DNA of 64,000 bases from Polyangium mundeleinium (GTDB lineage: Bacteria > Myxococcota_A > Polyangia > Polyangiales > Polyangiaceae). The position numbers and the translations under genes were made by a program. Positions within the stretch are counted from its first letter, which is position 1; each line of letters begins with the position of its first letter. The stretch lies in contig NZ_JAQNDO010000001.1 in the NCBI RefSeq assembly GCF_028369105.1, positions 62,001-126,000 of the forward strand. The letters are read 5' to 3'. Of this stretch, positions 1-64,000 are shown piece after piece. The notes below the pieces were generated by a model. The model did not search any database. It worked only from the letters and a program-made list of their open reading frames with translations, and was not told the DNA's origin.

Positions 1-266
1 GTGGAGGCCTGCGTGGCGCAAAGCGCCGCCGCGCCGGGGCCGACGCGGACCTCGAGGTCGATGGAGTCGCCCGCGAGCAAGCCGCCGCCGAAGGTCGCCG
101 CATACGCCCACGCGGATGCGCCGCGCGGGCGCGGGACGAGGAGCTTGAGCGGCGCGGACGCGCGCGCGCTGAGGACCGTGGACGCGGAGGCGACGCGCTC
201 GACGACGATCGATCCGGCACCAGGCACGGTGGCAGAGGCAGGCGGTATGGATCCGGGCCGGTGCAT
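1..266 (-). CDS. ureD: Urease accessory protein UreD (5' part only, runs off the left edge)
   Basis: The reverse strand from the ATG at 266 reads without a stop to the window edge (88 codons). The translation carries the UreD N-terminal pattern: a strand ending in VVERV, a block SAPLKLLVPR, the hallmark TFGGGLLAGD (about residues 59-68) and then VGPGAAALCATQAS. UreD/UreH is the scaffold that binds apo-urease with UreF and UreG during nickel insertion in the cytoplasm. Full proteins are about 270-300 residues, so roughly a third is present. The rest of a urease operon would be expected to the left, outside the window. The rightward open frame on the other strand (1-378) is an antisense shadow of this gene. 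Confidence 0.85.
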   Translation of the reverse strand, partial: MHRPGSIPPASATVPGAGSIVVERVASASTVLSARASAPLKLLVPRPRGASAWAYAATFGGGLLAGDSIDLEVRVGPGAAALCATQAS

Positions 267-423
267 GGCGAGGGGACAACGATTGCACCGCGAGAGGGAG
301 CGGGCGTCAAGGCGGATTGCGGACGCGTACAGAGCCAGACGATTGCCGCACCTCGTCATCTTCTGGCGACGGGATTGACGTCCCGGGCGTGACCTGTACC
401 ATCGGCGCTCGGAGGCGATTCTC

Positions 424-972
424 ATGCAGGCGAGGCGGCTTCTGCTCAAGGACGGGGTACAAACGGAGGCGGTCCGGCAGTTCGCCGCGGGAAACTGGTT
501 CCTGTGGAACCGGATCGAGCCGCTCGACCATCAGCCGCTCGTCTACGAGTGGGCCACGCCCGCGAGCGATTGCCGCATCCGATACGTGGACGATCATCGG
601 CTCGGGCTCAAGTGGTTCGACGTGGAAGGGCCGCGGTGCGAGGCCACGCTCGAGGTGATCCGGCGGAGCCTCCCGGTGTACGAGCGCGCCGAGATCCTCA
701 CGCTTTGCAGCGAAGCGCGGACCGAGGCCGAGGGAATCTGGGCGGCCTACAAGCTCGCGGTGACGGCCGGGCCCACGTTTGATGCGGAGCTCTTCGGCTG
801 CTTCGGGGATCTCGCGAATCACCGCGACGCAGGCGTGCGCCGGGCGGCGATTTACGCGATGGAGCAGGCGTGCTGGCGCGAATTCGCGGGGATCGCCGAG
901 CCGATGGCGGAGGACGATCCAAACGAAGACGTGCGGGCGCGGGCCGCGGCGCTCGTGCGGGTCTTGCAATGA
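424..972 (+). CDS. Hypothetical protein with HEAT-like C-terminal segment
   Basis: A 182-residue cytoplasmic protein without signal peptide or membrane segment. The N-terminal half (W-rich, with YEWATPASDCRIRY) matches no family I recognise. The C-terminal third, with GDLANHRDAGVRRAAIYAME followed by EDDPNEDVRARAAALVRVL, has the helical-pair pattern of HEAT/PBS-lyase repeats, which usually mediate protein contacts. Its stop overlaps the ATG of the next lipoprotein gene (ATGA at 969-972), so the two are translationally coupled. Function unknown. Confidence 0.7.
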   Translation: MQARRLLLKDGVQTEAVRQFAAGNWFLWNRIEPLDHQPLVYEWATPASDCRIRYVDDHRLGLKWFDVEGPRCEATLEVIRRSLPVYERAEILTLCSEARTEAEGIWAAYKLAVTAGPTFDAELFGCFGDLANHRDAGVRRAAIYAMEQACWREFAGIAEPMAEDDPNEDVRARAAALVRVLQ

Positions 973-2477
973 AGCGTGTCGCGTCCCTCGGGGTCTTGCT
1001 CGCGCTCGCGGCGGGTTGCGCCGCGCCGAGGGCTCCGTCCGCGCCCGAGGTGGTTGTCGTGATGAACGGCATCGGGAGCGGCGAGATGAAGATCTCCATG
1101 TTGAAGGAGGGGTGCGGGCTCGATTGTCTAGACGTCATGGGGAAAGGCGCGGCGGTGCGGATCGTTGGGCACCCGCATCCAGGGTCGCGCTTCGATGGTT
1201 TTTCCGGGCCATGCACCGGGCGAATGCCGTGTGTCCTGCCGTTCGATCGGCTGCGCTGGGTCGCGGCGTCGTTCAGCGACGCGGCCGCGCGGTACGATCG
1301 GACGCTCGGCGACGGCCATGTCATGGCCTCGTCGCCGCGCGCGGTCGCGCTCGACAAGGGCGGGGGCGTGGCCGTGGCGGGGGCGGGAGATGCCTGGCTC
1401 GGGCGATTCGATCGTGAGGGGCAAAAGGCATGGGACTTGGTCGGGGAGGACATGATGGCAAAGGCCGTCGTGTTCGACGCGGCGTCCGATATCGTCGCCG
1501 TCGGGCTGAAAGGGAAGGGATTCCGCGCCCGCATCGAGAAACGCGGGGCGTCGGGGGGGCCCTTGTGGGCGCTCGATTTCGGAGGCGAATCGGTGGCGAC
1601 GGATGTCGCGGTGGATGCAGCCGGCGACATCTTCGTCGCGGGGACGTTCGCGGGGGTCTTGAAGGCAGGAAACCAGACGCTCAAAAGCGCTGGCGGGCAC
1701 GACGTGTTCGTCGTACGCATTTCACCCGAGGGCAAGCCGATCGAAGCGCTTCGGCTGGGAGGCCCGACCGATGAGCGCGCGCCTCGCATTGCGACGGACG
1801 GGTCGTCGGCGGTCCACGTCGCGTACGTCGCGGGCGGGGTCGACGCGGATTCGGGCGCGGCACGGGTCGTCTCGTTCGCGCCGTTCGGGCGGCAGGCGTG
1901 GGAGGCGCCGATCGAAGGAAAGGCGTGTGTCGACGTGCTCCGGACGACGACGGGCGGCGAGCTCGTCGTGGGCGGTCGATTCGTCGGCGGGATCAAGCTC
2001 GCGGGAAAAGCGTTGCAATCGAAGGGGGGGGACGACGCGGTGGTTGCCAAGCTCGATCGGAATGGCGCGGCGCTGTGGGCGAAGTCGTTCGGCGGGACGA
2101 AGAACGAGGAGGTGAGGGCCCTTGATGTGGACCCAAGCGGGCGTATCGCGCTCTTCGGGACGTTCGAGGCCGAGATGGTGGTTGGCGGGACGACCCTCAC
2201 GGCCAAGCGGATCCGCCGCACGTGGCAAGATGGAACTTCATTTGACTGGTCGACCCTCGACGCCTGGCTCTCGGTCTTGTCGCCCGAGGGAGAGGTGCGC
2301 TCGGCCAAGGCGTTCGGCGGATCCGGGACCGATTTCGCGCACGCGGTCGCGTGGGCCGAAGGCGGTGACGTGGTCTTGCTCTTCGATCAAGAGGTACTCG
2401 GCGTGGGGGCCGAGAGTTGGGGGCCGACCTCGCACCTCGAGCGCAGGCTCGTACGGAGGCCCGCCGAGGCGCCCTGA
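969..2477 (+). CDS. Lipoprotein with beta-propeller-like repeats
   Basis: A 502-residue protein. The ATG at 969 is chosen because it gives a classic lipoprotein signal (MKRVASLGVLLALAAGCAAP, lipobox cysteine near residue 17) and overlaps the upstream stop. The mature part has recurring blocks of the type DRNGAALWAKSFGG / DPSGRIALFGTF, spaced about 50-60 residues apart, as in the secreted SBBP/WD-like beta-propeller proteins common in myxobacteria. Probably anchored in an outer-membrane leaflet; ligand unknown. It ends one base before the stop of the convergent TauE-type gene, leaving no room for a separate terminator. Confidence 0.8.
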   Translation: MKRVASLGVLLALAAGCAAPRAPSAPEVVVVMNGIGSGEMKISMLKEGCGLDCLDVMGKGAAVRIVGHPHPGSRFDGFSGPCTGRMPCVLPFDRLRWVAASFSDAAARYDRTLGDGHVMASSPRAVALDKGGGVAVAGAGDAWLGRFDREGQKAWDLVGEDMMAKAVVFDAASDIVAVGLKGKGFRARIEKRGASGGPLWALDFGGESVATDVAVDAAGDIFVAGTFAGVLKAGNQTLKSAGGHDVFVVRISPEGKPIEALRLGGPTDERAPRIATDGSSAVHVAYVAGGVDADSGAARVVSFAPFGRQAWEAPIEGKACVDVLRTTTGGELVVGGRFVGGIKLAGKALQSKGGDDAVVAKLDRNGAALWAKSFGGTKNEEVRALDVDPSGRIALFGTFEAEMVVGGTTLTAKRIRRTWQDGTSFDWSTLDAWLSVLSPEGEVRSAKAFGGSGTDFAHAVAWAEGGDVVLLFDQEVLGVGAESWGPTSHLERRLVRRPAEAP

Positions 2478-3272
2478 TCAGCGGAAGAAGGCGGCCCGGA
2501 AAAACCAGGCCGTCATGGCGAAGCCCAGCACCACGATGCCCCGGCGCAGTTTGTCGGGGTCGACGCGTTGCGAGAGGCGCGCCGAGAAGTAGCCGCCTGC
2601 GATGGCGCCGGCCATGACGGCGAATCCGGGGACGAGCCAGAGCAGGCCCTCGCGGAGGAAAAACATCGAGGCGACGAGGTTAATCGCCACGCCGAGCCAG
2701 GCCTTCATGGCATTGAGCTCGTGCAGCGTCCCCTCGATGAAGAGGCCAAAGACGCCGAGCATGACGATGCCCATCCCGGCCCCGAAGTAGCCGCCGTAGA
2801 CGCTGACCAGGAATTGCAAGAAGATCCCGAGCGCCACGGGGACGCGCGCCTTGTTGTGGAGCGCGGCCTTGCGGATCCGCGCCTGGAAGGCAAGGAGCAG
2901 CGTGGCGAGGAGGACGAGGAGCGGGACGACGAAATCGAAGAGGCGCTCGGGCGTGTGCGTGAGCAGCCACGCGCCGAGGAGCGCGCCCGTGATCGTCGGG
3001 AGCGTGAGGTATCGTAAATAGGGTTTTGTGCGCGCGAGCTGGTCGCGAAAGCCATACGCGCTCGCGAGCGAGCCGGGCCAGAGGGCGACCGCATTCGTGG
3101 CATTCGCGGCGAGCGGGGGGACGCCGAATGCGATGAGGAGCGGGAAGGAGAGGAGGGAGCCGCCGCCGGCGACGGCGTTGATCGAAGAGGCCACGAAGCC
3201 CACGGCGAAAAGGGCCACGAGGGCGAGCGGGTTCTGGCTGGAAAAACCGAGGTCCTGGGAGACGAGCGGCAT
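2478..3272 (-). CDS. TauE/SafE-family anion permease
   Basis: A 264-residue integral membrane protein with about eight hydrophobic helices. The N-terminal GFVASSINAVAGGGSLLSFP followed by LLIAFGVPPLAANATNAVAL is the conserved first half-repeat of the TauE/SafE (DUF81) family. A second half-repeat starts near GYFGAGMGIVMLGVFGLFI. The family exports or imports sulfite, sulfoacetate and other organic anions across the inner membrane; the substrate cannot be read from sequence. The start codon lies 17 bp from the 3' end of rtcR, so it may be cotranscribed with the regulator, although a functional link is not expected. Confidence 0.88.
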   Translation of the reverse strand: MPLVSQDLGFSSQNPLALVALFAVGFVASSINAVAGGGSLLSFPLLIAFGVPPLAANATNAVALWPGSLASAYGFRDQLARTKPYLRYLTLPTITGALLGAWLLTHTPERLFDFVVPLLVLLATLLLAFQARIRKAALHNKARVPVALGIFLQFLVSVYGGYFGAGMGIVMLGVFGLFIEGTLHELNAMKAWLGVAINLVASMFFLREGLLWLVPGFAVMAGAIAGGYFSARLSQRVDPDKLRRGIVVLGFAMTAWFFRAAFFR

Positions 3273-3289
3273 GGGGGCCTCGGTCCGAA

Positions 3290-4918
3290 TCAGGTGGAGC
3301 GTCCGCTCGCGGTTTGCCAGTCGAGGCCGAAGCGGGCGAGATATTTGCGCAATCGATCGGCGTCGTTGACCGTGGTGCGCTCCTTGCGCGATTCGGCGAA
3401 GAGCGTGCGTCCCGCCTCGCTGAGGGTGCGCGAGGCGCGGCAGATCCGCAAGACCTCTTCGAGCTGGGCGCGGTCGAATCGATCGAGCTTCGCGGAGGCC
3501 TCGGCGCCGAGGACCTCGGCGAGGATTTCGCCGCCGCCGGCGGAGCTTCCATTTGGCAGGTGAATGCGTCCGCTCGCCCAGGCGAGCTCCAACCGCTCGA
3601 TCTCCTCGGCGACGTTCTCCTTCGTGATGCGGCCGCCGTGCGCGAGCGTGGCCATGCGGGTGACGCAGGCGTTGAGGTCGCGGAAATTGCCGATCCAGAG
3701 GGCGCGCGGGGAGGCGGCGAAATCGAGGAATGCCTCGCGCGCGGCGCGGTTCATGGTGACGTTGACGCCGAGGAGGCGCGAGGCGAGTTCGAGTTCGTAC
3801 GCGAGGTTCGGCTCGATGTCCTCGGGGCGCTCGCGCAGGGCCGGGAGGCGGAAGGTCCAGAGGTTGATACGGGCGTATAGGTCCTCGCGAAAATCGCCGC
3901 GCGCCGCGCGGGCCCCGAGGTCACGGTTCGTGCCGGCGATGAGGAGGAAATCACTCTTGACCTCCTGGTCCGCGCCGACCGGATAAAACGCCTTTTGCTC
4001 GATCGCGCGGAGGAGCATGGCCTGCTCGTCGAGGCCGAGCTCGCCGATTTCGTCGAGGAAGAGGAGTCCGCCGTCGGCCTTGCGCAGAAGGCCCGGGCGA
4101 TCGGCGACGGCGCCGGTGTACGCGCCTTTTTTATGGCCAAAGAGCGTGGCCATGGCCGCGTCGCCGCGGAGCGTGGCGCAGTTGATCGGGACGAACTCGC
4201 CCTGGATCTGGCGTCGCGCTTTCTTGAGCTCGTAAATGCGCGCGGCGAGCTGGCTCTTGCCGGCGCCCGTGGGGCCCATGAGGAGCATCGGGGCGCGCGA
4301 GGCCTTGGCGACCTCCTCGACGCGCTCGATCAGGCGATTGAACGAGGCATTCTTGGTGTCGATGCCCGCCTTGAGGAAGCTCTGGCCCTCGTGGCGCTCG
4401 CGGGAGAAGCGCGACGCAATGCGGTCATACCGGGAGAGGTCGAGGTCGACGATCGTATACGCGCCGGGGCCACCGCGGCCCTCCTTGCGCGGCGGCGAGG
4501 TCTGAATGACGCGGCCCGGGAAATAACGGGCTTCCGTCAGGAGGAAGAGGCATATCTGCGCGACATGGGTGCCCGTCGTGAGGTGGACGAGATAATCCTC
4601 GCGCTCGGGTTTCCACGGATAGGCGCGCGCGATGTCGTGGAGGCCGGCATAAACCTCCTCGAAGTCCCAGGCATCCTTCCAGGTGACCGCGATTCGCTCT
4701 ACGATCGTGTCGGGCGAGGCGTGGCGGACGTCCTCTTCGATCTGCTTGGCGAGCTCGCCGAATTTGGGCTCCGCAAGCAAGACGAGGCGGCTCACGAGCA
4801 GGTCCTCGTGCTGGCAAAGCGAGACCGTGGGCCGCCACTTCTCCCAGCGCGCCGGGCCTTTGCCCGCGTCGAGCGAGGTGCCGAGGATGCCGAACACGAC
4901 GAGAGGTCGAGAGGACAT
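3290..4918 (-). CDS. rtcR: RtcR, sigma-54-dependent activator of the RNA repair operon
   Basis: A 542-residue bacterial enhancer-binding protein, close to the E. coli RtcR length (532). The ATG at 4918 starts the family-typical MSSRPLVVFGILGTSLD; longer upstream frames would run into rtcB. Residues 1-180 match the RtcR N-terminal ligand-sensing domain, a divergent CARF fold thought to sense damaged RNA. The AAA+ domain has Walker A GPTGAGKS (215-222), the sigma-54 contact loop GAYTGA (265-270, Y for the usual F) and Walker B LLFLDE (285-290). A C-terminal helix-turn-helix-like region follows. Divergent from rtcBA, whose -24/-12 promoter lies in the shared gap. Confidence 0.95.
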   Translation of the reverse strand: MSSRPLVVFGILGTSLDAGKGPARWEKWRPTVSLCQHEDLLVSRLVLLAEPKFGELAKQIEEDVRHASPDTIVERIAVTWKDAWDFEEVYAGLHDIARAYPWKPEREDYLVHLTTGTHVAQICLFLLTEARYFPGRVIQTSPPRKEGRGGPGAYTIVDLDLSRYDRIASRFSRERHEGQSFLKAGIDTKNASFNRLIERVEEVAKASRAPMLLMGPTGAGKSQLAARIYELKKARRQIQGEFVPINCATLRGDAAMATLFGHKKGAYTGAVADRPGLLRKADGGLLFLDEIGELGLDEQAMLLRAIEQKAFYPVGADQEVKSDFLLIAGTNRDLGARAARGDFREDLYARINLWTFRLPALRERPEDIEPNLAYELELASRLLGVNVTMNRAAREAFLDFAASPRALWIGNFRDLNACVTRMATLAHGGRITKENVAEEIERLELAWASGRIHLPNGSSAGGGEILAEVLGAEASAKLDRFDRAQLEEVLRICRASRTLSEAGRTLFAESRKERTTVNDADRLRKYLARFGLDWQTASGRST

Positions 4919-5012
4919 GGTAAGGTCGGCGACGGGATAGCACGATCTTCGTCCCCCGTATCGGAATTTATCCAGGCGTCTATGAGCAGGCTCGGAAAAA
5001 GGCCCCAGGAGC

Positions 5013-5030
5013 CAGGCACGCGGCGTGCTC
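5013..5030 (+). promoter_or_regulatory. Sigma-54 (-24/-12) promoter of rtcBA
   Basis: CAGGCACGCGGCGTGCTC carries the invariant GG (5015-5016) and GC (5027-5028) separated by exactly 10 bases, with GGCACG and TGCT agreeing with the consensus TGGCAC-N5-TTGCA. Transcription would start near 5040, leaving about 33 nt before the rtcB ATG. Its place in the rtcR/rtcB gap, opposite a sigma-54 activator gene, strongly supports it. No obvious paired upstream activator sequence could be picked by eye. Confidence 0.82.
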
Positions 5031-5072
5031 TTCCGCTCCGCGTCCACCCGTGACGTGAAAGGCAAGGCGACC

Positions 5073-6303
<1,231 letters not shown>

Positions 6304-6306
6304 GCG

Positions 6307-7335
6307 ATGCTGACGCTGGATGGAGCGACGGGCGAGGGCGGAGGGCAGATCCTGCGCTCCTCCCTGGCCTTGTCGATGGTGACGGGTCAGGCGTTCCGGG
6401 TGCACTCGATCCGCGCGAAGCGGTCGAAGCCGGGGCTCATGCGTCAGCACCTCGCGGCCGTGCGCGCGGCCGCGGAGGTGAGCGGCGCGGTGCTCGAAGG
6501 CGACGCGATCGGGTCGCGCGAGCTCGTGTTCAAGCCGGGCGCGGTGAAGCACGGGTCGCATCGATTTGCGATCGGGAGCGCGGGGAGCGCGACGCTCGTG
6601 CTGCAGACGGTGCTGCCGGCGCTGCTCGCGACGGCCGGCAACTCGTCGCTCGTGTTCGAGGGCGGGACGCACAACCCGATGGCGCCGCCCTACGATTTCG
6701 TGGAGCGCGCGTTCTTGCCGATCGTGCGTCGCATGGGCGCGAGCATCTCGGCGCGGCTCGTGTCGTACGGGTTTTACCCGGCCGGCGGGGGCCGCGTGGA
6801 GGTGACCGTGGAGGGGTGCCCGCGGCTCGCGGCTCTTTCGCTGCTCGATCGAGGCGAGGTGCGAAGGACGCAGCTCCGCGCGCTCGTGTCGCAGATCCCG
6901 GGGACGGTCGGGCTGCGCGAGGTCGACGCGTTCCTCGCGGAGGTGCCGTGGGATCGCGCGTGCGCGCGGCCCGAGGTCGTGAAGAACAGCCCGGGGCCGG
7001 GCAACGCGCTCGTGGCCGACGTGGAGAGCGAGCACGTGACGGAGGTCTTTGCGTCGTTCGGCGAGCGCGGAGTGCGCGCAGAAGTCGTGGCCGAGAAGCT
7101 CGCGAAGGAGGTGAAGCGATACCTCGAAGCAGGCGTTCCCGTCGGCGAGCACCTCGCCGATCAACTGCTCTTGCCGATGGTGCTCGGCGAGGGCGGGGCC
7201 TTTCGCACGCTCTCGCCGTCCGGGCACACGCGGACGCAAGTCGAGGTGATCCGGACCTTCCTGGGAACGGAGGTGCGGATGGATGAGCGCAGCGCAGAGG
7301 CGTGTGTGATCGAGGTCAAAGGAATGCGGCGGTAG
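6307..7335 (+). CDS. rtcA: RNA 3'-terminal phosphate cyclase RtcA
   Basis: A 342-residue protein of the usual family length. RtcA uses ATP to convert RNA 3'-phosphates to 2',3'-cyclic phosphates, feeding ends to RtcB. The family N-terminus TLDGATGEGGGQILRSSLAL, then RAKRSKPGLMRQHLAA, GSAGSATLVLQTVLPALL and the C-terminal HLADQLLLPM are all present; the last supplies the adenylylated His. The gene starts 5 bp after rtcB with a GGGGTGAGG ribosome site, so rtcBA is one transcription unit controlled by RtcR. Confidence 0.97.
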   Translation: MLTLDGATGEGGGQILRSSLALSMVTGQAFRVHSIRAKRSKPGLMRQHLAAVRAAAEVSGAVLEGDAIGSRELVFKPGAVKHGSHRFAIGSAGSATLVLQTVLPALLATAGNSSLVFEGGTHNPMAPPYDFVERAFLPIVRRMGASISARLVSYGFYPAGGGRVEVTVEGCPRLAALSLLDRGEVRRTQLRALVSQIPGTVGLREVDAFLAEVPWDRACARPEVVKNSPGPGNALVADVESEHVTEVFASFGERGVRAEVVAEKLAKEVKRYLEAGVPVGEHLADQLLLPMVLGEGGAFRTLSPSGHTRTQVEVIRTFLGTEVRMDERSAEACVIEVKGMRR

Positions 7336-7413
7336 GAGCGAGCGGGCAGGCGCTCGGGCTCGGCATGCAAGGGAACGCTCGACAACGCGTCCGACCCCGG
7401 GCATGACGGGCAC

Positions 7414-10400
7414 GTGCTGCGTCTGCTCGTGTCCCCCCGAAGCGAGGAGCGGCTCCGGGCCGCGGAGGTTTTCCTCGGGGAGGGGAACGCCGACGCGGTC
7501 GCGCTCCTGGTGGGTCCGTCCCGCGGGGCGGCGCTCGATCTCGCGGCGCGGGTGGGTTCGTCGCGAGGCGCGATCTTCGGGCTGCATCGGCTGACGCTCG
7601 GGCAACTCGCGGCGCGCCTCGCAGCCCCGGAGCTCGCGCGGCGGAGGCTCGCGCCGGCCACGCCGCTCGGCGTGGAGGCCGTGGTGGCGCGCGCGGTGGC
7701 GAGCGCGCTCGAAGCGGGCGCGCTGGGGTATTTCGCGCCGGTCGCGCGGACGCCGAGCTTCGCGAGCACGCTCGCGGCGACGTTGAGCGAGCTGCGGGTG
7801 GAGGGCATCGGGCCCGCGGAGATCCGAGGAGATGATCCGAGACGTCGCGATCTGCGTGAGCTCGCGCGTCGCTACGACGAGCAGCGGGAGCGGGCGCGGA
7901 TCGCCGATCGCGCGGAGGTGCTCGCAGCGGCGATGGTGGCCGTGCGCGAGGCGAGCGAGATTCGAAGGGCGCGGCTCGTGCTCCTCGACGTGCCAATCGC
8001 GTCGCGGCTCGAAGAGAGGTTCGTCGCAGAGCTCGTCGCCGCGGCGGAGGTCACGTTCGCGACGGCGCCGACAGGGGATGATCGCGCGGTGGAGGCGCTC
8101 GCGGCGCTCGCTTCGGAGGTCGTGACGGATCGGAGCGAGCGGTCGCATTCGTCGCTCTCGCGGCTGCATCAATACCTGTTCGCCGCCGCGGAGCTGCCGG
8201 TCGCGGAGGCGGGCGAGGACGTGTCGTTTTTCTCGGCGCCGGGCGAGGGGCGCGAGTGTGTGGAGATCACGCGTCGGATCCTCGCGGAGGCGCGGCGCGG
8301 CGTGCCGTTCGACGACATCGCGGTGTTCCTGCGCGCGCCGGACACGTACGCGGCGCTGCTCGAGAGCGCGCTGCGCCGCGCGAAGATCCCGGCGCACTTC
8401 GCGATCGGCGCCGCGCGGCCGGATCCGTCGGGGCGCGCGTTCCTCGCGCTGCTCGCCTGCCGTGCCGAAGACCTCTCGCCGCGGCGGTTCGCCGAGTACC
8501 TGTCGCTCGCGCCGATGCCGAAGGAGAACGTCGCGGCGGAAGCGGCGCCGCAGCCCTTGATGCCGCGGGCCGATCTTTTCGGCGCGCTGCTTGAAGGCGA
8601 GACGTCGGCGAAGCGGATGCGTCGAGAGCAGGCGAGCGAGGGCGCGCGTGTGCCCGCGCGGTCGGCGCCGATCGGGTGGGAGCGGCTGCTCACGAAGGCC
8701 TCGATCGTCGGGCGCAAGGAGCGCTGGGCCGAGCGGCTCGCGGCCCTCGAAAAAGCCTTCAAACGAGAGCTCGCGTTGCTCCGGCGGCGGGATCCAAGCT
8801 CGCCGCGGATCGAGACGGTGGAGCGCGAGATCGAGGCGCTCTCGGAGCTCACGCGGTTCGCGCTGCCGCTCGTCGAGGCGCTCGCGTTGCTGCCCGATCA
8901 CGGGAGCTGGGGCGTGTGGATCGAGGAGCTCGGTAAGCTCGCGCGGATGGCGCTGGAAGAGCCGGAGGACGTGCTCTCCGCGCTGTCCGAGCTCGCGCCG
9001 ATGGCGGAGCTGCCGGCGGTGTCGTTCGACGAGGTGCGGCGCGTGCTCGAAGGCCGGCTCGGGTCCCGCGTGACGCCGCCGTCGGGGAGGCGATACGGCG
9101 CGGTATTCGTGGGGACGCCGGAGCTCGCGCGAGGTCGTTCGTTCGCCGTGGTGTTCGTCCCCGGGCTTGCCGAGCGGCTGTTTCCGGAAGCGCCGCGCGA
9201 GGATCCGATCCTGCTCGACGGAGACCGGCGCGTGATCTCGAAGGCGCTGCGGATGCAGGCAGATCGGAGCCGCAACGAGCGGCTGCTCCTGCGTTTGTCC
9301 GTGGGGGCCGCGCGGGAGCGGGTGCATCTTTCGTATCCGCGTGTCGAGGTGGCGGCGGGACGGCCGCGCGTGCCTTCGTTTTACGGGCTCGACGTGCGAC
9401 GCGCGACGACGGGGACGTTGCCCGATCACGACGCGCTGGAGCGCGACGCGGCGAGTGCGTCGGGCGCGCGGCTCGCGTGGCCCGCGCCTGCCGAGCCCGA
9501 GGACGCGATTGACGACGCCGAGCATGATCTCGCGATGCTGGGGCGACTCCTGCACGGAGGCGAGGAGGCCGAGGCGGCGGGGCGCGCGCAGTACTTGCTC
9601 GATTTGAACCCGCACCTCGCGCGATCGCTCCGCGCGCGGTCGGCGCGCTGGGACAAACCCGTGACGCATCATGACGGCATCGTGCGCAAGACCGCGGCGA
9701 CGGCGGCGGTGCTCGCGGCGAGCCGGCTGCGCGTGCGGCCGTATGCGGTGACGGCGCTCGAGAAGTTCGCGGCGTGCCCGTATCGATTTTTACTGGCGGC
9801 GATCCACCGGCTGCCGGCGCGTGAGCGGCGTGGTTCGCCCGATAGGCTCGATCCGATCTCGCGCGGCGTGCTCTTCCACCGCGTGCAAGCCGAGACGCTC
9901 GCGGCGCTGGAGCGGGAAGGGGCGCTGCCGTTTGGCCCGGAAGGTTTGTCGCGGGCCGAGGCGGTGCTCGACGAGCGGCTCGACGCGGCGGCGCGCGAGC
10001 ACGAGGAGCGTACGCTGCCGCCGGTGGAGAGCGTGTTCCGCGACGAGATCGAGCGCGCGCGGGTGGAGCTTCATGCGTGGCTCGCGCGTGTGGCCGATCA
10101 GAGCTGGCTCGTGTGGCCGGTGCGGTACGACCTCGCGTTCGGGTTGCCGCCGCACGAGCACGAGGACCCACGCAGCGTGGCCGAGGCCGCGTTGATCGAG
10201 GGGCAGTACTTGCTGCACGGCGCGATCGACGTGGTCGAGCGGCACGCGGCGACGGGGCATGCGCGCGTGACCGACGTGAAGACGGGGGCGAACTTTGCGC
10301 GGCCGGGGCTCGTGATCGATGGCGGCGAGGTGCTACAGCCGGTGCTCTACGGTCTCGCGTACGAGGTGGTGTGGAAGGAGCCGGTGGCGGACGCGAGTTT

Positions 10401-10674
10401 GTCGTTCTGCACCGCACGTGGCGGGTATGTCGAGCACGTGATCGAGCTCGACGAGGCGGCGCGTGCGAAGGCCGTCCGCGTGCTCTCGCTCGTGGACGAG
10501 GCGATCGACAAAGGGTTTTTCCCGCCCGCGCCGAGATCGGGCGCGTGTGAGACGTGTGGCTACAGGCTCGTGTGTGGGCCGCACGAAGAGAGGCGCGCAG
10601 CGCGCAAGGACGAGAGTTCGCTCGACGACGGCGCGCTGTTCACGCGGCTCCGTATGCTCCGAGGTGAGCCGTGA
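7414..10674 (+). CDS. addB: AddB-like PD-(D/E)XK nuclease / inactivated helicase subunit
   Basis: A 1086-residue cytoplasmic protein starting at GTG 7414; no strong ribosome site, and no earlier in-frame start. The N-terminal LLVGPSRGAALDLA replaces a true Walker A, as in AddB/RexB proteins whose helicase half is degenerate. The C-terminal third has the RecB-type nuclease with VTDVKTG (about residues 952-958). Cysteines in ACPYRF (near 788) and in GACETCGYRLVCG (near 1046-1055) match the four that bind a [4Fe-4S] staple in AddB. Its stop overlaps the GTG of the next gene (GTGA). With AddA it would process double-strand breaks for RecA. Confidence 0.85.
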   Translation: MLRLLVSPRSEERLRAAEVFLGEGNADAVALLVGPSRGAALDLAARVGSSRGAIFGLHRLTLGQLAARLAAPELARRRLAPATPLGVEAVVARAVASALEAGALGYFAPVARTPSFASTLAATLSELRVEGIGPAEIRGDDPRRRDLRELARRYDEQRERARIADRAEVLAAAMVAVREASEIRRARLVLLDVPIASRLEERFVAELVAAAEVTFATAPTGDDRAVEALAALASEVVTDRSERSHSSLSRLHQYLFAAAELPVAEAGEDVSFFSAPGEGRECVEITRRILAEARRGVPFDDIAVFLRAPDTYAALLESALRRAKIPAHFAIGAARPDPSGRAFLALLACRAEDLSPRRFAEYLSLAPMPKENVAAEAAPQPLMPRADLFGALLEGETSAKRMRREQASEGARVPARSAPIGWERLLTKASIVGRKERWAERLAALEKAFKRELALLRRRDPSSPRIETVEREIEALSELTRFALPLVEALALLPDHGSWGVWIEELGKLARMALEEPEDVLSALSELAPMAELPAVSFDEVRRVLEGRLGSRVTPPSGRRYGAVFVGTPELARGRSFAVVFVPGLAERLFPEAPREDPILLDGDRRVISKALRMQADRSRNERLLLRLSVGAARERVHLSYPRVEVAAGRPRVPSFYGLDVRRATTGTLPDHDALERDAASASGARLAWPAPAEPEDAIDDAEHDLAMLGRLLHGGEEAEAAGRAQYLLDLNPHLARSLRARSARWDKPVTHHDGIVRKTAATAAVLAASRLRVRPYAVTALEKFAACPYRFLLAAIHRLPARERRGSPDRLDPISRGVLFHRVQAETLAALEREGALPFGPEGLSRAEAVLDERLDAAAREHEERTLPPVESVFRDEIERARVELHAWLARVADQSWLVWPVRYDLAFGLPPHEHEDPRSVAEAALIEGQYLLHGAIDVVERHAATGHARVTDVKTGANFARPGLVIDGGEVLQPVLYGLAYEVVWKEPVADASLSFCTARGGYVEHVIELDEAARAKAVRVLSLVDEAIDKGFFPPAPRSGACETCGYRLVCGPHEERRAARKDESSLDDGALFTRLRMLRGEP

Positions 10675-13600
10675 CTGAAGGCGCGCTCGCGTTCGAGGCG
10701 CTGCAAGGCGAGGGGCTCGCCGACGCGGAGGCGCGCGCGCTCATCCGCGGTGCGCTCGGGAGCACGATGATCGTCGAGGCCGCGGCCGGCACGGGCAAGA
10801 CGACTGAGCTCGTGCTCCGCATGGTCGCCGTGCTCGCGGAGGGGCGCGCGGAGATCGAGGAGATCGTCGCGGTCACGTTCACCGAAAAAGCCGCCGGCGA
10901 GCTGAAGCTCCGGTTGCGCAGCGGGATCGAGCGCGCGCGGAGGCTCGCCCCGGACGAGGCGCAACGCGCGAACCTGGAGCGGGCGCTCGCGCATCTGGAG
11001 GAGGCGCGGATCAGCACGATCCATGGGTTTTGCGCGGATCTCCTGCGCGAACGTCCCGTGGAGGCAGGCGTCGATCCGGCGTTTCGCGTGGTGACCGAGG
11101 CCGAGGCGGATCGGCGGTACGGCGAGGCGTTCCATCGGTGGCTGGAACAGATCCTCGGCCGCCCGCCGGAAGGTGTTCGGAGGCTCCTGCGGCGGCGTGA
11201 GCACGGCCCCGGGCCGATCGAAAGGCTGCGCCGCGCCGGACAGGAGCTCATCGCCTGGCGACATTTCACCGCGCGCTGGCAGCGGCCTCCCTTCGATCGG
11301 GACCGCGCCGTCGACGCGATCCTCGCGGAAATGTCGGCCTTCGCCGAGGCGAGCGAAGGCGCGCTCCACGGAAACGACCCGCTGCACCGCGACACCGAGC
11401 CGGCACGCGCGCTCGTCATGCGTCTGCGCGCCGAGGGCGAGCATCGCTGGGATCGTGACGAGATCGAGGCCGAGCTCTGCGCCCTCAGCAGGCAACGCGA
11501 CTTCATGCGACCGCGGCGCGGCGCGGGATCCCGCTACGGAGCGCACACGACGCGGGCCGATCTGCTCGCGGCGCACGCGGCGCTCGTGGCGTCGCTTGAA
11601 CGGTTTCAGCGCGCGGCTGACGGGGATCTCGCGGCGCTTTTGCAGGAGGAGCTCGGCGCGCTCGTCGCGACGTACCAGGCGCGCAAGGCCGAGGTGGGCG
11701 CGCTCGACTTCGAGGATCTGCTCGTCTGCACGCGCGACCTCGTGCGCGATCAGGGCGAAGTGCGCCGCGCGTTCCAGGAGCGGTACCGCTGCATCTTCGT
11801 CGACGAGTTCCAGGACACGGACCCGCTCCAGGCCGAGATCCTCATGTTGCTCGCGGCCGACGATCCGAGCGTCCGCGCCTACCGCGACGTGCGGCCCGTG
11901 CCCGGGAAGCTCTTCCTCGTCGGGGATCCGAAGCAGGCAATCTACCGGTTTCGTCGGGCCGATCTTTCCGTGTACGAGGAGGTCAAAGAGCTGCTCGTCC
12001 GGCGCGGCGCGCTCTTCGTGGAGCTCTGCACGAGCTTCCGATCGGTCCCCGCGATCCAGAAGCTCGTGAACGCGGCCTTCGCGCCCGTGATGGTGGGTGA
12101 TCGCGAGGCGCTCTCCGCGCGGTACGTGCCGCTTCGGCCCGCGCGCAAGGCGATCGCAGAGCAGCCCGCGATCGTGTGCGTGCCCGTGCCCGAGCCGTAC
12201 GGCAAGCAGCGGCTCACCTCGGCCGCGGTCGAAGCGAGCGTACCCGCAGCGGTGGGCGCGTACCTCGACTGGCTCCTGCACGAGAGCGGTTGGAAGGTGA
12301 CCGAGCGAGATCAGCCAGGTGGGCTCGTTCCGGTGGCGCCGCGGCACGTTTGTCTGGTCTTCCGCCGCTTCGAGAGCCACGGCGAGGACGTCACGCGCGC
12401 CTACGTCGAGGCTCTCGAAGCGCGCGGCATCCCGCACGTGCTCGTCGGCGGAAAATCGTTTTACGCCCGCGAGGAGGTCGAGACGATGCTCGCGGCGCTG
12501 CGCGCGATCGAGCGTCCGGAAGACGAGCTCGCCGTCTTCGCGACGCTGCGTGGCTCGCTCTTCGCCGTCGGCGACGAGGCGTTGCTCGAATATCGGTTCA
12601 CCTACGGGAAGTTGCACCCCCAACGAATTCCCGAGGCCCCGCTGCCGCCGCACCTCGCGCCGATCGCCGCCGCGCTCTCGCTCCTCGCGCAGCTCTCCGA
12701 GGGGCGAAACGCCCGGCCGATCGAGACCACGGTGACCGAGCTTTGCGACGCGACACGCGCCTGCGTAGGGTTTGCCCTGCGTCCCTCGGGCGAACGCGCG
12801 CTCGCCAACGTGCTGCACATCGCCGAGCTCGGGCGCGCCTACGAGGCCTCGGGTGGCACGTCGTTCCGCGCGTTCGTCGAGCAACTCGAAGAGGACGCCG
12901 AGCGCGGCCGCGCGCCCGAAGCGCCGATCCTCGAAGAGGGCGGCGACGGCGTGCGGATCATGACGGCGCATCGAGCCAAGGGTCTCGAATTCCCCGTCGT
13001 GGTGCTCGCCGACGTGACCGCGCGCCTCGGCGCGCAAGCTGTGAGCCGCTACGTCGACGCTTCGCGCTCGCTCTGCGCGCTTCGCCTCGGCAGCGTCGCG
13101 CCCTTGGACCTCGTGGAGCACGAGGCGCTCGAGATGCGGCGCGACGAGGCCGAAGGCACGCGGCTCGTGTACGTGGCCGCGACGCGCGCGCGCGACCTCG
13201 TCATCGTGCCGGCCGTGGGCGACGATCCGCGGTTCCCCGAGCAGTCGTGGATCGGCCCGATCCACGCGGCGATCGCGCCTCCCTCGGGCGCGATGCCGTC
13301 CGCCGACGCGGCGCCCGGCTGCCCGCCGTTCGGTGACGATACGGTCCTGTCACGGCCGCCGGGCATTTCACGCGGGCCGGCGACGGTTTGTCCGGGCGAA
13401 TATTCTTTGCCCGGCGGTCACGATGTCGTGTGGTGGGACGTGACGCGCCTCGACCTCGCGCGCGAGCCTGCGTTCGGCGTGCGCCGTGAGGACATGCTGC
13501 GCAAGGACGCGCCCGTTGGCCGCGTGGAAGAGGATCTGGAGACGTATCGACGTTGGGTCCGGGAGCGCGCGGCTGATCGCGAGCGCGGCGCGCGTCCGCT

Positions 13601-14138
13601 GTACAAGGTGCAGACGGTCACGGAGCGAGCCGAGACGTCGAACGAAGCGCCTGGTCTCGACGTGCCGATCGTCGATGTCGGTCGCGAAGCGGGCCGGCCC
13701 GGGGGGGCTCGCTTCGGCGAGCTCGTGCATGCGGTGCTCGCGCAGATCCCGCTTTCGGCTGACCGGGATGTGGTGGAGCAGGCGGCGGCGCTCGCGGCGC
13801 GGCTCTTCGGCGCGACCGAGATCGAGGAGGCGGCGGCGGTACGCGCGGTGGTCCTCGCGCTCGCGCATCCGGTGATCGAGAGGGCACGCGCGGCCGAGGC
13901 GCGCGGCGAATGCCGGCGGGAGACGCCGCTTAGCCTGATGGCCGAGGATGGGACGCTGATCGAGGGCATCGTCGACCTCGCGTTTCGTGAGCCGAACGGA
14001 TGGACCGTGGTGGATTTCAAGACCGACCGCGAGATCGACCGCGCGGGGCCCGTGTATCGGCGGCAGGTGTCACTTTATGCGACGGCGATCGGGCGGGCGA
14101 CGGGGGAGGCCTGCACGGCATTGCTCTTGCGGGTTTGA
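10671..14138 (+). CDS. addA: AddA-like UvrD/REP helicase-nuclease
   Basis: A 1155-residue superfamily-1 helicase. Motif I EAAAGTGKTTELVLRM (near residue 38), motif Ia AVTFTEKAAGELK, motif II FVDEFQDTDPLQ, motif III GDPKQAIYRFRRAD, motif V RIMTAHRAKGLEFPVVVL and motif VI RLVYVAATRARDLVIV are all intact. A C-terminal PD-(D/E)XK nuclease is seen in LIEGIVDLAF ... WTVVDFKTDREID followed by a QVSLYA helix. This is the AddA/RecB layout. The GTG start overlaps the addB stop by 4 bp, so the pair is coupled. The two chains together should form an ATP-driven end-resection complex. Confidence 0.9.
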   Translation: MTEGALAFEALQGEGLADAEARALIRGALGSTMIVEAAAGTGKTTELVLRMVAVLAEGRAEIEEIVAVTFTEKAAGELKLRLRSGIERARRLAPDEAQRANLERALAHLEEARISTIHGFCADLLRERPVEAGVDPAFRVVTEAEADRRYGEAFHRWLEQILGRPPEGVRRLLRRREHGPGPIERLRRAGQELIAWRHFTARWQRPPFDRDRAVDAILAEMSAFAEASEGALHGNDPLHRDTEPARALVMRLRAEGEHRWDRDEIEAELCALSRQRDFMRPRRGAGSRYGAHTTRADLLAAHAALVASLERFQRAADGDLAALLQEELGALVATYQARKAEVGALDFEDLLVCTRDLVRDQGEVRRAFQERYRCIFVDEFQDTDPLQAEILMLLAADDPSVRAYRDVRPVPGKLFLVGDPKQAIYRFRRADLSVYEEVKELLVRRGALFVELCTSFRSVPAIQKLVNAAFAPVMVGDREALSARYVPLRPARKAIAEQPAIVCVPVPEPYGKQRLTSAAVEASVPAAVGAYLDWLLHESGWKVTERDQPGGLVPVAPRHVCLVFRRFESHGEDVTRAYVEALEARGIPHVLVGGKSFYAREEVETMLAALRAIERPEDELAVFATLRGSLFAVGDEALLEYRFTYGKLHPQRIPEAPLPPHLAPIAAALSLLAQLSEGRNARPIETTVTELCDATRACVGFALRPSGERALANVLHIAELGRAYEASGGTSFRAFVEQLEEDAERGRAPEAPILEEGGDGVRIMTAHRAKGLEFPVVVLADVTARLGAQAVSRYVDASRSLCALRLGSVAPLDLVEHEALEMRRDEAEGTRLVYVAATRARDLVIVPAVGDDPRFPEQSWIGPIHAAIAPPSGAMPSADAAPGCPPFGDDTVLSRPPGISRGPATVCPGEYSLPGGHDVVWWDVTRLDLAREPAFGVRREDMLRKDAPVGRVEEDLETYRRWVRERAADRERGARPLYKVQTVTERAETSNEAPGLDVPIVDVGREAGRPGGARFGELVHAVLAQIPLSADRDVVEQAAALAARLFGATEIEEAAAVRAVVLALAHPVIERARAAEARGECRRETPLSLMAEDGTLIEGIVDLAFREPNGWTVVDFKTDREIDRAGPVYRRQVSLYATAIGRATGEACTALLLRV

Positions 14139-14309
14139 ATCCTCATTGCGCGCGTGGCGGCCTCGCAGGCGATGATTCAACCAGACAAACCCCACGCGCG
14201 TTCGGGTTCGTGTGACGGGTTTGCAATGGGAGGTGACGGAACTACGTTCGAGGTGGGCTTGTGGGCTGGGCTTGACAGCTCACTTACGCACTGGTGGAGT
14301 GGTTCGATC
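14139..14309. other. Intergenic region, 171 bp
   Basis: An open frame crosses this stretch in phase with the next gene, but it has no signal peptide and no ribosome site near its first codons. I read it as the promoter region of the small membrane protein gene. No clear hairpin or promoter box stands out. Confidence 0.4.
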
Positions 14310-14585
14310 ATGCGTGACGATGCGCCGAACCCCTACGAACCCCCGAAAGAGGCGCCTCCGCCGAGATTCGAGAACTCGTGGAGCCAGAGCGCGGATCTCA
14401 GCGGGGCGGATTGGGCCCTCATCGTCCTCTGCTCATGCCCCGCGGCCATCGTCGGGCTCGTCCGGGTCACCAAAGGCGAGGCCAGTGGCGCAAAAATGCT
14501 GGGTTTTTCCATTCTGTCCATGTTTGTGTGGGGGATGCTGCGCGCGTGCGTCACGGCGGCGCAGCGGACCCCGCACATGTACTGA
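14310..14585 (+). CDS. Small two-helix membrane protein, Pro-rich N-terminus
   Basis: A 91-residue protein. ATG 14310 is preferred over earlier in-frame codons because a GGAG lies 12 bases upstream and the start MRDDAPNPYEPPKEAPPP is typical of small membrane proteins in this group. Residues 1-35 are hydrophilic and proline-rich. Two hydrophobic segments follow: WALIVLCSCPAAIVGLV and MLGFSILSMFVWGMLRA. The layout, with a Pro-rich cytoplasmic tail and two helices, resembles DUF4190/CD225-like proteins, but I cannot assign a family. Function unknown. Confidence 0.6.
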   Translation: MRDDAPNPYEPPKEAPPPRFENSWSQSADLSGADWALIVLCSCPAAIVGLVRVTKGEASGAKMLGFSILSMFVWGMLRACVTAAQRTPHMY

Positions 14586-14691
14586 GCTCGATGCGGTCCG
14601 AAGCAGGCGCGCCGGCTTGACTGCGGCGTGAAGTTGTCGCGGCGCGCGCTCGGCGCTCGCCGAGGCGCCTCGGGGACACTAGATTCCAGGC

Positions 14692-15270
14692 ATGACGCCC
14701 CTCCTCAAGCGTGCGCTCGATCAGGCGGCGGTTTGGCATCGAGGACAGAAACGCAAGTACCCCGGCGTCGACGTGCCGTACGTGAGCCACCTGGCCGGCG
14801 TCGCCGTCCTCCTCGCCAAGCATGGCTTCGACGAAGAGGTCATCGCGGCAGGCGCGCTGCACGATGCCATCGAGGACACCGGCGCGACAGCCGAGGACAT
14901 CGCGCGTTTGTTCGGGCGCCGCGTCGCCGATCTCGTGCTCGCCGTGACCGAGCCCGCGAAGACGTTCGCCTGGGAGGAGCGCAAACAGCGCTACCTCGAG
15001 CAATTCATGAACAACCCCTGGGACGCCCAGGCCATCACCATTGCGGACAAGATCGACAACTTCCAATCGATCGTCGTCTGCGCGGCCACCCACGGCGATC
15101 CCTGGCCCATGTTTCGCCGCGGCCGCGATACACAAATCGCCGGCTTCCGCGCGTTGCGCGAGCGCATCGTGCGCCTACCGCCGCACCCGTTGATCGACGA
15201 GTTCGAACGCGCCTTCGCCGACGTCCTCGCCGCTCCCGCCGGCGCCGCGCTCGAACATCGCTCGGCCTGA
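14692..15270 (+). CDS. HD-domain phosphohydrolase (RelA/SpoT hydrolase-like)
   Basis: A 192-residue cytoplasmic protein with the HD hydrolase pattern of the (p)ppGpp hydrolase / MESH1 group: HRGQKRKYPGVDVPYVSHLA near the start, AAGALHDAIEDTGAT (metal-binding His-Asp, about residues 60-75), and ADKIDNFQSIV near residue 118. There is no synthetase, TGS or ACT domain, so it is a stand-alone small HD protein. It may hydrolyse ppGpp or another nucleotide; the substrate is inferred from the family only. Preceded by a 106-bp gap; transcribed alone or with the following lipoprotein genes. Confidence 0.8.
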   Translation: MTPLLKRALDQAAVWHRGQKRKYPGVDVPYVSHLAGVAVLLAKHGFDEEVIAAGALHDAIEDTGATAEDIARLFGRRVADLVLAVTEPAKTFAWEERKQRYLEQFMNNPWDAQAITIADKIDNFQSIVVCAATHGDPWPMFRRGRDTQIAGFRALRERIVRLPPHPLIDEFERAFADVLAAPAGAALEHRSA

Positions 15271-15357
15271 ACACCCAGGGTCTGTGATATGTGCGGATCC
15301 GCCCGATCCACTCGAGCGTTTCGGGCGCATCTCACGAGTGAGTCAAGGAGGCGAGCG

Positions 15358-15567
15358 ATGAAGAAGACCCTCGGGTTTCTCCTGGCGGCGGGCGTTTTCG
15401 GCAGCGTGCTCGGCGGCTGCTCGTACGGCGGCATCGCGACGGTCGGCGACAAGGTCGTGATCACGCGGAACGACCTCTTCCTTTTCGGCGCGCTCCGGAA
15501 GGTGTACGTCTGCAAGGTGGCCGATCGCGGCTTGACCGACTGCGCCGCCGACGGCGAGACGCCCTGA
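15358..15567 (+). CDS. Small lipoprotein
   Basis: A 69-residue protein. The ATG at 15358 follows an excellent AAGGAGG ribosome site, so the longer frame beginning upstream is rejected. The signal MKKTLGFLLAAGVFGSVLGG ends in a lipobox with the Cys near residue 21. The mature part is about 49 residues and contains a Cys pair (VYVCKVAD, LTDCAAD). Conserved in style with other tiny lipoproteins of myxobacteria; no family recognised. The next lipoprotein gene starts 13 bp after its stop, suggesting an operon. Confidence 0.75.
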   Translation: MKKTLGFLLAAGVFGSVLGGCSYGGIATVGDKVVITRNDLFLFGALRKVYVCKVADRGLTDCAADGETP

Positions 15568-15579
15568 CCGTTTCCTCGC

Positions 15580-16038
15580 ATGAAACATCGAATGTCGTGG
15601 GTGGGGCTCGTGGTTCTTGGGGCTTTGGCATGCGCATGCCGCTCGGAACCGTCGGAGCCTGAGATCGAGTATGGAGAGCCGGTCGGGCTTCGGATGGCGA
15701 CGAAGCGCGGGATCCCGGACTATGAAATCGCGGTCGCCGTCTCCAAAGGGACCGACATCGCGCCGCTCGTCCCGGTGCTCGGCGCGACCTTGCACGCGGC
15801 GGTCGAGCTTTGCCCGGAGATCGTGCAGGCCGGGCAACGCGGCGAGATCGTGAGCGTCGGGTTCCGCGTCGAACAGGGTGCGGTCGGCAAGGTCGCGACG
15901 AAGGGCGTCGAGGCGACGTGCGTCGGGGGCGCGCTTGGTGGGAAAGCCATCGCCGCGCCGGACAAACTCGCTGTGCTGGCGCAGATCCGGTTCCCGCCCG
16001 AGGCGTTCGTTCCTGCGGCTCCGACGGGCACACCATGA
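15580..16038 (+). CDS. Lipoprotein of unknown function
   Basis: A 152-residue protein with a signal sequence ending GALACACRSEPSEPE, where the last Cys before RSEP (residue 20) is the likely lipidated residue. The mature domain (about 130 residues) holds VAVSKGTDIAPLVPVLG and a conserved-looking C-terminal block, with Cys in VELCPE and EATCVGG that could pair. No recognised family. It is followed by a hairpin (16050-16090) separating it from the convergent DUF882 gene. Confidence 0.7.
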   Translation: MKHRMSWVGLVVLGALACACRSEPSEPEIEYGEPVGLRMATKRGIPDYEIAVAVSKGTDIAPLVPVLGATLHAAVELCPEIVQAGQRGEIVSVGFRVEQGAVGKVATKGVEATCVGGALGGKAIAAPDKLAVLAQIRFPPEAFVPAAPTGTP

Positions 16039-16049
16039 AGATTTCGCGC

Positions 16050-16090
16050 GTCGAAAGGAGCGTCGCGCTTGCGCTGTCGCTCCTTTCGAC
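16050..16090. terminator. Perfect 13-bp inverted repeat between convergent genes
   Basis: GTCGAAAGGAGCG (16050-16062) and CGCTCCTTTCGAC (16078-16090) are exact reverse complements around a 15-base loop. It sits in the 67-bp gap between two convergent stops, the place expected for a bidirectional terminator. No clean T-run follows on either strand, so Rho-assisted or attenuated termination is possible. It also overlaps an apparent signal-peptide start discussed under findings. Confidence 0.55.
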
Positions 16091-16105
16091 GACTGCGGCT
16101 GGGCG

Positions 16106-17617
16106 TTATCGCGTCGTCGGTGACGGAGCCGCGGGGGGCGGGGTCGGCTGCGTCTTCTTCGGCGGAGGCACCGGATCCTTCGGGTCGGCTTCCTTGGGCT
16201 CCTCGTCCTTTTCCGCCGGCGGCTGCGCCGTCGGATTCGTGGGGGCCTGCGCCTGCGCCGCGGGAGGGTCCTTCGGGGCCGGCAGCTCCTTCGCCGCGGG
16301 CTGCTGATCCTTCGGAGCCGGCAGCTCCTTCGCCGCGGGCTGCTCCTTGCCCTGCTGCTCCATCGCCTCGTCCACCGCGGCGACGGGCGACGTCGCCTGC
16401 GCGTCCGTGGGCTCCGGCGGCGGCGGCCACTGGCTCACGTAGCGTGGCGTTTCTCCCGGCCCCGATGCGTCGATCCAGGTCACCGAGCCCGTGCCCGGCG
16501 TGCGCACGTCGACGTGGACGAACGAGCTGTTCGGGTAGTAGCCGCAGCCCGTGTCCGCGATCGTCTTGCAGAACGCGACGACCTCCTCGTTCGATACACC
16601 CGCGACGCGCAGGTCGAGCGCGCGCGCGCTCTGGTGCAAGCTGCCCCGGCTCTTCGGGCGATAGCCGCTCACGAGCGAGATCCCCTTGCCCGGGAAATGC
16701 TTCGCGATCGCCTCGACCCGCGACAGGAGCCCTGGATCGAGCAGCCGTACGTTCGGCGCGATCTCCTGGGACGCAACCGCCGGCTCTGGCGCCTTCTCCT
16801 TGCCTCCCTTGCCCTTGGCCGCGGCCGGTTTTTCCTGCTTCGCCGTGCGCGGGTCGGGTTTTTTCGCCTTCGGAAGCTCGGGCCGCGGCGTGCCCCAGGG
16901 CCGCGCGAGCACGCTGAGCTTCTCGCGCGCGTCGTCGAGCACCTTGCCCTTGCAGTCGACGAGCGAGAACGTCTCACCTTCGAGGCCGTTCCGATCGATC
17001 GACACCGCCGGCGCGAAGCAGGGTGGGCGATCCGTCTCGGCTTCGGCTTTCTTCGTGCCCTTGCGCTTCTTGCTCGACGCCCGCGTCGACGCCTTCTTCG
17101 AGCGCGACATACCCGCCGCGCCCTCGGTCTTTTTCGCGCTCGCGGTCTTCGTGCTGGCCGTCGTCGTCGCGCCCTTCGTGCTGGCCGTCGTCGTCGCGCC
17201 CTCAGACTTCTTGGCGCTCGTGGTCTTCGTGCTAGCCGTCGTCGTCGCGCCCTTCGTGCTGGCCGTCGTCGTCGCACCCTTTTCGTGCGTGGCGGGCTTC
17301 GTGGCCGGCGCGGGCTTGGCCTTCGTCGACGCTGCCTTGTTCGCGGCCTCGGCCGTCTTCGGCTCGGCCTGCACCATGCGCTTCGGCGGGGCCTTGCGTC
17401 GGTTCTTGCGTTTCTTCGGCGCAGCGGCGGTTTTCTTGGGCTCCTCGGGCGCCTTCTCCGTCTTCGCGGGCGCCTGCGCCTTCGCGGGCTCCGCCGCCTT
17501 CGGCGCTGCCTCTTCCGCGAACGCCTCGCCGAAAGCGAAGGGCGCCGCGAGCGTCAACACCGCCGCGAGCGTGGACGCAACCCTACGCCTGATCCGACCG
17601 TAACGACCGCTGACCAT
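16106..17617 (-). CDS. Exported DUF882/M15-like peptidase with long low-complexity flanks
   Basis: A 503-residue protein. ATG 17617 follows GGTGGAG and begins a signal peptide (MVSGRYGRIRRRVASTLAAV onwards, cleavage near AEA). Residues 40-190 are a Lys/Ala/Thr/Pro-rich low-complexity region with repeats. The folded domain (about 200-390) has the DUF882/Peptidase_M15 signature SGYRPKSRGSLHQSARALDL (zinc His and Asp) and YPNSSFVHVDVR (zinc His). Such proteins are relatives of D-Ala-D-Ala carboxypeptidase and YcbK and act on peptidoglycan. The C-terminal 100 residues are Pro/Ala/Lys-rich with a duplicated AAKELPAPKD. The basic tails suggest cell-wall binding. Confidence 0.82.
   Translation of the reverse strand: MVSGRYGRIRRRVASTLAAVLTLAAPFAFGEAFAEEAAPKAAEPAKAQAPAKTEKAPEEPKKTAAAPKKRKNRRKAPPKRMVQAEPKTAEAANKAASTKAKPAPATKPATHEKGATTTASTKGATTTASTKTTSAKKSEGATTTASTKGATTTASTKTASAKKTEGAAGMSRSKKASTRASSKKRKGTKKAEAETDRPPCFAPAVSIDRNGLEGETFSLVDCKGKVLDDAREKLSVLARPWGTPRPELPKAKKPDPRTAKQEKPAAAKGKGGKEKAPEPAVASQEIAPNVRLLDPGLLSRVEAIAKHFPGKGISLVSGYRPKSRGSLHQSARALDLRVAGVSNEEVVAFCKTIADTGCGYYPNSSFVHVDVRTPGTGSVTWIDASGPGETPRYVSQWPPPPEPTDAQATSPVAAVDEAMEQQGKEQPAAKELPAPKDQQPAAKELPAPKDPPAAQAQAPTNPTAQPPAEKDEEPKEADPKDPVPPPKKTQPTPPPAAPSPTTR
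17110..17290 (-). repeat. Tandem ATTTASTK-coding repeats
   Basis: Within the DUF882 gene, 27-bp units encode GATTTASTK four times in two pairs, separated by TSAKKSE and closed by ASAKKTEGA. The DNA copies are nearly identical (CGTCGTCGCGCCCTTCGTGC recurs), so the array probably arose by recent duplication and its copy number may vary between strains. Confidence 0.75.
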
Positions 17618-18100
17618 GTGTCGTGCTCTCCACCGACGCCCATCCGTCCATGCGCGGGACGCTGGGTACGCCGGTGTCTCGCGTTGTGTCATGGGGTGGG
17701 TGCGCGGGCCTAATTTTCTGAGGCTTCCACGGGTGCCTGTGGTAGAGGTGGGGCACCCATCGCGGCGCCATGCGCGCCTCGATGGCGCGGACGTCGCCCT
17801 CGTTCATGGCACGTCCCGTCGCTCGGACGGCGGCGGGTAGAGTCCAACCGAGGCGCCCGCGCAGTTGGCCCGCACCGGGGGAAAGGTCGGCTCGAAGCAG
17901 ACGAGCGTTCTTGGAGAACCAGAGAAGGGCAACGCCGCACGGCAGGCCCGCGCGTGAGCGAGCGAGTGCCAGCGAAGCACGAGCACGCTACGAGGCGCGG
18001 ACGTCGAGCATGAACGTTGCCTCCGGGCTCATGAGTCCCGGGACCAAGAACCGCGAGCCCTGCGAAGCTCTCCCCCTCCGGCGGCAGCAAGGACGAATTT
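17618..18100. other. Intergenic region of 483 bp with hairpin-rich core
   Basis: No convincing gene on either strand; open frames here have no ribosome site and read as antisense of neighbours. The core 17840-18000 contains four short perfect hairpins in a row: CTCG/CGAG (17891-17905, 7-nt loop), GTTCT/AGAAC (17907-17919, 3-nt loop), a GCC/GGC pair near 17934-17943, and GTGC/GCAC (17966-17980, 7-nt loop). It could be a structured non-coding RNA or a dispersed repeat; it matches no tRNA, tmRNA, RNase P, SRP or riboswitch pattern I know. Confidence 0.4.
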
Positions 18101-18721
18101 ATGCGGCGGATGCGGAAAGACGAGACCAAGGTCTGGCACAATCCCGAGCTCGCGCCGTTTGCGCGGGCGCCGAAGTCCGGCAGCACGACCCGGAGCGGCA
18201 CGACTCCCCAGGACAGCCGCGTCGCGAAGGAACATCGCGCCGCGCTCGAGGCGCTCTTCGCGCCGCGCCGGGAGCCGGAGCCAGAAGGCAGCGGAAAGAA
18301 CGGCAAGAACGGCCGCGACTCGACGCCGAAGCCAGGTCGCATCGTGCTCGCACCGCCTCCGCAGAGTGATCCGCGCGCCACGGAGCGCCAGCGGCTCCTG
18401 TCGAAGCTCCTCGCCGTCGAGGGGCGCCCGCACATCACGAAGGCCGCGAACGAGTTCCTCGGCGCCGGCTTCACCTTCCCCGACGACCAGGACGTGCATC
18501 TGAAGCTCCTCGAGCACAGCGACGAGTCGCGCGTGCGCGAGGCGCTCTCCTCGCTCTCCTCGCTCCTCGTCGGCGAGCTGCCGAAGCGCCGCGCCGTGCT
18601 CGAGTCGCGCCTGCGCCGCATCGAGGAGTTCGCCGAGGACGAGTCCACCCGCGACGCCGCCGCCCAGCTCCGCAGGCAAGTGAGCGGCAGGCCCGACACG
18701 CAGAACCAGTCCGCCCAATGA
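18101..18721 (+). CDS. Conserved hypothetical, disordered N-terminus and helical C-terminus
   Basis: A 206-residue soluble protein with no signal peptide. Residues 1-85 are basic and low in hydrophobics (KNGKNGRDSTPKPGR), probably disordered. Residues 90-195 are helical: RQRLLSKLLAVEGRPHITKA, then an alternating pattern of Leu and charge up to FAEDESTRDAAAQLRRQV. An alternative start at 18110 would remove three residues. The stop overlaps the next ATG by 4 bp (ATGA), coupling it to the Cys-repeat protein. I do not recognise the family. Confidence 0.65.
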   Translation: MRRMRKDETKVWHNPELAPFARAPKSGSTTRSGTTPQDSRVAKEHRAALEALFAPRREPEPEGSGKNGKNGRDSTPKPGRIVLAPPPQSDPRATERQRLLSKLLAVEGRPHITKAANEFLGAGFTFPDDQDVHLKLLEHSDESRVREALSSLSSLLVGELPKRRAVLESRLRRIEEFAEDESTRDAAAQLRRQVSGRPDTQNQSAQ

Positions 18722-19134
18722 ACAAAGCCGAGTTCGAGGCCGAGCTGCGCAAGCTCTTCCAGGCCCACGAGACCCGCTCCGAGAACGAGCGCTGCGTGCA
18801 GTGCGTAGGCTGCGAGCGCTGCGTCGACTGTACGTTCTGCAAGAACTCGAAGGCGCTCGCGCGTTGCCACTACTGCGTCGACTCGCAGCGCTGCTCGGAC
18901 AGCACGCACTGCCGCGGCTCGCGCGACCTCGTGCGCTGCAACCACTGCGTCGCGTGCGAGCGCTGCACCCAGTGCTCGTACGTGGTCCGCTCTGCCGACT
19001 GCACCGAGTGCACGTACTGCTTCGGCTGCGTCGGGCTCGTTCGCAAGGACTTCCACATCCTGAACAAGCCCTACGACCGCAGCACGTACTTCGCGATCAC
19101 GAGCCGCCTCACGCGCGAGCTCGGCCTCGGCTGA
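18718..19134 (+). CDS. Cysteine-repeat protein
   Basis: A 138-residue protein with 23 cysteines, nearly all in residues 26-104. They fall in a regular register: CVQCVGCERCVDCTFC, then CHYC, CNHCVACERCTQC, CTECTYCFGC, with cysteines every 3 and 6 residues. Between them are short polar insertions such as SRDLVR and SKALAR. The pattern suggests a metal- or Fe-S-binding solenoid, or a stack of short turns like a pentapeptide helix. The N-terminal 25 residues form an acidic helix. The C-terminal DFHILNKPYDRSTYFAI looks conserved. No signal peptide. Coupled to the upstream gene and 7 bp before dtd. Confidence 0.75.
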   Translation: MNKAEFEAELRKLFQAHETRSENERCVQCVGCERCVDCTFCKNSKALARCHYCVDSQRCSDSTHCRGSRDLVRCNHCVACERCTQCSYVVRSADCTECTYCFGCVGLVRKDFHILNKPYDRSTYFAITSRLTRELGLG

Positions 19135-19141
19135 TCGGTCG

Positions 19142-19591
19142 ATGCGCGCCGTCGTGCAGCGCGCGATCGAAGCCCGCGTCGAAGTGAACGGCGAGGTCAC
19201 GGGCCGCATTGGCCAGGGCCTCGTCGCGTTCGTCGGCGCCGAGAAGGGCGACGCGCAGACCGACCTCGACTACGTCGTGAGCAAGGTCCTCGGCCTCCGC
19301 GTCTTTCCCGACGAGAACGGCAAGATGACCCGCGCGCTCGCCGACGTCGGCGGGGGCTTGCTCGTCATCAGCCAGTTCACGGTCTTCGGCGACGTACGCC
19401 GCGGCCTCCGCCCGAGCTTCGACGGCGCGATGGAGCCCGTCGGCGCCGAGGCGCTCTACGATCGTTTCGTCGAGGCCGCTCGCAAGAGCGGCGTCCCGGT
19501 CGAGACCGGGCGCTTCCGCGCGGACATGCGTGTCTTCGTCGAGAACGACGGACCGGTCACGATCCTCGTCGATTCGCGCCGCTTGTTCTGA
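19142..19591 (+). CDS. dtd: D-aminoacyl-tRNA deacylase
   Basis: A 149-residue protein, full length for the DTD family. It hydrolyses D-amino acids mischarged on tRNA. Landmarks are MRAVVQRAIEARVEVNGEV at the start, the catalytic-site motif ISQFTVFGDVRRGLRPSF (about residues 76-93; SQFT is diagnostic), and the cross-subunit Gly-Pro motif in ENDGPVTILVDS near the C-terminus. It is the third gene in a tight rightward run (7-bp gap upstream, 44 bp to the reductase gene). Confidence 0.95.
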   Translation: MRAVVQRAIEARVEVNGEVTGRIGQGLVAFVGAEKGDAQTDLDYVVSKVLGLRVFPDENGKMTRALADVGGGLLVISQFTVFGDVRRGLRPSFDGAMEPVGAEALYDRFVEAARKSGVPVETGRFRADMRVFVENDGPVTILVDSRRLF

Positions 19592-19635
19592 CCGTCTTCC
19601 CAGGCGCCACACGCGGCGGTACGTAACGCCTCACC

Positions 19636-20610
19636 ATGCACGTGATCGTGTTCGGAGCAGGCGCGCTCGGGCGCATTTATGGCGTACGCCTCGCCGCGGC
19701 GGGCGTTCAGGTCTCGTTCGTCGTCCGGCCCTCGCGCCTCGCCGAGACGTACTCGTTCGTCGTCGAGCAGGTGAACGGGGAGAAGCGTCGCGACGTCATC
19801 GAGCAGCCGCGCCGCATCGAGCACATTCCCGCCGACACGACGCTCATCCTCCTCGCGGTTCGGTTCGACCAGCTCGACCACCTTTGCCAGAACCAGGACG
19901 ACGCGCTCGCCGAGGCCCTCCGCACGGGCCCTGCCGTGCCACTCGTCGTGCTCACGCCCGTCCTGCCGCCGCAGCTCGCCGCGCTGGAGAAGGCGATCGG
20001 GCGGCGCGCCGTCAGCGCCATGCCCGGCGTCGCGGGATACGTGGACGACGTCGACGATCGTGGCGTCGTTCGGTACTGGTCGACCGGCATCGCCTCGACG
20101 CTCCTCGACGACGACGCTTCGGGGCCCGCGCACTCGATGTCCCGCGATGCGCTCGAGGTCCTCGCGCGTCGCCTCACGAACGGCGGCTTGCCCACGCGCT
20201 TCGAACGCGACGTCGCCTCGCTCAACGCTGCCAGCACGGTCTCGTTTTTCCCGCTCATCGCGTCGATCGACGCGGGCCGCGGCATCGACGGCGTGCTCCA
20301 GGACAAGGACCTCTTCGACACGGCGGTCGCGGCCGCCAAGGAGTGCGAGGGCCTCGCGAAAAAGCTCGGCAAGGTCGCGCCGTGGGCGCATGTGCTCACG
20401 CGCTTCGTCGGGCCGTACACCATCAAGCCTGGCGTGGCCCTCGCGCGCCGCCTCGCGCCCGAGACCGTGCGCTTCGTCGAGCGCCACTTCGGCCCGAAGC
20501 TCCACGCGCAGCACCTCGCCATGGGCGACAGCATCCGCGAGCTCGGCCGTGAGCAGGGTCTCGACATGCCCCAGCTCGATCACCTCATGCAGCGGCTCCG
20601 CGCGTCATGA
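19636..20610 (+). CDS. Ketopantoate reductase-family (ApbA/PanE) oxidoreductase
   Basis: A 324-residue NAD(P)H enzyme. The N-terminal Rossmann motif VIVFGAGALGRIYGVRLAAA (residues 3-22) and the segment LILLAVRFDQLD match the ApbA/PanE N-domain. A helical C-domain follows, including a Lys-bearing block (LARRLTNGGLP) and a C-terminal helix. It could be the 2-dehydropantoate reductase of the CoA pathway, but paralogues of unknown substrate are common in this phylum and no pan gene is adjacent. The stop overlaps the stop of convergent pdxA by 6 bp. Confidence 0.78.
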   Translation: MHVIVFGAGALGRIYGVRLAAAGVQVSFVVRPSRLAETYSFVVEQVNGEKRRDVIEQPRRIEHIPADTTLILLAVRFDQLDHLCQNQDDALAEALRTGPAVPLVVLTPVLPPQLAALEKAIGRRAVSAMPGVAGYVDDVDDRGVVRYWSTGIASTLLDDDASGPAHSMSRDALEVLARRLTNGGLPTRFERDVASLNAASTVSFFPLIASIDAGRGIDGVLQDKDLFDTAVAAAKECEGLAKKLGKVAPWAHVLTRFVGPYTIKPGVALARRLAPETVRFVERHFGPKLHAQHLAMGDSIRELGREQGLDMPQLDHLMQRLRAS

Positions 20611-21657
20611 TGCGCCCGCGGTGAGCGACGCGCGCCCGTGCACCTTCGCGAGCGTAAGCGCGAGGGCGAGGGCGCTCTCCATCCCGCGTGGATCGGCCTT
20701 GCCCGTGCCTGCGATGTCGTACCCCGTCCCGTGATCGACGCTCGTGCGGATCACGGGCAGGCCGAGCGTCACGTTCACCGCTTCGCCAAACCCCACGAGC
20801 TTGCAGGGGATCGTCGCCTGGTCGTGGTACATCGCGACGACCCCGTCGAAGGCCCCCGCCGCTTGCTTGCGGAACGCGGTCTCGGCGCCGAGCGGGCCCG
20901 AAAGCTGCGCGAAAAAACCATCTGCGGCGAGCCGCTCGTTCGCGCGCTCGATGCCCGGCTTGATGCTCGTCTCCTCTTCGATCCCGAGCATCCCGCCCTC
21001 GCCCGCGTGCGGGTTCAGCGCTGCGACGGCCACGCGCGGCGCCTCCATGCCGAGCGATCGGAGCAGCCGCACGAGCCAGTAACAGCTCGTCGCCACCGCG
21101 TCGGGCGTCACGGCCGCCGGGACCTCCGCGAGCGGAAGGTGCGTCGTGACGAGCGCCGTCGTGATGTTTGCCGCGCGAAACGCCATCACCACCTCGCGCG
21201 CCCCGAGCCGCGCCGCGAGGTGCTCCGTATGTCCCGAAAAACCTTTTGCCCCCGGAGCACCACTCGTCGCGATCGCGAGCTTCGACACCGGGCCGGTCAC
21301 GAGCGCGGCGGCGGTGCCGTCTTGCACGAGCGAGAGCGCCTCGTTCACCCACGCGAGCTGCGCGGCGCCGGCCTTGCGATCCGGGGCGCCGGGCTGCGCG
21401 GGCGTAGCGAGCTGCGTGCTCGGCCCCCACACGCCGATCTCGCCGAGCGCGAGGGCCTCGATCTCCTGCGCGCTCGCCACGACGCGTAACCTCGACGCCG
21501 CGATCTTCCCGTCGTGCGCCGCGCGCCACAACGACGCCGTATCCCCGACGAGCACGCACCGCGCCTCGGCCTCGGCGTTTGCCGCGGCGTGCACCGCGAC
21601 CTCGGGACCGATCCCGCTCGGACAACCCACGCTCACCGCGATCGTCAGCCGCTTCAT
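20605..21657 (-). CDS. pdxA: 4-Hydroxythreonine-4-phosphate dehydrogenase
   Basis: A 350-residue NAD-dependent metalloenzyme of vitamin B6 (pyridoxal phosphate) synthesis. The start MKRLTIAVSVGCPSGIGPEV is the family N-terminus. Metal ligands appear in GFSGHTEHLA (His pair), MYHDQATIPCK (the conserved YHDQ, His) and RTSVDHGTGYDIAGTG (His). The substrate loop TGPVSK is intact. Its ATG overlaps the stop of the upstream regulator gene (ATGA), so the two are coupled. It converges on and overlaps the reductase gene by 6 bp. Confidence 0.95.
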   Translation of the reverse strand: MKRLTIAVSVGCPSGIGPEVAVHAAANAEAEARCVLVGDTASLWRAAHDGKIAASRLRVVASAQEIEALALGEIGVWGPSTQLATPAQPGAPDRKAGAAQLAWVNEALSLVQDGTAAALVTGPVSKLAIATSGAPGAKGFSGHTEHLAARLGAREVVMAFRAANITTALVTTHLPLAEVPAAVTPDAVATSCYWLVRLLRSLGMEAPRVAVAALNPHAGEGGMLGIEEETSIKPGIERANERLAADGFFAQLSGPLGAETAFRKQAAGAFDGVVAMYHDQATIPCKLVGFGEAVNVTLGLPVIRTSVDHGTGYDIAGTGKADPRGMESALALALTLAKVHGRASLTAGAS

Positions 21658-22394
21658 GCGAGCATCGCCCTCCGCGGCTCGACCGCGGCCCGGTTCGGCG
21701 TGTCCGGCGCTTCGAGTTTGTAGCCCGCGCCTCGCAGCGTCACGAGTGGCAGCGCGCCGCCGAGCTTCGAGCGCAACCGCCGCACGTGGATGTCCACCGT
21801 GCGGGGCCCGCCTTCGTACCGCGGACCCCATACCTTCACGAGCAGCTCTTCGCGCGACACGACCTTGCCGCGCTTCTCGCAGAGATACGAGAGGAGCGCG
21901 AACTCCTTCGCCGTGAGCGGCACGCTGTGCCCATCGATGCACGCCTCGTGCGCCGATCGATCGACGACGAGCGCGCCCACCTTCACGCGCTCCTCCGTGG
22001 CAAACTCGCTCTTCTGCCACTCGCCCTTGCGGATGCGCGCGTAGAGCTCCGCAGGCACGTACGGCGAAAGGACGAAATCGTCGAAGCCGCTCGCGGGATC
22101 CATCCGCGCGACCTGCGCCACCGAGACGGCCGCGATGGCCGGGACGCCCGTGAGCCGCGCCTCCCGCCGCAATGCGCGGAGCGCCGCCACTGCGAGATCC
22201 GGCCGCTCCGGCGTCTCCACGAGGATCGCCCGCGCCTCGTCCTCCTCGCGCTGGAAACACCGCGAGGGTTCGTCCCACAGATCGAGCGTGCGCACCGTGG
22301 CGCCGAGGCCTCGCAGCACGCTCGCCGCGCCTTCTTCGCGTTCGAGCTCGGGGCCGTGCCCCACGATGACGATGAACGACGCGCGGCGCGACAT
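21654..22394 (-). CDS. OmpR/PhoB-type regulator with degenerate receiver
   Basis: A 246-residue protein. The C-terminal half (about 140-230) is a clear OmpR-type winged helix: VPLTAKEFALLSYLCEKRGK, SREELLVKVWG, RTVDIHVRRLRSKLGG, LVTLRGAGYKLE. The N-terminal half has the receiver-fold pattern but lacks its chemistry. The acidic pair is replaced by VGHG (11-14), the phosphorylated Asp by Glu60 in ILVETPE, and the conserved Lys by Ser in LSPYVP (109-114). It is therefore probably a phosphorylation-independent pseudo-receiver regulator. Coupled to pdxA by a 4-bp overlap. Confidence 0.85.
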   Translation of the reverse strand: MSRRASFIVIVGHGPELEREEGAASVLRGLGATVRTLDLWDEPSRCFQREEDEARAILVETPERPDLAVAALRALRREARLTGVPAIAAVSVAQVARMDPASGFDDFVLSPYVPAELYARIRKGEWQKSEFATEERVKVGALVVDRSAHEACIDGHSVPLTAKEFALLSYLCEKRGKVVSREELLVKVWGPRYEGGPRTVDIHVRRLRSKLGGALPLVTLRGAGYKLEAPDTPNRAAVEPRRAMLA

Positions 22395-22455
22395 CGGGCG
22401 TCGCTATAAAGCTCATGCTGCGGCGCGGCAAGCGCGAGCCTGCAGCGCCGAGGCT

Positions 22456-23904
22456 TCAGCCGATCTTGGTGCCGCCCACGGTGATCTTGTCGATCTTGAT
22501 CGTCGGGCATCCGACGCCGACGGGCACGCTCTGGCCGTCCTTGCCGCACGTCCAGATGCCATCGGAGATCGCGAGGTCCGTGCCGAGCATCGTGACCTTG
22601 CCGAGCACGTCGGGGCCGTTGCCGATGAGGTTCACGCCCTTCAGGGGCCGCGTGATCTTGCCGTCCTCGATCAGGTAGCTCTCGGTCAACGAGAACACGA
22701 AATCGCCGTTCGAGATGTCGACCTGGCCGCCGCCGAACTTCTTCGCGAAGACGCCGCGTTTGACGCTGCGAACGATCTCCTCCGGGTCGTGCGGACCCGC
22801 GAGCAGAATGGTGTTCGTCATGCGCGGCAAGGGCGCGGCGCCGAAGCTCTCGCGCCGGCCGTTGCCCGTCGGTTCGAGCTTGTAGTGCTTGGCCGAGAGC
22901 CGGTCGTGCATGTATCCGGCGAGCGTGCCGTTCTCGATGAGCACGCTTCTCCCCGGCTCGTTGCCCTCGTCGTCGACGTTGATCGCGCCGCGCGACGAGA
23001 GCAGCGTCGCGTCGTCGACCACGGTGCAGAGCGGGCTCGCGACCGGCTCGCCGACCTTGCCGGCGTAGTTCGACGTGCCCTTCCTGTTGAAGTCGGCTTC
23101 GAGCCCGTGGCCCACGGCCTCGTGCAGGAGGATGCCGCTGTCGCCGGGGCCGAGCACCACGTTCATCTCGCCGGCCGGCGCCTCCTCGGCGTCGAGCATC
23201 GTCGTCGCTTGCCGCGCGGCTTCTCGGGCGTGCATCTCTGGCGAGAGATCGGCGAAGTAGGCCGCGAGCGTGGTTCGTCCGCCGCCGCTGCTCGATCCTT
23301 CCTGCCGTTTGCCGTCGCGCTCCGCGATCGCGCGCACGCTGAAGCGGAAGAGCGGCTGCACGTCGTGGGCCATCACGCCGTCGCTCGTCGCCAGCAGGAT
23401 CTCGCGGATCTCCTCGGAAAAACTCGCCTCTGCCTTCACGATGTGCGGGCCTTCGGCGAGGGCCGCGGCGCTCGCTCGTTCGAGCAGCGCGCGTTTTTCC
23501 ATGCCGGGCACGTCGAGTGAGACGAGCGGCACGTCATAGCGGTTCGGCAGCGGCCGGAACCTCGGCAGCACGTGCATCGTGCCGCCGGTGCTCGTGGCGA
23601 TCTGCGCGGCGGTCTCGGCCGCGCGCTTCATCGACTCCCACGAGAGGTCCTCGGTGTAGGCGTAACCCGTCGCGTCACCGCGCTGCACGCGCACGCCGAC
23701 GCCCATCGACACGCCGCGCGAGGCGGCCTTGAGGATGCCTTCGTCGAAGGAGAAGCCGCCGCCGGCGCGGTATTCGAAGAACAGATCGGCGTACTCGCCG
23801 CCTTTGGAGAGGGCGACGGCGAGGAGGCGCCCGCACAGGTCGGCGTCGATCTCGTTGTCTCCGCCCGGCGCGAACGGGGCACGATAGGCAGCGCTTCTGG
23901 TCAT
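22456..23904 (-). CDS. tldD: Metalloprotease TldD
   Basis: A 482-residue protein, the usual TldD length. TldD with TldE(PmbA) forms a cytoplasmic protease that degrades unfolded peptides and matures microcin/RiPP-type peptides. The zinc site is in ILLHEAVGHGLEADF (HExxxH, about residue 267), with a downstream Cys in SDGIWTCGKDGQSVPVG typical of TldD. Other family blocks are ADLFFEYRAGGGFSFDEG and GRTTLAAYFADLS. No tldE/pmbA partner is seen in the window. Divergent from the CopD-like gene by 137 bp. Confidence 0.92.
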   Translation of the reverse strand: MTRSAAYRAPFAPGGDNEIDADLCGRLLAVALSKGGEYADLFFEYRAGGGFSFDEGILKAASRGVSMGVGVRVQRGDATGYAYTEDLSWESMKRAAETAAQIATSTGGTMHVLPRFRPLPNRYDVPLVSLDVPGMEKRALLERASAAALAEGPHIVKAEASFSEEIREILLATSDGVMAHDVQPLFRFSVRAIAERDGKRQEGSSSGGGRTTLAAYFADLSPEMHAREAARQATTMLDAEEAPAGEMNVVLGPGDSGILLHEAVGHGLEADFNRKGTSNYAGKVGEPVASPLCTVVDDATLLSSRGAINVDDEGNEPGRSVLIENGTLAGYMHDRLSAKHYKLEPTGNGRRESFGAAPLPRMTNTILLAGPHDPEEIVRSVKRGVFAKKFGGGQVDISNGDFVFSLTESYLIEDGKITRPLKGVNLIGNGPDVLGKVTMLGTDLAISDGIWTCGKDGQSVPVGVGCPTIKIDKITVGGTKIG

Positions 23905-24041
23905 GGGCCTCCGAATGTAGAGCGCGGCCCTGGATCGGTCGAGCCGAAGCCCCGGAAATCCGGCCTCGGCGTGTGGTTTCTCGCGACCGCGGGCGCAGAA
24001 AAGTCGACGTCGCTCGGGCGAAGAGGTAACGCGTTTTCACG

Positions 24042-24464
24042 ATGAACGGACCCCAGATCGCCCTCGTGTGGCTCCACGTGTCGGGCAACCTCGTCTGGAT
24101 CGGCTCGATCCTCGCGGTCGCGTTCGCTCTCACGGCGGGCGGGACCGATCCGAAGGTTCGCGGCGTGCTGGGAGAGCGGATCTACCGGCTGCTCAGCGTG
24201 CCTGCGTTCGTGCTTTCGTTCGTGACCGGCGTGGCGCGCCTGTTGATGGACACGCGTTACTACCTCGTCGAGCACCACTGGATGCACGGCAAGCTGCTCT
24301 TCGCGCTCGTGATCATCGGGATCCACCACGTGATCGGCGGCCGGGCGAAGAAGCTCGCGCGGGGAACTGTGCAGGACGCCGGGCCGACTGCTATGATGGC
24401 CATGATCCTCGCGGCGTCGGCGGTCATCGCCGCCTTCTTCGCGATTTTCAAGCTGCCGAACTGA
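24042..24464 (+). CDS. CopD/HemJ-like integral membrane protein
   Basis: A 140-residue protein with four hydrophobic helices. The first has LVWLHVSGNLVWIGSILAV, the WxHxxGxxxWxG arrangement of the CopD/HemJ (UPF0093) superfamily. A second block ARLLMDTRYYLVEHHWMHGK, continuing KLLFALVIIGIHH, resembles the HemJ motif around its conserved His and Lys. HemJ oxidises protoporphyrinogen IX; CopD proteins move copper. The sequence is compatible with either and too short for full CopD. hemD lies 10 kb away, not adjacent. A terminator hairpin starts at its stop codon. Confidence 0.65.
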   Translation: MNGPQIALVWLHVSGNLVWIGSILAVAFALTAGGTDPKVRGVLGERIYRLLSVPAFVLSFVTGVARLLMDTRYYLVEHHWMHGKLLFALVIIGIHHVIGGRAKKLARGTVQDAGPTAMMAMILAASAVIAAFFAIFKLPN

Positions 24465-24505
24465 AAAAGCCGGGATCGCGGCTCGCCTGAGATCGCCCGG
24501 TTTTC
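24464..24505 (+). terminator. Rho-independent terminator after the CopD/HemJ-like gene
   Basis: AAAAAGCCGGG right after the stop can pair with CCCGGTTTT (24496-24504), leaving one bulged base and a GC-rich internal loop. The 3' arm ends in a T-run (TTTTCGTTTC). It is the clearest intrinsic terminator in this GC-rich window. Confidence 0.65.
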
Positions 24506-24640
24506 GTTTCGACATTCCGTTCTCACGCGACCGTGCTTGTGCGGGTCGTCGTTCCGTTAGATGATGAATCGTGGATGAGGCGGCGCGAAGCGTCGCGTCG
24601 CGTCGTCCCCGGTCGCTCTCTCGAGGAGAATCCCATCGCC

Positions 24641-27064
24641 GTGGCGGTCGATCGCGACAAGGTGCTCCGAGCAGCGCAGAAGTTCGTCGAAGGAAAGCGC
24701 TGGGACAAAGCGATCGCCGAGTTCCAGAAGCTCATCGCCGAAGATCCGAAGGACGTTCGGGTCCTGCTCAAGATCGGCGACTGCCACCTCAAGATCGAGC
24801 AGTACGCCGAGGCCATCGAGACGTACGAGGTCGTGGCGCGGCTCTACATCGAGCAGAAGCCGCCCGAGCCGCTCAAGGCGATCCGCGTCTACCGTCAGAT
24901 CCTGGAGATCATCGACAAACGCGCGCCGAAGCTCCTCGAACGTTTCGGCTGGGTCCTGCCGCGCCTCGCGGAGCTCTACACGCAGCTCGGCCTGACGAGC
25001 GACGCGGCCGCGACGTACGACGACATCGCGAATCGGCTGCACAAGGCGAACAAGGATCGCGAGGCGATCGAGCCGCTGAAGAAGGTCGTCGATCTCGACC
25101 CGCAAAACCCTGTGCCGCGCCTTCGCCTCGCCGAGGCGTACAGCCGCATCAAGGACACGCCGGCGGCGATCGGGCAGCTCGGACAAGCGGCGGAGGTCCT
25201 CGTCAAGATCGGCCGGCGCGACGACGCGATGAAGGTCCTCGACCGGCTGCTCGCGATCAAGCCCGACGGCAAGTACGCCAAGGTCGCGGCGAGGATGTAC
25301 CTGGAGCGCGCGCAGCAAACCGACGCGATGACCGCGCTCGCGAAGCTCCAGATCTCGTTCAAGGAGAACCCGAAGGACCTCGAGACGCTCGGCCTCTTGG
25401 CGAAGGCGTTCGACAAACTCGGTCAGGCGCCGAAGGCAACCGAGGTCTTGAAGGAGGCCGCGCGCCTCGCAAAAGAAGCCAAGAAAAACGACGAGTTCAA
25501 CGAGCTCGTCGACGCGCTCCTCGCGCGCGCGCCGAACGACGACGCGGTCCGGCAGCTCGCGGCGCAGCGGCCCGCGCCGCCGCGCAAGCAGGTCGAGGAC
25601 GACTCGGTCATCGTCGTGGGGGACGACTACGTCGACGTCGACGATCTGCCGCCCGACTCGGAGCCGCCGATCCCGCTCCAGCCTTCGCACCACGACGACG
25701 AGGCGCTCCGCGCGCGGCAGTACATGCAGCGGGCGGAGGCCTACCGCAGCCAGTACGACTACCCCTCGGCGCTCGCGATCCTGCACGACGCCGTCCAGAT
25801 GGTGCCCACCTCGCACGAGCTGCGATCGCGGCTCGTCGACGTGCTCAAGGAGGCGGGCGACGAGGAAGGCGCGATCCGCCAGATGTTGATCTTCGCGCAG
25901 CGCCTGAGCGTGGAAGGCGACGTGAAGAGGGCGGCGGAGCTGCTCGACGAGGTCCTGCTCATGGATTCGTCGCAGCCCGAGGCGATCCAGATGCTGCGCG
26001 CGCTCGGCTACCAGGTCGAGGCTCCGCAGCCGCAGCAGGTCTACCCGCAGCAGCAAGCGTATCCGTACGCGCAGCAGCAGGGGCAGCTCAGCGCGCTCGA
26101 CGATCCGTTCTCGGGCGTCCCGGCGCAACAGCATCACGCCTACGCGCAGCAACCGCAGTACCCGGCGCAGCCGTACGCGCCGCCGCAGCAGCCCGCGCCG
26201 ACGCGGAGCCAGACGGGGCACACGCTCGACGAGGACGTCCTCGAGCAGATCGATTTCTACGCCAACCAAGGCATGCTCGATGACGCGCGCACCATGCTCG
26301 ACGAGCAGCTCGCGCTCCTGCCGAACCACCCGCTCCTGCTCTACAAGCGCGCCGAGCTCGAGCAGATGGGCCGCCCGTCGTACGTCCCGGATCTGCCGGG
26401 CGGCGGCAGCGGGATCATCACGAAGAAGAGCGAGTACCCGGCCGACAACGACTTCAAAGAGATCCAGGACATGATCAATGACCTGGAGTTCGCGCCCGAA
26501 GCCGCGGCGGCGCCGCCCGAGTTCCCCGGCGTCAACGTCGAGAAGATTTTCGACGAGTTCAAGCAGGGCGTTCAGGCGCAGATCTCGGACGCGGATTCGG
26601 CCACGCATTACGATCTCGGCGTCGCCTATCGCGAGATGGGCATGTACATGGACGCGATCCACGAATTCGAGGTCGCGGCGCGAGACCCGTCCCGCGAATG
26701 CGTGTGCCGGTCGGTCATCGGGATGATCCACCTGCAGCTCGGCAACGTCGACGCGGCGATCGACGCGTTCCTGCGTGGGCTCGAGGCGCGGCAGAAGACG
26801 CGGGAGCAGGAGCTCGCGCTCGCATACGAGCTCGCGGACGCGTACGAGGCCCGGAAAAACCCGGAGCAGGCGCTCTATTACTTCAAGCGCGCCGGGCAGA
26901 TCGACCCGAATCACCGAGATCCGCGCGGCGGCGTGCAGGATCGTATTCGCCGGCTGGAGCCGAATCCGGTCCCGGCCAAGCAGGCGAAGGCGGCCGGCGC
27001 GGAGCTCCTCGGCGACGATTTCGATCTCGCGTTCGACGACCTCGTGAGCAAGGGTAAGCTCTAG
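24641..27064 (+). CDS. Large tetratricopeptide-repeat protein with Gln/Pro/Tyr-rich linker
   Basis: An 807-residue cytoplasmic protein. GTG 24641 is chosen because GAGGAGA lies 10 bases upstream and MAVDRDKVLRAAQKFVEGKR starts exactly at the first repeat; 36 upstream codons in frame look non-coding. TPRs fill residues 5-280 (EGKRWDKAIAEFQKLIAEDP is typical), and again about 345-450 and 640-790. Residues 460-530 are a Gln/Pro/Tyr-rich linker (PQQVYPQQQAYPYAQQQGQL). The last segment starts near VEKIFDEFKQGVQAQI. It should be a scaffold; partner unknown. Transcribed alone, 47 bp before the RCC1 lipoprotein gene. Confidence 0.82.
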   Translation: MAVDRDKVLRAAQKFVEGKRWDKAIAEFQKLIAEDPKDVRVLLKIGDCHLKIEQYAEAIETYEVVARLYIEQKPPEPLKAIRVYRQILEIIDKRAPKLLERFGWVLPRLAELYTQLGLTSDAAATYDDIANRLHKANKDREAIEPLKKVVDLDPQNPVPRLRLAEAYSRIKDTPAAIGQLGQAAEVLVKIGRRDDAMKVLDRLLAIKPDGKYAKVAARMYLERAQQTDAMTALAKLQISFKENPKDLETLGLLAKAFDKLGQAPKATEVLKEAARLAKEAKKNDEFNELVDALLARAPNDDAVRQLAAQRPAPPRKQVEDDSVIVVGDDYVDVDDLPPDSEPPIPLQPSHHDDEALRARQYMQRAEAYRSQYDYPSALAILHDAVQMVPTSHELRSRLVDVLKEAGDEEGAIRQMLIFAQRLSVEGDVKRAAELLDEVLLMDSSQPEAIQMLRALGYQVEAPQPQQVYPQQQAYPYAQQQGQLSALDDPFSGVPAQQHHAYAQQPQYPAQPYAPPQQPAPTRSQTGHTLDEDVLEQIDFYANQGMLDDARTMLDEQLALLPNHPLLLYKRAELEQMGRPSYVPDLPGGGSGIITKKSEYPADNDFKEIQDMINDLEFAPEAAAAPPEFPGVNVEKIFDEFKQGVQAQISDADSATHYDLGVAYREMGMYMDAIHEFEVAARDPSRECVCRSVIGMIHLQLGNVDAAIDAFLRGLEARQKTREQELALAYELADAYEARKNPEQALYYFKRAGQIDPNHRDPRGGVQDRIRRLEPNPVPAKQAKAAGAELLGDDFDLAFDDLVSKGKL

Positions 27065-27110
27065 TAATTCCAACCCAGCCTCATCGTCCGCGGTGTATCG
27101 TCGTCATCCC

Positions 27111-29075
27111 ATGACGCAACACCGCCTTCCTTTTGCTGCGCTGATCGTCCTGGCCGCGGCGGGCTGCGGACAATCGAGCCCGAAGCCTGCGCGCGAGCCG
27201 GGAAAGGCCGGGGAGCCCACCGTCGCCCCTGCGGCGGCCCCGCGCCTGCGTGCGCTCGTGGCCGGGGAAAAGCATTTCTGCGCGCTGCGCGGCGACGGCC
27301 GGGTCCTCTGCTGGGGCCATAACGAGGATTTTCAGGCGGGCAACGTCGACGATCAGGCGATTGCCACGCCGCGGCTGGTCGAGGGGATCACGGGCGCGAC
27401 CCGGATTGCCGCGGGCGGCCGAGCGACGTGCGCCATCGTCGGCGATGGGTCTCTCACCTGCTGGGGCGAAGGGCGCTGGAAGACGCCGCGTGTGGTGCCA
27501 CTGCCTGGCAAAGCGCGCGATGTGGCGCTCGGAGGCGACACGATCGTCGTCGAGGTCGAGGCGGGCCCGGGAAACAGCACGCTGTTTGGCGGCACGCTGC
27601 GCCGAATCGACCAGCTCGTCCCGTTTCGCGATGGCCATCGGCCCCGCGCCATCAAAAGCATTTTCGTTTGTGGACAAACCCTCCCGGCCCCGGGGACGCC
27701 AGTTTGTCGGAGCAGCATCGAGACGATCCCCGCGCCCGCAGGCGCGACCGCGATCGACGACGACGGCTGCTTCCTCGGCCCGAAAGGGCGCGCGTGCCCC
27801 GTCGAGGAAAAGATCGGCCTCGACGATTTCAGCGATGCGCCCCCGGCGTGGCGACGGCATTTCGAGGCCCGGCCGCCGCTCTTCGCCGTGGCGCACTATT
27901 TGGGCAGTGAGGTAGGCTGTGGAGGTTTTCCCGACGGCCGGATCGAATGTCATGGAATCGGCGATCGAGGGCAGCTCGGCGATGGTCGCTTCGGCGAGCC
28001 CAGCAAGCCCGCGCCCGTCGCCGGCCTCGCCGACGTGGCGCAGGTCCGGCTGAGCGCCGACGTGGACAAGGACCATCCCATTGCCTGCGCGCGGACCCGC
28101 GGCGGCGCGGTCTCTTGCTGGGTCGTCGGAGAAACGGCGCCCATTGCGTTGCCGATCCAGGATGCCCTCGACATCACCGTAAACCTCGTGCGCGTGGTTG
28201 CGCTCCGGCGCGACGGGAGCGTCGTCGAGATCCCGCTCGACCTCCACGAGGGAAACAGGCTCGTCGCGGGCGCGCCGACGCCTCTCCAGGGCCCGCTGGC
28301 GAAACGTCGTTATGCGTCTCTCGTCGATTCCGCGGTCCCAGGCGCGATCACGCCGGAGGGCCAGCTCATCCAGACCCGCTGCCCGATTCGAGGCGATGCG
28401 TGCGTGTCCGCGTACGACGTGAAGTCGATCCGAGCGCGCGCGGCCGGATGGGACATGAACCGCTATTACGCGTGCCTCCTCGACGATAAGGGCGCCGTGC
28501 AATGCCGGGTGAATGACACCGACGTGGGGATCCTCGGCGACGGCCGGGTGGCGGCAAAGGGCGCGTTCGACGCGAAGACGAAGCGGTTCGTGATGGCCGA
28601 GGGCACGGCGGCGCTCCCGGATCCCGCAGTCCAGGTCGCCGCGGCGGTGGCGCACGTCTGCGCGCGCTTGCAGACGGGTGAATTGCGCTGCTGGGGGGAG
28701 GATCTGTATGGCGCCCTCGGCAATGGCGGCCCGCGCCTGCCCCAGGGCGCGGCCGAAAACGAGCCCGCGCGCGTGAGCGCGACGCCCGTGGCGCCGGTCG
28801 GCCTCGGGAAGGTCCTCGACGTCGTCGCGAGCAGGAGCGCGACCTGCGCGGTGGACGAAGGAAATTCCGTGTGGTGCTGGGGGCAAACGAGCGTGATCCC
28901 CGCGTCTTCGACCGGTCAGACGCCCGTGCGCCTCGACCTGCCGAAGGCCACGAGCGTGGCCATGTCCCACGCGGCGGTTTGTATCATCACGCAGAATGGC
29001 GAGGTCGTCTGCCAGCGCGGGCGTGCGCCGAGCGGCCCGAAAGAGCGGAAATCGTCGTTTCGCCTTCCGGAATGA
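27111..29075 (+). CDS. RCC1-repeat lipoprotein
   Basis: A 654-residue protein. ATG 27111 gives a lipoprotein signal MTQHRLPFAALIVLAAAGCG with the Cys at 19; a GTG six codons earlier is less likely. The mature part has repeats of the RCC1/alpha-tubulin-suppressor type: HFCALRGDGRVLCWGHNEDF, TCAIVGDGSLTCWGEG, GVVSC-type strands, VCARLQTGELRCWGEDLYG and TCAVDEGNSVWCWGQ. The paired Cys in each blade (C-x8-11-CWG) probably form disulfides in a seven-bladed extracytoplasmic propeller. Such proteins are greatly expanded in myxobacteria; ligands are unknown. Ends at a hairpin shared with a convergent operon. Confidence 0.85.
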   Translation: MTQHRLPFAALIVLAAAGCGQSSPKPAREPGKAGEPTVAPAAAPRLRALVAGEKHFCALRGDGRVLCWGHNEDFQAGNVDDQAIATPRLVEGITGATRIAAGGRATCAIVGDGSLTCWGEGRWKTPRVVPLPGKARDVALGGDTIVVEVEAGPGNSTLFGGTLRRIDQLVPFRDGHRPRAIKSIFVCGQTLPAPGTPVCRSSIETIPAPAGATAIDDDGCFLGPKGRACPVEEKIGLDDFSDAPPAWRRHFEARPPLFAVAHYLGSEVGCGGFPDGRIECHGIGDRGQLGDGRFGEPSKPAPVAGLADVAQVRLSADVDKDHPIACARTRGGAVSCWVVGETAPIALPIQDALDITVNLVRVVALRRDGSVVEIPLDLHEGNRLVAGAPTPLQGPLAKRRYASLVDSAVPGAITPEGQLIQTRCPIRGDACVSAYDVKSIRARAAGWDMNRYYACLLDDKGAVQCRVNDTDVGILGDGRVAAKGAFDAKTKRFVMAEGTAALPDPAVQVAAAVAHVCARLQTGELRCWGEDLYGALGNGGPRLPQGAAENEPARVSATPVAPVGLGKVLDVVASRSATCAVDEGNSVWCWGQTSVIPASSTGQTPVRLDLPKATSVAMSHAAVCIITQNGEVVCQRGRAPSGPKERKSSFRLPE

Positions 29076-29093
29076 GCTGCGCGATCGGGGAGA

Positions 29094-29123
29094 GGGGGCT
29101 TTCGGGTTGTCCCGAAAACCCCC
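29094..29123. terminator. Bidirectional hairpin between convergent genes
   Basis: GGGGGCTTTCGGG pairs with CCCGAAAACCCCC around a TTGT loop, a 13-bp stem with one C/A mismatch. It lies in the 57-bp gap between the stops of the RCC1 lipoprotein gene and the leftward Tat-substrate gene. Position and strength fit a terminator for both. Confidence 0.7.
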
Positions 29124-29132
29124 CCACCGTCC

Positions 29133-30515
29133 TCAGACCGGGTTCTCGTTCACGATGCCCTTGATGCTCGGACCGGTGTAGAAGTCCTGCACCCGGCGCA
29201 TGTCGCCCTTGGCCACTGCGAAGGCCACGGCTGCGCCCGCCGCCGCGCTCGTCGCATTGCTCTGCTGGCCCGGCACGTTCTCGCCCGTCGTGGGGTCGAA
29301 GCCGTCCGTGCTGCCGTCGGCCCGCACGCCGCCGAACCAGCCCGTTTTCGTGAAGCCATTGCCCATGACGTAGAGCCAGTTCGAATTGTTCGGCGTCCCG
29401 TCGGGCCAGCCCCCGCGGTCGCGCGGGTTCTTCGGCGTGTCGCCGTGCACCGTCATGACGATGTTGTCGGCGAGGTTGCGCGCCGTGCAGACCGGGTCGG
29501 GGATGGCGGCGAGGTCGTTCATGAACTCGTCGAACATCCTGCCGAGCTGAGCGACCGTGTTGCGCAGGTTGTTCATGTCATTGAACGCCCCGTGCGGGTC
29601 GTCGCGCATGGCCGGCATCATCACGCTTTGCGTCAGGCCGAGCTTGAACGCGCGCGCCGTCGTGATGAAGGCGCGGCCAATCTCGGCGAGGCGGTTCGGC
29701 GTGCCCTGCCCGATGTTGTAGCGGGTGAGGTCGTCGGCCGACGGCGCGAGCTGCGCGGAGAGGTTTTTCCCGAGGAAGTTCGCGCTCGTCTTGCCCACGC
29801 GGAGCTGCCGCGACCACGTCGGGCGGCCGGCGGCCGCATTGAGGCCGACGAACGCCTTGTAATAGGCCTCGAAGAGCGCCGCGTCCTCCTCGACGGCGAG
29901 CGTCACGCGCGACGCCGCGCTGTCGAAGAGATCGACCATGCCGCCCGCGTTGTTCACCGTAGCGACCTGCGGCGCGCCCGGGGCGGCGCCGAAGTTCAGC
30001 GGGTTGATCGCGATGACCGGCAGGAGCGACGGGGTTTGTCGCTGAATGGAGGCGGCCGTGGCGAGCATGCTGACGCCATTGCCGAGCGTCGCGGCGGAGC
30101 CGGGCGTCGGCGTGTGCGTCTGGTTCGTCCCGGCCATGAACGCCGAGATGCGCTTGCGCTTGTCGAGGTTCCTCCAGGGGGATTCGGGCGCGTAGACAAA
30201 CGGTTTGTCCGTGTCCTTCGCGTCTTCCGTCTGGCCGAACGCGTGGAACGCGAAGTTGTCGTTGTTCGCCTTGGCGATCTGCGTGTGGGGCCAGAGGAGC
30301 TGGAACCACGCGAATCCGCCGTCGCCGGCCACGAGGTGCACCGAGCGGTTCGTCGCGGCGCACGCGTCGTCGGCCATGGCCGTGCCGGCCGAGTCCGCGA
30401 TGACGTCGAGCACCTTCGCGCGATCGAGCGCGAGGACGGCGCCCATTGCGGTGGTCCAGCGCAGGAAGTTGCGCCTGGCATTGCCTTGGAGGCTCTTGAG
30501 CTTGTCGTCGACCAT
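29133..30515 (-). CDS. Tat-exported protein, DUF1501/DUF1552-like
   Basis: A 460-residue protein. ATG 30515 is chosen so that the twin-arginine signal NARRNFLRWTTAMGAVLAL sits at residues 12-30; the frame continues upstream but overlaps the previous gene. The mature protein has HLVAGDGGFAWFQLLWPH, ISAFMAGTNQTHTPTPGSA and, late, NIVMTVHGDTPKNPRDRGGW and LYVMGNGFTKTGWFGG. These resemble the DUF1501/DUF1552 secreted sulfatase-like proteins found next to PSD1-type cytochromes in planctomycetes and myxobacteria, but the match is loose. Last gene of a four-gene leftward operon (11-bp gap upstream). Confidence 0.65.
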   Translation of the reverse strand: MVDDKLKSLQGNARRNFLRWTTAMGAVLALDRAKVLDVIADSAGTAMADDACAATNRSVHLVAGDGGFAWFQLLWPHTQIAKANNDNFAFHAFGQTEDAKDTDKPFVYAPESPWRNLDKRKRISAFMAGTNQTHTPTPGSAATLGNGVSMLATAASIQRQTPSLLPVIAINPLNFGAAPGAPQVATVNNAGGMVDLFDSAASRVTLAVEEDAALFEAYYKAFVGLNAAAGRPTWSRQLRVGKTSANFLGKNLSAQLAPSADDLTRYNIGQGTPNRLAEIGRAFITTARAFKLGLTQSVMMPAMRDDPHGAFNDMNNLRNTVAQLGRMFDEFMNDLAAIPDPVCTARNLADNIVMTVHGDTPKNPRDRGGWPDGTPNNSNWLYVMGNGFTKTGWFGGVRADGSTDGFDPTTGENVPGQQSNATSAAAGAAVAFAVAKGDMRRVQDFYTGPSIKGIVNENPV

Positions 30516-30526
30516 GGTCTCCTCCG

Positions 30527-31273
30527 TCACTCGCACGAATGGGCTGCGGCCATCATCGTACCGACCGCAATTCGCTTGCCTTTTTCCACATCGGAGGCGC
30601 TCGTCACGACCTTGTTGCAGATCGCGACGTGCGAGTCGGTCGCGGGGCGACCCGTGATGCAGGCGATGGCGTCCCGGTTGCACTGGTTGTTCGCGTCGAA
30701 CATCTCGGTCCCGACGCCGCCGACCTTGCATTGGTCGACGTTCGGCAGGTTCGCGATGATCTCGGGCGCCGCTTGCACGAAGATGTCGAAGAGCTTTGCC
30801 GCGCCAGCCGCGCTCCACACGACCGCCTCGCCGACGCGGGCGTCGTAGCTCGCCGCGCCGAGCGCGCCGCCGCCGCCCTTGAAGAGCTGGCCCGCGGTGG
30901 GCACCTGCGCCGTCGCGTCGATGTTCACGCCGAGCGAGACGAGCAGGTTCTGGAGCGCCGCGTTTTGCACCTTCTGGCACGAATGAAGGCGCGTGCGCAC
31001 CTCCGGCGGGCCCTCTTCCTGGCGCTGCGCGAGGACCTCGAACGGATCCTTGAACACGCCCTCGCCGAGGTCGCCCATGTGGCTGTGCGTGTTGTCCTCG
31101 TCGCCCGCGAAGACGCCGGGCTGGTTTTCGAAGTCCGTCGTCGGATCGTCGATGACGGGGGACGGCCGCGAGAGGTTTCCGGACGGAGGCTCCTGCACGC
31201 AGGCCGTCGCGAAGAGGCCTGCGGCGAGAGCAATCGGCGCGCCGCGGAGGAACATCGAGATGATGCGATTCAT
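30527..31273 (-). CDS. Lipoprotein of the secreted heme/Tat operon
   Basis: A 248-residue lipoprotein. ATG 31273 follows GGAGAGAG and gives the signal MNRIISMFLRGAPIALAAGL ending FATAC (Cys about 25). The mature part has an acidic stretch with FAGDEDNTHSHMGDLGEG, then LHSCQKVQNAALQNLLVSLG, and several cysteines (DQCKVGG, NQCNRDAIACIT, AICNKVV) likely in disulfides. No CxxCH. No recognised family. It is third in a leftward operon between a CxxCH protein (28 bp upstream) and the Tat substrate (11 bp downstream), so it is probably an extracytoplasmic partner of both. Confidence 0.65.
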   Translation of the reverse strand: MNRIISMFLRGAPIALAAGLFATACVQEPPSGNLSRPSPVIDDPTTDFENQPGVFAGDEDNTHSHMGDLGEGVFKDPFEVLAQRQEEGPPEVRTRLHSCQKVQNAALQNLLVSLGVNIDATAQVPTAGQLFKGGGGALGAASYDARVGEAVVWSAAGAAKLFDIFVQAAPEIIANLPNVDQCKVGGVGTEMFDANNQCNRDAIACITGRPATDSHVAICNKVVTSASDVEKGKRIAVGTMMAAAHSCE

Positions 31274-31301
31274 GGTCTCTCTCCTTTCTTTCCGCATGCG
31301 C

Positions 31302-32510
31302 CTAGAACTTGGTGAAGTCCTCGCTGAGCAGGATCGTGCGCAGCGTCTTCTTCAGGTTCATGCCATTCGCGAGGAACTCATCGACATAGGGTTTGAGGAC
31401 CTGGGGCGGTACCGTCGCGAGGTCCGAGACGATGTCTTCCTTCGACATCGCGAAGTTGTACATGCGCGCGACGGCGCAATCGTGGACGTCCGTGTCCGCG
31501 GCCATGGCCTGGCCGAGCGCGGGCAGGTCCGCGACGGGCTCGCCGAAGCGCCAGGACGTGGTCTCACCATTGCGGAGCCAATGGGAGATGACCGTCTTCT
31601 GCGGATCGGGCACGGTCGGCGTCTCGACCTGGCTGTCGTTCATCCATTGCCCGTTCATGTTGAAGTTCGCGAAGAGCGGTGCGATGTGGTTCATCGTCAC
31701 GTGGCAATTCGCGCAGACGACCGACGACGTGTCCTGGAAATTGATCGGGGCCGTCCCCACCGATTCGAAGGCCCAGGGGCCGGTGTAATCGGCGCCGTTG
31801 ATCTGCCTCGGCTCCGCCGCGTATTCGGCCGGGAACTTCGTGCAGACGAAGACCTCCTGCACCCAGCGCACGCGCCGGAACGCCATGTTGCCGTAGAACT
31901 GCATCATGACGCCGGGATTCGTGAGCACGCCGGCGTGCGCGGGGACGTTATTGTTGCAATCGCCGTCGTTGAACGTGTTCGTCGCGCCGTCGTACGTCGG
32001 GCAGGTGTTCGTGTTGGCCGTGAAGAGGTCGGTGTACGGCTTCTCCTCGATCATCACGCGCGTCGCGAACACCGGCGCGGTGTCGCGGCTCGGCTTGTTG
32101 TCCTGCGCGCCGCCGCCCTGGCGCATCGTATCGCGCCACCATTTGATCATGCGCGACGTGAAACGCTGATCGGCGAGCAGCGCGTCGATCTCGGCCTCGT
32201 ACGCGGCGCGCTGGTCCGTCGCGGTCTCGACGTTCTTGATCTGCTGGAGCGTCGGGAGGTTTCGCACGAGCTTGAGCGACGCCGTGCGCAGGGCCTCCGT
32301 GTAGCTCGTGACCCGATCGTCGAGCACGGTCTTGTCCGGGATCGGGGGCGCCTCGGGGTCGCCGCTCGTCGTCGGGTTGCCGCTGGTGGTGTTGTCGGGT
32401 TCGCCGGTTGAATTGCCTCCCGACGGCGGCTCGAGGCTACTAGGCCCCGAGCTCGAGCACGCGCCCGCCGCGAGCGCGGCGAGCAAGGTGAGCATTCTGG
32501 TCCGCTTCAT
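31302..32510 (-). CDS. CxxCH lipoprotein (DUF1588/DUF1585-like)
   Basis: A 402-residue lipoprotein with signal MKRTRMLTLLAALAAGACSS (Cys 18), a Ser/Gly/Pro-rich linker to about residue 60, then a helical body. One heme-c type motif, VVCANCHVTMNHIAPLF, lies near residue 262. The sequence LLADQRFTSRMIKWW and the C-terminal LKKTLRTILLSEDF strongly recall the DUF1592-DUF1588-DUF1585 proteins of planctomycetes, in which the last block is SYRLRDLLRALVTSDAF-like. It may be a mono-heme cytochrome of unknown redox partner. Second gene of the operon; 22-bp gap upstream. Confidence 0.7.
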   Translation of the reverse strand: MKRTRMLTLLAALAAGACSSSGPSSLEPPSGGNSTGEPDNTTSGNPTTSGDPEAPPIPDKTVLDDRVTSYTEALRTASLKLVRNLPTLQQIKNVETATDQRAAYEAEIDALLADQRFTSRMIKWWRDTMRQGGGAQDNKPSRDTAPVFATRVMIEEKPYTDLFTANTNTCPTYDGATNTFNDGDCNNNVPAHAGVLTNPGVMMQFYGNMAFRRVRWVQEVFVCTKFPAEYAAEPRQINGADYTGPWAFESVGTAPINFQDTSSVVCANCHVTMNHIAPLFANFNMNGQWMNDSQVETPTVPDPQKTVISHWLRNGETTSWRFGEPVADLPALGQAMAADTDVHDCAVARMYNFAMSKEDIVSDLATVPPQVLKPYVDEFLANGMNLKKTLRTILLSEDFTKF

Positions 32511-32532
32511 GGGCCCCTACCTTTCGTCCTCT

Positions 32533-33732
32533 TCATTTCTCCGCCGCGATCCAGATGGATACGCTGTCGCGGAAGTTGTTGAACGCGCCGCTCTGTCCGG
32601 CGAACTTGAACGGATGCGCGGCATTCCCGCCGGGATTCGTGGTGATGAAGAGCTGGCTCGCGGGGGGATCGTTCGGATTGACGCGATTTTTGATCTGCCC
32701 GCACGCCTTCGTCGAGTCGCTCTGGAGCGACGTCATGTCGACCGCCGCGACGGCCTGACCATTGGCACCCCCGTGGCAACTAAGACAAGTCTGAAGCTGC
32801 TGCCGCGCATTGGCCTCGAACGAGGGGACGTTCTTGCAGCCGCCCGTGGGTCCGCCGTCCCCCGCGTCCGGCGACGCCGGCTCGTATTTCTCGATGAGCT
32901 CGAACGCGAGCGAGAGCTTCGCGTCCTTCGACCAGTTCACGAGGATGAGCGTGCCGGGCCCGAGCGGGCCAGATTCGCCGACCTGGTAAATCGTGTCCAC
33001 GTTCGAGAAGCTGTCGACCGGATCCGGATTCGGAGTCTTGCCGAGCGGGTGCACGACCCAGAGCGGGTGGACGACCTTCAAGCCCGTCTTCGAGGTCGGG
33101 TGCAGCTCGATGTTGGAGAGCTCGAGCGTCGTCTCGGCGAGCACGTCTGCCTGGAACGTGACGGCCATGCCCTCGAATTCGGCCCCGAGCGCGCCGAGGT
33201 AAATCGCATTGAAGCCCATGATGGGCACGAACGGATCGATGTGCGGGCCGGCCTGCGGCGGCGGCTCCGAGAAGTTCTTCGCCTCCTGCGCGAGCCACGC
33301 CTTGACCTTCGGCAAGAGCGTCTCCTTCAGCGCCGGCGAATCGAGGTTCGTCCCGCTATGCCCCTTGCCCGTCATTGCATACGTGAGCAAGAGGCTGTGC
33401 GTGGGGTCCGTCGAGACAATCCCGGGCCAGCTCGCGAACGATTGATAACGATCCGGCCCCGCGAGGAAGGGCGTGTCGGCGAGTCCCGCGACGTCGTGGC
33501 AAAGGCCACACGCGCTCATCAGGTCGGCCTGCATGGACTCGAAAAGGTCCCGCCCGCTGACGACGGGGAGCCCGCCGCTGTCGCTGGGGCCACCGTCCTC
33601 CGCGCCGCCGCCCGTCGGTCCGGGCGCGAGGCCCGAGGGAGCCTCGACGCAGCCTGCGGCCGCGGAAGCCGCGACCGCGAGCGCCCCAAGGCCGATGGCA
33701 ATCGCTCGAAAGTATTGCTGTTTTGGTTTCAT
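32533..33732 (-). CDS. Lipoprotein with two CxxCH heme-binding motifs
   Basis: A 399-residue lipoprotein, first gene of the operon. The signal (MKPKQQYFRAIAIGLGALAV, then AAGC) has its Cys near residue 28; an ATG six codons earlier is possible since neither has a clear ribosome site. After a Gly/Asp-rich linker, ACGLCHDVAGL (near residue 74) and TCLSCHGGANGQ (near 318) are two heme-c motifs. Between them is a beta-rich region beginning VPIMGFNAIYLGALG, similar to an auracyanin/monooxygenase-like copper fold only in general shape. Methionines after each motif could be axial ligands. Likely a periplasmic or surface di-heme electron carrier. Confidence 0.7.
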   Translation of the reverse strand: MKPKQQYFRAIAIGLGALAVAASAAAGCVEAPSGLAPGPTGGGAEDGGPSDSGGLPVVSGRDLFESMQADLMSACGLCHDVAGLADTPFLAGPDRYQSFASWPGIVSTDPTHSLLLTYAMTGKGHSGTNLDSPALKETLLPKVKAWLAQEAKNFSEPPPQAGPHIDPFVPIMGFNAIYLGALGAEFEGMAVTFQADVLAETTLELSNIELHPTSKTGLKVVHPLWVVHPLGKTPNPDPVDSFSNVDTIYQVGESGPLGPGTLILVNWSKDAKLSLAFELIEKYEPASPDAGDGGPTGGCKNVPSFEANARQQLQTCLSCHGGANGQAVAAVDMTSLQSDSTKACGQIKNRVNPNDPPASQLFITTNPGGNAAHPFKFAGQSGAFNNFRDSVSIWIAAEK

Positions 33733-33999
33733 CGTCGCAAGGATGCCCATGGGTCGAGAATGGCCGAGTCGCCGAGCGGCGAGAAGCCCCAAACGCTCTT
33801 GCACGCCCTGCGCCATCCGCTCTGCCTGTGTGTTTGCACCCGAGCCGTACGAACGAGGCCCGGAAGACGCCCTCGCTGCGAGGGGGTGGATGACAGATGC
33901 CCCAGGGTGGATCTGCGTTGAACCAGGTCGAGGGGACCAACCGGCGGCGATCTTTGGATCGCACAAAACTGGTCCCGATCGGCCTGGCGGATGTACCCG
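33733..33999. other. Divergent intergenic region, 267 bp
   Basis: Separates the heme/Tat operon from the next lipoprotein gene and must hold both promoters. GGTCGAGGGGACCAACC (about 33928) and ACTGGTCCCGATC (about 33969) contain related GGACC/GGTCC blocks on opposite strands that could pair or bind a dimeric regulator. No clear -35/-10 pair or sigma-54 box was found. Confidence 0.35.
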
Positions 34000-34752
34000 A
34001 TGCGCATGAATCGGATCCTGCTCCCCGCCCTCGTATCGCTCCTCGCCATGGGCTGCGGCAAAGCCGCGGTCCGCACGCAAGCGCTCGCCCCGGAAAAGCC
34101 CGCGCCGGTCGTCACCGCGCAAAAAGAAACGGTCGCGAAGGCCGAGCCTGAGGCCGTCGAGGAGCAGGCGCCCGTGAAGGGTCGTCGCGAGGTCGGCGAT
34201 TACGTGGTCTATCGATTCTCGGGCAGCTTCCAGAAGGCGCCCGTGACGCTCACCGAGCGCGTCGTGGGCCGCGACAAGAATTCGCTCGTGATCGACTTCA
34301 TCCTGGAAGAAGGCAAGGCGACGAGCGAGCTCCGCGTGCGCCTGAGCGACGCGCCCGACACGCGCGGCGAGGTGCTCTCGGTGCAGCGCATCGAAAAAGG
34401 CAAGCTCGTCCCGGCCGGCGCCGACGAATACGAGGCGCTGATGGGCAAGACGATGGTCGTCGCCGACGAGAACGAGGAAGCCCTCGGCTCGGAGCACGTG
34501 GTCGCCGTGATGGGCAACGATCTGCTGCCCGCGAAGCGCACGAGCTTCCGCGTGAAGATCGGCGAAAAGAAGGCCACGCTCACCACGGTCGTCAGCGACA
34601 AATTCCCCTGGGGCGACCTCTCCGGCGAGATCGCGGCCGAGGACGGCTCGGTCATTTATCGCGCCGAGGTCTTGAACGTCGGCCACGTGGTCGAGACGAA
34701 GAAGGGCTCGGAGCCCCAGGTCGCCCGCAGCGATTACGAAGATTTCGAATGA
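34000..34752 (+). CDS. Lipoprotein of unknown function
   Basis: A 250-residue protein; ATG 34000 is 9 bases after GGCGG, and ATG 34006 is a close alternative. The signal MRMNRILLPALVSLLAMGCG has its lipobox Cys at 19. A Lys/Glu/Ala/Val-rich spacer (residues 25-65) leads to a compact domain that alternates beta strands: VGDYVVYRFSGSFQKAPVTL, SLVIDFILEEGK, RTSFRVKIGEKKATLTTVV and the C-terminal VIYRAEVLNVGHVV. It resembles the many myxobacterial one-domain lipoproteins; no named family. A hairpin follows the stop. Confidence 0.7.
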   Translation: MRMNRILLPALVSLLAMGCGKAAVRTQALAPEKPAPVVTAQKETVAKAEPEAVEEQAPVKGRREVGDYVVYRFSGSFQKAPVTLTERVVGRDKNSLVIDFILEEGKATSELRVRLSDAPDTRGEVLSVQRIEKGKLVPAGADEYEALMGKTMVVADENEEALGSEHVVAVMGNDLLPAKRTSFRVKIGEKKATLTTVVSDKFPWGDLSGEIAAEDGSVIYRAEVLNVGHVVETKKGSEPQVARSDYEDFE

Positions 34753-34757
34753 TTCGA

Positions 34758-34789
34758 GGGGCCGCGCCCGGCGTTACGGGCGGCCCTTT
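34758..34789 (+). terminator. Imperfect GC hairpin with TTT tail
   Basis: GGGCC/GGCCC (34759-34763 and 34782-34786) and GCCCG/CGGGC (34766-34770 and 34777-34781) form two stacked 5-bp stems with a 2-base bulge and a 6-base loop, followed by TTTC. It lies just after the lipoprotein stop and overlaps the end of convergent hemD. Confidence 0.45.
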
Positions 34790-35631
34790 CGCGCGAGGAT
34801 CTCGTCGGCGCGATTCGCCGCCTCCTTGACGAGGTGGCCCATCTTGGAATGCTCCGGCTCGACGTCGGGGCAAAGTCCCTCCTGCCGGAGCGCCTCCGAG
34901 CAGACAGGGCCGATCGATCCAAGAAGGCCGCGCCCGAGCGCTTCCCGAACAGGGACGTCGATCCCCTCCTCGGCCGCGACGAGCAGCGCATGCTCGACCT
35001 GCGCGCGGCTCGTGAAGAGGGCGATCGGGATTTCGCCGGTCGCGAGCCTCCGAAGTGCGCTGCGGAGCGGCGCCGTGTCCTCGGGCAAGGCGTAACGATA
35101 GACGGAGACGGGCAGGACCTCGGCGCCACGCGCGGCGAGGCCCTCGTGGAGCGCGGCGTTCGGAACGCCGTACTCCTGGACCGCGACGCGCTTCCCCACG
35201 AGCGGGCCTCGTGTGTCGAGCGCGGAAAGGACCTCCCGATGGCTGTTCGGCGCGGCGACCGTGACGAAACCGGGGACGCCGAGCTCACGAAGCGCGACGG
35301 CAGGCTTCGGTCCACGCGCGACGACGGTCGCACGGGCAAGCGCCGCGGCGAACGCGGAGCGATCGAGCACGGGTGCAACGGCCTCGGCGAGGCCGCGCGT
35401 GCCGACGCCGGTCATCAGGACGACGACGTCGATCGTGCCCGCGGCGAGGGCCTCGGCGAACACGACGGCGCCCTCGGGCTTGTCGAGACCGACCTCCCGG
35501 AGCGCAGGCGCGCGGACGGGCTCACCGCCGTGACGCTCGACGAGCGAGGCCATCTCGGGCGCGCGTCGGCTCTCGAAGGAGACGACCCGACGGCCGCCGA
35601 AGGAGGCAGGACCGGGAGACACGTGGGCCAT
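34774..35631 (-). CDS. hemD: Uroporphyrinogen-III synthase
   Basis: A 285-residue protein. HemD closes and inverts ring D of hydroxymethylbilane in tetrapyrrole synthesis. The two-domain alpha/beta pattern is clear: FGGRRVVSFESRRAPEMASL at the start, DVVVLMTGVGTRGLAEAV, ATVVARGPKPAVALRELG (the conserved GPKPAxAL block), KRVAVQEYGVPNAALHEGL, IALFTSRAQVEHAL and a final IGPVCSEALRQEG. ATG 35631 begins at the family N-terminus; the longer frame upstream would overlap the divergent gene's promoter. HemD sequence is poorly conserved, but these motifs in order make the call firm. Confidence 0.92.
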   Translation of the reverse strand: MAHVSPGPASFGGRRVVSFESRRAPEMASLVERHGGEPVRAPALREVGLDKPEGAVVFAEALAAGTIDVVVLMTGVGTRGLAEAVAPVLDRSAFAAALARATVVARGPKPAVALRELGVPGFVTVAAPNSHREVLSALDTRGPLVGKRVAVQEYGVPNAALHEGLAARGAEVLPVSVYRYALPEDTAPLRSALRRLATGEIPIALFTSRAQVEHALLVAAEEGIDVPVREALGRGLLGSIGPVCSEALRQEGLCPDVEPEHSKMGHLVKEAANRADEILARKGRP

Positions 35632-35714
35632 CGTGCGCCCACAGGTCCCGCGCCGCCAGCGCTTCGTCGAACGCCGAGTCTGCGCTAGACTGGGATCGAG
35701 CAAGGAAGGTGCGC

Positions 35715-35990
35715 ATGGACGAGAGCGCAGACGGGCTGCACGGAGCCGGCGGCGACGAGGAAGGTGCCGGGGAAGCGCTCGACACGAGGAAGGCAGAGGG
35801 GCCCGATCCGGTGATCGGCGCCGGCCTCGCGCTGTTCGGCATCTTCGTGATGGGTCTCGGGGGAGCGCGCGACCTGCACTACGTGTTCAACGCAGGGATG
35901 TTCCTCGCGGTCGGCGGGGCCGTGACGTTCGTCCTGTTCGTCGCCCTTACGGCGATGAAGCAACGAGCCGCGCGCAGCGCGAAGAGCTAG
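35715..35990 (+). CDS. Small two-helix membrane protein
   Basis: A 91-residue protein. ATG 35715 follows AAGGAAGG, a good ribosome site. An acidic, Gly-rich N-terminal tail of about 32 residues precedes two hydrophobic segments, GAGLALFGIFVMGLGGA and FLAVGGAVTFVLFVALTAM, and a basic C-terminus. The layout matches the unrelated small protein at 14310. No family recognised. Divergent from hemD with an 83-bp gap. Confidence 0.65.
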   Translation: MDESADGLHGAGGDEEGAGEALDTRKAEGPDPVIGAGLALFGIFVMGLGGARDLHYVFNAGMFLAVGGAVTFVLFVALTAMKQRAARSAKS

Positions 35991-36013
35991 CGGAACGACG
36001 CCTTCCTCCTCAA

Positions 36014-36037
36014 CCTCTCTCCCTCCCGGGAGAGGGG
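36014..36037. terminator. Hairpin between convergent genes
   Basis: CCTCTCTCCC and GGGAGAGGGG form a 10-bp stem (one T:G wobble) around a 4-base loop TCCC. It lies between the stop of the small membrane protein gene (35990) and the stop of the leftward TerB-like gene (36054), so it may serve both strands. No T-run follows. Confidence 0.5.
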
Positions 36038-36053
36038 AGACGAGCGCGAAGCG

Positions 36054-36542
36054 TTAGTCGACCTCTTCCTCGACGGCGGCGAGCTCACTCTCGGGCACGC
36101 CGAGGTCTGCGGCGACGTGGTGCAGCTCCGCGCGCTCGGCAGGCGAGAGCCTTCCATCCGCCACCGCGACCTTGGCGAGCAACCGGATCACCTCGACGCG
36201 CTCGCGGCCGTCGCAGAGGGTCTTGAGTTCGCGCACGCAGAGCGCGAGCTCCTCTTCGCGGAGCTCCGGCAGCTTGCCCTTGAGGGCGCGCGTGACGGCC
36301 TCGATCGCCTCGGGGGACAAGCCCTCGATGTGCGCGAGCAGGCCGCGGAGCGTTTGTTCTTCCCCCTCGGTGAGGCGGCCGTCCACGCCCGCGACCTTGC
36401 CGAGCAGGACGACCACCGCAGCGATGTAACGAAGGACGACGCTCTCGTCGTCAGGCAGGGCGCGGCGCAGCTCTGCGAGGAGCGCATCCACGTTCGGATA
36501 CGTGTCCCCTCGCTTGAGGCCGAGCCAGGCTAGAAGTCCCAC
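36054..36542 (-). CDS. TerB-like domain protein
   Basis: A 162-residue all-helical protein. Two related blocks, VAGVDGRLTEGEEQTLRGLL (about residue 50) and VAVADGRLSPAERAELHHVA (about 128), are the Asp-rich repeats of the TerB/DjlA N-terminal fold, which may bind divalent metal. TerB is part of tellurite-resistance and stress-response systems, but stand-alone TerB-fold proteins are widespread and of unknown role. No other ter gene is nearby. Possibly cotranscribed with the S41 protease upstream (34-bp gap). Confidence 0.75.
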   Translation of the reverse strand: MGLLAWLGLKRGDTYPNVDALLAELRRALPDDESVVLRYIAAVVVLLGKVAGVDGRLTEGEEQTLRGLLAHIEGLSPEAIEAVTRALKGKLPELREEELALCVRELKTLCDGRERVEVIRLLAKVAVADGRLSPAERAELHHVAADLGVPESELAAVEEEVD

Positions 36543-36576
36543 GACAGACCAACGTACTCGGGGTGATTCTCGGGGG

Positions 36577-39500
36577 TCAATCCTCGGGGAGCGCCGCTTC
36601 GCCGAGCCACTCGGCGACCGGATCGTCCGTCTTCGGCGTCTTCAGGATCGTGCCGTCGGAGCCGTCCTTGCGCACGACGAGCGTGCGGCGCGTCATCGTG
36701 TCCGAGTTCTCACGCGCCACGACCGTGATGACGTTCACGCCCGGCCGGAGCGGCGCATCGAACTCGAACGTCGCCTTCTTGGGGTCGGCGCCGTCGCGGT
36801 TCGACTTGTAGTAGAGCTTGCGCGAACCGACGAAGACGTACAGGTCGAGCAAGCGCTCGCCATCGGAGGCGGCGCCCGTGATCTTCACCTTCTCGTCGCG
36901 CGTGGCCATGGCCGAGGCGTTCACGTCGAGCGTGGGCGGCGCCTTCGAGTAGACGTCCTCGAAGGACGGCGTGACGGACGCAGCGCCGCTGCCCTGCGTG
37001 GCCTCCGCGGCGAGCACGAAGGCGAAGCGGCTCGAACCGAGGTCGACCTTGTAGAAGTCGCCCACCTTGCCCGTGATGGCCACGGTCTCGCCGGGCCGCA
37101 GCTTGCCGAAGACGAGCGCGTTCGCGTCCGCCGTCGCGAACAGCGTCGCGCCCTGCAGGCCGGCCTTCGCCGTGCCCGCGGCCTTCGTGAGCGTGATCGG
37201 GCCGCCGACGGGGATCTTCACCTTCTCCGTGGCGACCTCGCGCAGATCGCGATCGCCGACGGACAGGCTCAGCGTCGCCTCGGTGTCTTGCAGCTCGGGC
37301 TGCACGTCGAAGGTGAAGACCACCTTGCGCACGTCGCCGGGGTTCATGTTCGAGATGTCGAACCGGCCGGCGCGCAGGAGCAGGCCCTCGCCCGAGAGGT
37401 TCGCGATGTTCGCCTGCGTCTCGAACGAGCGGCCCTTGCCGACGTTCTTCACGGTCAGGTACATCGACACGCCCTCGCCGCGCTGGATGCGGCCGTCGCC
37501 GTTGCCGCTGCGGTCGTCGACGATCTGGTAGGCGTACTGGAAGAGCGGGCGCTCGAGGGCGCGGATCGTCGGGCGGAACTCGGCCGCCGGGGGCTCGAAG
37601 CCGCCTGCGGCCTCGAACTTCACCTTCACGCCGTCGGCGCGGCTCAACGCGTCCATCGGGATCTTGCAGATGCGCTTCTGGTTCGCGAGGCGCGGCTTCG
37701 TCGTGCCGACCTTGCGGCCCTCGACCTCACACCAGCCGAGCGGCGCCTTCGAGGTCTTGCTCTGGCCGGGCGCGATCTTGCCGAAGACGAGCTCCTTGCC
37801 GTCGAGGTAGCCGCTGTCGCTCTCGGTGGAGGCGCGCAGGCGGTAGATCGGCAGCTTGCCGTTGTTTTTCACCGTGACCGAGAGGTTCATCGGCTCGCCC
37901 GCCGTCACCTCGTTGTTCGCGCGGTCCGTCTCGACCTTCACTTCGAGGTCGCTCTTCGCCGGTCCCTGTGCGCCCTCGGGTGCGTCGGACCAGTCGTAGC
38001 CGAGCTTCGACAGCTCCGCGGCGACCTTGTCGAGCTCGTCCTTGCGCGCCTTCTCGATGTAGTCGCGCGAGGCGTCGATCTGCGCGTTGCGCGCGGCGCC
38101 GGGGGGCAGGCGCTGCGCGAGGTCACGCGCGAAGCGGATCGGGAAGTCCACGCGGAAGTCGTCGTCGGTCTCGCCGCCGCGCTCGCGCATGTCCTCGCGC
38201 TCGGCGCTCGTGAGCTGGTAGCGCACGACCTCGCGCGGCTTCGACCCGGGCTGGGCCTTGCCGTTCGTCAGGTGCGCCGAGAGATCACGCTCGCGCAGGC
38301 CGTCCTTCTGGATCGTGAGATCCATCTCGAGCTCGTCGACCGTCATCGGATCGAGCTCGATGTCGGGCGTGACGCCGACGCCCTGGATCGAGACGTCGCC
38401 GGGCGTGAGGTACTGCGCGATCGTGAGCTTGAGCGCGGCCTTCTCCGGCGTGACGTCGGGGAAGACGAGCTGCACGCTGCCCTTGCCGAACGTCGTCGAG
38501 CCGACGATGACCGCGCGATCGTGGTTCTTCAGCGCGCCCGCGACGATCTCGCTCGCGCTGGCGGAGTTGCCGTTGACGAGGACGACGATGGGGTACGTAG
38601 GCTCGGTGCCGGGGCCCTTGGCCTTCTTCTCGTCGCGGCCCTCGGAGGCGCCCACAGTGGAGACGATGACGCCGTCCGCGAGGAACTTGTCGGCGACGCG
38701 CGTGGCCTGATCGAGCAGGCCGCCCGGGTTGCCGCGCAGGTCGAGCACAAGGCCCTTCAGCGAGCCCTTGTTTCGCAGATCGTCGAGCGCGAGGTCGAGC
38801 TCCGTCGACGTCGTCGCCTGGAAGTTCTTGATGCGCACGTAGCCGATGCCCGAGGCCTCGAGTGGGCGCGACTCGATGGAGCGAACCTTGATGACCTCAC
38901 GCACGAGCTCGTAGGGCTTCGGCGTCTGCCAGCCTTGCTCGCCGTCGCGCGTGACCCACACCGTGACCTTCGTCCCGGGGTCGCCGCGCAGGCGGCGCAC
39001 GGCGTCGTCGAGCGGCATGTTGAGCGTCGACTCGTTGTTGATCTTGACGATCCGATCGTGACGCTTGATGCCCGCGCGCCCCGCCGGCGTGTCCGGCATG
39101 GGGTTGATCACGGTGAGGACCTGATCGCGGATCGAGATCACGATGCCGAGGCCGCCGAAATGGCCCGACGTGGAGAGGTTCATCTCCTTGTAGGCCTCGG
39201 GGCTCAAAAAGACCGAGTGCGGGTCGAGCGTGTGCAACATGCCGTTGCACGCCGCGTACTCGACCTCGCGCAGATCGACCTCGGTGCCGCGCAGGTTTTT
39301 CTGGAGGAACGCGAAGACCTCGCGCAGGCGCGCCGATACGTCCCAGGGGCCCTGCACGTTGTCGATGCGGAACTTCTTCTCCGCCGTCTCGACGCGGACG
39401 GTCACCTCGTTCGGATCGTCGTTCACGACGATCACCTGGGCGACGTCACGCTGGACATAGTTCAGCGCCGAAAGAAGCATCTCCTTCGGCTTGACCCGTC

Positions 39501-39726
39501 CCGGCTCGACGTACTTGTCGCGGATGAGCTTGAGCGTCTCGTTGACGGCTTCGAGGCGCGTCAGATCGTAGGGCGCTTTCGTCGTGGGGCCGCCGCCCGT
39601 CACGGCGAGGGCGGGTTCGAACCCGCGCCACAGACCGCCCGCCCCGAACTGCACCGCGAAAAACGCAGCGATGGCGAACGTGGCAAACGCGATGCCGATC
39701 TTCCCGAGACGCTCGAGGACCTTCAT
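36577..39726 (-). CDS. S41-family carboxyl-terminal processing protease with very long C-terminus
   Basis: A 1049-residue exported protease; typical CtpA proteins have 400-450 residues. An uncleaved or cleavable hydrophobic N-terminus (residues 8-30) is followed by a helical domain, a PDZ domain (about 180-265, with GGLGIVISIRDQVLTVINPM and TPAGRAGIK), and the protease core. YVRIKNFQATTS, LDLRGNPGGLLDQA, VNGNSASASEIVAGAL (Ser390) and TTFGKGSVQL (Lys415) give the Ser/Lys dyad, 25 apart as in Prc/D1P. Residues 540-900 have several Ig-like beta domains (VTVKNNGKLPIYRLRASTES, MYLTVKNVGKGRSF). An SH3-like block and a final beta domain follow. Confidence 0.92.
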   Translation of the reverse strand: MKVLERLGKIGIAFATFAIAAFFAVQFGAGGLWRGFEPALAVTGGGPTTKAPYDLTRLEAVNETLKLIRDKYVEPGRVKPKEMLLSALNYVQRDVAQVIVVNDDPNEVTVRVETAEKKFRIDNVQGPWDVSARLREVFAFLQKNLRGTEVDLREVEYAACNGMLHTLDPHSVFLSPEAYKEMNLSTSGHFGGLGIVISIRDQVLTVINPMPDTPAGRAGIKRHDRIVKINNESTLNMPLDDAVRRLRGDPGTKVTVWVTRDGEQGWQTPKPYELVREVIKVRSIESRPLEASGIGYVRIKNFQATTSTELDLALDDLRNKGSLKGLVLDLRGNPGGLLDQATRVADKFLADGVIVSTVGASEGRDEKKAKGPGTEPTYPIVVLVNGNSASASEIVAGALKNHDRAVIVGSTTFGKGSVQLVFPDVTPEKAALKLTIAQYLTPGDVSIQGVGVTPDIELDPMTVDELEMDLTIQKDGLRERDLSAHLTNGKAQPGSKPREVVRYQLTSAEREDMRERGGETDDDFRVDFPIRFARDLAQRLPPGAARNAQIDASRDYIEKARKDELDKVAAELSKLGYDWSDAPEGAQGPAKSDLEVKVETDRANNEVTAGEPMNLSVTVKNNGKLPIYRLRASTESDSGYLDGKELVFGKIAPGQSKTSKAPLGWCEVEGRKVGTTKPRLANQKRICKIPMDALSRADGVKVKFEAAGGFEPPAAEFRPTIRALERPLFQYAYQIVDDRSGNGDGRIQRGEGVSMYLTVKNVGKGRSFETQANIANLSGEGLLLRAGRFDISNMNPGDVRKVVFTFDVQPELQDTEATLSLSVGDRDLREVATEKVKIPVGGPITLTKAAGTAKAGLQGATLFATADANALVFGKLRPGETVAITGKVGDFYKVDLGSSRFAFVLAAEATQGSGAASVTPSFEDVYSKAPPTLDVNASAMATRDEKVKITGAASDGERLLDLYVFVGSRKLYYKSNRDGADPKKATFEFDAPLRPGVNVITVVARENSDTMTRRTLVVRKDGSDGTILKTPKTDDPVAEWLGEAALPED

Positions 39727-39821
39727 ACGATTCCCCGAGTATAAACCTCAGGGCGTCCGCGTCGACCACGCGCTGCGCGGCCGGCCCCTCGCCTGGAAAG
39801 AAAGATCGCGGGCCGACGCGC

Positions 39822-40025
39822 TTACGACGTCGACTTCTCGCCGCCTTCGTCTTCCTTCTTCGGGAGCTGCTTCGGCGGGGGTTGGTCCTCGTCCTTGAGG
39901 CCCTTCTTGAAGTTTCGGATGCCCTCGCCGAGGCCCTTCCCGATGTCGGAGATGCGCCCGGCGCCGAACAAGAGCAGAGCGACGCCCAGGATGAGAAGGA
40001 GTTCGGTGATGCTCAGTCGGCCCAT
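39822..40025 (-). CDS. tatA: Twin-arginine translocase subunit TatA
   Basis: A 67-residue protein. ATG 40025 starts MGRLSITELLLILGVALLLF, the single N-terminal membrane helix, followed by the hinge FGAGRISDIGKGLGEGI (the FG-x-x-x-L/I-P region here as FGAGRI), the amphipathic helix and an acidic/basic tail. TatA oligomers form the Tat protein-export pore. The upstream in-frame extension has no membrane logic. No tatB or tatC is in the window. The Tat substrate at 29133-30515 needs this system. Confidence 0.92.
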   Translation of the reverse strand: MGRLSITELLLILGVALLLFGAGRISDIGKGLGEGIRNFKKGLKDEDQPPPKQLPKKEDEGGEKSTS

Positions 40026-40169
40026 GGTCGTGCTCCTGCCCGGGGAAGCGTCGAGCTTCCCGCGTCCACTCCACCCGTACCACCCTCGGGCGCCTCCGGC
40101 AATGGACGCCAAGGCCGCAGGATCGCGGGTGAAGGGGACGCGGGTCGCTGGATCCGCCGTCTTCTTTCG

Positions 40170-41192
40170 TCATGCGCCCGGGGCGCGGCGTGACCCGAGA
40201 ATTCGCGCGAAGCGGGCCGCCAGGAGCGGACCGAGCAGGCCGAGCGCAGGGATGAGGGCATAAGCGAAGAGCGGGCTCTTTTCGCGTTCGAGCGCCGAGA
40301 GGACGAGGAGCGCGAGCGCCGGGCCGGCGAGGCCGACGAAAAGAGCGAGCGCGCGGCCGCTGATCGAGGAGACGAGCACGGCGAGGCTCGCGAGCAGGGC
40401 GCTCGCCGCCGACGTCGCGCCGAGGAGCGCAGCCCGCACGGGGGCGCGGAGGTTCGAGGGGCGGCCGAGGGGCAGGAGGCCCCGCACCGACGCGCGGGCG
40501 ACACGGACGGTCATGGGGCCGGTCGTTTCGTTCGAGGGCAAAGCAAGGACGAGGTCGTCGGCCACGAGGGAAGCCGTATCGGCGGAGAGCTCGATCGAGC
40601 GTGCCGCGAGCGCGGATCCGCCGAGGAGGGAAGGGCTCATGACGAGGCGCGGGGGCTCGCCGGGCAAGCAGATCCACGTGGCCTCGGCCATCGGGACCGT
40701 CGCGGCGTGTGGGACTTGGGGATCATGCGCGGCTCGATCGACGCAGGCGGCACGGCCGTCCGCGAGGAGGCGAGACGCGAGCCGGCCGGGCGCCTCGGCT
40801 TCGAGGCCCCACGCGAGCGAGGCGAGCGCGGACAGGACGAACACGAGGAGCCAAACGGGAAGGGCAGAAGCGACGAGCGATCGTGGTGAAGCGCCCAGGG
40901 CGAAGACGGCGCGCGCCTCGCCGCGATCGACGAGCCGCGCTGCGGCGAGGGCCGCGCCGAGGGGAGGGGCGAGCACGAGGGCGACTTCGAGCGAGACGGC
41001 GAGCGCGGCGCGGGCAAACGGCAAGCCGAGCCGCGCGGGCACGCTCGGCGCGAGGAGGAGCGGCATCGAACGGACGAGGCCCGCGGCGAGCGAGACCGAG
41101 GTGACGAGCGCGGCCACGAGCGAAACGTCCCGACAGGTGGGGAGCGCGAGGAGGCGGAGCCCGGGGGGGATCGGGACGATCGAGCGGCTCAT
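40170..41192 (-). CDS. LptF/LptG-like (YjgP/YjgQ) membrane permease, divergent
   Basis: A 340-residue protein. ATG 41192 starts a chain with about six hydrophobic helices and a central soluble region (about residues 130-220). Between helices 2 and 3, LVDRGEARAVFALGASPRSL matches the coupling helix of LptF/LptG (E-x-x-A-L-x-x-x-G-x-S), which contacts the LptB ATPase during LPS extraction. The C-terminal half has three hydrophobic helices (ALFVGLAGPALALLVLSALE). Overall similarity is weak, and the usual partner gene is not adjacent, so the assignment stays at superfamily level. Divergent from purA, 72 bp apart. Confidence 0.6.
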   Translation of the reverse strand: MSRSIVPIPPGLRLLALPTCRDVSLVAALVTSVSLAAGLVRSMPLLLAPSVPARLGLPFARAALAVSLEVALVLAPPLGAALAAARLVDRGEARAVFALGASPRSLVASALPVWLLVFVLSALASLAWGLEAEAPGRLASRLLADGRAACVDRAAHDPQVPHAATVPMAEATWICLPGEPPRLVMSPSLLGGSALAARSIELSADTASLVADDLVLALPSNETTGPMTVRVARASVRGLLPLGRPSNLRAPVRAALLGATSAASALLASLAVLVSSISGRALALFVGLAGPALALLVLSALEREKSPLFAYALIPALGLLGPLLAARFARILGSRRAPGA

Positions 41193-41264
41193 GGGTGGGA
41201 CGGCTGCGGGGAGTGTACTAACGTTCCGGCTCGTGACGGACCGAGCAGCATGCAAGGAGGCCGG

Positions 41265-42548
41265 ATGTCCGCGGTCGTGATCGTCGGCGCCCAGTGGGGG
41301 GACGAGGGAAAAGGCAAGATCGTCGACCTGTACACGGAGAGCGCGGACGTCGTCGTGCGCTTCGCCGGAGGGCCAAACGCCGGGCATACGCTCGTCGTGG
41401 GCGACGACAAGATCGTCGTGCGGCTCGTGCCGAGCGGAATCCTCCGGGCGCAGGCGCGGTGCATCATGGCGCAGGGCATGGTGGTCGATCCGGCCGTGCT
41501 CGTGTCGGAGCTCGACGTGCTCGAAGCGAAAGGACACGCGACGCGCGGGCGCCTGTTCGTCTCGGATCTCGCGCATCTGATCCTGCCCTACCACCGGCTC
41601 GTCGACGGCCTGCGCGAGGCGGCCGCAACGGACGGGCAGAAGATCGGGACGACGAAGCGCGGCATCGGGCCGTGTTACGAGGACAAGGCGGCGCGGCGCG
41701 GGATCCGCGTCGGGGATCTCGCGGATCTCGACGGCCTCGCGCAGAAGCTCGCGCGGGCGGCGAGCGCGTGGGGCCCGGTGGTGCGCGAGCTCGGCGGCGA
41801 GATGCCGGACGTCGAGACGATGATGCCGGAGCTCCGGGCGCTCGCGCCGCGGATCGTCCCGCTCCTCGCGGACACGGCGGTGCTCGCGAACGAGGCGATC
41901 CAGAAGGGCGAACGTGTGATGTTCGAGGGCGCGCAGGGGACGCTGCTCGACCTGGATCACGGGACGTACCCGTTCGTGACGTCGTCGTCGGCGGTCGCGG
42001 GCGGCGCGTGTGTGGGCGCGGGCGTGGGGCCGACGCGGATCAAGCGGGTCCTCGGGATCACGAAGGGGTACGCGACGCGCGTGGGCGAGGGGCCTTTCCC
42101 GACGGAGCTCTCGGGCGACCTCGGTGAGCGGCTGCGGGTCGCGGGCGGCGAATTCGGCTCGGTGACGGGTCGGCCGCGGCGAACGGGTTGGCTCGACCTG
42201 CCGGCGCTTCGGTATGCGGCGCGGGTGAACGGGCTCGACGGGCTCGCCGTGACGAAGCTCGACGTGCTCTCGGGGCTCGACACGATCGAGGTGTGCGTCG
42301 CGTACGACACGCCCGAGGGACGCACGAAGGAATTGCCGATCCGGCACGTCGGAGCGGTGAAGCCCGTGTACGAGAAGCGACCGGGGTGGCGCGAGCCGCT
42401 CTCCCGGGCGCGGACGATGGCAGAGCTGCCCCAGGCCGCGCAGGACTACGTGCGCTACCTCGAAGCCGAGATCGGCGTGCCGGTGTTCTTGGTGTCGGTG
42501 GGGCCGCGGCGGGACGAGACGATCGTCCTCAGGGATGCATTTGCTTGA
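41265..42548 (+). CDS. purA: Adenylosuccinate synthetase
   Basis: A 427-residue enzyme of full family length, joining IMP and aspartate with GTP in AMP synthesis. ATG 41265 follows AAGGAGG at ideal spacing. The diagnostic P-loop VIVGAQWGDEGKGKIVDLY (catalytic Asp and Lys), GGPNAGHTLV (catalytic His), GTTKRGIGPCYEDKAARRGI, FEGAQGTLLDLDHGTYPFVT, GITKGYATRVGEGPFPTE, RRTGWLDLPALR and TKLDVLSGL are all present and intact. Its stop is 3 bp from the stop of the convergent dehydrogenase gene. Confidence 0.98.
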   Translation: MSAVVIVGAQWGDEGKGKIVDLYTESADVVVRFAGGPNAGHTLVVGDDKIVVRLVPSGILRAQARCIMAQGMVVDPAVLVSELDVLEAKGHATRGRLFVSDLAHLILPYHRLVDGLREAAATDGQKIGTTKRGIGPCYEDKAARRGIRVGDLADLDGLAQKLARAASAWGPVVRELGGEMPDVETMMPELRALAPRIVPLLADTAVLANEAIQKGERVMFEGAQGTLLDLDHGTYPFVTSSSAVAGGACVGAGVGPTRIKRVLGITKGYATRVGEGPFPTELSGDLGERLRVAGGEFGSVTGRPRRTGWLDLPALRYAARVNGLDGLAVTKLDVLSGLDTIEVCVAYDTPEGRTKELPIRHVGAVKPVYEKRPGWREPLSRARTMAELPQAAQDYVRYLEAEIGVPVFLVSVGPRRDETIVLRDAFA

Positions 42549-42551
42549 AGG

Positions 42552-43601
42552 TCAAACGGACAGGCTCTTCATGTCGATCACGAAGCGATAACGCACGTCG
42601 CCTTTGACCGTGCGGTCGTACGCCTCGTTGACCTGCTGCATCGGGATCACCTCGACGTCGGAGGTGATCCCCTTCTCGCCGCAATAATCGAGCATCTCCT
42701 GCGTCTCTTTGATGCCGCCGATCAAGGAGCCCGCGAGCGTCTTGCGCCCCATGACGAGGCCAAACGCCCCGATGGGGAGCGGCTTCTCCGGCGCGCCCAC
42801 GAGCACGATCGTGCCGTCGCGCCGGAGCAGGCCGAGCAGCGCATTGACGTCGTGCGTCGCCGAGACGGTGTCGAGGATGAAGTCGAACGAGCCCGACGCC
42901 TTGGCGAGCGCGCTCGGATCGCTGCTCACGAGGAAATGGCTCGCGCCGAGCCGGCGCGCATCGGCTTCCTTCCGCGCCGACGTGCTGATCACCGTGACCT
43001 CGGCGCCGAACGACGCGGCGAACTTCACGCCCATGTGCCCGAGTCCGCCGAGCCCGACGACGCCGACCCGCTGCCCCGCGCTCACCTTCCAGTGGCGCAA
43101 GGGCGAATAGGTCGTGATGCCGGCGCAAAGCAGAGGCGCCGCGGCCGCGGGGTCGAGGCCCTCCGGGACGCGGAGCACGTAGTTCTCGTCCGTCACGATG
43201 GTGCTCGCGTACCCGCCGAACGTCGGCGTTTTGCCGTCGCGCTCGAAGCCGTTGTACGTGAGGACCATCCCGCCCGTGCAGAACTGCTCGACGCCTTCCT
43301 TGCAGCTCCCACATTCGCGGCACGAATCGACGAAGCAGCCGACGCCGACCAGATCCCCCGCGCGGAACTTCGTGACGCCCTTGCCGGTCCCGGTCACGCG
43401 GCCGACGATCTCGTGGCCCGGCACCATGGGAAACGTCGAATTGCCCCACTCGCCACGGACCTGATGAATGTCGGAATGGCAGACTCCGCAGTAGAGGATC
43501 TGGATGACGACGTCGTTGGCGCCGGGGTCACGCCGATCGAACGTGAACGGCGCGAGGCCAGACTGTGCGTTTTGCGCGGCGTAGCCTTGGGCTTTGATCA
43601 T
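42552..43601 (-). CDS. Zinc-dependent alcohol dehydrogenase, YahK/CAD type
   Basis: A 349-residue NADP-type medium-chain dehydrogenase. ATG 43601 starts MIKAQGYAAQN; no need for the longer frame. Catalytic zinc ligands are Cys in YCGVCHSDIHQVRGEW and His/Glu in VPGHEIVGRV. The structural zinc site is CREC-GSC-x8-C (SCRECGSCKEGVEQFC). The Rossmann motif VGVVGLGGLGHMGVKFA and the blocks LLCAGITTYSPLRHW and SLIGGIKETQEMLDYCGEKG closely match E. coli YahK, which reduces aldehydes with NADPH. Substrate unknown; transcribed alone. Confidence 0.92.
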   Translation of the reverse strand: MIKAQGYAAQNAQSGLAPFTFDRRDPGANDVVIQILYCGVCHSDIHQVRGEWGNSTFPMVPGHEIVGRVTGTGKGVTKFRAGDLVGVGCFVDSCRECGSCKEGVEQFCTGGMVLTYNGFERDGKTPTFGGYASTIVTDENYVLRVPEGLDPAAAAPLLCAGITTYSPLRHWKVSAGQRVGVVGLGGLGHMGVKFAASFGAEVTVISTSARKEADARRLGASHFLVSSDPSALAKASGSFDFILDTVSATHDVNALLGLLRRDGTIVLVGAPEKPLPIGAFGLVMGRKTLAGSLIGGIKETQEMLDYCGEKGITSDVEVIPMQQVNEAYDRTVKGDVRYRFVIDMKSLSV

Positions 43602-43652
43602 CCGTCCTGCGTACACGGAAAGCAAAGGCGCGGCAATGTCGGGGCAGGACTG

Positions 43653-46600
43653 TTACGTCCCCGCTTCCTCCTCGAATAACGCCGGGACGAACCCCTCCAC
43701 CGTCGCCAGCGCTTCGAGGAGCCCCGTGCGTGGCACCGTGCTCTGGAGCCCCACCGAGGGCGGCGCGAGCACCGTCCGGCTCGGCATCACCTGCGCCGTC
43801 GATGCCACCGCCGCCTGCGTGCTTTGCGGTCCGCGCGTCGTCAGGAGCCGCGACGGCGAGACCGCCTGCGTGGGCAAGCTCCACGGGCCCGAGGCCCGGC
43901 TGCGGGCCTGTTTGCTCCGCCAGTAATCGCGCGCGCGCATGCCCGACGCGCGCGCGTCGAGGTCCGGGATCCGCGGCCAGAAGCCGCCGTTCGCCGTGCC
44001 GAGTGAATGCGCGAGCGCCTCGCGCCGGGCTCGCACGCTCGCCGCATCGTCGCCGAGCCGGACCTCGGCGAGCGACTCGGCAAACCGCTCGAGCGCGCCG
44101 AGCAGGAGCGCGCGCTGGCCTGATACGATGATGCGCGAGGTGGCCTCCTCCCCGAGCCGACGCACCTCGCGCGGATCGCCGCGCCGGAGCGCGGTGACGT
44201 GCATGCGGCCGAGGAGACCGAGGCATACGGCCTGCTCGTCGCCGTTCGGGCCCGAGCCCTGCTCGATGGCGCGCTCGTACGAGAGAAGCGCGTCGGCGAG
44301 GTGGCCCTCGACGAGATGCACGTCGCCGAGGAACGCTTGCCCGAGGGCGCGGCCGAGGTTCGTGCCCACGATCCGCGCGAGGTTCAGCGCGTTGGTGACG
44401 AGCATGCGGGCGCGGTGCAGGTGGCCGACGTGGAACTGGTGGCGGCCCGCGTAGAGCGTGCCCGTGGAGAGATAGTGGCCGCCGAGCTTGTGCTCCTCGG
44501 CGTAGGCGAGGAGCTGCGCCGTGGAGCTCACGCCGAGGTCCCAGTCGTACCGCGCCTCGGCGAGGAGCGCGCACGCGTGCCACGCGCCGAGGAGCCGCGC
44601 CGGATCGGCGAGCTGCTCGGCGAGGTGGGCGGCGGCCTGGATCTCGCGCTCGGCGCCGTCGAGATCCCCGGTCCGGCCGAGCGCCACGCCGTAGAGGCTC
44701 TGCGCGTGGCAGAGCTCGACGAGGTCGCCTTCGCGCTCGGCGAGCGAAGAGCCCACGGCGAGGGAGCGCGCGGCCTCCTCGACGAAGCCACGTGCGAGAT
44801 CCACGCGGCCAAGGACGTTCGTCGCGGCGCACCTGTGCCGTTCGAGCGACGGTTCCTTCCCCGCGACCGCGATCGATTGCTCGGCGTGCTTGCGCGCCTC
44901 CGCGAGCTCGCCGCGCACCTCGTGCACGCGGGCGAGCGCGGCGCCGAGCATGGCCGAGGCCGCGGGCGTGTCCGCGGTGCACCGCTCCACGAGCTTGTGC
45001 AGCTCCTCCGTGCCGCCGAGCAGGCAGCGCAGACGCACGAGCTCGGCCGTCGCGACGAGCTGGATGCGGCGCTGCTCCGGAGAGGCGGGGAGCGTGGCGA
45101 CGAGCTCGATCGCGTGGTGGAGCTTCTGCCCGGCGCCGGGATCGTTTGCGGGGCTTTCGAGGGCCGCCGTGAGGTACGCGTCCGCGGCTCTCCGCGTCTC
45201 GCCGGCGCGTTCGAGGTGGCGCGCGAGCGTGCCGAGATCGGCGCCGCGTCGTTCGAGCTGGTGCGCGATGCGCAGGTGGTGCTGGCGCAGATCCGCGCGT
45301 ACCGCGCGTCGTTCGAGTTGTTCGAGCACGACGTCGTGCACGAACGAGGTGCTCGTCGGCTCGTCGAGCACGAGGCATCGCTGTCCGGCTTCTTCGAGGG
45401 CGCGATCGATGCGGCCGATCGAGAAGATACCGAGCGCTTGGAGGTCCGAGCGCAGGAAGCTGCGGCCGAGGAGCGCGGCCACGCCGAGCACCTCGCGTGA
45501 TTCGGGCGAGAGGCTGTCGACGCCGCGGCGGAGCGCTTCGGTGATCGAGGCCGGGGCGCGGTAATCGGCGAGGTTGCGCGAGCCGAGGCACAAGGTGCCG
45601 AACGGGGTTCGACCGACGAACCCCTCGACTTCCAGGTTGCGGATCACCTGGATCCCGAAGAGCGGGTTTCCCGCGGCGAGCAGCGGCACGTGCCGTTCGA
45701 GCTCGCGCAGGATCGACTCGTCTCCGCCGCGGCCGAGCTCGGCGAGCAGCCGCTGGTTCTCCTCGCGATCGAGCGGGCCGAGATCCATGAGCTTCACGCT
45801 GCGCCACGCCGCGCGCAAAGGAGGCCGCGTCGTGCCCAGCAAGAAGACCTTCGCGGCGCCGAGGGTCCCCGAGAGGACCTCCAGCACCGCGAGCGTCGCC
45901 TCGTCGCCCCAGTGCAGGTCCTCGATGGCCACGAGCACGGGCAGGTCCGCGGCGATGCGCGTGACGAGCCTGCGCACGAGCTCGGCCACCCGCCGCGCCG
46001 ACGAGGGCCGGAGCAGCGTTCGTCGCACGTCGGCGTCGCCGAGACCCCGGCCGAGCTCGGGCACGAGCGCCGTGAGCAGCTCCGCGTCCTCGTCGTTGGC
46101 CGCGTCGATCGCGGCCTGCACGAGCGCGCCCGTGATGCCCTTGCGCCGCGTGGCCGCGGCGACCCGGCTCAGCGCCTCGCGCAGGGGCGAGTATGGCACG
46201 AGCGCGCTGAGCTCGCGGCACCGCGCGTAAATCACCACCGCCGCGCCATCCTGCTCGACGACGTTGAGCAGCTCCGAGACGAGCCGGCTCTTGCCGATCC
46301 CGGCGTCCCCCACGATCACCACGGGAGCCGCGCCGCGCGACGTCGTCCCGAGCACGCGCGAGGCGAGCAGCGACAGCTCGCTCTCGCGGCCCACGAAGGG
46401 CGCCTCCTCGATGTTGTGCCGCGGCGGCATCGACGTGCGCGCGCTCGGCGGCGCCCGCGTGCTCTGCGGCCCGCGCTCGGCGTCCGGCTCCTCGCCGCGG
46501 AGCGTGTCGTAGTAGATCTCCTTCAGCCGCGCGCAGAGCTGCGCCGCGCTCCCCGGCCGTTGCGACGGATCCTGCGCGAGCAGCTCGTCGACGAGCGCCG

Positions 46601-47354
46601 TGATCGCCGGCGGCGCGCTTGGGGACGCCTCGCGCAGCGGCACCATCTCGCCGACGGTCCGGTTCATCATGATCGTCCGCTGCCCGCGCCCCTCGAAGGG
46701 CAGCTTCCCCGAGACGAGCTCGTACAGGATCGTCCCGAGCGCGTAGAGATCCATGCGCGGATCCGGCCGCGCGCGCCCGCTGCGCAGGCACTCGGGCGCC
46801 ATGTAGCCCACGGTCCCCGCGGTCACGCGCGTGTCATCCGGCTCCCAGCTCGACGTGAGCGTGGCGAGCCCGAAATCGAGCACTTTTACGCGCGGCTCGT
46901 GCGGATCGACGATCACGATGTTGCTCGGCTTCAGGTCGAGGTGCAGCACGCCGCGCGCGTGGCAGTGCGCGAGCGCCTCGGCCACCTTGCGCATGAGCCG
47001 CACCGCCTCCAGCGTGTCGAGCGCGCCGACGCGTTCGAGGTAGGCGTCGAGCGTCTCGCCCGCCGCGAGCTCCATCGCGAGGTAGAACCCCACGCCCTCG
47101 ACGAACCCGTATCCGTAGAGCTGGATCAGCGAGGGATGATCGAGCTTGAGCAGCGCCTCGATCTCGTTCTGCTGGCTGATGAGCCGCTCGGCCGTGAGCT
47201 CAGCCGTGGTCGTCTTGAAGACCTTCAGCGCGGCGGGCACGCCGGCGTCGCTCCGCGCCCGGAACACCGCGCCGAACCCACCTTCGCCGAGGAGATCCTC
47301 GATGGTGTAGTCCTCGACCCGCGCCCCTCGCTCGAGCCAGCGGTCGCCCTCCAT
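43653..47354 (-). CDS. Ser/Thr protein kinase fused to AAA-type ATPase and TPR region
   Basis: A 1233-residue signalling protein. ATG 47354 starts just before the kinase domain (1-275): Gly loop LGEGGFGAVF (22-31), Lys44 in AALKVFK, catalytic loop LHLDLKPSN (Asp140; the usual HRD Arg is Leu), DFG 160-162, and APECLRSGR. A Pro/Arg linker leads to an AAA/STAND-like ATPase with Walker A VGDAGIGKSRLVSE (about 345) and Walker B VLVAIEDLHWGDEATL. Residues from about 690 to the end are TPR-like helices. This is the PknB-AAA-TPR layout (PF13191-type) frequent in myxobacteria and PknK-like regulators. Divergent from the TPR gene pair at 47487. Confidence 0.92.
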   Translation of the reverse strand: MEGDRWLERGARVEDYTIEDLLGEGGFGAVFRARSDAGVPAALKVFKTTTAELTAERLISQQNEIEALLKLDHPSLIQLYGYGFVEGVGFYLAMELAAGETLDAYLERVGALDTLEAVRLMRKVAEALAHCHARGVLHLDLKPSNIVIVDPHEPRVKVLDFGLATLTSSWEPDDTRVTAGTVGYMAPECLRSGRARPDPRMDLYALGTILYELVSGKLPFEGRGQRTIMMNRTVGEMVPLREASPSAPPAITALVDELLAQDPSQRPGSAAQLCARLKEIYYDTLRGEEPDAERGPQSTRAPPSARTSMPPRHNIEEAPFVGRESELSLLASRVLGTTSRGAAPVVIVGDAGIGKSRLVSELLNVVEQDGAAVVIYARCRELSALVPYSPLREALSRVAAATRRKGITGALVQAAIDAANDEDAELLTALVPELGRGLGDADVRRTLLRPSSARRVAELVRRLVTRIAADLPVLVAIEDLHWGDEATLAVLEVLSGTLGAAKVFLLGTTRPPLRAAWRSVKLMDLGPLDREENQRLLAELGRGGDESILRELERHVPLLAAGNPLFGIQVIRNLEVEGFVGRTPFGTLCLGSRNLADYRAPASITEALRRGVDSLSPESREVLGVAALLGRSFLRSDLQALGIFSIGRIDRALEEAGQRCLVLDEPTSTSFVHDVVLEQLERRAVRADLRQHHLRIAHQLERRGADLGTLARHLERAGETRRAADAYLTAALESPANDPGAGQKLHHAIELVATLPASPEQRRIQLVATAELVRLRCLLGGTEELHKLVERCTADTPAASAMLGAALARVHEVRGELAEARKHAEQSIAVAGKEPSLERHRCAATNVLGRVDLARGFVEEAARSLAVGSSLAEREGDLVELCHAQSLYGVALGRTGDLDGAEREIQAAAHLAEQLADPARLLGAWHACALLAEARYDWDLGVSSTAQLLAYAEEHKLGGHYLSTGTLYAGRHQFHVGHLHRARMLVTNALNLARIVGTNLGRALGQAFLGDVHLVEGHLADALLSYERAIEQGSGPNGDEQAVCLGLLGRMHVTALRRGDPREVRRLGEEATSRIIVSGQRALLLGALERFAESLAEVRLGDDAASVRARREALAHSLGTANGGFWPRIPDLDARASGMRARDYWRSKQARSRASGPWSLPTQAVSPSRLLTTRGPQSTQAAVASTAQVMPSRTVLAPPSVGLQSTVPRTGLLEALATVEGFVPALFEEEAGT

Positions 47355-47486
47355 CACGTCGAAACCCTTCGAGGTCGTTCTTTCCGGATCTACAGACTGC
47401 CGGAGGCGAGGCCCGAAAGATACGGCCAAAGGGCGACGAATGCGTGCGCTCTCTCCGTCCAAGTTCGCTCTCGCGAGGACCTCGTG
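47355..47486. other. Divergent intergenic region, 132 bp
   Basis: Separates the kinase gene from the TPR protein genes. It holds both promoters; no clear -35/-10 or sigma-54 boxes could be chosen. GAGGA at 47475-47479 serves as the ribosome site for the rightward gene. Confidence 0.35.
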
Positions 47487-48527
47487 ATGCGCGTCACGCG
47501 AGGGACCGGTATACTGCGGCGCGTGATTCCGAGCGTCTTCCTCGCCTCGATCGTCCTCGCGTCCCCGACGCCTCCATCGAGCGGACAAGGCGCGAGCCTC
47601 GTCGCCGCTGCCGCCGCGTCGGGGCGTCCACGGGAGTGCGCTTCGACCGTCCGGCGTGGATTGTCCCGACGTCCCACGGTGTGGGAGCTCGCGCGTGCCC
47701 CGGAGCTCGGTCGGTATTGTGATCTCGTCGCGCGCGCCAAGGCGCTGCTCGTCTCGGACCCGGCCGCTGCGAAGAGTGCTGCCGAGAGCGCCGAGAAGGT
47801 GCTGCCCGGCCACGCCGCCCCGCGTGTGCTCCTCGCCCGCGCGGCCCTCGCGCTCGGCAAGATCGACGACGCCGCGCGCGAGTTCGAAGCCGCGCGCACC
47901 AAGGATCCGCGCAGCGTCGAGGACCCGCCCACGATGCACGACCTCGCCGAGGTCCTCCGCCGCACGGGCAAACTCGACGACGCGCTCGCCGTCTACCGCG
48001 CGCTCGTGCCGCGCATCGACCTGCTCGGCTCGTCCGATCGTCGCGTCGCCGTGCTCCTCGAAGCCGCGCACGTCTCCATGGCCGTCGCGGCCGCCCGTGC
48101 GTCGAGCGGCGCGGCTGCGCCTGCGGAAGCGCCTTCGACCGAGCCGAAGCGCGCGTCGCTCGACGAGGCCGCGGCGTACCTGCGCGAGGCGCGGCAGCGT
48201 CCGCCGAGCGCGCTCTCGGGCGACGTGCTGCTCTCGCTCGTGCTCGTCCTCGATCGCAACGGGGATCGCGTGCAGGCCGACGCGGCGCTCGCCGACGCGC
48301 GCGCCTCCGGCGTGCGCTTGCGCGCGGGCGGGCCGAGTTACCTCGCGGCGGTCGAGGACAAGGCTTGCCTCGAAGCGCTCGCGGCCGAGGGCGCGGCAGC
48401 CGTGAAGTCATGGGAGACGTACCTCGCGGGCCCCGGCGGCAAGACCCCGTGGGCGGCCTCCGCGCGGGCGCGGCTCGAAGCTGCAAAGAAGGCGCCGCGC
48501 CCTGCGGGCGGGAAGGGGGGACCGTGA
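47487..48527 (+). CDS. Exported TPR-like protein
   Basis: A 346-residue protein. ATG 47487 is 7 bases after GAGGA and gives a signal sequence (MRVTRGTGILRRVIPSVFLA then SIVLASPTPPSSG). A GTG at 47523 would shorten the signal. The mature region holds TPR-like helix pairs: HAAPRVLLARAALALGKIDD, AAREFEAARTKDPRSVEDP and LAEVLRRTGKLDDALAVYRA, then an Ala/Glu-rich stretch and a C-terminal WETYLAGPGGKTPWAASARA block. The next gene, of the same type, overlaps by 4 bp (GTGA), so the pair probably forms an envelope complex. Function unknown. Confidence 0.75.
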   Translation: MRVTRGTGILRRVIPSVFLASIVLASPTPPSSGQGASLVAAAAASGRPRECASTVRRGLSRRPTVWELARAPELGRYCDLVARAKALLVSDPAAAKSAAESAEKVLPGHAAPRVLLARAALALGKIDDAAREFEAARTKDPRSVEDPPTMHDLAEVLRRTGKLDDALAVYRALVPRIDLLGSSDRRVAVLLEAAHVSMAVAAARASSGAAAPAEAPSTEPKRASLDEAAAYLREARQRPPSALSGDVLLSLVLVLDRNGDRVQADAALADARASGVRLRAGGPSYLAAVEDKACLEALAAEGAAAVKSWETYLAGPGGKTPWAASARARLEAAKKAPRPAGGKGGP

Positions 48528-49555
48528 AGCGAAGGTGGTTCCGCACCGCGTTTGTCGCGACCGCGCTCGCCGTCGCCCTCGTCATGCCCGCCCCGCGCGA
48601 GGCGCTCGCTGGGCCTTCCGTGTGGACGCAGGTGCGTGATCCCGCGGCCGCGTCGCGCGCCACGTTGCTCGAAGAGGCCGATCAGTTCCTCCTCAAGCAC
48701 GACCTCGCGCAGAGCGAGTCCATGTTCGACGCGACCGGCGTCGACCTCCTGCGCATGCGGGACGTCTACCTGCTCGAAGCGCTCAAGCGGCTCGAACAAG
48801 CGGGCGGCGCGGAGAGCCCCGATGCGCGCGTGCGCTTGCGCCTCGGCCACGTGCTGCGCCGGCTCGGGCAGGATCGCAAGCCGCCGAACCCGGGCCGCAT
48901 CGAGGAGGCGATCCGCGTGCTCCTCACCGTCGCGCACGGCAGCGCGCCGCCTGCGATCACGACCTCTGCGTGGAACGAGCTCGCGATCGCCTACGCCATC
49001 CTCGGCAAGCGGGATCAAGAGGTCCACGCGTACGGCGAGGCGCTCGCGCACGAGCCGCTCGGCCATCACCGCGCCGTCCTCTTCGCCAACCGCGCCGAGT
49101 CGTACATGGGCATGGGCCGGCTCGACGACGCCATCCAGGGCTACCGCCAAGCGCTCCGCTCGCTCTTGCCGATCGAGATGTTCCAGTACGGCGTCACGGC
49201 CCTCTGGGGCCTCGCCGTCGCCACCGATCGCGACGGCGACCTCGACGGCGCGCTCGCCTCGATCGCGCTCGCGCGCGCCTACGATCGTGACGATCGGAAG
49301 ATCCACGAGCCGAGCTGGTTCTTCTCGCCGCCGCACGACGAGGCCTGGTACGACGCGCTCGGCGCCTGGAGCACGGCGCGCGCCACCGACCTCGGCGCCG
49401 TGCGCGCCGAGGCGTACTCGCGTGCCATCGAGGGCTGGGAGGCGTACCTCGAACGTGCGCCGGACGACGACCGCTGGGCGCCGCTCGGCCGCGTGCGCCT
49501 CGAAGCTTGCAAGAAGGAGCGGGATCGGGTCCTTTCGGCGGCGCGACGACGCTGA
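48524..49555 (+). CDS. Exported TPR protein, partner of the upstream gene
   Basis: A 343-residue protein starting at GTG 48524 (ribosome site GGGGGG/GGAAGG just upstream, overlap GTGA). Signal peptide MKRRWFRTAFVATALAVALV, cleavage probably at ALA-GPS. TPR pairs: WNELAIAYAILGKRDQEVHA, VLFANRAESYMGMGRLDDAI, WGLAVATDRDGDLDGALASI. The C-terminal WEAYLERAPDDDRWAPLGRV mirrors the C-terminal block of the upstream protein, so the two are homologous at the end and likely arose by duplication. Function unknown. Confidence 0.75.
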   Translation: MKRRWFRTAFVATALAVALVMPAPREALAGPSVWTQVRDPAAASRATLLEEADQFLLKHDLAQSESMFDATGVDLLRMRDVYLLEALKRLEQAGGAESPDARVRLRLGHVLRRLGQDRKPPNPGRIEEAIRVLLTVAHGSAPPAITTSAWNELAIAYAILGKRDQEVHAYGEALAHEPLGHHRAVLFANRAESYMGMGRLDDAIQGYRQALRSLLPIEMFQYGVTALWGLAVATDRDGDLDGALASIALARAYDRDDRKIHEPSWFFSPPHDEAWYDALGAWSTARATDLGAVRAEAYSRAIEGWEAYLERAPDDDRWAPLGRVRLEACKKERDRVLSAARRR

Positions 49556-49629
49556 GATCGTACGGACCCCCCTTTACGGTGACCCAAGGACGCTCCACGC
49601 TCCACTGTCACCACGGCGGAGGGCGTTCG

Positions 49630-50757
49630 TTGAAGCGGGATTCGCTCTTCGAGGAGTCGGTAGTCTGGTCGGGGCGCCCCAAGGCCGTCACGTGCCCGGT
49701 GCTCTACCAGATCGTGGCGGGGATCGCGGGCGTCGTCTCGGCGATCACCACCGCGTCCGCCATCGTCGTCGCCACGGCGCTCGGAGCGAGCCCCGGCGCG
49801 CTCCTCGCGTTCGCCGCGTGGATGGCCGTGCTCGCGGTCGCGTTCGCGCTTGGCCCCAAGTGGTGGCGCAGCGAGCTCGAGTTCGTCGTCACCGAGCGCC
49901 ACGTCATCCTCCAGCGCGGCCACCTCCGGCGCATGATGGATCGCTCGGCGATCAGCTTCGCCCGCATCCACTGGGACCCCAAGCGCCCGGGCATCGGCGA
50001 CCTCGAGCTCGTGCGCGCCGTGCCCACGGGCGCCTTGCGCCGCCGCCTCGCGATCGTCTTCACCGGCCTCGTCGCGCCCGACCGCGTCTGGGCCATCGTC
50101 CGCGGCGTCACGCCCTCCACGCCGGCGGGCGACGGCCAGCGCCTCCTCGCGCAGCGCCTCGACGACGGCGAGCGTGTCCTCTGGTCGGGCCATCCGCCCG
50201 ACGGCCTTCGCAAGTGGCTCCCGTCGAGTGGACGCGCGGCGCTCGGCCTCGCCCTCGGCATCGGCCTCTTCGTGGCCGCGATCGTCTCGTCGACCCACGC
50301 CGTGCACGCGACCCGCACCGTCGTGCGTGGTGGCCTCTCGCCCGAATCGCTCTCCTTCTTCGCGCTCGTTACCTCGCTCGCGTTGACGATCCTCCTGCTC
50401 GTCTCGGCGGGCGCGCTCGTCGTGTACGCCTCGATCGTCCGGCCTGCGCGGCTCGAAACGCGGACGCGTTACTGGGTGACGAACCGGCGGGTCCTCATCC
50501 AGCGCGGCGACGAAGAGCTGCACCTCGAGCGCACGCGCATCGTCGACGTCATCGACAGCCCTGCGGCAGGCGGGCTCAACGATCTGTTCCTGGTGCTCGA
50601 TGGACCGCGTGCGCGCGCCTTTGCGTCGAGCGGCGCGTTCGGCGAGCGTGACGCCGAAGGCCTCCAGCCGGTGCTTCGTCGCATCACGGACCCGGAGGCC
50701 GTGCGTCGGATCATCCTGCGGGCCCCGAGCGAGCCCGCGATCCCGTCGGTGGCGTGA
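49630..50757 (+). CDS. Membrane protein with two bacterial PH domains
   Basis: A 375-residue protein starting at TTG 49630, 7 bases after GGAGGG; an earlier in-frame start overlaps the previous gene and yields an unlikely N-terminus. Two similar halves are seen. In the first, EESVVWSGRPKAV and two hydrophobic helices are followed by ELEFVVTERHVILQRGHLRR. In the second, DGERVLWSGHPPDGL and two helices are followed by TRYWVTNRRVLIQRGDEELH and ERTRIVDVIDSPAAGGLNDL. The WxGxP start plus xYxVTNxRVLxxxG core is the bPH2/YdbS-like PH-domain pattern. Role unknown, probably membrane-associated. Confidence 0.8.
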   Translation: MKRDSLFEESVVWSGRPKAVTCPVLYQIVAGIAGVVSAITTASAIVVATALGASPGALLAFAAWMAVLAVAFALGPKWWRSELEFVVTERHVILQRGHLRRMMDRSAISFARIHWDPKRPGIGDLELVRAVPTGALRRRLAIVFTGLVAPDRVWAIVRGVTPSTPAGDGQRLLAQRLDDGERVLWSGHPPDGLRKWLPSSGRAALGLALGIGLFVAAIVSSTHAVHATRTVVRGGLSPESLSFFALVTSLALTILLLVSAGALVVYASIVRPARLETRTRYWVTNRRVLIQRGDEELHLERTRIVDVIDSPAAGGLNDLFLVLDGPRARAFASSGAFGERDAEGLQPVLRRITDPEAVRRIILRAPSEPAIPSVA

Positions 50758-50764
50758 CGAGGGC

Positions 50765-51289
50765 TCAGTCCTTCACGACGAGGAACTCGACGCGCCGGTT
50801 CTTGTCGTGGCACGCGTCGGTGTCTTCCGAGCAGAGCGGCTTGGTGACGCCGTAGCCCTTCGAGTCGATCTTCACGTTCGGCAGGCCGTGGCTGTTGAGG
50901 TACTGCGCGACGGCCTTGGCGCGTCGCTCCGACAGATCCTGGTTGTGCTCGGCCGAGCCACGCACGTCGGTGTGCCCCTCGATGCGCAGGTGCACGAGCT
51001 CCGGGTGTGCTTTGAGCAGGGCCACGAGGTCGCCGAGGACCTTCTGCGACTGCGCCTCGTTGATGTGATCGCTGTCCGTGTCGAACAGGATCTGGTGATC
51101 GATCTCCAGGTGATCTCCCTTGAGGTGCGCCTCGCCCACGTCGTTGCCGGCAGCGGCTGCCGCGGTGTCCGAGGGCGGCGGGGTCGCGTCGCCGCCGGTC
51201 TTCAGCTCGACCTGGGCGCTGCCTCCGCCTCCGCAACCGACGAGAAAGAGAAACGAAGCAACCATCGCGGACGTCATCGTTCGGCTCAC
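50765..51289 (-). CDS. OmpA-family lipoprotein
   Basis: A 174-residue protein. GTG 51289 is preferred over ATG 51277 because GGGAGG lies 8 bases upstream of it; both give the signal ending FLFLVGCGGGGS, with the lipobox Cys. A short Gly/Ala spacer leads to the OmpA C-terminal domain (about 70-172): ILFDTDSDHINEAQSQKVLG, VHLRIEGHTDVRGSAEHNQD, LSERRAKAVAQYL, GYGVTKPLCSEDTDACHDKN and RRVEFLVVKD, which bind meso-diaminopimelate in peptidoglycan. A Pal-like outer-membrane anchor. The Cys pair in LCSEDTDAC probably forms a disulfide. Convergent with the PH gene, 7 bp apart. Confidence 0.9.
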   Translation of the reverse strand: MSRTMTSAMVASFLFLVGCGGGGSAQVELKTGGDATPPPSDTAAAAAGNDVGEAHLKGDHLEIDHQILFDTDSDHINEAQSQKVLGDLVALLKAHPELVHLRIEGHTDVRGSAEHNQDLSERRAKAVAQYLNSHGLPNVKIDSKGYGVTKPLCSEDTDACHDKNRRVEFLVVKD

Positions 51290-51364
51290 GGCATCATCCT
51301 CCCTGCGCGTGGATCCTTTGAGGTCCCAAGATGTCGGCACGGGAGCACGAGCCGGGGGAGGGTG

Positions 51365-51940
51365 TCAATCGCCGCGTCTTCTGGCGGATACCTTGGGCAG
51401 GGACGAAGCGACCCCGAGGAGCGACCGCGCGCAGTGCACGGCGTCGTCGGTCGCGGGCGCATGGGCACGTAGCTCCAGCGCGCCTTCGCTCATCAGGACG
51501 AGCCAAATTCCTTTGGGGAACGAATCGATCCATCCGGCGAGGGCCTCGCTATCGAACGCCGCGCCCGTTTCGTTCTCGATCACGAGCTCGACGCCGCCTG
51601 GCGTGACCATCGTTGGCGCCTCGCCGGGGAGGCCGTCGCGCCATTCGAAGACGGTCCGCACGGGCGTCCGCACGTTCACGCCTGCGGGCAACCCTTTGGG
51701 GCCTTTGCCTTCGAGCGTCATCCAGTCGATGAGCTTTTCTTTTTCGAACAACCCCGCGACGAGCGCGGGCGAGCCCATGCACAGGGTGACGTCGTCGGGC
51801 GCGGCGGGTGAATACAGCCGGAACGTGGTGGGAACCTCGGCGTCCTGCTCGGCGACGAACCCGAGGGCGTCCGCGACGGCGTTCGCGCGTTCGGTGCTTC
51901 GTTCCCGCGCGCGGCGCTCCGCGCGCGGGCGCGGGATCAT
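51365..51940 (-). CDS. Hypothetical protein, start uncertain (membrane segment upstream of first ATG)
   Basis: From ATG 51940 the protein has 191 residues: a basic N-terminus (IPRPRAERRARERSTERANA), then a domain with DVTLCMGSPALVAGLFEKEK and VELVIENETGAAFDSEALAG. No family recognised. The same frame stays open upstream to 52021, reading SIPIVLPLLLGVLAALILGL followed by LLVTASG, a clean transmembrane helix, but that stretch has no ATG, GTG or TTG. The real protein may start at a rare codon (ATC near 52018 or CTG near 52000) right after the TAA of the upstream gene (52022-52024), by reinitiation. Confidence 0.6.
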   Translation of the reverse strand: MIPRPRAERRARERSTERANAVADALGFVAEQDAEVPTTFRLYSPAAPDDVTLCMGSPALVAGLFEKEKLIDWMTLEGKGPKGLPAGVNVRTPVRTVFEWRDGLPGEAPTMVTPGGVELVIENETGAAFDSEALAGWIDSFPKGIWLVLMSEGALELRAHAPATDDAVHCARSLLGVASSLPKVSARRRGD

Positions 51941-52021
51941 CCCGCTCGCCGTGACGAGCAGCAGCCCGAGGATCAGGGCGGCGAGGACGCCGAGGAGCAG
52001 GGGGAGGACGATAGGGATGGA

Positions 52022-52786
52022 TTACGCCGGAATCGCGGTGGCGTCATCTCGAAGCGACGGGGCGCGTGCGGCCGGCGCGTCTTCCAGGACCTCGTCGTCC
52101 GTCACCTCGATGTCTTTTCCGTTCGGCGCGGTGCGCAGGAATCCGAGCTGCCGGAGCAGGCTGCGCTGGGTGATGGCTCTTCGCGCGATGGCGCTCCATT
52201 CGAGGTACCAGGCCCAGAGCGCCCCCTCGGCCTTCTCGAAGCTCTCGTCCTCGGCGGCGATCTTCGCGAGATCGGGGATCGGCCCGTCGACGTTGCGGAA
52301 CCTTTCGAGCAGCGCCTTGGCCTCGTCGACCACCACTTCCGTGAGCCCGCGCTGGGCGAGGAGACTTCGCGCGTCTTTCCCCGCCGGGCCGAATCCGCCG
52401 TCCCATTCGGGGTGGTCGATGATGTCGAGTCGTTCGACGAACGTGCCGACCGAGACGATGACGGCCATGCCGTCGGTCTGGGAGAGATTCCGGAAGACCT
52501 GCGCGTGGATCTCCGGCGCGTGCCGCTTCAAGGTCGCATCTGCGATCACGAACCATTGATTCTCCCAGGCGTCGAGGGCGCGCAGGGCATCGGGGTCCGT
52601 GTTTTGTGGCGCCTCGACGACATCGAGCTTCGTGCGCGTCACGTTTTTGAGCAGCGTCCATCCCTCGTCGAGGTCGGCGTTCGTGAAGCCGTGCCGGGCG
52701 AGGGCGGCGGCGATCCGCGGGTTGCGGAGCGCGATGAGGAGCTTGAGGACGCGTTCGGCCTTCTGACCAATGGTGAGCTTTGCCAT
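52022..52786 (-). CDS. Hypothetical cytoplasmic protein
   Basis: A 254-residue protein with no signal peptide or membrane helix. It starts MAKLTIGQKAERVLKLLIAL with a helical N-terminus resembling a small DNA- or protein-binding bundle, then HGFTNADLDEGWTLLKNVTR, a central region (MAVIVSVGTFVERLDIIDH) and an acidic tail (DIEVTDDEVLEDAPAARAP). The ATG is preceded by AGGGAGG, an excellent ribosome site. Family not recognised; paralogues of this kind are common in Polyangiales. It is likely cotranscribed with the short protein gene that begins at its stop. Confidence 0.7.
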   Translation of the reverse strand: MAKLTIGQKAERVLKLLIALRNPRIAAALARHGFTNADLDEGWTLLKNVTRTKLDVVEAPQNTDPDALRALDAWENQWFVIADATLKRHAPEIHAQVFRNLSQTDGMAVIVSVGTFVERLDIIDHPEWDGGFGPAGKDARSLLAQRGLTEVVVDEAKALLERFRNVDGPIPDLAKIAAEDESFEKAEGALWAWYLEWSAIARRAITQRSLLRQLGFLRTAPNGKDIEVTDDEVLEDAPAARAPSLRDDATAIPA

Positions 52787-52911
52787 GACGGAACCTCCCT
52801 AGGGGGGTGTGGATCCAGGCAGTTCCCGACGGGAACGTATGTGACGGACGCGAAGCCGTCGAAAAGCTGCTCGCGCCAGCGAGCCCCCGGCTCCGGGAGG
52901 TCATCCCCCGC

Positions 52912-53079
52912 GGGGGATCGTTGGTCGGAGGCGGGGGATCGTTGTTGGGAGCAGGGGGATGTGAAGTGGGATACGGGGGATCGTTGGTCGGAGGCGGGGG
53001 ATCGTTGTTGGGAGCAGGGGGATCGTTGTTGGGAGCAGGGGGGTGTGAGGTCGGATACGGGGGGTCGGTGTTCGGAGCG
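52912..53079. repeat. 21-bp tandem repeat with phased G-tracts
   Basis: Eight consecutive 21-bp units, each starting with GGGGG or GGGGGG. Types: A (52912), B (52933), C (52954), A (52975), B (52996), B (53017), C-like (53038) and a variant (53059), with a partial ninth after 53079. The A-B-C order recurs, so a three-unit block was duplicated. It lies upstream of the leftward 254-residue gene (start 52786) and before the broken RCC1 gene. It can be read as Gly-rich or Pro/Asn-rich peptide depending on strand, but no convincing gene spans it. Confidence 0.85.
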
Positions 53080-53117
53080 GGGGGTGTTGCTTTCCGGGGA
53101 TCCCGGTGTGAGCCTCG

Positions 53118-53742
53118 ATGCCATCGCGTGAAGAAGTGCGCGGCGTCGTGGGAGCGACGGCGATCGGCGTCGGAGGGCGTCTCGGATGTGCCGCCCTCGC
53201 GAACGGCACCGTGCAATGCTGGGGCGCGGGCAAACCGGGGCTCGGCGCGGGGCTCGAGGCCGAACCCGTTCCTTTTCTCGACGGCGTCGCGTCGGTGGCC
53301 GTCGGCGCGGGGCACGGCTGCGCCCGGCTCACGAGCGGCGAGGTGCGCTGCTGGGGCCACAATGCATCGGGGGCAGCTCGGCAACGGGTCGACGACTTCG
53401 CAGGACGAACCGGCGCCCGTTCGGAATCTCCCACCCGCGGTGCGCATTGCGGCGGACCACACTCGTACGTGCGCGGCGACGCGGGGCGGGCGAGGTCCGG
53501 CGCATTGCTTTGAAATGCGATACCAGAGCTTCGACGAATACCTCCGCGACAAGCCCGGGGATATCTCGTTCTATGAGAGGGCAAGCAAACGCGATTTCGG
53601 CTTGCACGAGAACACGCAAATCGCGATCGGCGAGCAGCACGCGTACGCGCTCCGCCGGGATGGAAGCGTGGTCTGCAAGGGTCACAATCCATTCGGCCCG
53701 CTCGGCGATGGCACAGCGCGCGGTCCGTCGATGCCCCATTGA
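53118..53742 (+). pseudogene. Frameshifted and truncated RCC1-repeat gene
   Basis: Frame 1 (from ATG 53118) reads CAALANGTVQCWGAG and CARLTSGEVRCWGHNASG, two RCC1-type repeats. At a run of five G (53369-53373) the repeat continues only in the next frame as QLGNGSTTSQDEPAPVRNLP and later AIGEQHAYALRRDGSVVCKG and PLGDGTARGPSMPH, ending at 53742. One extra G in the run explains the break. There is no signal peptide, and only three to four repeats remain instead of seven. It is a remnant of an RCC1 lipoprotein gene like that at 27111, unless the G-run is a sequencing error. Confidence 0.75.
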
Positions 53743-53950
53743 AGCCACAGGGCTCCGCGGAACCATGCGCCGCGTCCCCGCGTCGCCGACCTCCTCCGGG
53801 GGACTCGCACTGCCGTAACGGCACGACACGCAGGCAGCGTCCTCCGCCGCACCGCGCCATCCCTTTTTCCCCGTACGTCCGCGCGATCCAGCGTCCCGGC
53901 CGAACCTCGTTCCGTGGTATTCATCACTCCGAATCACCCCGGGGGTTCTC
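53743..53950. other. Intergenic region, 208 bp
   Basis: Upstream of the molybdenum hydroxylase operon; must contain its promoter. No clear promoter boxes or hairpin. GGGGG at 53939-53943 before the ATG at 53951 is a usable ribosome site. Confidence 0.35.
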
Positions 53951-55570
53951 ATGTACGACTGGAACGAAAGCGTCCCGTTCGTCGATGCATCGGGCCGCGC
54001 GATTTCCCTCTCCGGTGGGCCCGTGCAGCGCGACTTCGCGCGCAGGGTGCGGCCCATCAAGGTCGTCGACGAGACCCTCCGGGATGGATTGCAGAGCGCG
54101 GCCGGCCACCAGCCCGACGTCGCGCAGAAGATCGACCTGCTCTACGCCATGGCCGCGATCGGCGTCGACGTCGTCAGCGTCGGCCTCCCTGCCGCCGGCC
54201 TCGCCAATGCCGAGGATTGTTTCCTCCTCTGCCGCGAGATCGTCCGTTCCAAGCTCGGCCTCGTCCCCACCGCCGCCGCGCGCACCGTCGTCGCCGATGT
54301 CCACGGCATCGCCCGCGCCGCCGAGCGCGCCGGGATCCCCATCGAGGTCTACGCCTTCATCGGCAGCTCCCCCATTCGCCTCGCCGTTGAAGGGTGGGAC
54401 ACGGACTTCCTCCTCGGCGCCATCACCGCGGCCGCGCGGGAGGCCAAGGCCGCGGGCTTGCCGTTCTGCCTCGTCACCGAGGACACGACCCGCTCGAACC
54501 CCGACGTCCTCCGCAGCCTCTACAGCGCCGCCATCGACGCCGGCGCGAGCCGCATTTGCCTCTGCGACACCACCGGCCACGTCACGCCCTACGGCATCGA
54601 GGCGCTCGTCGGGTTTGCGCGACGCACCCTCGACGAGCTCGGCGCGCGGCACGTCGAGCTCGACTGGCACGGACACAACGACCGCGGCATCGGCCTGCCG
54701 AACGCGTTATGGGCCGCCGCCTCGGGCGTCGATCGCGTGCACGGCACGGGCCTCGGCGTCGGCGAGCGCGTCGGCAACACGAGCCTCGAATTGCTCGTCG
54801 AGAACCTCGGCCTCCTCGGCGCGCGTCCCCGTGTCCCCGAGGCGCGCCTCGTCGAGTACTGCGAGCTCGCTTCCCGCGCGCTCCGGTATCCCATCCCCGC
54901 GGGGCACCCGATCGCCGGCGCGAACATGCGCGGCGCGCGTTTCGAGGTACGCCCCTACCATGCAACGCCCGAGGAGGCGCCTGCATCCGAGCCCCTGGAG
55001 TCCATGGAAAAACTCGTCCCGATGTGCATGAAGATCGGCGGCAGCGCCGTCGCGCTCGCGGTCCCGCCGCGCAGGACGCTCCTCGAAGCGCTGCGGTACG
55101 ACCTCGACCTCGTCGGCACGAAGCAGGGCTGTGACAAGGGGGATTGTGGCGCGTGTACGGTCGTCGTGGACGGCGTCGCGACCCTCTCTTGCCTCACGCT
55201 CGCGCTCGACGCGGACGGCAAGGAGGTCCGCACGGTCGAGACGCTCGAAGGCGCGCCGCACATCGACGCGCTCCTCGACGGTTTCGACAGGCTCGGCGGC
55301 GGGCAGTGCGGGTTCTGTACGCCCGGCATGCTCATGACCGCGACGGCGCTGCTCGACCGGAACGCGCGGCCCACGCGCGACGAGATCAAGTGCGCGATCG
55401 CGGGCAACCTTTGCCGCTGTACGGGTTACGGGAAGATCGTCGACGCGATCGAACTCGCGGCGAAGATCCGTCGCGGCGAGGCGGAGGCGGGCGTGGGTCT
55501 GCCGGGGATCGAGAACACGCCCCCGCCCTTGCCTTCGAACAAGAGCTCGCGTGAGGGGAGGCAGGGCTAG
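53951..55570 (+). CDS. DRE-TIM metallolyase fused to [2Fe-2S] molybdenum-hydroxylase small subunit
   Basis: A 539-residue fusion. Residues 32-330 match the DRE-TIM (HMGL/isopropylmalate-homocitrate synthase) barrel: KVVDETLRDGLQSAAGHQ (R44, D45, Q48), CDTTGHVTP, DWHGHNDRGIG (metal His 240 and 242) and GTGLGVGERVGNTSLE. After the barrel the usual C-terminal FxHxSGIHxDG motif is absent; instead IAGANMRGARFE leads through a linker to a CoxS/HcrC-type domain (358-505). Its plant-ferredoxin-like cluster cysteines are C394, C399, C402, C414 and its second cluster cysteines C453, C456, C488, C490 (QCGFCTPGM, NLCRCTGYG). Two bp before the large-subunit gene. The pairing of activities in one chain is not one I know. 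Confidence 0.85.
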   Translation: MYDWNESVPFVDASGRAISLSGGPVQRDFARRVRPIKVVDETLRDGLQSAAGHQPDVAQKIDLLYAMAAIGVDVVSVGLPAAGLANAEDCFLLCREIVRSKLGLVPTAAARTVVADVHGIARAAERAGIPIEVYAFIGSSPIRLAVEGWDTDFLLGAITAAAREAKAAGLPFCLVTEDTTRSNPDVLRSLYSAAIDAGASRICLCDTTGHVTPYGIEALVGFARRTLDELGARHVELDWHGHNDRGIGLPNALWAAASGVDRVHGTGLGVGERVGNTSLELLVENLGLLGARPRVPEARLVEYCELASRALRYPIPAGHPIAGANMRGARFEVRPYHATPEEAPASEPLESMEKLVPMCMKIGGSAVALAVPPRRTLLEALRYDLDLVGTKQGCDKGDCGACTVVVDGVATLSCLTLALDADGKEVRTVETLEGAPHIDALLDGFDRLGGGQCGFCTPGMLMTATALLDRNARPTRDEIKCAIAGNLCRCTGYGKIVDAIELAAKIRRGEAEAGVGLPGIENTPPPLPSNKSSREGRQG

Positions 55571-55572
55571 CC

Positions 55573-57900
55573 ATGACGGACACGCGAAAGCCGAGTGCGC
55601 TTCGAGGTCTCGTCGGCAGCCGCACGCGCACGCTGCTCGCGCCGCGCGTGACCGGGCAGGTCCGCTACACCGACGACATCCACCTGCCGCGCATGCTCTG
55701 GGGTCGGATCGTCCGCTCGCCACATCCGCACGCGCGCATCGTGCGCATCGACGCGACACGCGCGCTCGCCAAGCCCGGCGTCCTCGCGGTCATCACGGGC
55801 AAGGACATGCCCGAGCGCTTCGGCATCATCCCCTGGACGCCGGACGAGTACCCGCTCGCCCTCGACCACGCGCGCTTCATCGGGGACGCTGTCGCCGCCG
55901 TCGCCGCGACCGACGAGCGCATCGCGCACGAGGCGGCGGAGCTCGTGGACGTCGAGTACGAGGTGCTGCCGGCCGCGACCGATCTGCAGACCGCGATCGA
56001 CAAACCCGAGGTCGGGCTCGGCAAGGGCGGCAAGGACAACGTCTCGAAGGAGGTCGACCTCGCGTTCGGGGACGTCGACGCCGCGCTCGCCGAGAGCGAC
56101 GTCGTCATCACGGGCGACTACTACTACGAGGGCAGCGCGCACGTTCCGATCGAGACCCACTGCGCCATCGGGAACCTCGACAAGAACGGGCTGCTCACGG
56201 TCTGGTCGACGACGCAGGTCCCGCACTACCTGCACCGCGAGCTCTCGCGCGTCCTGCGCGTCCCGCCCACGCGCATCCGCGTGATCCAGCCGCCCGTCGG
56301 CGGCGCCTTCGGCGGCAAGAGCGAGCCCTTCTCGCTCGAGTTCTGCGCCGCCAAGCTCGCGATGGTCACGGGCCGCCCCGTGAAGTTCCTCTACACGCGC
56401 GAGGAGGAGTTTTACGCGCATCGCGGCCGGCACCCGATGCAGATCCACATGAAGGTCGGCGCGAAGCGCGACGGCAAGCTCACCGGCGTCGACGCGCGCA
56501 CCTTCATCGACGGCGGCGCGTACTCCTCGTTTGGCCTCGTCACGACCTACTACTCGGGCCAGCTCCTCACGCTGCCCGCGTTCGCCGACACCTACCGCTT
56601 CCGCTCGACGCGCCTCTTCACGAACAAGCCTCCCTGCGGCCCGAAGCGCGGCCATGGCAGCGTGCAGCCGCGCTTCGCCTTCGAGGTCTCGCTCGACAAG
56701 ATCGCCCGCGCGCTCGCGATCGATCCGATCGAGCTGCGCCGGAAGAACCTCGTCCCGCCGAACACGACCACGCTGAACGGGCTGCGCGTCACCTCGAACG
56801 GCATTGAGCAGTGCCTCGACGCGGTCGCGCAGGCGAGCGGCTGGAAGGACCGCTGGGGCAAGCTGCCGAAGGGGCGCGGGCTCGGCGTGGCCACGAGCGC
56901 GTACATCAGCGGGACGAACTACGCGATCTACCCGAACGCGATGCCGCAGAGCGCGGTGCAGCTCAAGGTCGATCGCTCCGGCGTGGTGACGGTCTTTTCA
57001 GGTCAAAGCGAGATCGGCCAGAGCTGCGACCTCATGCTCGCCGTCCTCGTCGCCGACGAGCTCGGCCTGGATCTCGGGTCGGTGCGCGTCATCTCGGGCG
57101 ACACGGACCTCACGCCCGTCGACCTCGGCGCCTACTCCTCGCGCGGCACGTTCATGAACGGCAACGCGTGCCTCATGGCCGCGCGCGAGATCAAGAGCAA
57201 GCTCGTCGCCGCCGTCGCCGAGAAGCTCGACGTCGATCCGCGGAACGTGCTCGTCACGCGCGGCGCGCTCGTCGTCGTGCACGACCCGGCCCGCGGCGTC
57301 TCCGTCACCGAGGCCATCCAGCTCGCCGAGGCGAAGTTCGGCACGCTCGGCGCCGTCGGCCACTACAACACGCCGAAGCTCGGCGGCGAGTACCGCGGCG
57401 GCACCATCGGCGCCTCGCCTGCGTACTCGTTCACGGCGCACGTCGCCGAGGTCTCGGTCGACGCGCGCTCGGGGTTCGTCCGCGTCGAGAAGATCTGGGT
57501 CGCGCACGACTGCGGCAAGGCCCTCTGTCCCACGATCGTCGAGGGGCAGATGGAAGGATCGGCGTACATGGGCGCGGCCGAGGCGCTGCTCGAAGAGCAC
57601 GTCATCGGGCCCGACGGCCTGCACAAGGGGCCGAACCTGCTCGACTACCGCATCCCGACGAGCCTCGACGTGCCCGACCTGCACGCGCTCATCGTCGAGT
57701 CGGAAGATCAAGAGGGCCCGCTCGGCGCGAAGGAGTCGGGCGAGGGCCCGCTGCACCCGTCGATCCCGGCCATCGCGAACGCCATCTTCGACGCCGTCGG
57801 CGTACGCGTCGACAGGCTCCCCTTCTCCCCCGCGCGTGTCCTCGCGGCCCTTCGAAAGAAGCAGGCCGACGAGGACGCGCGTCACGCCGCTGCGGAGTGA
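55573..57900 (+). CDS. Molybdenum hydroxylase large subunit, 4-hydroxybenzoyl-CoA reductase type
   Basis: A 775-residue member of the xanthine oxidase family, cytoplasmic, binding molybdopterin-cytosine dinucleotide. Landmarks are TGQVRYTDDIHLPRMLWGRI near the start, GAFGGKSEPFSLEFC (about 240), GQSEIGQSCDLMLAV (MPT/Gln motif, about 476) and GAKESGEGPLHPSIPAIANA, whose Glu is the catalytic base. The combination with a four-Cys FAD subunit downstream suggests HcrA, the subunit that dehydroxylates 4-hydroxybenzoyl-CoA, over a CO dehydrogenase or xanthine dehydrogenase. It follows the fusion gene by 2 bp. Substrate remains inferred. Confidence 0.85.
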   Translation: MTDTRKPSALRGLVGSRTRTLLAPRVTGQVRYTDDIHLPRMLWGRIVRSPHPHARIVRIDATRALAKPGVLAVITGKDMPERFGIIPWTPDEYPLALDHARFIGDAVAAVAATDERIAHEAAELVDVEYEVLPAATDLQTAIDKPEVGLGKGGKDNVSKEVDLAFGDVDAALAESDVVITGDYYYEGSAHVPIETHCAIGNLDKNGLLTVWSTTQVPHYLHRELSRVLRVPPTRIRVIQPPVGGAFGGKSEPFSLEFCAAKLAMVTGRPVKFLYTREEEFYAHRGRHPMQIHMKVGAKRDGKLTGVDARTFIDGGAYSSFGLVTTYYSGQLLTLPAFADTYRFRSTRLFTNKPPCGPKRGHGSVQPRFAFEVSLDKIARALAIDPIELRRKNLVPPNTTTLNGLRVTSNGIEQCLDAVAQASGWKDRWGKLPKGRGLGVATSAYISGTNYAIYPNAMPQSAVQLKVDRSGVVTVFSGQSEIGQSCDLMLAVLVADELGLDLGSVRVISGDTDLTPVDLGAYSSRGTFMNGNACLMAAREIKSKLVAAVAEKLDVDPRNVLVTRGALVVVHDPARGVSVTEAIQLAEAKFGTLGAVGHYNTPKLGGEYRGGTIGASPAYSFTAHVAEVSVDARSGFVRVEKIWVAHDCGKALCPTIVEGQMEGSAYMGAAEALLEEHVIGPDGLHKGPNLLDYRIPTSLDVPDLHALIVESEDQEGPLGAKESGEGPLHPSIPAIANAIFDAVGVRVDRLPFSPARVLAALRKKQADEDARHAAAE

Positions 57901-57907
57901 GGTCCTC

Positions 57908-58903
57908 GTGTTACCGCTGCCCGTCTTCGATCATCACAGGCCACGCACCCTCGCGGCGGCGCTCGATCTGCTCGCGCGCCTCGGCGACAAGGCCGTCGTC
58001 CTCGCCGGCGGCACCGACGTCCTGCCCAACATGAAGCATGGGCTCGTCGAGCCCGATCACGTCGTCTCCATCGCCGGCATCGACGAGCTGCGCGGCATCT
58101 CGCTCGACCGCGAGGGCGACGACGACAAGCTCGTCCTCGGCGCCGGCGCGCGCCTCGCCGAGATCGAGAGCTCGATCCTCGTGCGCCGCGTCGCGCCTGC
58201 GCTCGCCGAGGCCGCGGGTCAGGTCGGCGGACCGCACCACCGCGCCATGGGCACGCTCGGCGGAAACATCTGCCTCGACACGCGCTGCCGCTACTACAAC
58301 CAGACCTACTTCTGGCGCAAATCGCTGGGCTTCTGCCTCAAGAAGGACGGCACCGTCTGCCACGTCGTGCGCGGCGGATCGCGCTGCGTCGCCGCCGCCT
58401 CGAACGACACCGCCCCCGCGCTCATCGCGCTCGACGCCGACCTCCACCTCCTCGGCCCGCGCGGCGCGCGCATCGTAAAAGCCCACGATTTCTACGTGGC
58501 CGACGGCATCAAGAACACCGTGCTCGAACCCGGCGAGCTCGTCGTGCGTGTCTCGATCACGCGCCACCCCGGCCGCCGTTCGAGCTTCGAAAAACTTCGC
58601 CGCAGGAACGCGATCGACTTCCCGCTGCTCTCGATCGCCGTCCGGCTCGACGTCTCGGGTGTGGAGACCACGCGCGTCGAGGCCGCGGACGTCGTCGTCT
58701 CGGCGCTCGGCGCTCGGCCGCGTCGCGTCCGCGCCGCATCGAAGGTCCGTCCCGGGACGCCCTTCGACGTCGCCGCGCGCGAGCTCGCCGAAGGCGCCTA
58801 CGCCGAGTGCAAGCCGCTCCCGAACGTCGACGACGACACCGAGTGGCGCCGCGAGATGGTCCCCGCCCTCGTCGAGCGCGCCGTCCTCCGTCTCGAAGGC
58901 TGA
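57908..58903 (+). CDS. Molybdenum hydroxylase FAD subunit with extra [4Fe-4S] loop (HcrB-like)
   Basis: A 331-residue protein starting at GTG 57908 (GGAG/TGAGG upstream). The FAD-binding motifs VVLAGGTDVLPNMKHGL (about 30-46) and GTLGGNICLDTRC (115-127) are the PCMH/CoxM type. Between them and the C-domain lies an insertion with C127, C143, C151 and C160 (spacing 16, 8, 9). This is the spacing I recall for the four ligands of the extra [4Fe-4S] cluster in the 4-hydroxybenzoyl-CoA reductase beta subunit of Thauera, and ordinary CoxM proteins lack it. An additional C122 is present. Last gene of the operon, 7 bp after the large subunit. Confidence 0.85.
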   Translation: MLPLPVFDHHRPRTLAAALDLLARLGDKAVVLAGGTDVLPNMKHGLVEPDHVVSIAGIDELRGISLDREGDDDKLVLGAGARLAEIESSILVRRVAPALAEAAGQVGGPHHRAMGTLGGNICLDTRCRYYNQTYFWRKSLGFCLKKDGTVCHVVRGGSRCVAAASNDTAPALIALDADLHLLGPRGARIVKAHDFYVADGIKNTVLEPGELVVRVSITRHPGRRSSFEKLRRRNAIDFPLLSIAVRLDVSGVETTRVEAADVVVSALGARPRRVRAASKVRPGTPFDVAARELAEGAYAECKPLPNVDDDTEWRREMVPALVERAVLRLEG

Positions 58904-59017
58904 AGGCCGAGATCCCAGGCCCTTTGCGATCTCCCCCGCGCTCCGGGGCGTGATCCCCGCGCGTCCCCCGAATTCCTCCCTTGCGGCGCCGACGCGCGCG
59001 GACCAAGGTCCCTGTAG

Positions 59018-59989
59018 GTGCGCTTTCTCCCGTTCGTCCTCGTCGCCACCGGGCTGCACTTCTTCATCCCGGTCGTCGCTCGAGTCGCGCCGCGGCCGAA
59101 TGGCCCGCTCCTCGCGATCTCGACCGGCTTGGCGCGGCGCATGGAGATCGACATCGAGGACGTCCCGATCGAGCCGGCGCGCCCGGACGAACCTCGTTTC
59201 GAGCGTCCGCAGGATCCCGCGGTCGCGATGAACGACACGCGTCCGCGCACGACGGACGCAGTCGACCCGCGTGTCGTGGAGCCGAACACCATCGAGCCGC
59301 AGCAGGTCGAGCCCGTGCCCACGGCGATGCCTTCGGCCGCCCCGCCCGACGAGTACGGCGCGCCGCCGCCCGCGGCGACCGGCGGGGGCCCTGGGATCCC
59401 GGGCCTCGGCGGGCCCGTGTGGGCGATGCCCGGCGTCATCCCCGAGACGGGCAAGCCGAAGCCCGCGCCCACCACGGTCGGGCCTCCGCCCGAGGTCGAT
59501 CGCAAGATCGCGGGCCGCTTGATCACCGACGTGATGCGCGAGAAGGATCGACAGCTCGGCCTGGATCTACCGGGCGCGGGCACGATCGCGAGTGTCGTCT
59601 CCGATGTCGTGCGCGGCTCGGGCACGCCCGACGTTTCGCGCGCGACGCTCGAAGTGCGCATCGCGCCCGGCGGTCGTGTGGCGAGCGTGCGTGTCGTGCG
59701 TTCGTCGGCGGGCAACGCGGGCGACTGGAGCGCGGTCGCGGGCGCGGTGAGCGGGCGGCTCGCGAGCCGACAGTTCACGCTGCCGGAGTCGTATGCGGCG
59801 GGCGCGATCGTGATGGTCGAGGTCGTCTCGCAGCTCCAGATGCCGGACGGCAGCACGGGCGGCACGAACATCGGCAAGGGCGGGTCGAGCGACAGCCTCG
59901 GCGGCAGCGTGAGCTTCGACGTGGCGAACATCGGCGCGCGCCCCAAGCGCCACGTGCGCGCCTCCGCCAGCGCGCGGCCGGCGACCTGA
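59018..59989 (+). CDS. Membrane-anchored protein with TonB/AgmX-like C-terminus
   Basis: A 323-residue protein starting at GTG 59018. The N-terminus RFLPFVLVATGLHFFIPVVA is a short hydrophobic segment (signal anchor or uncleaved signal). Residues 50-150 are Pro/Glu/Val-rich (EPNTIEPQQVEPVPTAMPSA) as in the periplasm-spanning linkers of TonB-like proteins. A C-terminal folded block includes ATLEVRIAPGGRVASVRVVR and FTLPESYAAGAIVMVEVVSQ, reminiscent of TonB/AgmX C-terminal domains. I cannot place it in a named family. The tail SFDVANIGARPKRHVRASAS is basic. Function unknown. Confidence 0.65.
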   Translation: MRFLPFVLVATGLHFFIPVVARVAPRPNGPLLAISTGLARRMEIDIEDVPIEPARPDEPRFERPQDPAVAMNDTRPRTTDAVDPRVVEPNTIEPQQVEPVPTAMPSAAPPDEYGAPPPAATGGGPGIPGLGGPVWAMPGVIPETGKPKPAPTTVGPPPEVDRKIAGRLITDVMREKDRQLGLDLPGAGTIASVVSDVVRGSGTPDVSRATLEVRIAPGGRVASVRVVRSSAGNAGDWSAVAGAVSGRLASRQFTLPESYAAGAIVMVEVVSQLQMPDGSTGGTNIGKGGSSDSLGGSVSFDVANIGARPKRHVRASASARPAT

Positions 59990-60058
59990 ATTCGAAAGCG
60001 CGCAAAATTCGCGGCCGCGGCGTCGATTGGTAGGCTCGCCCCCCGGATTGCGTGGTCA

Positions 60059-60076
60059 TTGTGGCAAGAGCCACAA
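60059..60076. terminator. Perfect 7-bp stem with AAGA loop
   Basis: TTGTGGC-AAGA-GCCACAA (60059-60076) is a perfect hairpin, flanked on the right by AATTCTT. It follows the stop of the TonB-like gene by 69 bp and precedes the next ATG by 118 bp. It can be a terminator, or an operator for the following gene. Confidence 0.45.
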
Positions 60077-60194
60077 AATTCTTCGCAGAAGGGGGCTTTT
60101 CGGCGACCCGTGGGACGGGCAAGACTGCTCGCGGCGACGACCACGGGCGGTGACATCCCGCGCGGCTCGTGCGACTCTCCCCAATCTCCCGCTC

Positions 60195-61313
60195 ATGGCG
60201 AAGGAACGAGTTTTCTCTCTCGATGCGGTCCGCACCGACGGCTGGTTCGAGCGCATCGGCGATGGGATCGGCAGCTTTCAGGCTCTCTGCGACATCGTCG
60301 GCGAGACGTTCTTCGCCTTCTCGATGATCACGGGAGCGCGCATCACCGCGCTCACGGTCGACCGCCGCAACCCCGACAACACCCTCGTGGATTTCGTCAT
60401 CGCGCCTCCGGGCGACGAGGAAGAAGACAGCGAGGTTCAGCGGCTGACCCTGGCCGACTTCCGGCATCGGCTCGTCGGCGCGCTCCTCACCGAGGACGCG
60501 ACGCCCGGCCCGCCGGAGCGCGACACGGACATCGAGGCGCTGCAGCTCCACATCGGCGTCCGTTATCTCCTGCTCGCGCCGCTCTTCGGCTACAGCCTTC
60601 GCAAGCTCTACGTCGACGGTCGCACGTCGAGGTTGCTCGTGCTGCGCGACGGCCTCGAGCAAACGTACGAGCTCAGCGAGTTCCGCGCGCGCATCCGAGC
60701 GCATGTGCGCGAGGAGCTCGAGCGTGCCTCGGCGGGCTCGCGCTCGGCGATCGATCTGACGCGCGTGGCGGAGGCTGAGGCAGCGAGCCAGCGCAACGAT
60801 TGGTCGCGCGTGGTGCAGCTCCTCGGAGCGTGGCCGGCGCCTCTCGCGATCTTCCTTCGCACGCCCGAGGGGCAGATGCTCACGACCGACGCGCGCGCGC
60901 TCATCGCCAAGGGGCTCGGCCTCCTCGGCACAGCGTGCGTCAAGCTCGGCGAAGAGCATCAAGGCGAAGAGGTCATGCGCCTCGCGGTGCAATACGCGCA
61001 GGATGGGGCGGCGGCGGCGGATATCTTCCGCCGGCTCGGGGAGGCGCAGCTCGAGAATGGGCGTGCAGGGGAGGCCATCGGCGGGCTCCGGCGCGCGTCG
61101 AGCCTCGGCGCGCCGCCCAAGCTCATCTGGCCGCTCCTGGCGAAGGCGTACGTGAAGCGGCAGCGCTACGTGGCCGCGTTCGCGTGCGTGCGGGAGGCCC
61201 GCGCGGCGGGCGTGCCCGACGCCGAGCTCATCGAGGAGATCCGCGAGATCGAGACCCGGCTCGGCACGGCGCTGACGGCGTTCCGTGGGCTCGTGCTGAG
61301 CACCAGGGGTTGA
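60195..61313 (+). CDS. Conserved hypothetical protein with C-terminal TPR-like region
   Basis: A 372-residue soluble protein. ATG 60195 begins MAKERVFSLDAVRTDGWFER; the frame continues upstream but lacks coding character and crosses a hairpin. Residues 1-170 form an unknown domain with GSFQALCDIVGETFFAFSMI, TALTVDRRNPDNTLVDFVIA and YLLLAPLFGYSLRKLYVDGR. Residues 180-370 are helical with TPR-like pairs (EEVMRLAVQYAQDGAAAADI, RLGEAQLENGRAGEAIGGLR, LLAKAYVKRQRYVAAFACVR). It precedes the nuo operon but is separated from it by 232 bp with a promoter. No family recognised. Confidence 0.7.
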   Translation: MAKERVFSLDAVRTDGWFERIGDGIGSFQALCDIVGETFFAFSMITGARITALTVDRRNPDNTLVDFVIAPPGDEEEDSEVQRLTLADFRHRLVGALLTEDATPGPPERDTDIEALQLHIGVRYLLLAPLFGYSLRKLYVDGRTSRLLVLRDGLEQTYELSEFRARIRAHVREELERASAGSRSAIDLTRVAEAEAASQRNDWSRVVQLLGAWPAPLAIFLRTPEGQMLTTDARALIAKGLGLLGTACVKLGEEHQGEEVMRLAVQYAQDGAAAADIFRRLGEAQLENGRAGEAIGGLRRASSLGAPPKLIWPLLAKAYVKRQRYVAAFACVREARAAGVPDAELIEEIREIETRLGTALTAFRGLVLSTRG

Positions 61314-61352
61314 CCGGACTCTTGGAGCCCCCATACACCCTGGCCGCGCAAT

Positions 61353-61381
61353 TGACACCCTAGAACGCCAAAGCTACATAG
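61353..61381 (+). promoter_or_regulatory. Candidate sigma-70 promoter of the nuo operon
   Basis: TTGACA (61353-61358) and TACATA (61376-61381) are separated by exactly 17 bases, a perfect -35 box and a fair -10 box in DNA where AT-rich hexamers are rare. Transcription would start near 61388, giving a leader of about 160 nt before nuoA. Confidence 0.6.
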
Positions 61382-61498
61382 CCGCGGCGATTGTGCCGAG
61401 ATCGCACGGATTTCGCGCCATCTCGGAGCCTGCCAGCGCCCGCTCGTGATCGCGAGCGATCGCGAGAGAGGTCCCCACCTTCTCGGTCGGCACCAGAA

Positions 61499-61540
61499 CC
61501 GGGTACACCACGTACCCGGAGCACCCGGAGCACCCGGAGC
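61499..61540 (+). promoter_or_regulatory. nuoA leader: 8-bp inverted repeat and triplicated Shine-Dalgarno unit
   Basis: CCGGGTAC and GTACCCGG (61499-61506, 61512-61519) form a perfect palindrome with a 5-base gap. Its right arm runs into three exact copies of the 9-bp unit ACCCGGAGC (61514-61522, 61523-61531, 61532-61540). Each copy carries a GGAG; the last one is 6 bases from the nuoA ATG and is the working ribosome site. Confidence 0.75.
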
Positions 61541-61545
61541 AAACG

Positions 61546-61905
61546 ATGTTGTCCACCTACGTCCCCCTGTTCCTGCTCTTCATCGTGGCGGCGGTCCTCG
61601 CGGGCGCCCTGTTCACGATCAGCACCGTGCTCGGACCGAAGAACCCGACGCCGGAGAAGATGATCCCGTACGAGTGCGGGAGCGAAACGACGGGCGGCCG
61701 CTTCGTGAAGCCGAGCGTCAAGTTCTACCTCACGGCGATCCTCTTCGTGGTCTTCGACATCGAAGCGGTGCTCATCTACCCGTGGGCGGTGGAGTTCAAG
61801 AACCTCGGCTGGATCGGCCTCGCGACCATGGGGTCATTCATCCTCATGCTCGTGGTGGCGCTGCTCTACATCTGGAAGAAGGGAGCCCTCGAATGGGAGA
61901 AATGA
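61546..61905 (+). CDS. nuoA: NADH-quinone oxidoreductase subunit A
   Basis: A 119-residue subunit of complex I, first gene of the nuo operon. Three membrane helices; the conserved loop IPYECGSETTGGRFVKPSVK (about 41-60, Cys near the quinone channel) and KFYLTAILFVVFDIEAVLIY (the FDxE motif) are intact. In the membrane arm, NuoA holds the loop next to NuoD/H. The stop overlaps the start region of nuoB (ATGA at 61902). A candidate promoter and an unusual leader lie upstream. Confidence 0.97.
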   Translation: MLSTYVPLFLLFIVAAVLAGALFTISTVLGPKNPTPEKMIPYECGSETTGGRFVKPSVKFYLTAILFVVFDIEAVLIYPWAVEFKNLGWIGLATMGSFILMLVVALLYIWKKGALEWEK

Positions 61906-62480
61906 CCACTGGCGGCGCTGGCACGACGATCCAGGTCCTCGAGGGATCGGAGACCGGGTTCGCGACGACGCGCTTCGATGCGCTCTTGAACTGGGCGAGG
62001 AAGTACTCGCTGTTCCAGTACCCGTTCATCACGGCGTGCTGCGCGATGGAGTTCATGGCCATGGCGAGCCCGCGCTTCGACATGGCGCGCTTCGGCGCCG
62101 AGGCGCCGCGCTTCTCGCCGCGCCAGGCGGACCTGCTCTGGGTCGTGGGCACGATCAGCCAGCGCCAGGCGCCCGCGCTCAAGCGCATCTACGAGCAGAT
62201 GGCGGACCCGAAGTACGTCTTCGCCTTCGGCACGTGCGCGTCGTGCGGCGGCTTCTACGACAACTACACGACGCTCGCGGGCATCGACAAAGTCATCCCC
62301 GTCGACGTGTACGTCCCTGGCTGCCCCCCGCGCCCGGAGGCCGTGATCGACGGCCTTCTGCTGCTGCAGGACAAGATCGCGCGTGGCGACCGTACGCCCG
62401 CGATTGTCAAGCCGCGCCGCGACCCCACCGTGCAAGCGGGCAACCTCGTCAGGCTCGGCAAGAAGAGCACCGCAACATGA
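61893..62480 (+). CDS. nuoB: NADH-quinone oxidoreductase subunit B
   Basis: A 195-residue subunit of complex I that binds the N2 [4Fe-4S] cluster, the last electron carrier before quinone. ATG 61893 is 7 bases after GGGAG; ATG 61902 would be too close to its own GGGAGA. Cluster cysteines: the CC pair in TACCAMEFMAMASPRFDMAR, C in GTCASCGGFYDNY and C in VYVPGCPPRPEAVIDGLLLL. It overlaps nuoA by 13 bp and nuoC by 4 bp (ATGA), showing a coupled operon. Confidence 0.97.
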   Translation: MGEMTTGGAGTTIQVLEGSETGFATTRFDALLNWARKYSLFQYPFITACCAMEFMAMASPRFDMARFGAEAPRFSPRQADLLWVVGTISQRQAPALKRIYEQMADPKYVFAFGTCASCGGFYDNYTTLAGIDKVIPVDVYVPGCPPRPEAVIDGLLLLQDKIARGDRTPAIVKPRRDPTVQAGNLVRLGKKSTAT

Positions 62481-63058
62481 GCAAGCGCGTCCTCGAAATC
62501 CTGAAGAGCAAGTTCGGCGACGACATCTACGAGACCCACTCGCAGTTCGGCGACGACACGGCCGTGGTGAACCCCGAGAAATGGCGCGAGATCGCGCGGT
62601 TTCTCCGGGACGATCCCCAGTGCGCGATGAACATGTTCGTCGACCTGACCGCCGTCGACTACCTCGGCCGGCAGACGCCGCGCTTCGAGGTTGTGCTGCA
62701 TCTGCGCTCGATGGATCGAAACCATCGCATCCGGCTGAAGGCGCGCATCGGCGACGAGGACGCGAACGGCGTGGAGATCGACTCGGTCGTGTCCGTGTGG
62801 AAAGGCGCGAACTGGTTCGAGCGCGAGTGCTTCGACATGTTCGGCGTGAACTTCAAAGGTCACCCCGATCTGCGGCGGATCCTGATGTACCCCGAGTTCG
62901 TCGGGTACCCGCTTCGCAAGGACTATCCGGCGGACAAGATCCAGCCGCTCGTCGAGCTGCGCAACGTTCCCGACAAACTGCCCCCCTTCGGCATCGACGA
63001 GGGCATGCCGTTCGGGCGCCAGACCCACGACTACCCGCGGGGCGAGGAGACGAACTGA
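62477..63058 (+). CDS. nuoC: NADH-quinone oxidoreductase subunit C
   Basis: A 193-residue subunit of the complex I peripheral arm. The conserved C-terminal block is clear: VVSVWKGANWFERECFDMFG followed by HPDLRRILMYPEFVGYPLRK and DYP, the NuoC/30-kDa signature. The N-terminus is variable. Overlaps nuoB by 4 bp and ends 3 bp before the nuoD ATG. NuoC and NuoD are separate here, not fused as in E. coli. Confidence 0.96.
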   Translation: MSKRVLEILKSKFGDDIYETHSQFGDDTAVVNPEKWREIARFLRDDPQCAMNMFVDLTAVDYLGRQTPRFEVVLHLRSMDRNHRIRLKARIGDEDANGVEIDSVVSVWKGANWFERECFDMFGVNFKGHPDLRRILMYPEFVGYPLRKDYPADKIQPLVELRNVPDKLPPFGIDEGMPFGRQTHDYPRGEETN

Positions 63059-63061
63059 GTC

Positions 63062-64000
63062 ATGGAACCCTTGGATCGTGATCTCGAGGAGGGCCTCCTC
63101 GAGCTGCCCAGCGAGCCGATGATGCTCAACATGGGCCCGTCCCATCCGGCGATGCACGGGACGGTGCGCATCGTGCTCGAGCTCTCGGGCGAGATGATCC
63201 AGAAGGCCGACGTGCAGATCGGCTACCTGCACCGCGGCTTCGAGAAGATGTGCGAGCGGGGCACCTGGACGCAGATCTTCCCGTACGTCGACCGCTGCAA
63301 CTACGTCTCGCCGATGCTGAACAACGTGGGCTTCGCGCTCGCGGTGGAGAAGATGCTCGGCGTGACGGTGCCCGAGCGCTGCCAGTACTACCGCGTGGCG
63401 CTCGGCGAGCTCGCGCGCATCTGCGACCACATGATCTGCTCGGGCGCGATGTGCATGGAGCTCGGCGCGTTCACGCCGTTCCTCTACTTCGCCCGCGCCC
63501 GCGAGATCATCTGGGACATCTTCGAGGAAGAGACGGGCGCGCGCGTCACGCACAGCTTCGGCCGCGTGGGCGGTATGGCGAACCCGCCGACGAAGTACTT
63601 CAAGGAGATGGTCCGCGCGGGTCTTCCGCGCGTGCTGCAGCTCATCAGCGAGGGCGAGAAGCTCCTCTTGAAGAACCGCATCTTCCTCGACCGCCTCGAA
63701 GGCGTGGGCGTGATGTCGAAGGAGGACGCGCTCGCGCTCGGGTGGACGGGCATCGTGCTCCGCGCCTCGGGCGTGCCGTACGACGTGCGACGCGCGCATC
63801 CGTACCTGGTCTACGACCGGATGGAGTTCGACGTGCCGGTGGGCACGACGGGCGACAACTACGACCGGTTCATGTGCCGCCAGGAGGAGATCCGGCAGAC
63901 GGTGCGGATCATCGAGCAGGCGCTCGATCAGATGCCGGACGAGGGCCCGATCAACATCGAGGATCCGCGGATCGTCCTGCCCCCGAAGCAGGACGTCTAC
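63062..64000 (+). CDS. nuoD: NADH-quinone oxidoreductase subunit D (3' end outside window)
   Basis: 313 codons from ATG 63062 to the window edge, open throughout. NuoD forms the quinone-binding pocket with NuoB. Family motifs: LNMGPSHPAMHGTVRIVLEL (quinone-contact His in GPSHPAMHG), IGYLHRGFEKMCE, YVDRCNYVSPMLNN, ELARICDHMICSGAMCMELG and the later VRRAHPYLVYD and GDNYDRFMCRQEE. Typical length is about 400-430 residues, so about 100 residues and the rest of the operon lie beyond the right edge. Confidence 0.97.
   Translation, partial: MEPLDRDLEEGLLELPSEPMMLNMGPSHPAMHGTVRIVLELSGEMIQKADVQIGYLHRGFEKMCERGTWTQIFPYVDRCNYVSPMLNNVGFALAVEKMLGVTVPERCQYYRVALGELARICDHMICSGAMCMELGAFTPFLYFARAREIIWDIFEEETGARVTHSFGRVGGMANPPTKYFKEMVRAGLPRVLQLISEGEKLLLKNRIFLDRLEGVGVMSKEDALALGWTGIVLRASGVPYDVRRAHPYLVYDRMEFDVPVGTTGDNYDRFMCRQEEIRQTVRIIEQALDQMPDEGPINIEDPRIVLPPKQDVY

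What the first reader, a model, noticed from the sequence alone, without database searches (positions are those of the whole stretch)
53951..55570. A DRE-TIM acyl-transferase/lyase fused to the Fe-S subunit of a 4-hydroxybenzoyl-CoA-reductase-like enzyme
One uninterrupted frame carries a homocitrate/isopropylmalate-synthase-like barrel (active-site R44/D45/Q48, H240/H242) and a complete two-cluster [2Fe-2S] CoxS/HcrC domain with all eight cysteines. The barrel lacks the C-terminal FxHxSGIHxDG block, so its chemistry may be altered. The two activities belong to different pathways (C-C bond formation or cleavage and molybdenum hydroxylation). A fixed fusion suggests a shared substrate, possibly an acyl-CoA passed from one site to the other. 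I do not know of such a fusion.
Basis: partly seen in the sequence, partly recalled or inferred. Interest (0 to 1): 0.82.

Follow-up and report, generated by a model that had tools for sequence, protein, structure and literature searches.

The report
Carbon-bond enzyme tethered to phenol-dehydroxylating complex
A soil bacterium makes one long protein that joins a metal-dependent carbon–carbon-bond enzyme to a small electron-carrying subunit of an enzyme resembling those that strip the hydroxyl group from phenolic acids; many related bacteria keep the two genes side by side, so they probably work together, but what the first part does is not known.

Summary
The fusion is real. One open frame (53951-55570, 539 aa) holds a DRE-TIM barrel of the Claisen-condensing kind, a flexible linker and a two-cluster [2Fe-2S] domain 50% identical to HcrC of 4-hydroxybenzoyl-CoA reductase (HCR); HcrA- and HcrB-like genes follow. 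The fused frame was confirmed in 16 genomes, all in one family, and the barrel is under as strong purifying selection as the Fe-S half. Elsewhere the barrel is a separate gene: in 27 of 44 genomes with an HcrA-like gene a barrel lies within 2.5 kb (16 fused, 11 not). HCR-linked barrels are not one clade (AU p = 1e-93): paralogues of a widespread isopropylmalate/homocitrate-synthase-like enzyme seem to have joined HCR operons several times. The fused barrel keeps its metal-site residues but lacks the block with the catalytic histidine. All 16 fusion genomes carry BoxB, so benzoyl-CoA made here could enter the box pathway; the window's genome has no BcrB match. The barrel's reaction is unproven. 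My best guess is acetyl-CoA/2-oxoacid chemistry that supplies ferredoxin electrons to HCR; channelling of an aromatic acyl-CoA is not shown, and covalent fusion is not needed in relatives. New variant of a known kind.

The parts
53951..55570 (+). fusion gene, 539 aa: DRE-TIM (HMGL-like/Claisen-type) barrel + HcrC/CoxS-type [2Fe-2S] subunit
54050..54925 (+). barrel, residues 34-325; R44, D45, Q48, R143, E177, H240, H242, N276 present; C-terminal block with the catalytic His of IPMS/HCS/MAM missing
54926..55009 (+). linker, residues 326-353; 332-351 has pLDDT < 50; fast-evolving; possible internal start Met352 (55004) in 5 of 6 genus members
55010..55471 (+). HcrC-like domain, residues 354-507, two [2Fe-2S] clusters, eight Cys; 50% identical to 1rm6 chain C
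55573..57900 (+). HcrA-like molybdopterin subunit (775 aa); TIGR03194 823.5 bits, below its cut-off of 994.55; 608 bits to 1rm6 chain A
57836..58903 (+). HcrB-like FAD subunit (true start uncertain, 57836-57908)
58286..58387 (+). HcrB-type [4Fe-4S] insertion: four Cys aligned with C122, C138, C146, C155 of 1rm6 chain B

Best explanation
Shown by sequence: the gene encodes an HcrC-type (gamma, Fe-S) subunit of a 4-hydroxybenzoyl-CoA-reductase-like molybdenum complex with a DRE-TIM barrel of the Claisen-condensing subgroup at its N-terminus; the next two genes complete the complex. The barrel belongs to a widespread isopropylmalate/homocitrate-synthase-like family, members of which sit in HCR operons in several separate branches. 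Inferred: the Mo part reduces 4-hydroxybenzoyl-CoA (or a close phenolic thioester) to benzoyl-CoA, which in this genome would enter the aerobic box pathway and in BCR-bearing relatives the anaerobic one. Inferred, less sure: the barrel handles acetyl-CoA/2-oxoacid (citrate- or alkylmalate-type) carbon next to HCR, so that acetyl-CoA from ring degradation is turned by synthase, aconitase-like isomerase, decarboxylating dehydrogenase and 2-oxoacid:ferredoxin oxidoreductase into the reduced ferredoxin that HCR consumes. Its base must come from elsewhere (partner subunit, full-length paralogue or a new residue), or it runs a lyase-type variant of the reaction.
For: Operon and complex. Conserved fusion: 16 genomes. 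A barrel within 2.5 kb of HcrA in 27 of 44 genomes against about 0.07 expected in a simple 9-Mb model. Barrel beside bcr genes with oah, had and dch in L019, L020, L149, L169, L193. HCR-linked barrels not monophyletic, AU p 1.06e-93. Selection and intact metal-site residues. BoxB over cut-off in 16 of 16 fusion genomes; BoxC and a BoxR-like regulator beside BoxB in the window's genome; bcr, hcr and boxBC adjacent in G355. Acetyl-CoA/2-oxoacid link: aconitase-like gene within about 4.4 kb of fused or block-less barrels in six loci, in three of these genomes as a second copy; 2-oxoacid:ferredoxin oxidoreductase genes divergent from the short barrel of G355; KorA near the full-length barrel in seven loci and KorB in six of them; C-terminal piece of an isopropylmalate/homoisocitrate-type dehydrogenase beside barrel and HCR in L172; succinate-CoA-transferase-like gene, below its model's cut-off, in the G403 HCR operon. 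HCR takes electrons from reduced ferredoxin (PMC12771579, passages).
Against: The fused barrel lacks the block that carries the likely base of MAM synthase (His388; PMC11532901 passages; alignment). 17 of the 44 HcrA genomes have no barrel within 2.5 kb. All 53 genomes checked have PF00285 citrate-synthase proteins, so no extra citrate-forming enzyme is obviously needed. In the window's genome the aconitase-like gene is 12.4 Mb away along the contig (about 0.8 Mb if the contig is circular, not checked), and the oxidoreductase queries found nothing in the window. The oxidoreductase neighbourhoods are few: eight loci of 157 sequences searched, seven of them with the full-length enzyme and from one branch. 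An Arg of homocitrate synthase that I recall as the 2-oxoglutarate ligand Arg163 aligns with C173 here. No assay exists.
Confidence: 0.33

Rival explanations
1. The barrel acts directly on the aromatic route: as an aldol/Claisen-type lyase or synthase it makes or uses the 4-hydroxyaryl thioester (or a precursor 2-oxoacid or hydroxyacyl-CoA), and the fusion passes that compound to the Mo site.
For: Close coupling to HCR; loss of the synthase-type base makes a different reaction plausible; DRE-TIM aldolases and HMG-CoA lyases also align well (best Z 29.3 and 28.1).
Against: Metal-site residues are those of the full-length family; the fold is closest to HCS/MAM/IPMS (best Z 36.6, 36.5, 36.0); some HCR-linked barrels keep the C-terminal block (L017, L019, L020, L026, L193); aconitase-like neighbours point to a citrate/alkylmalate-type product; separate genes in relatives.
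Confidence: 0.2
2. The short or fused barrel works as half of a heterodimer: the full-length paralogue of the same genome supplies the C-terminal block and base in trans, so the fusion tethers a synthase-type reaction to HCR.
For: 33 of 34 genomes with a short or fused barrel have a second barrel place, mostly of full-length type by match range; in IPMS the block is said to reach the partner subunit's active site (recalled).
Against: No interaction data; full-length barrels occur alone in many genomes; G401 (87% complete) showed only the short one.
Confidence: 0.15
3. The barrel is a non-catalytic scaffold or regulatory sensor on the HCR complex.
For: Base-carrying block absent from all 10 fused rows; 17 of 44 HcrA genomes do without a barrel within 2.5 kb.
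Against: dN/dS equal to that of the Fe-S domain; H240, H242, E177 and N276 invariant in the 25 short and 10 fused rows, R44, D45 and Q48 in all but one truncated row; the Sorangium group keeps a short barrel without an HcrA match.
Confidence: 0.15
4. The Mo complex is not HCR but another phenol dehydroxylase or hydroxylase of the xanthine-oxidase family.
For: All three parts score below the NCBIfam equivalog cut-offs; a second reductive family member, Ucdh, acts on urolithin C (PMC12771579, passages); the six genomes of the genus have no BcrB or Oah match.
Against: HcrB [4Fe-4S] cysteines conserved; 1rm6 is by far the closest solved enzyme for HcrA (608 against 287 bits for the next); HCR-like genes of relatives lie beside bcr genes in L019, L020, L193, L202; box genes present.
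Confidence: 0.2
5. The fusion is an assembly or sequencing artefact.
For: None found.
Against: 16 genomes with the fused frame.
Confidence: 0.01

Closest known systems
4-hydroxybenzoyl-CoA reductase HcrABC (Thauera aromatica, PDB 1rm6/1sb3)
   Same: Three subunits of the xanthine-oxidase family; both [2Fe-2S] clusters; HcrB [4Fe-4S] insertion; gamma domain 50% identical, rmsd 1.3 A
   Different: Gamma subunit carries an N-terminal DRE-TIM barrel and linker of about 350 residues; scores below NCBIfam equivalog cut-offs
Claisen-condensing DRE-TIM enzymes: homocitrate synthase (6ktq, 3ivs), isopropylmalate synthase (3rmj), MAM synthase (6e1j), citramalate synthase (3ble)
   Same: Barrel fold (Z 31-37), RD/HxH metal site, TED and GxGERxGN motifs
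   Different: RDGLQ instead of RDGEQ; S, N, D or T in place of the E near residue 76; R at 'SPIR'; C-terminal block with the catalytic His absent; fused to an Fe-S subunit
Re-citrate synthase
   Same: Also related to homocitrate synthase and often misannotated (PMC12016533, passages); would fit the aconitase/2-oxoacid neighbours
   Different: No Re-citrate synthase sequence was compared here; PF00285 citrate synthases are present in all 53 genomes checked
HMG-CoA lyase
   Same: DRE-TIM barrel; RDGLQ (lyase motif recalled)
   Different: Lower structural match (best Z 28.1); the lyase's cysteine loop (recalled) has no Cys here; no lyase model among the 25 of 32 NCBIfam families shown

Membership tests
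[quoted passage not shown]
   C394/399/402/414 and C453/456/488/490; 1rm6_C Z 26.4, 50% identity
4-hydroxybenzoyl-CoA reductase | beta subunit with additional [4Fe-4S] cluster | tested here: met
   four Cys aligned with C122/138/146/155 of 1rm6_B (that these are the ligands is recalled)
4-hydroxybenzoyl-CoA reductase | NCBIfam equivalog cut-offs TIGR03193/03194/03195 | tested here: not met
   156.6 of 257.8, 823.5 of 994.55 and 266.2 of 404.55 bits; 0 of 183 order genomes pass TIGR03194
4-hydroxybenzoyl-CoA reductase | reduces 4-hydroxybenzoyl-CoA with ferredoxin | not testable with these tools
   needs an assay
Claisen-condensing DRE-TIM (IPMS/HCS/MAM) | barrel with Arg-Asp and HxH metal site | tested here: met
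   R44, D45, H240, H242, N276; fold Z 31-37
Claisen-condensing DRE-TIM (IPMS/HCS/MAM) | C-terminal block with catalytic His (His388 of MAM) | tested here: not met
   absent from the window protein and the nine other fused rows; 25 unfused rows lack it too, 33 have it (classes were defined by it)
isopropylmalate or homocitrate synthase | NCBIfam equivalog cut-offs | tested here: not met
   best 124.5 of 532 and 122.3 of 462.9 bits
HMG-CoA lyase | lyase-type active-site Cys loop | tested here: inconclusive
   no Cys in the GTGLGVGERVGN region by eye; motif recalled; weaker fold match

The most novel reading that the evidence does not exclude
A Claisen-type carbon–carbon-bond enzyme is a working part of 4-hydroxybenzoyl-CoA-reductase-like systems in this bacterial group, recruited several times from a widespread paralogue and in one family welded onto the Fe-S subunit after losing its own base. 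It couples acetyl-CoA/2-oxoacid carbon flow to the low-potential electron demand of aromatic dehydroxylation, or carries out a DRE-TIM reaction not yet described.
Probability: 0.3. Interest if true: 0.78.

Novelty: new variant of a known kind. Interest (0 to 1): 0.58.

Why it matters
It ties together two enzyme classes that none of the papers in my capped search listings treats as a pair, and the repeated recruitment suggests that the link is useful to the cell and no accident of one genome. If the coupling is real it could show how bacteria pay for a ferredoxin-dependent dehydroxylation, and would add a component to a textbook aromatic pathway. It also points to a widespread, unassigned pair of enzymes (IPMS/HCS-like synthase and aconitase-like isomerase) in this order, and gives a natural example of a DRE-TIM barrel that keeps its metal site without its known base.

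Tried and rejected
Artefact or frameshift: rejected (16 genomes). Leucine enzyme: the window barrel scores about 107-108 bits on the LeuA model against a cut-off of 598.7. Re-citrate synthase replacing the ordinary enzyme: not supported, since 53 of 53 genomes have PF00285 proteins (four matches in the window's genome). Internal start at Met352 giving a separate Fe-S protein: a weak GGAG lies 3 nt upstream; Met352 is missing in G292 and not seen at that place in the nine other fused rows shown; not excluded in this genus. Sigma-70 promoter and terminator scan of 53000-59200: nothing above chance. Literature: searches gave capped listings (25 of 59, 25 of 42, 15 of 277, 4 of 4, 11 of 11, 11 of 11, 10 of 19) in which I saw no paper on this fusion; I read passages only of PMC12771579, PMC12016533 and PMC11532901, and nothing else beyond titles and starts of abstracts.

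Single origin of the fusion: one fused clade is rejected (p 5e-47), but one fusion followed by splits in unfused members of the same clade (Sorangium group, G439, G416, G470, G471, G355) is as possible as several fusions. Block-less barrels as one clade: only weakly rejected (p 0.038). The groups come from labels fixed before the tests but after a first quick tree, so the p values are not those of a blind test.

Rows dropped: of 69 barrel rows extracted from the window, L001-L026 and L133-L206, L025 (fragment) was left out, and L025, L008, L009, L142 (near copies), L146 and L150 (long branches) out of the 63-row tree. Eight loci were set aside beforehand as repeats (two of them, L185 and L186, hold no barrel). 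L169 was labelled HCR-linked though its HcrA lies 10.9 kb off; L149 (bcr but no HCR in view) was not. L041 was left out of the structure alignment (stop in frame). The match table was cut off, so 16 fusions is a lower bound, and barrels outside the family were not all fetched.

Full report
Observation. Window 53951-55570 is one open frame of 539 codons. Pfam finds HMGL-like at 36-300, Fer2 at 362-413 and Fer2_2 at 428-501. The eight cysteines of the two [2Fe-2S] clusters are present. An HcrA-like gene (55573-57900) follows after 2 nt and an HcrB-like gene, start uncertain at 57836-57908, ends at 58903, so the three look like one operon. The nearest solved enzyme for all three Mo-complex parts is 4-hydroxybenzoyl-CoA reductase, PDB 1rm6, including the four cysteines of its extra [4Fe-4S] cluster. 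All three score below the curated NCBIfam cut-offs for that enzyme, so I call them HCR-like.

Is the fusion real? Yes. In 183 genomes of the order (match table cut off) the fused frame was confirmed in 16: six of the same genus and ten more of the same family (G438 is cut by a contig end). L001, L002 and L003 of the genome-contig scan are on contigs of the same length as those of G196, G481 and G347 and are not counted again. Among the six genus members dN/dS is 0.134 in the barrel, 0.132 in the Fe-S domain and 0.318 in the linker. An AlphaFold2 model (mean pLDDT 82.5, pTM 0.69) has two well-folded domains and a linker below pLDDT 50 at 332-351.

What the barrel is. The best structural matches are homocitrate synthase 6ktq (Z 36.6), MAM synthase 6e1j (36.5) and isopropylmalate synthase 3rmj (36.0), then 4-hydroxy-2-oxovalerate aldolase (29.3) and HMG-CoA lyase (28.1). 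In 68 barrel rows (33 with the C-terminal block, 25 short, 10 fused; classes defined by the block and by fusion) E177, H240, H242, E272, R273 and N276 are invariant; R44 and Q48 are too, apart from one truncated row; D45 is E in one full-length row and R143 is Q in one. None of the 10 fused rows has the block. By alignment to 6e1j the second His of that block is His388 of MAM synthase, which mutagenesis marks as the likely base (PMC11532901, passages). So the fused barrel keeps the metal site and lacks the known base.

Relatives and gene order. Closest unfused arrangement: short barrel, separate Fe-S gene, HcrA, HcrB in line (L166, L168, same clade as the fusions). Other genomes have a short barrel divergent from or in line with the HCR genes (L133, L136-L139, L167, L172, L192, L195). 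L017, L019, L020 and L193 have a full-length barrel in line with HCR genes; L019, L020 and L193 also show bcr, oah, had and dch genes. Of 44 order genomes with an HcrA-like gene at E <= 1e-170, 27 have a barrel within 2.5 kb (16 fused, 11 not), one more (G115) has one 10.9 kb off inside its bcr cluster, and 16 have none on the same contig; about 0.07 would be expected by chance in a simple 9-Mb model. Of those 16, two have no barrel match, seven have one place of full-length type by match range, six have two places on other contigs, and in G401 short contigs separate the genes. Of the 27, ten have BcrB over cut-off.

Independent recruitment. A 63-row tree places HCR-linked barrels in the main short/fused clade, in a group of short barrels split from it, in a second short clade next to a full-length row, in a full-length group beside Nannocystis-type barrels, and at L026. 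Holding all 27 HCR-linked rows together is rejected (AU p 1.06e-93). I read this as several recruitments of paralogues into HCR operons; deep loss and gene transfer could mimic part of it.

The metabolic setting. BcrB is over cut-off in 24 of 183 order genomes and Oah in 25; the six genomes of the window's genus match neither. BoxB of the aerobic benzoyl-CoA pathway is over cut-off in 34 of 40 genomes searched, among them all 16 fusion genomes, so it is common here and not specific to the fusion. The window's genome has a BoxR-like regulator, BoxC and BoxB together. In G355 boxB and boxC lie directly beside the bcr and hcr genes. Benzoyl-CoA from HCR therefore has a plausible outlet with or without BCR.

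What the barrel might do. Six loci with fused or block-less barrels have an aconitase-like gene within about 4.4 kb (G403, G239, G485, G120, G439, G416); in the first three genomes it is a second copy. That aconitase-like family occurs in 120 of 183 genomes and a barrel of any kind in 126; the sets overlap largely, but at least four genomes differ in each direction. A 2-oxoacid:ferredoxin oxidoreductase with a GltD-like gene is divergent from the short barrel of G355; KorA lies near the full-length barrel in seven loci of one branch, KorB in six; the end of an isopropylmalate/homoisocitrate-type dehydrogenase adjoins barrel and HCR in L172; and a succinate-CoA-transferase-like gene is in the G403 HCR operon. 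Together these suggest synthase–isomerase–decarboxylase–ferredoxin chemistry, and HCR uses reduced ferredoxin (PMC12771579, passages). Each link rests on few loci, none of them in the window itself, so the electron-supply reading is a hypothesis (about one in three). Direct aromatic chemistry, action through the full-length paralogue, or a scaffold role remain open.

Verdict. A real, conserved domain fusion and, more important, a recurrent association between a DRE-TIM Claisen-type barrel and 4-hydroxybenzoyl-CoA-reductase-like enzymes. The search listings named under Tried and rejected showed no description of it. Interest 0.58.

Noticed in passing
G000:C1:12856266-12857144 (L082, L141) and G000:C1:12542383-12544359 (L187): A full-length IPMS/HCS-like barrel (FRTATGVH block) and an aconitase-like LeuD-LeuC protein are widespread in the order; of 27 barrel-bearing genomes checked, 15 have no LeuA over cut-off and no LeuC-type match by frame and score, 12 have both. 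Possibly an unrecognised leucine, citrate or homocitrate-type pathway.
   Followed up: partly
L004 8007-8888, L005 8121-9002, L162 9237-10121: The Sorangium group (G475-G478) has a short barrel but no HcrA-like match at E <= 1e-170: the barrel may have a use without HCR.
   Followed up: partly
L134, L135 (G464, G465): Another short barrel, placed among the full-length rows in the tree, without HCR in view; the G465 match contains two TAA stops.
   Followed up: no
L133 5836-6321, L138 4380-4865, L193 6471-7433: GNAT-type acetyltransferase-like genes beside HCR operons.
   Followed up: partly
L169 8246-8908, L193 7372-8130: Crp-type regulators beside had, towards the barrel or HCR genes.
   Followed up: partly
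L202 2916-18128 (G355): had-oah-dch-bcrCBAD-hcrC-hcrA-hcrB directly beside boxB and boxC: anaerobic and aerobic benzoyl-CoA routes in one cluster.
   Followed up: yes
window 53118-53818: RCC1-like repeat fragments (motif recalled, by eye) spread over more than one frame upstream of the fusion; looks like a decayed gene.
   Followed up: no
window about 52860-53100: Short repeats that read GGSLLGAGG or similar in one frame (by eye).
   Followed up: no
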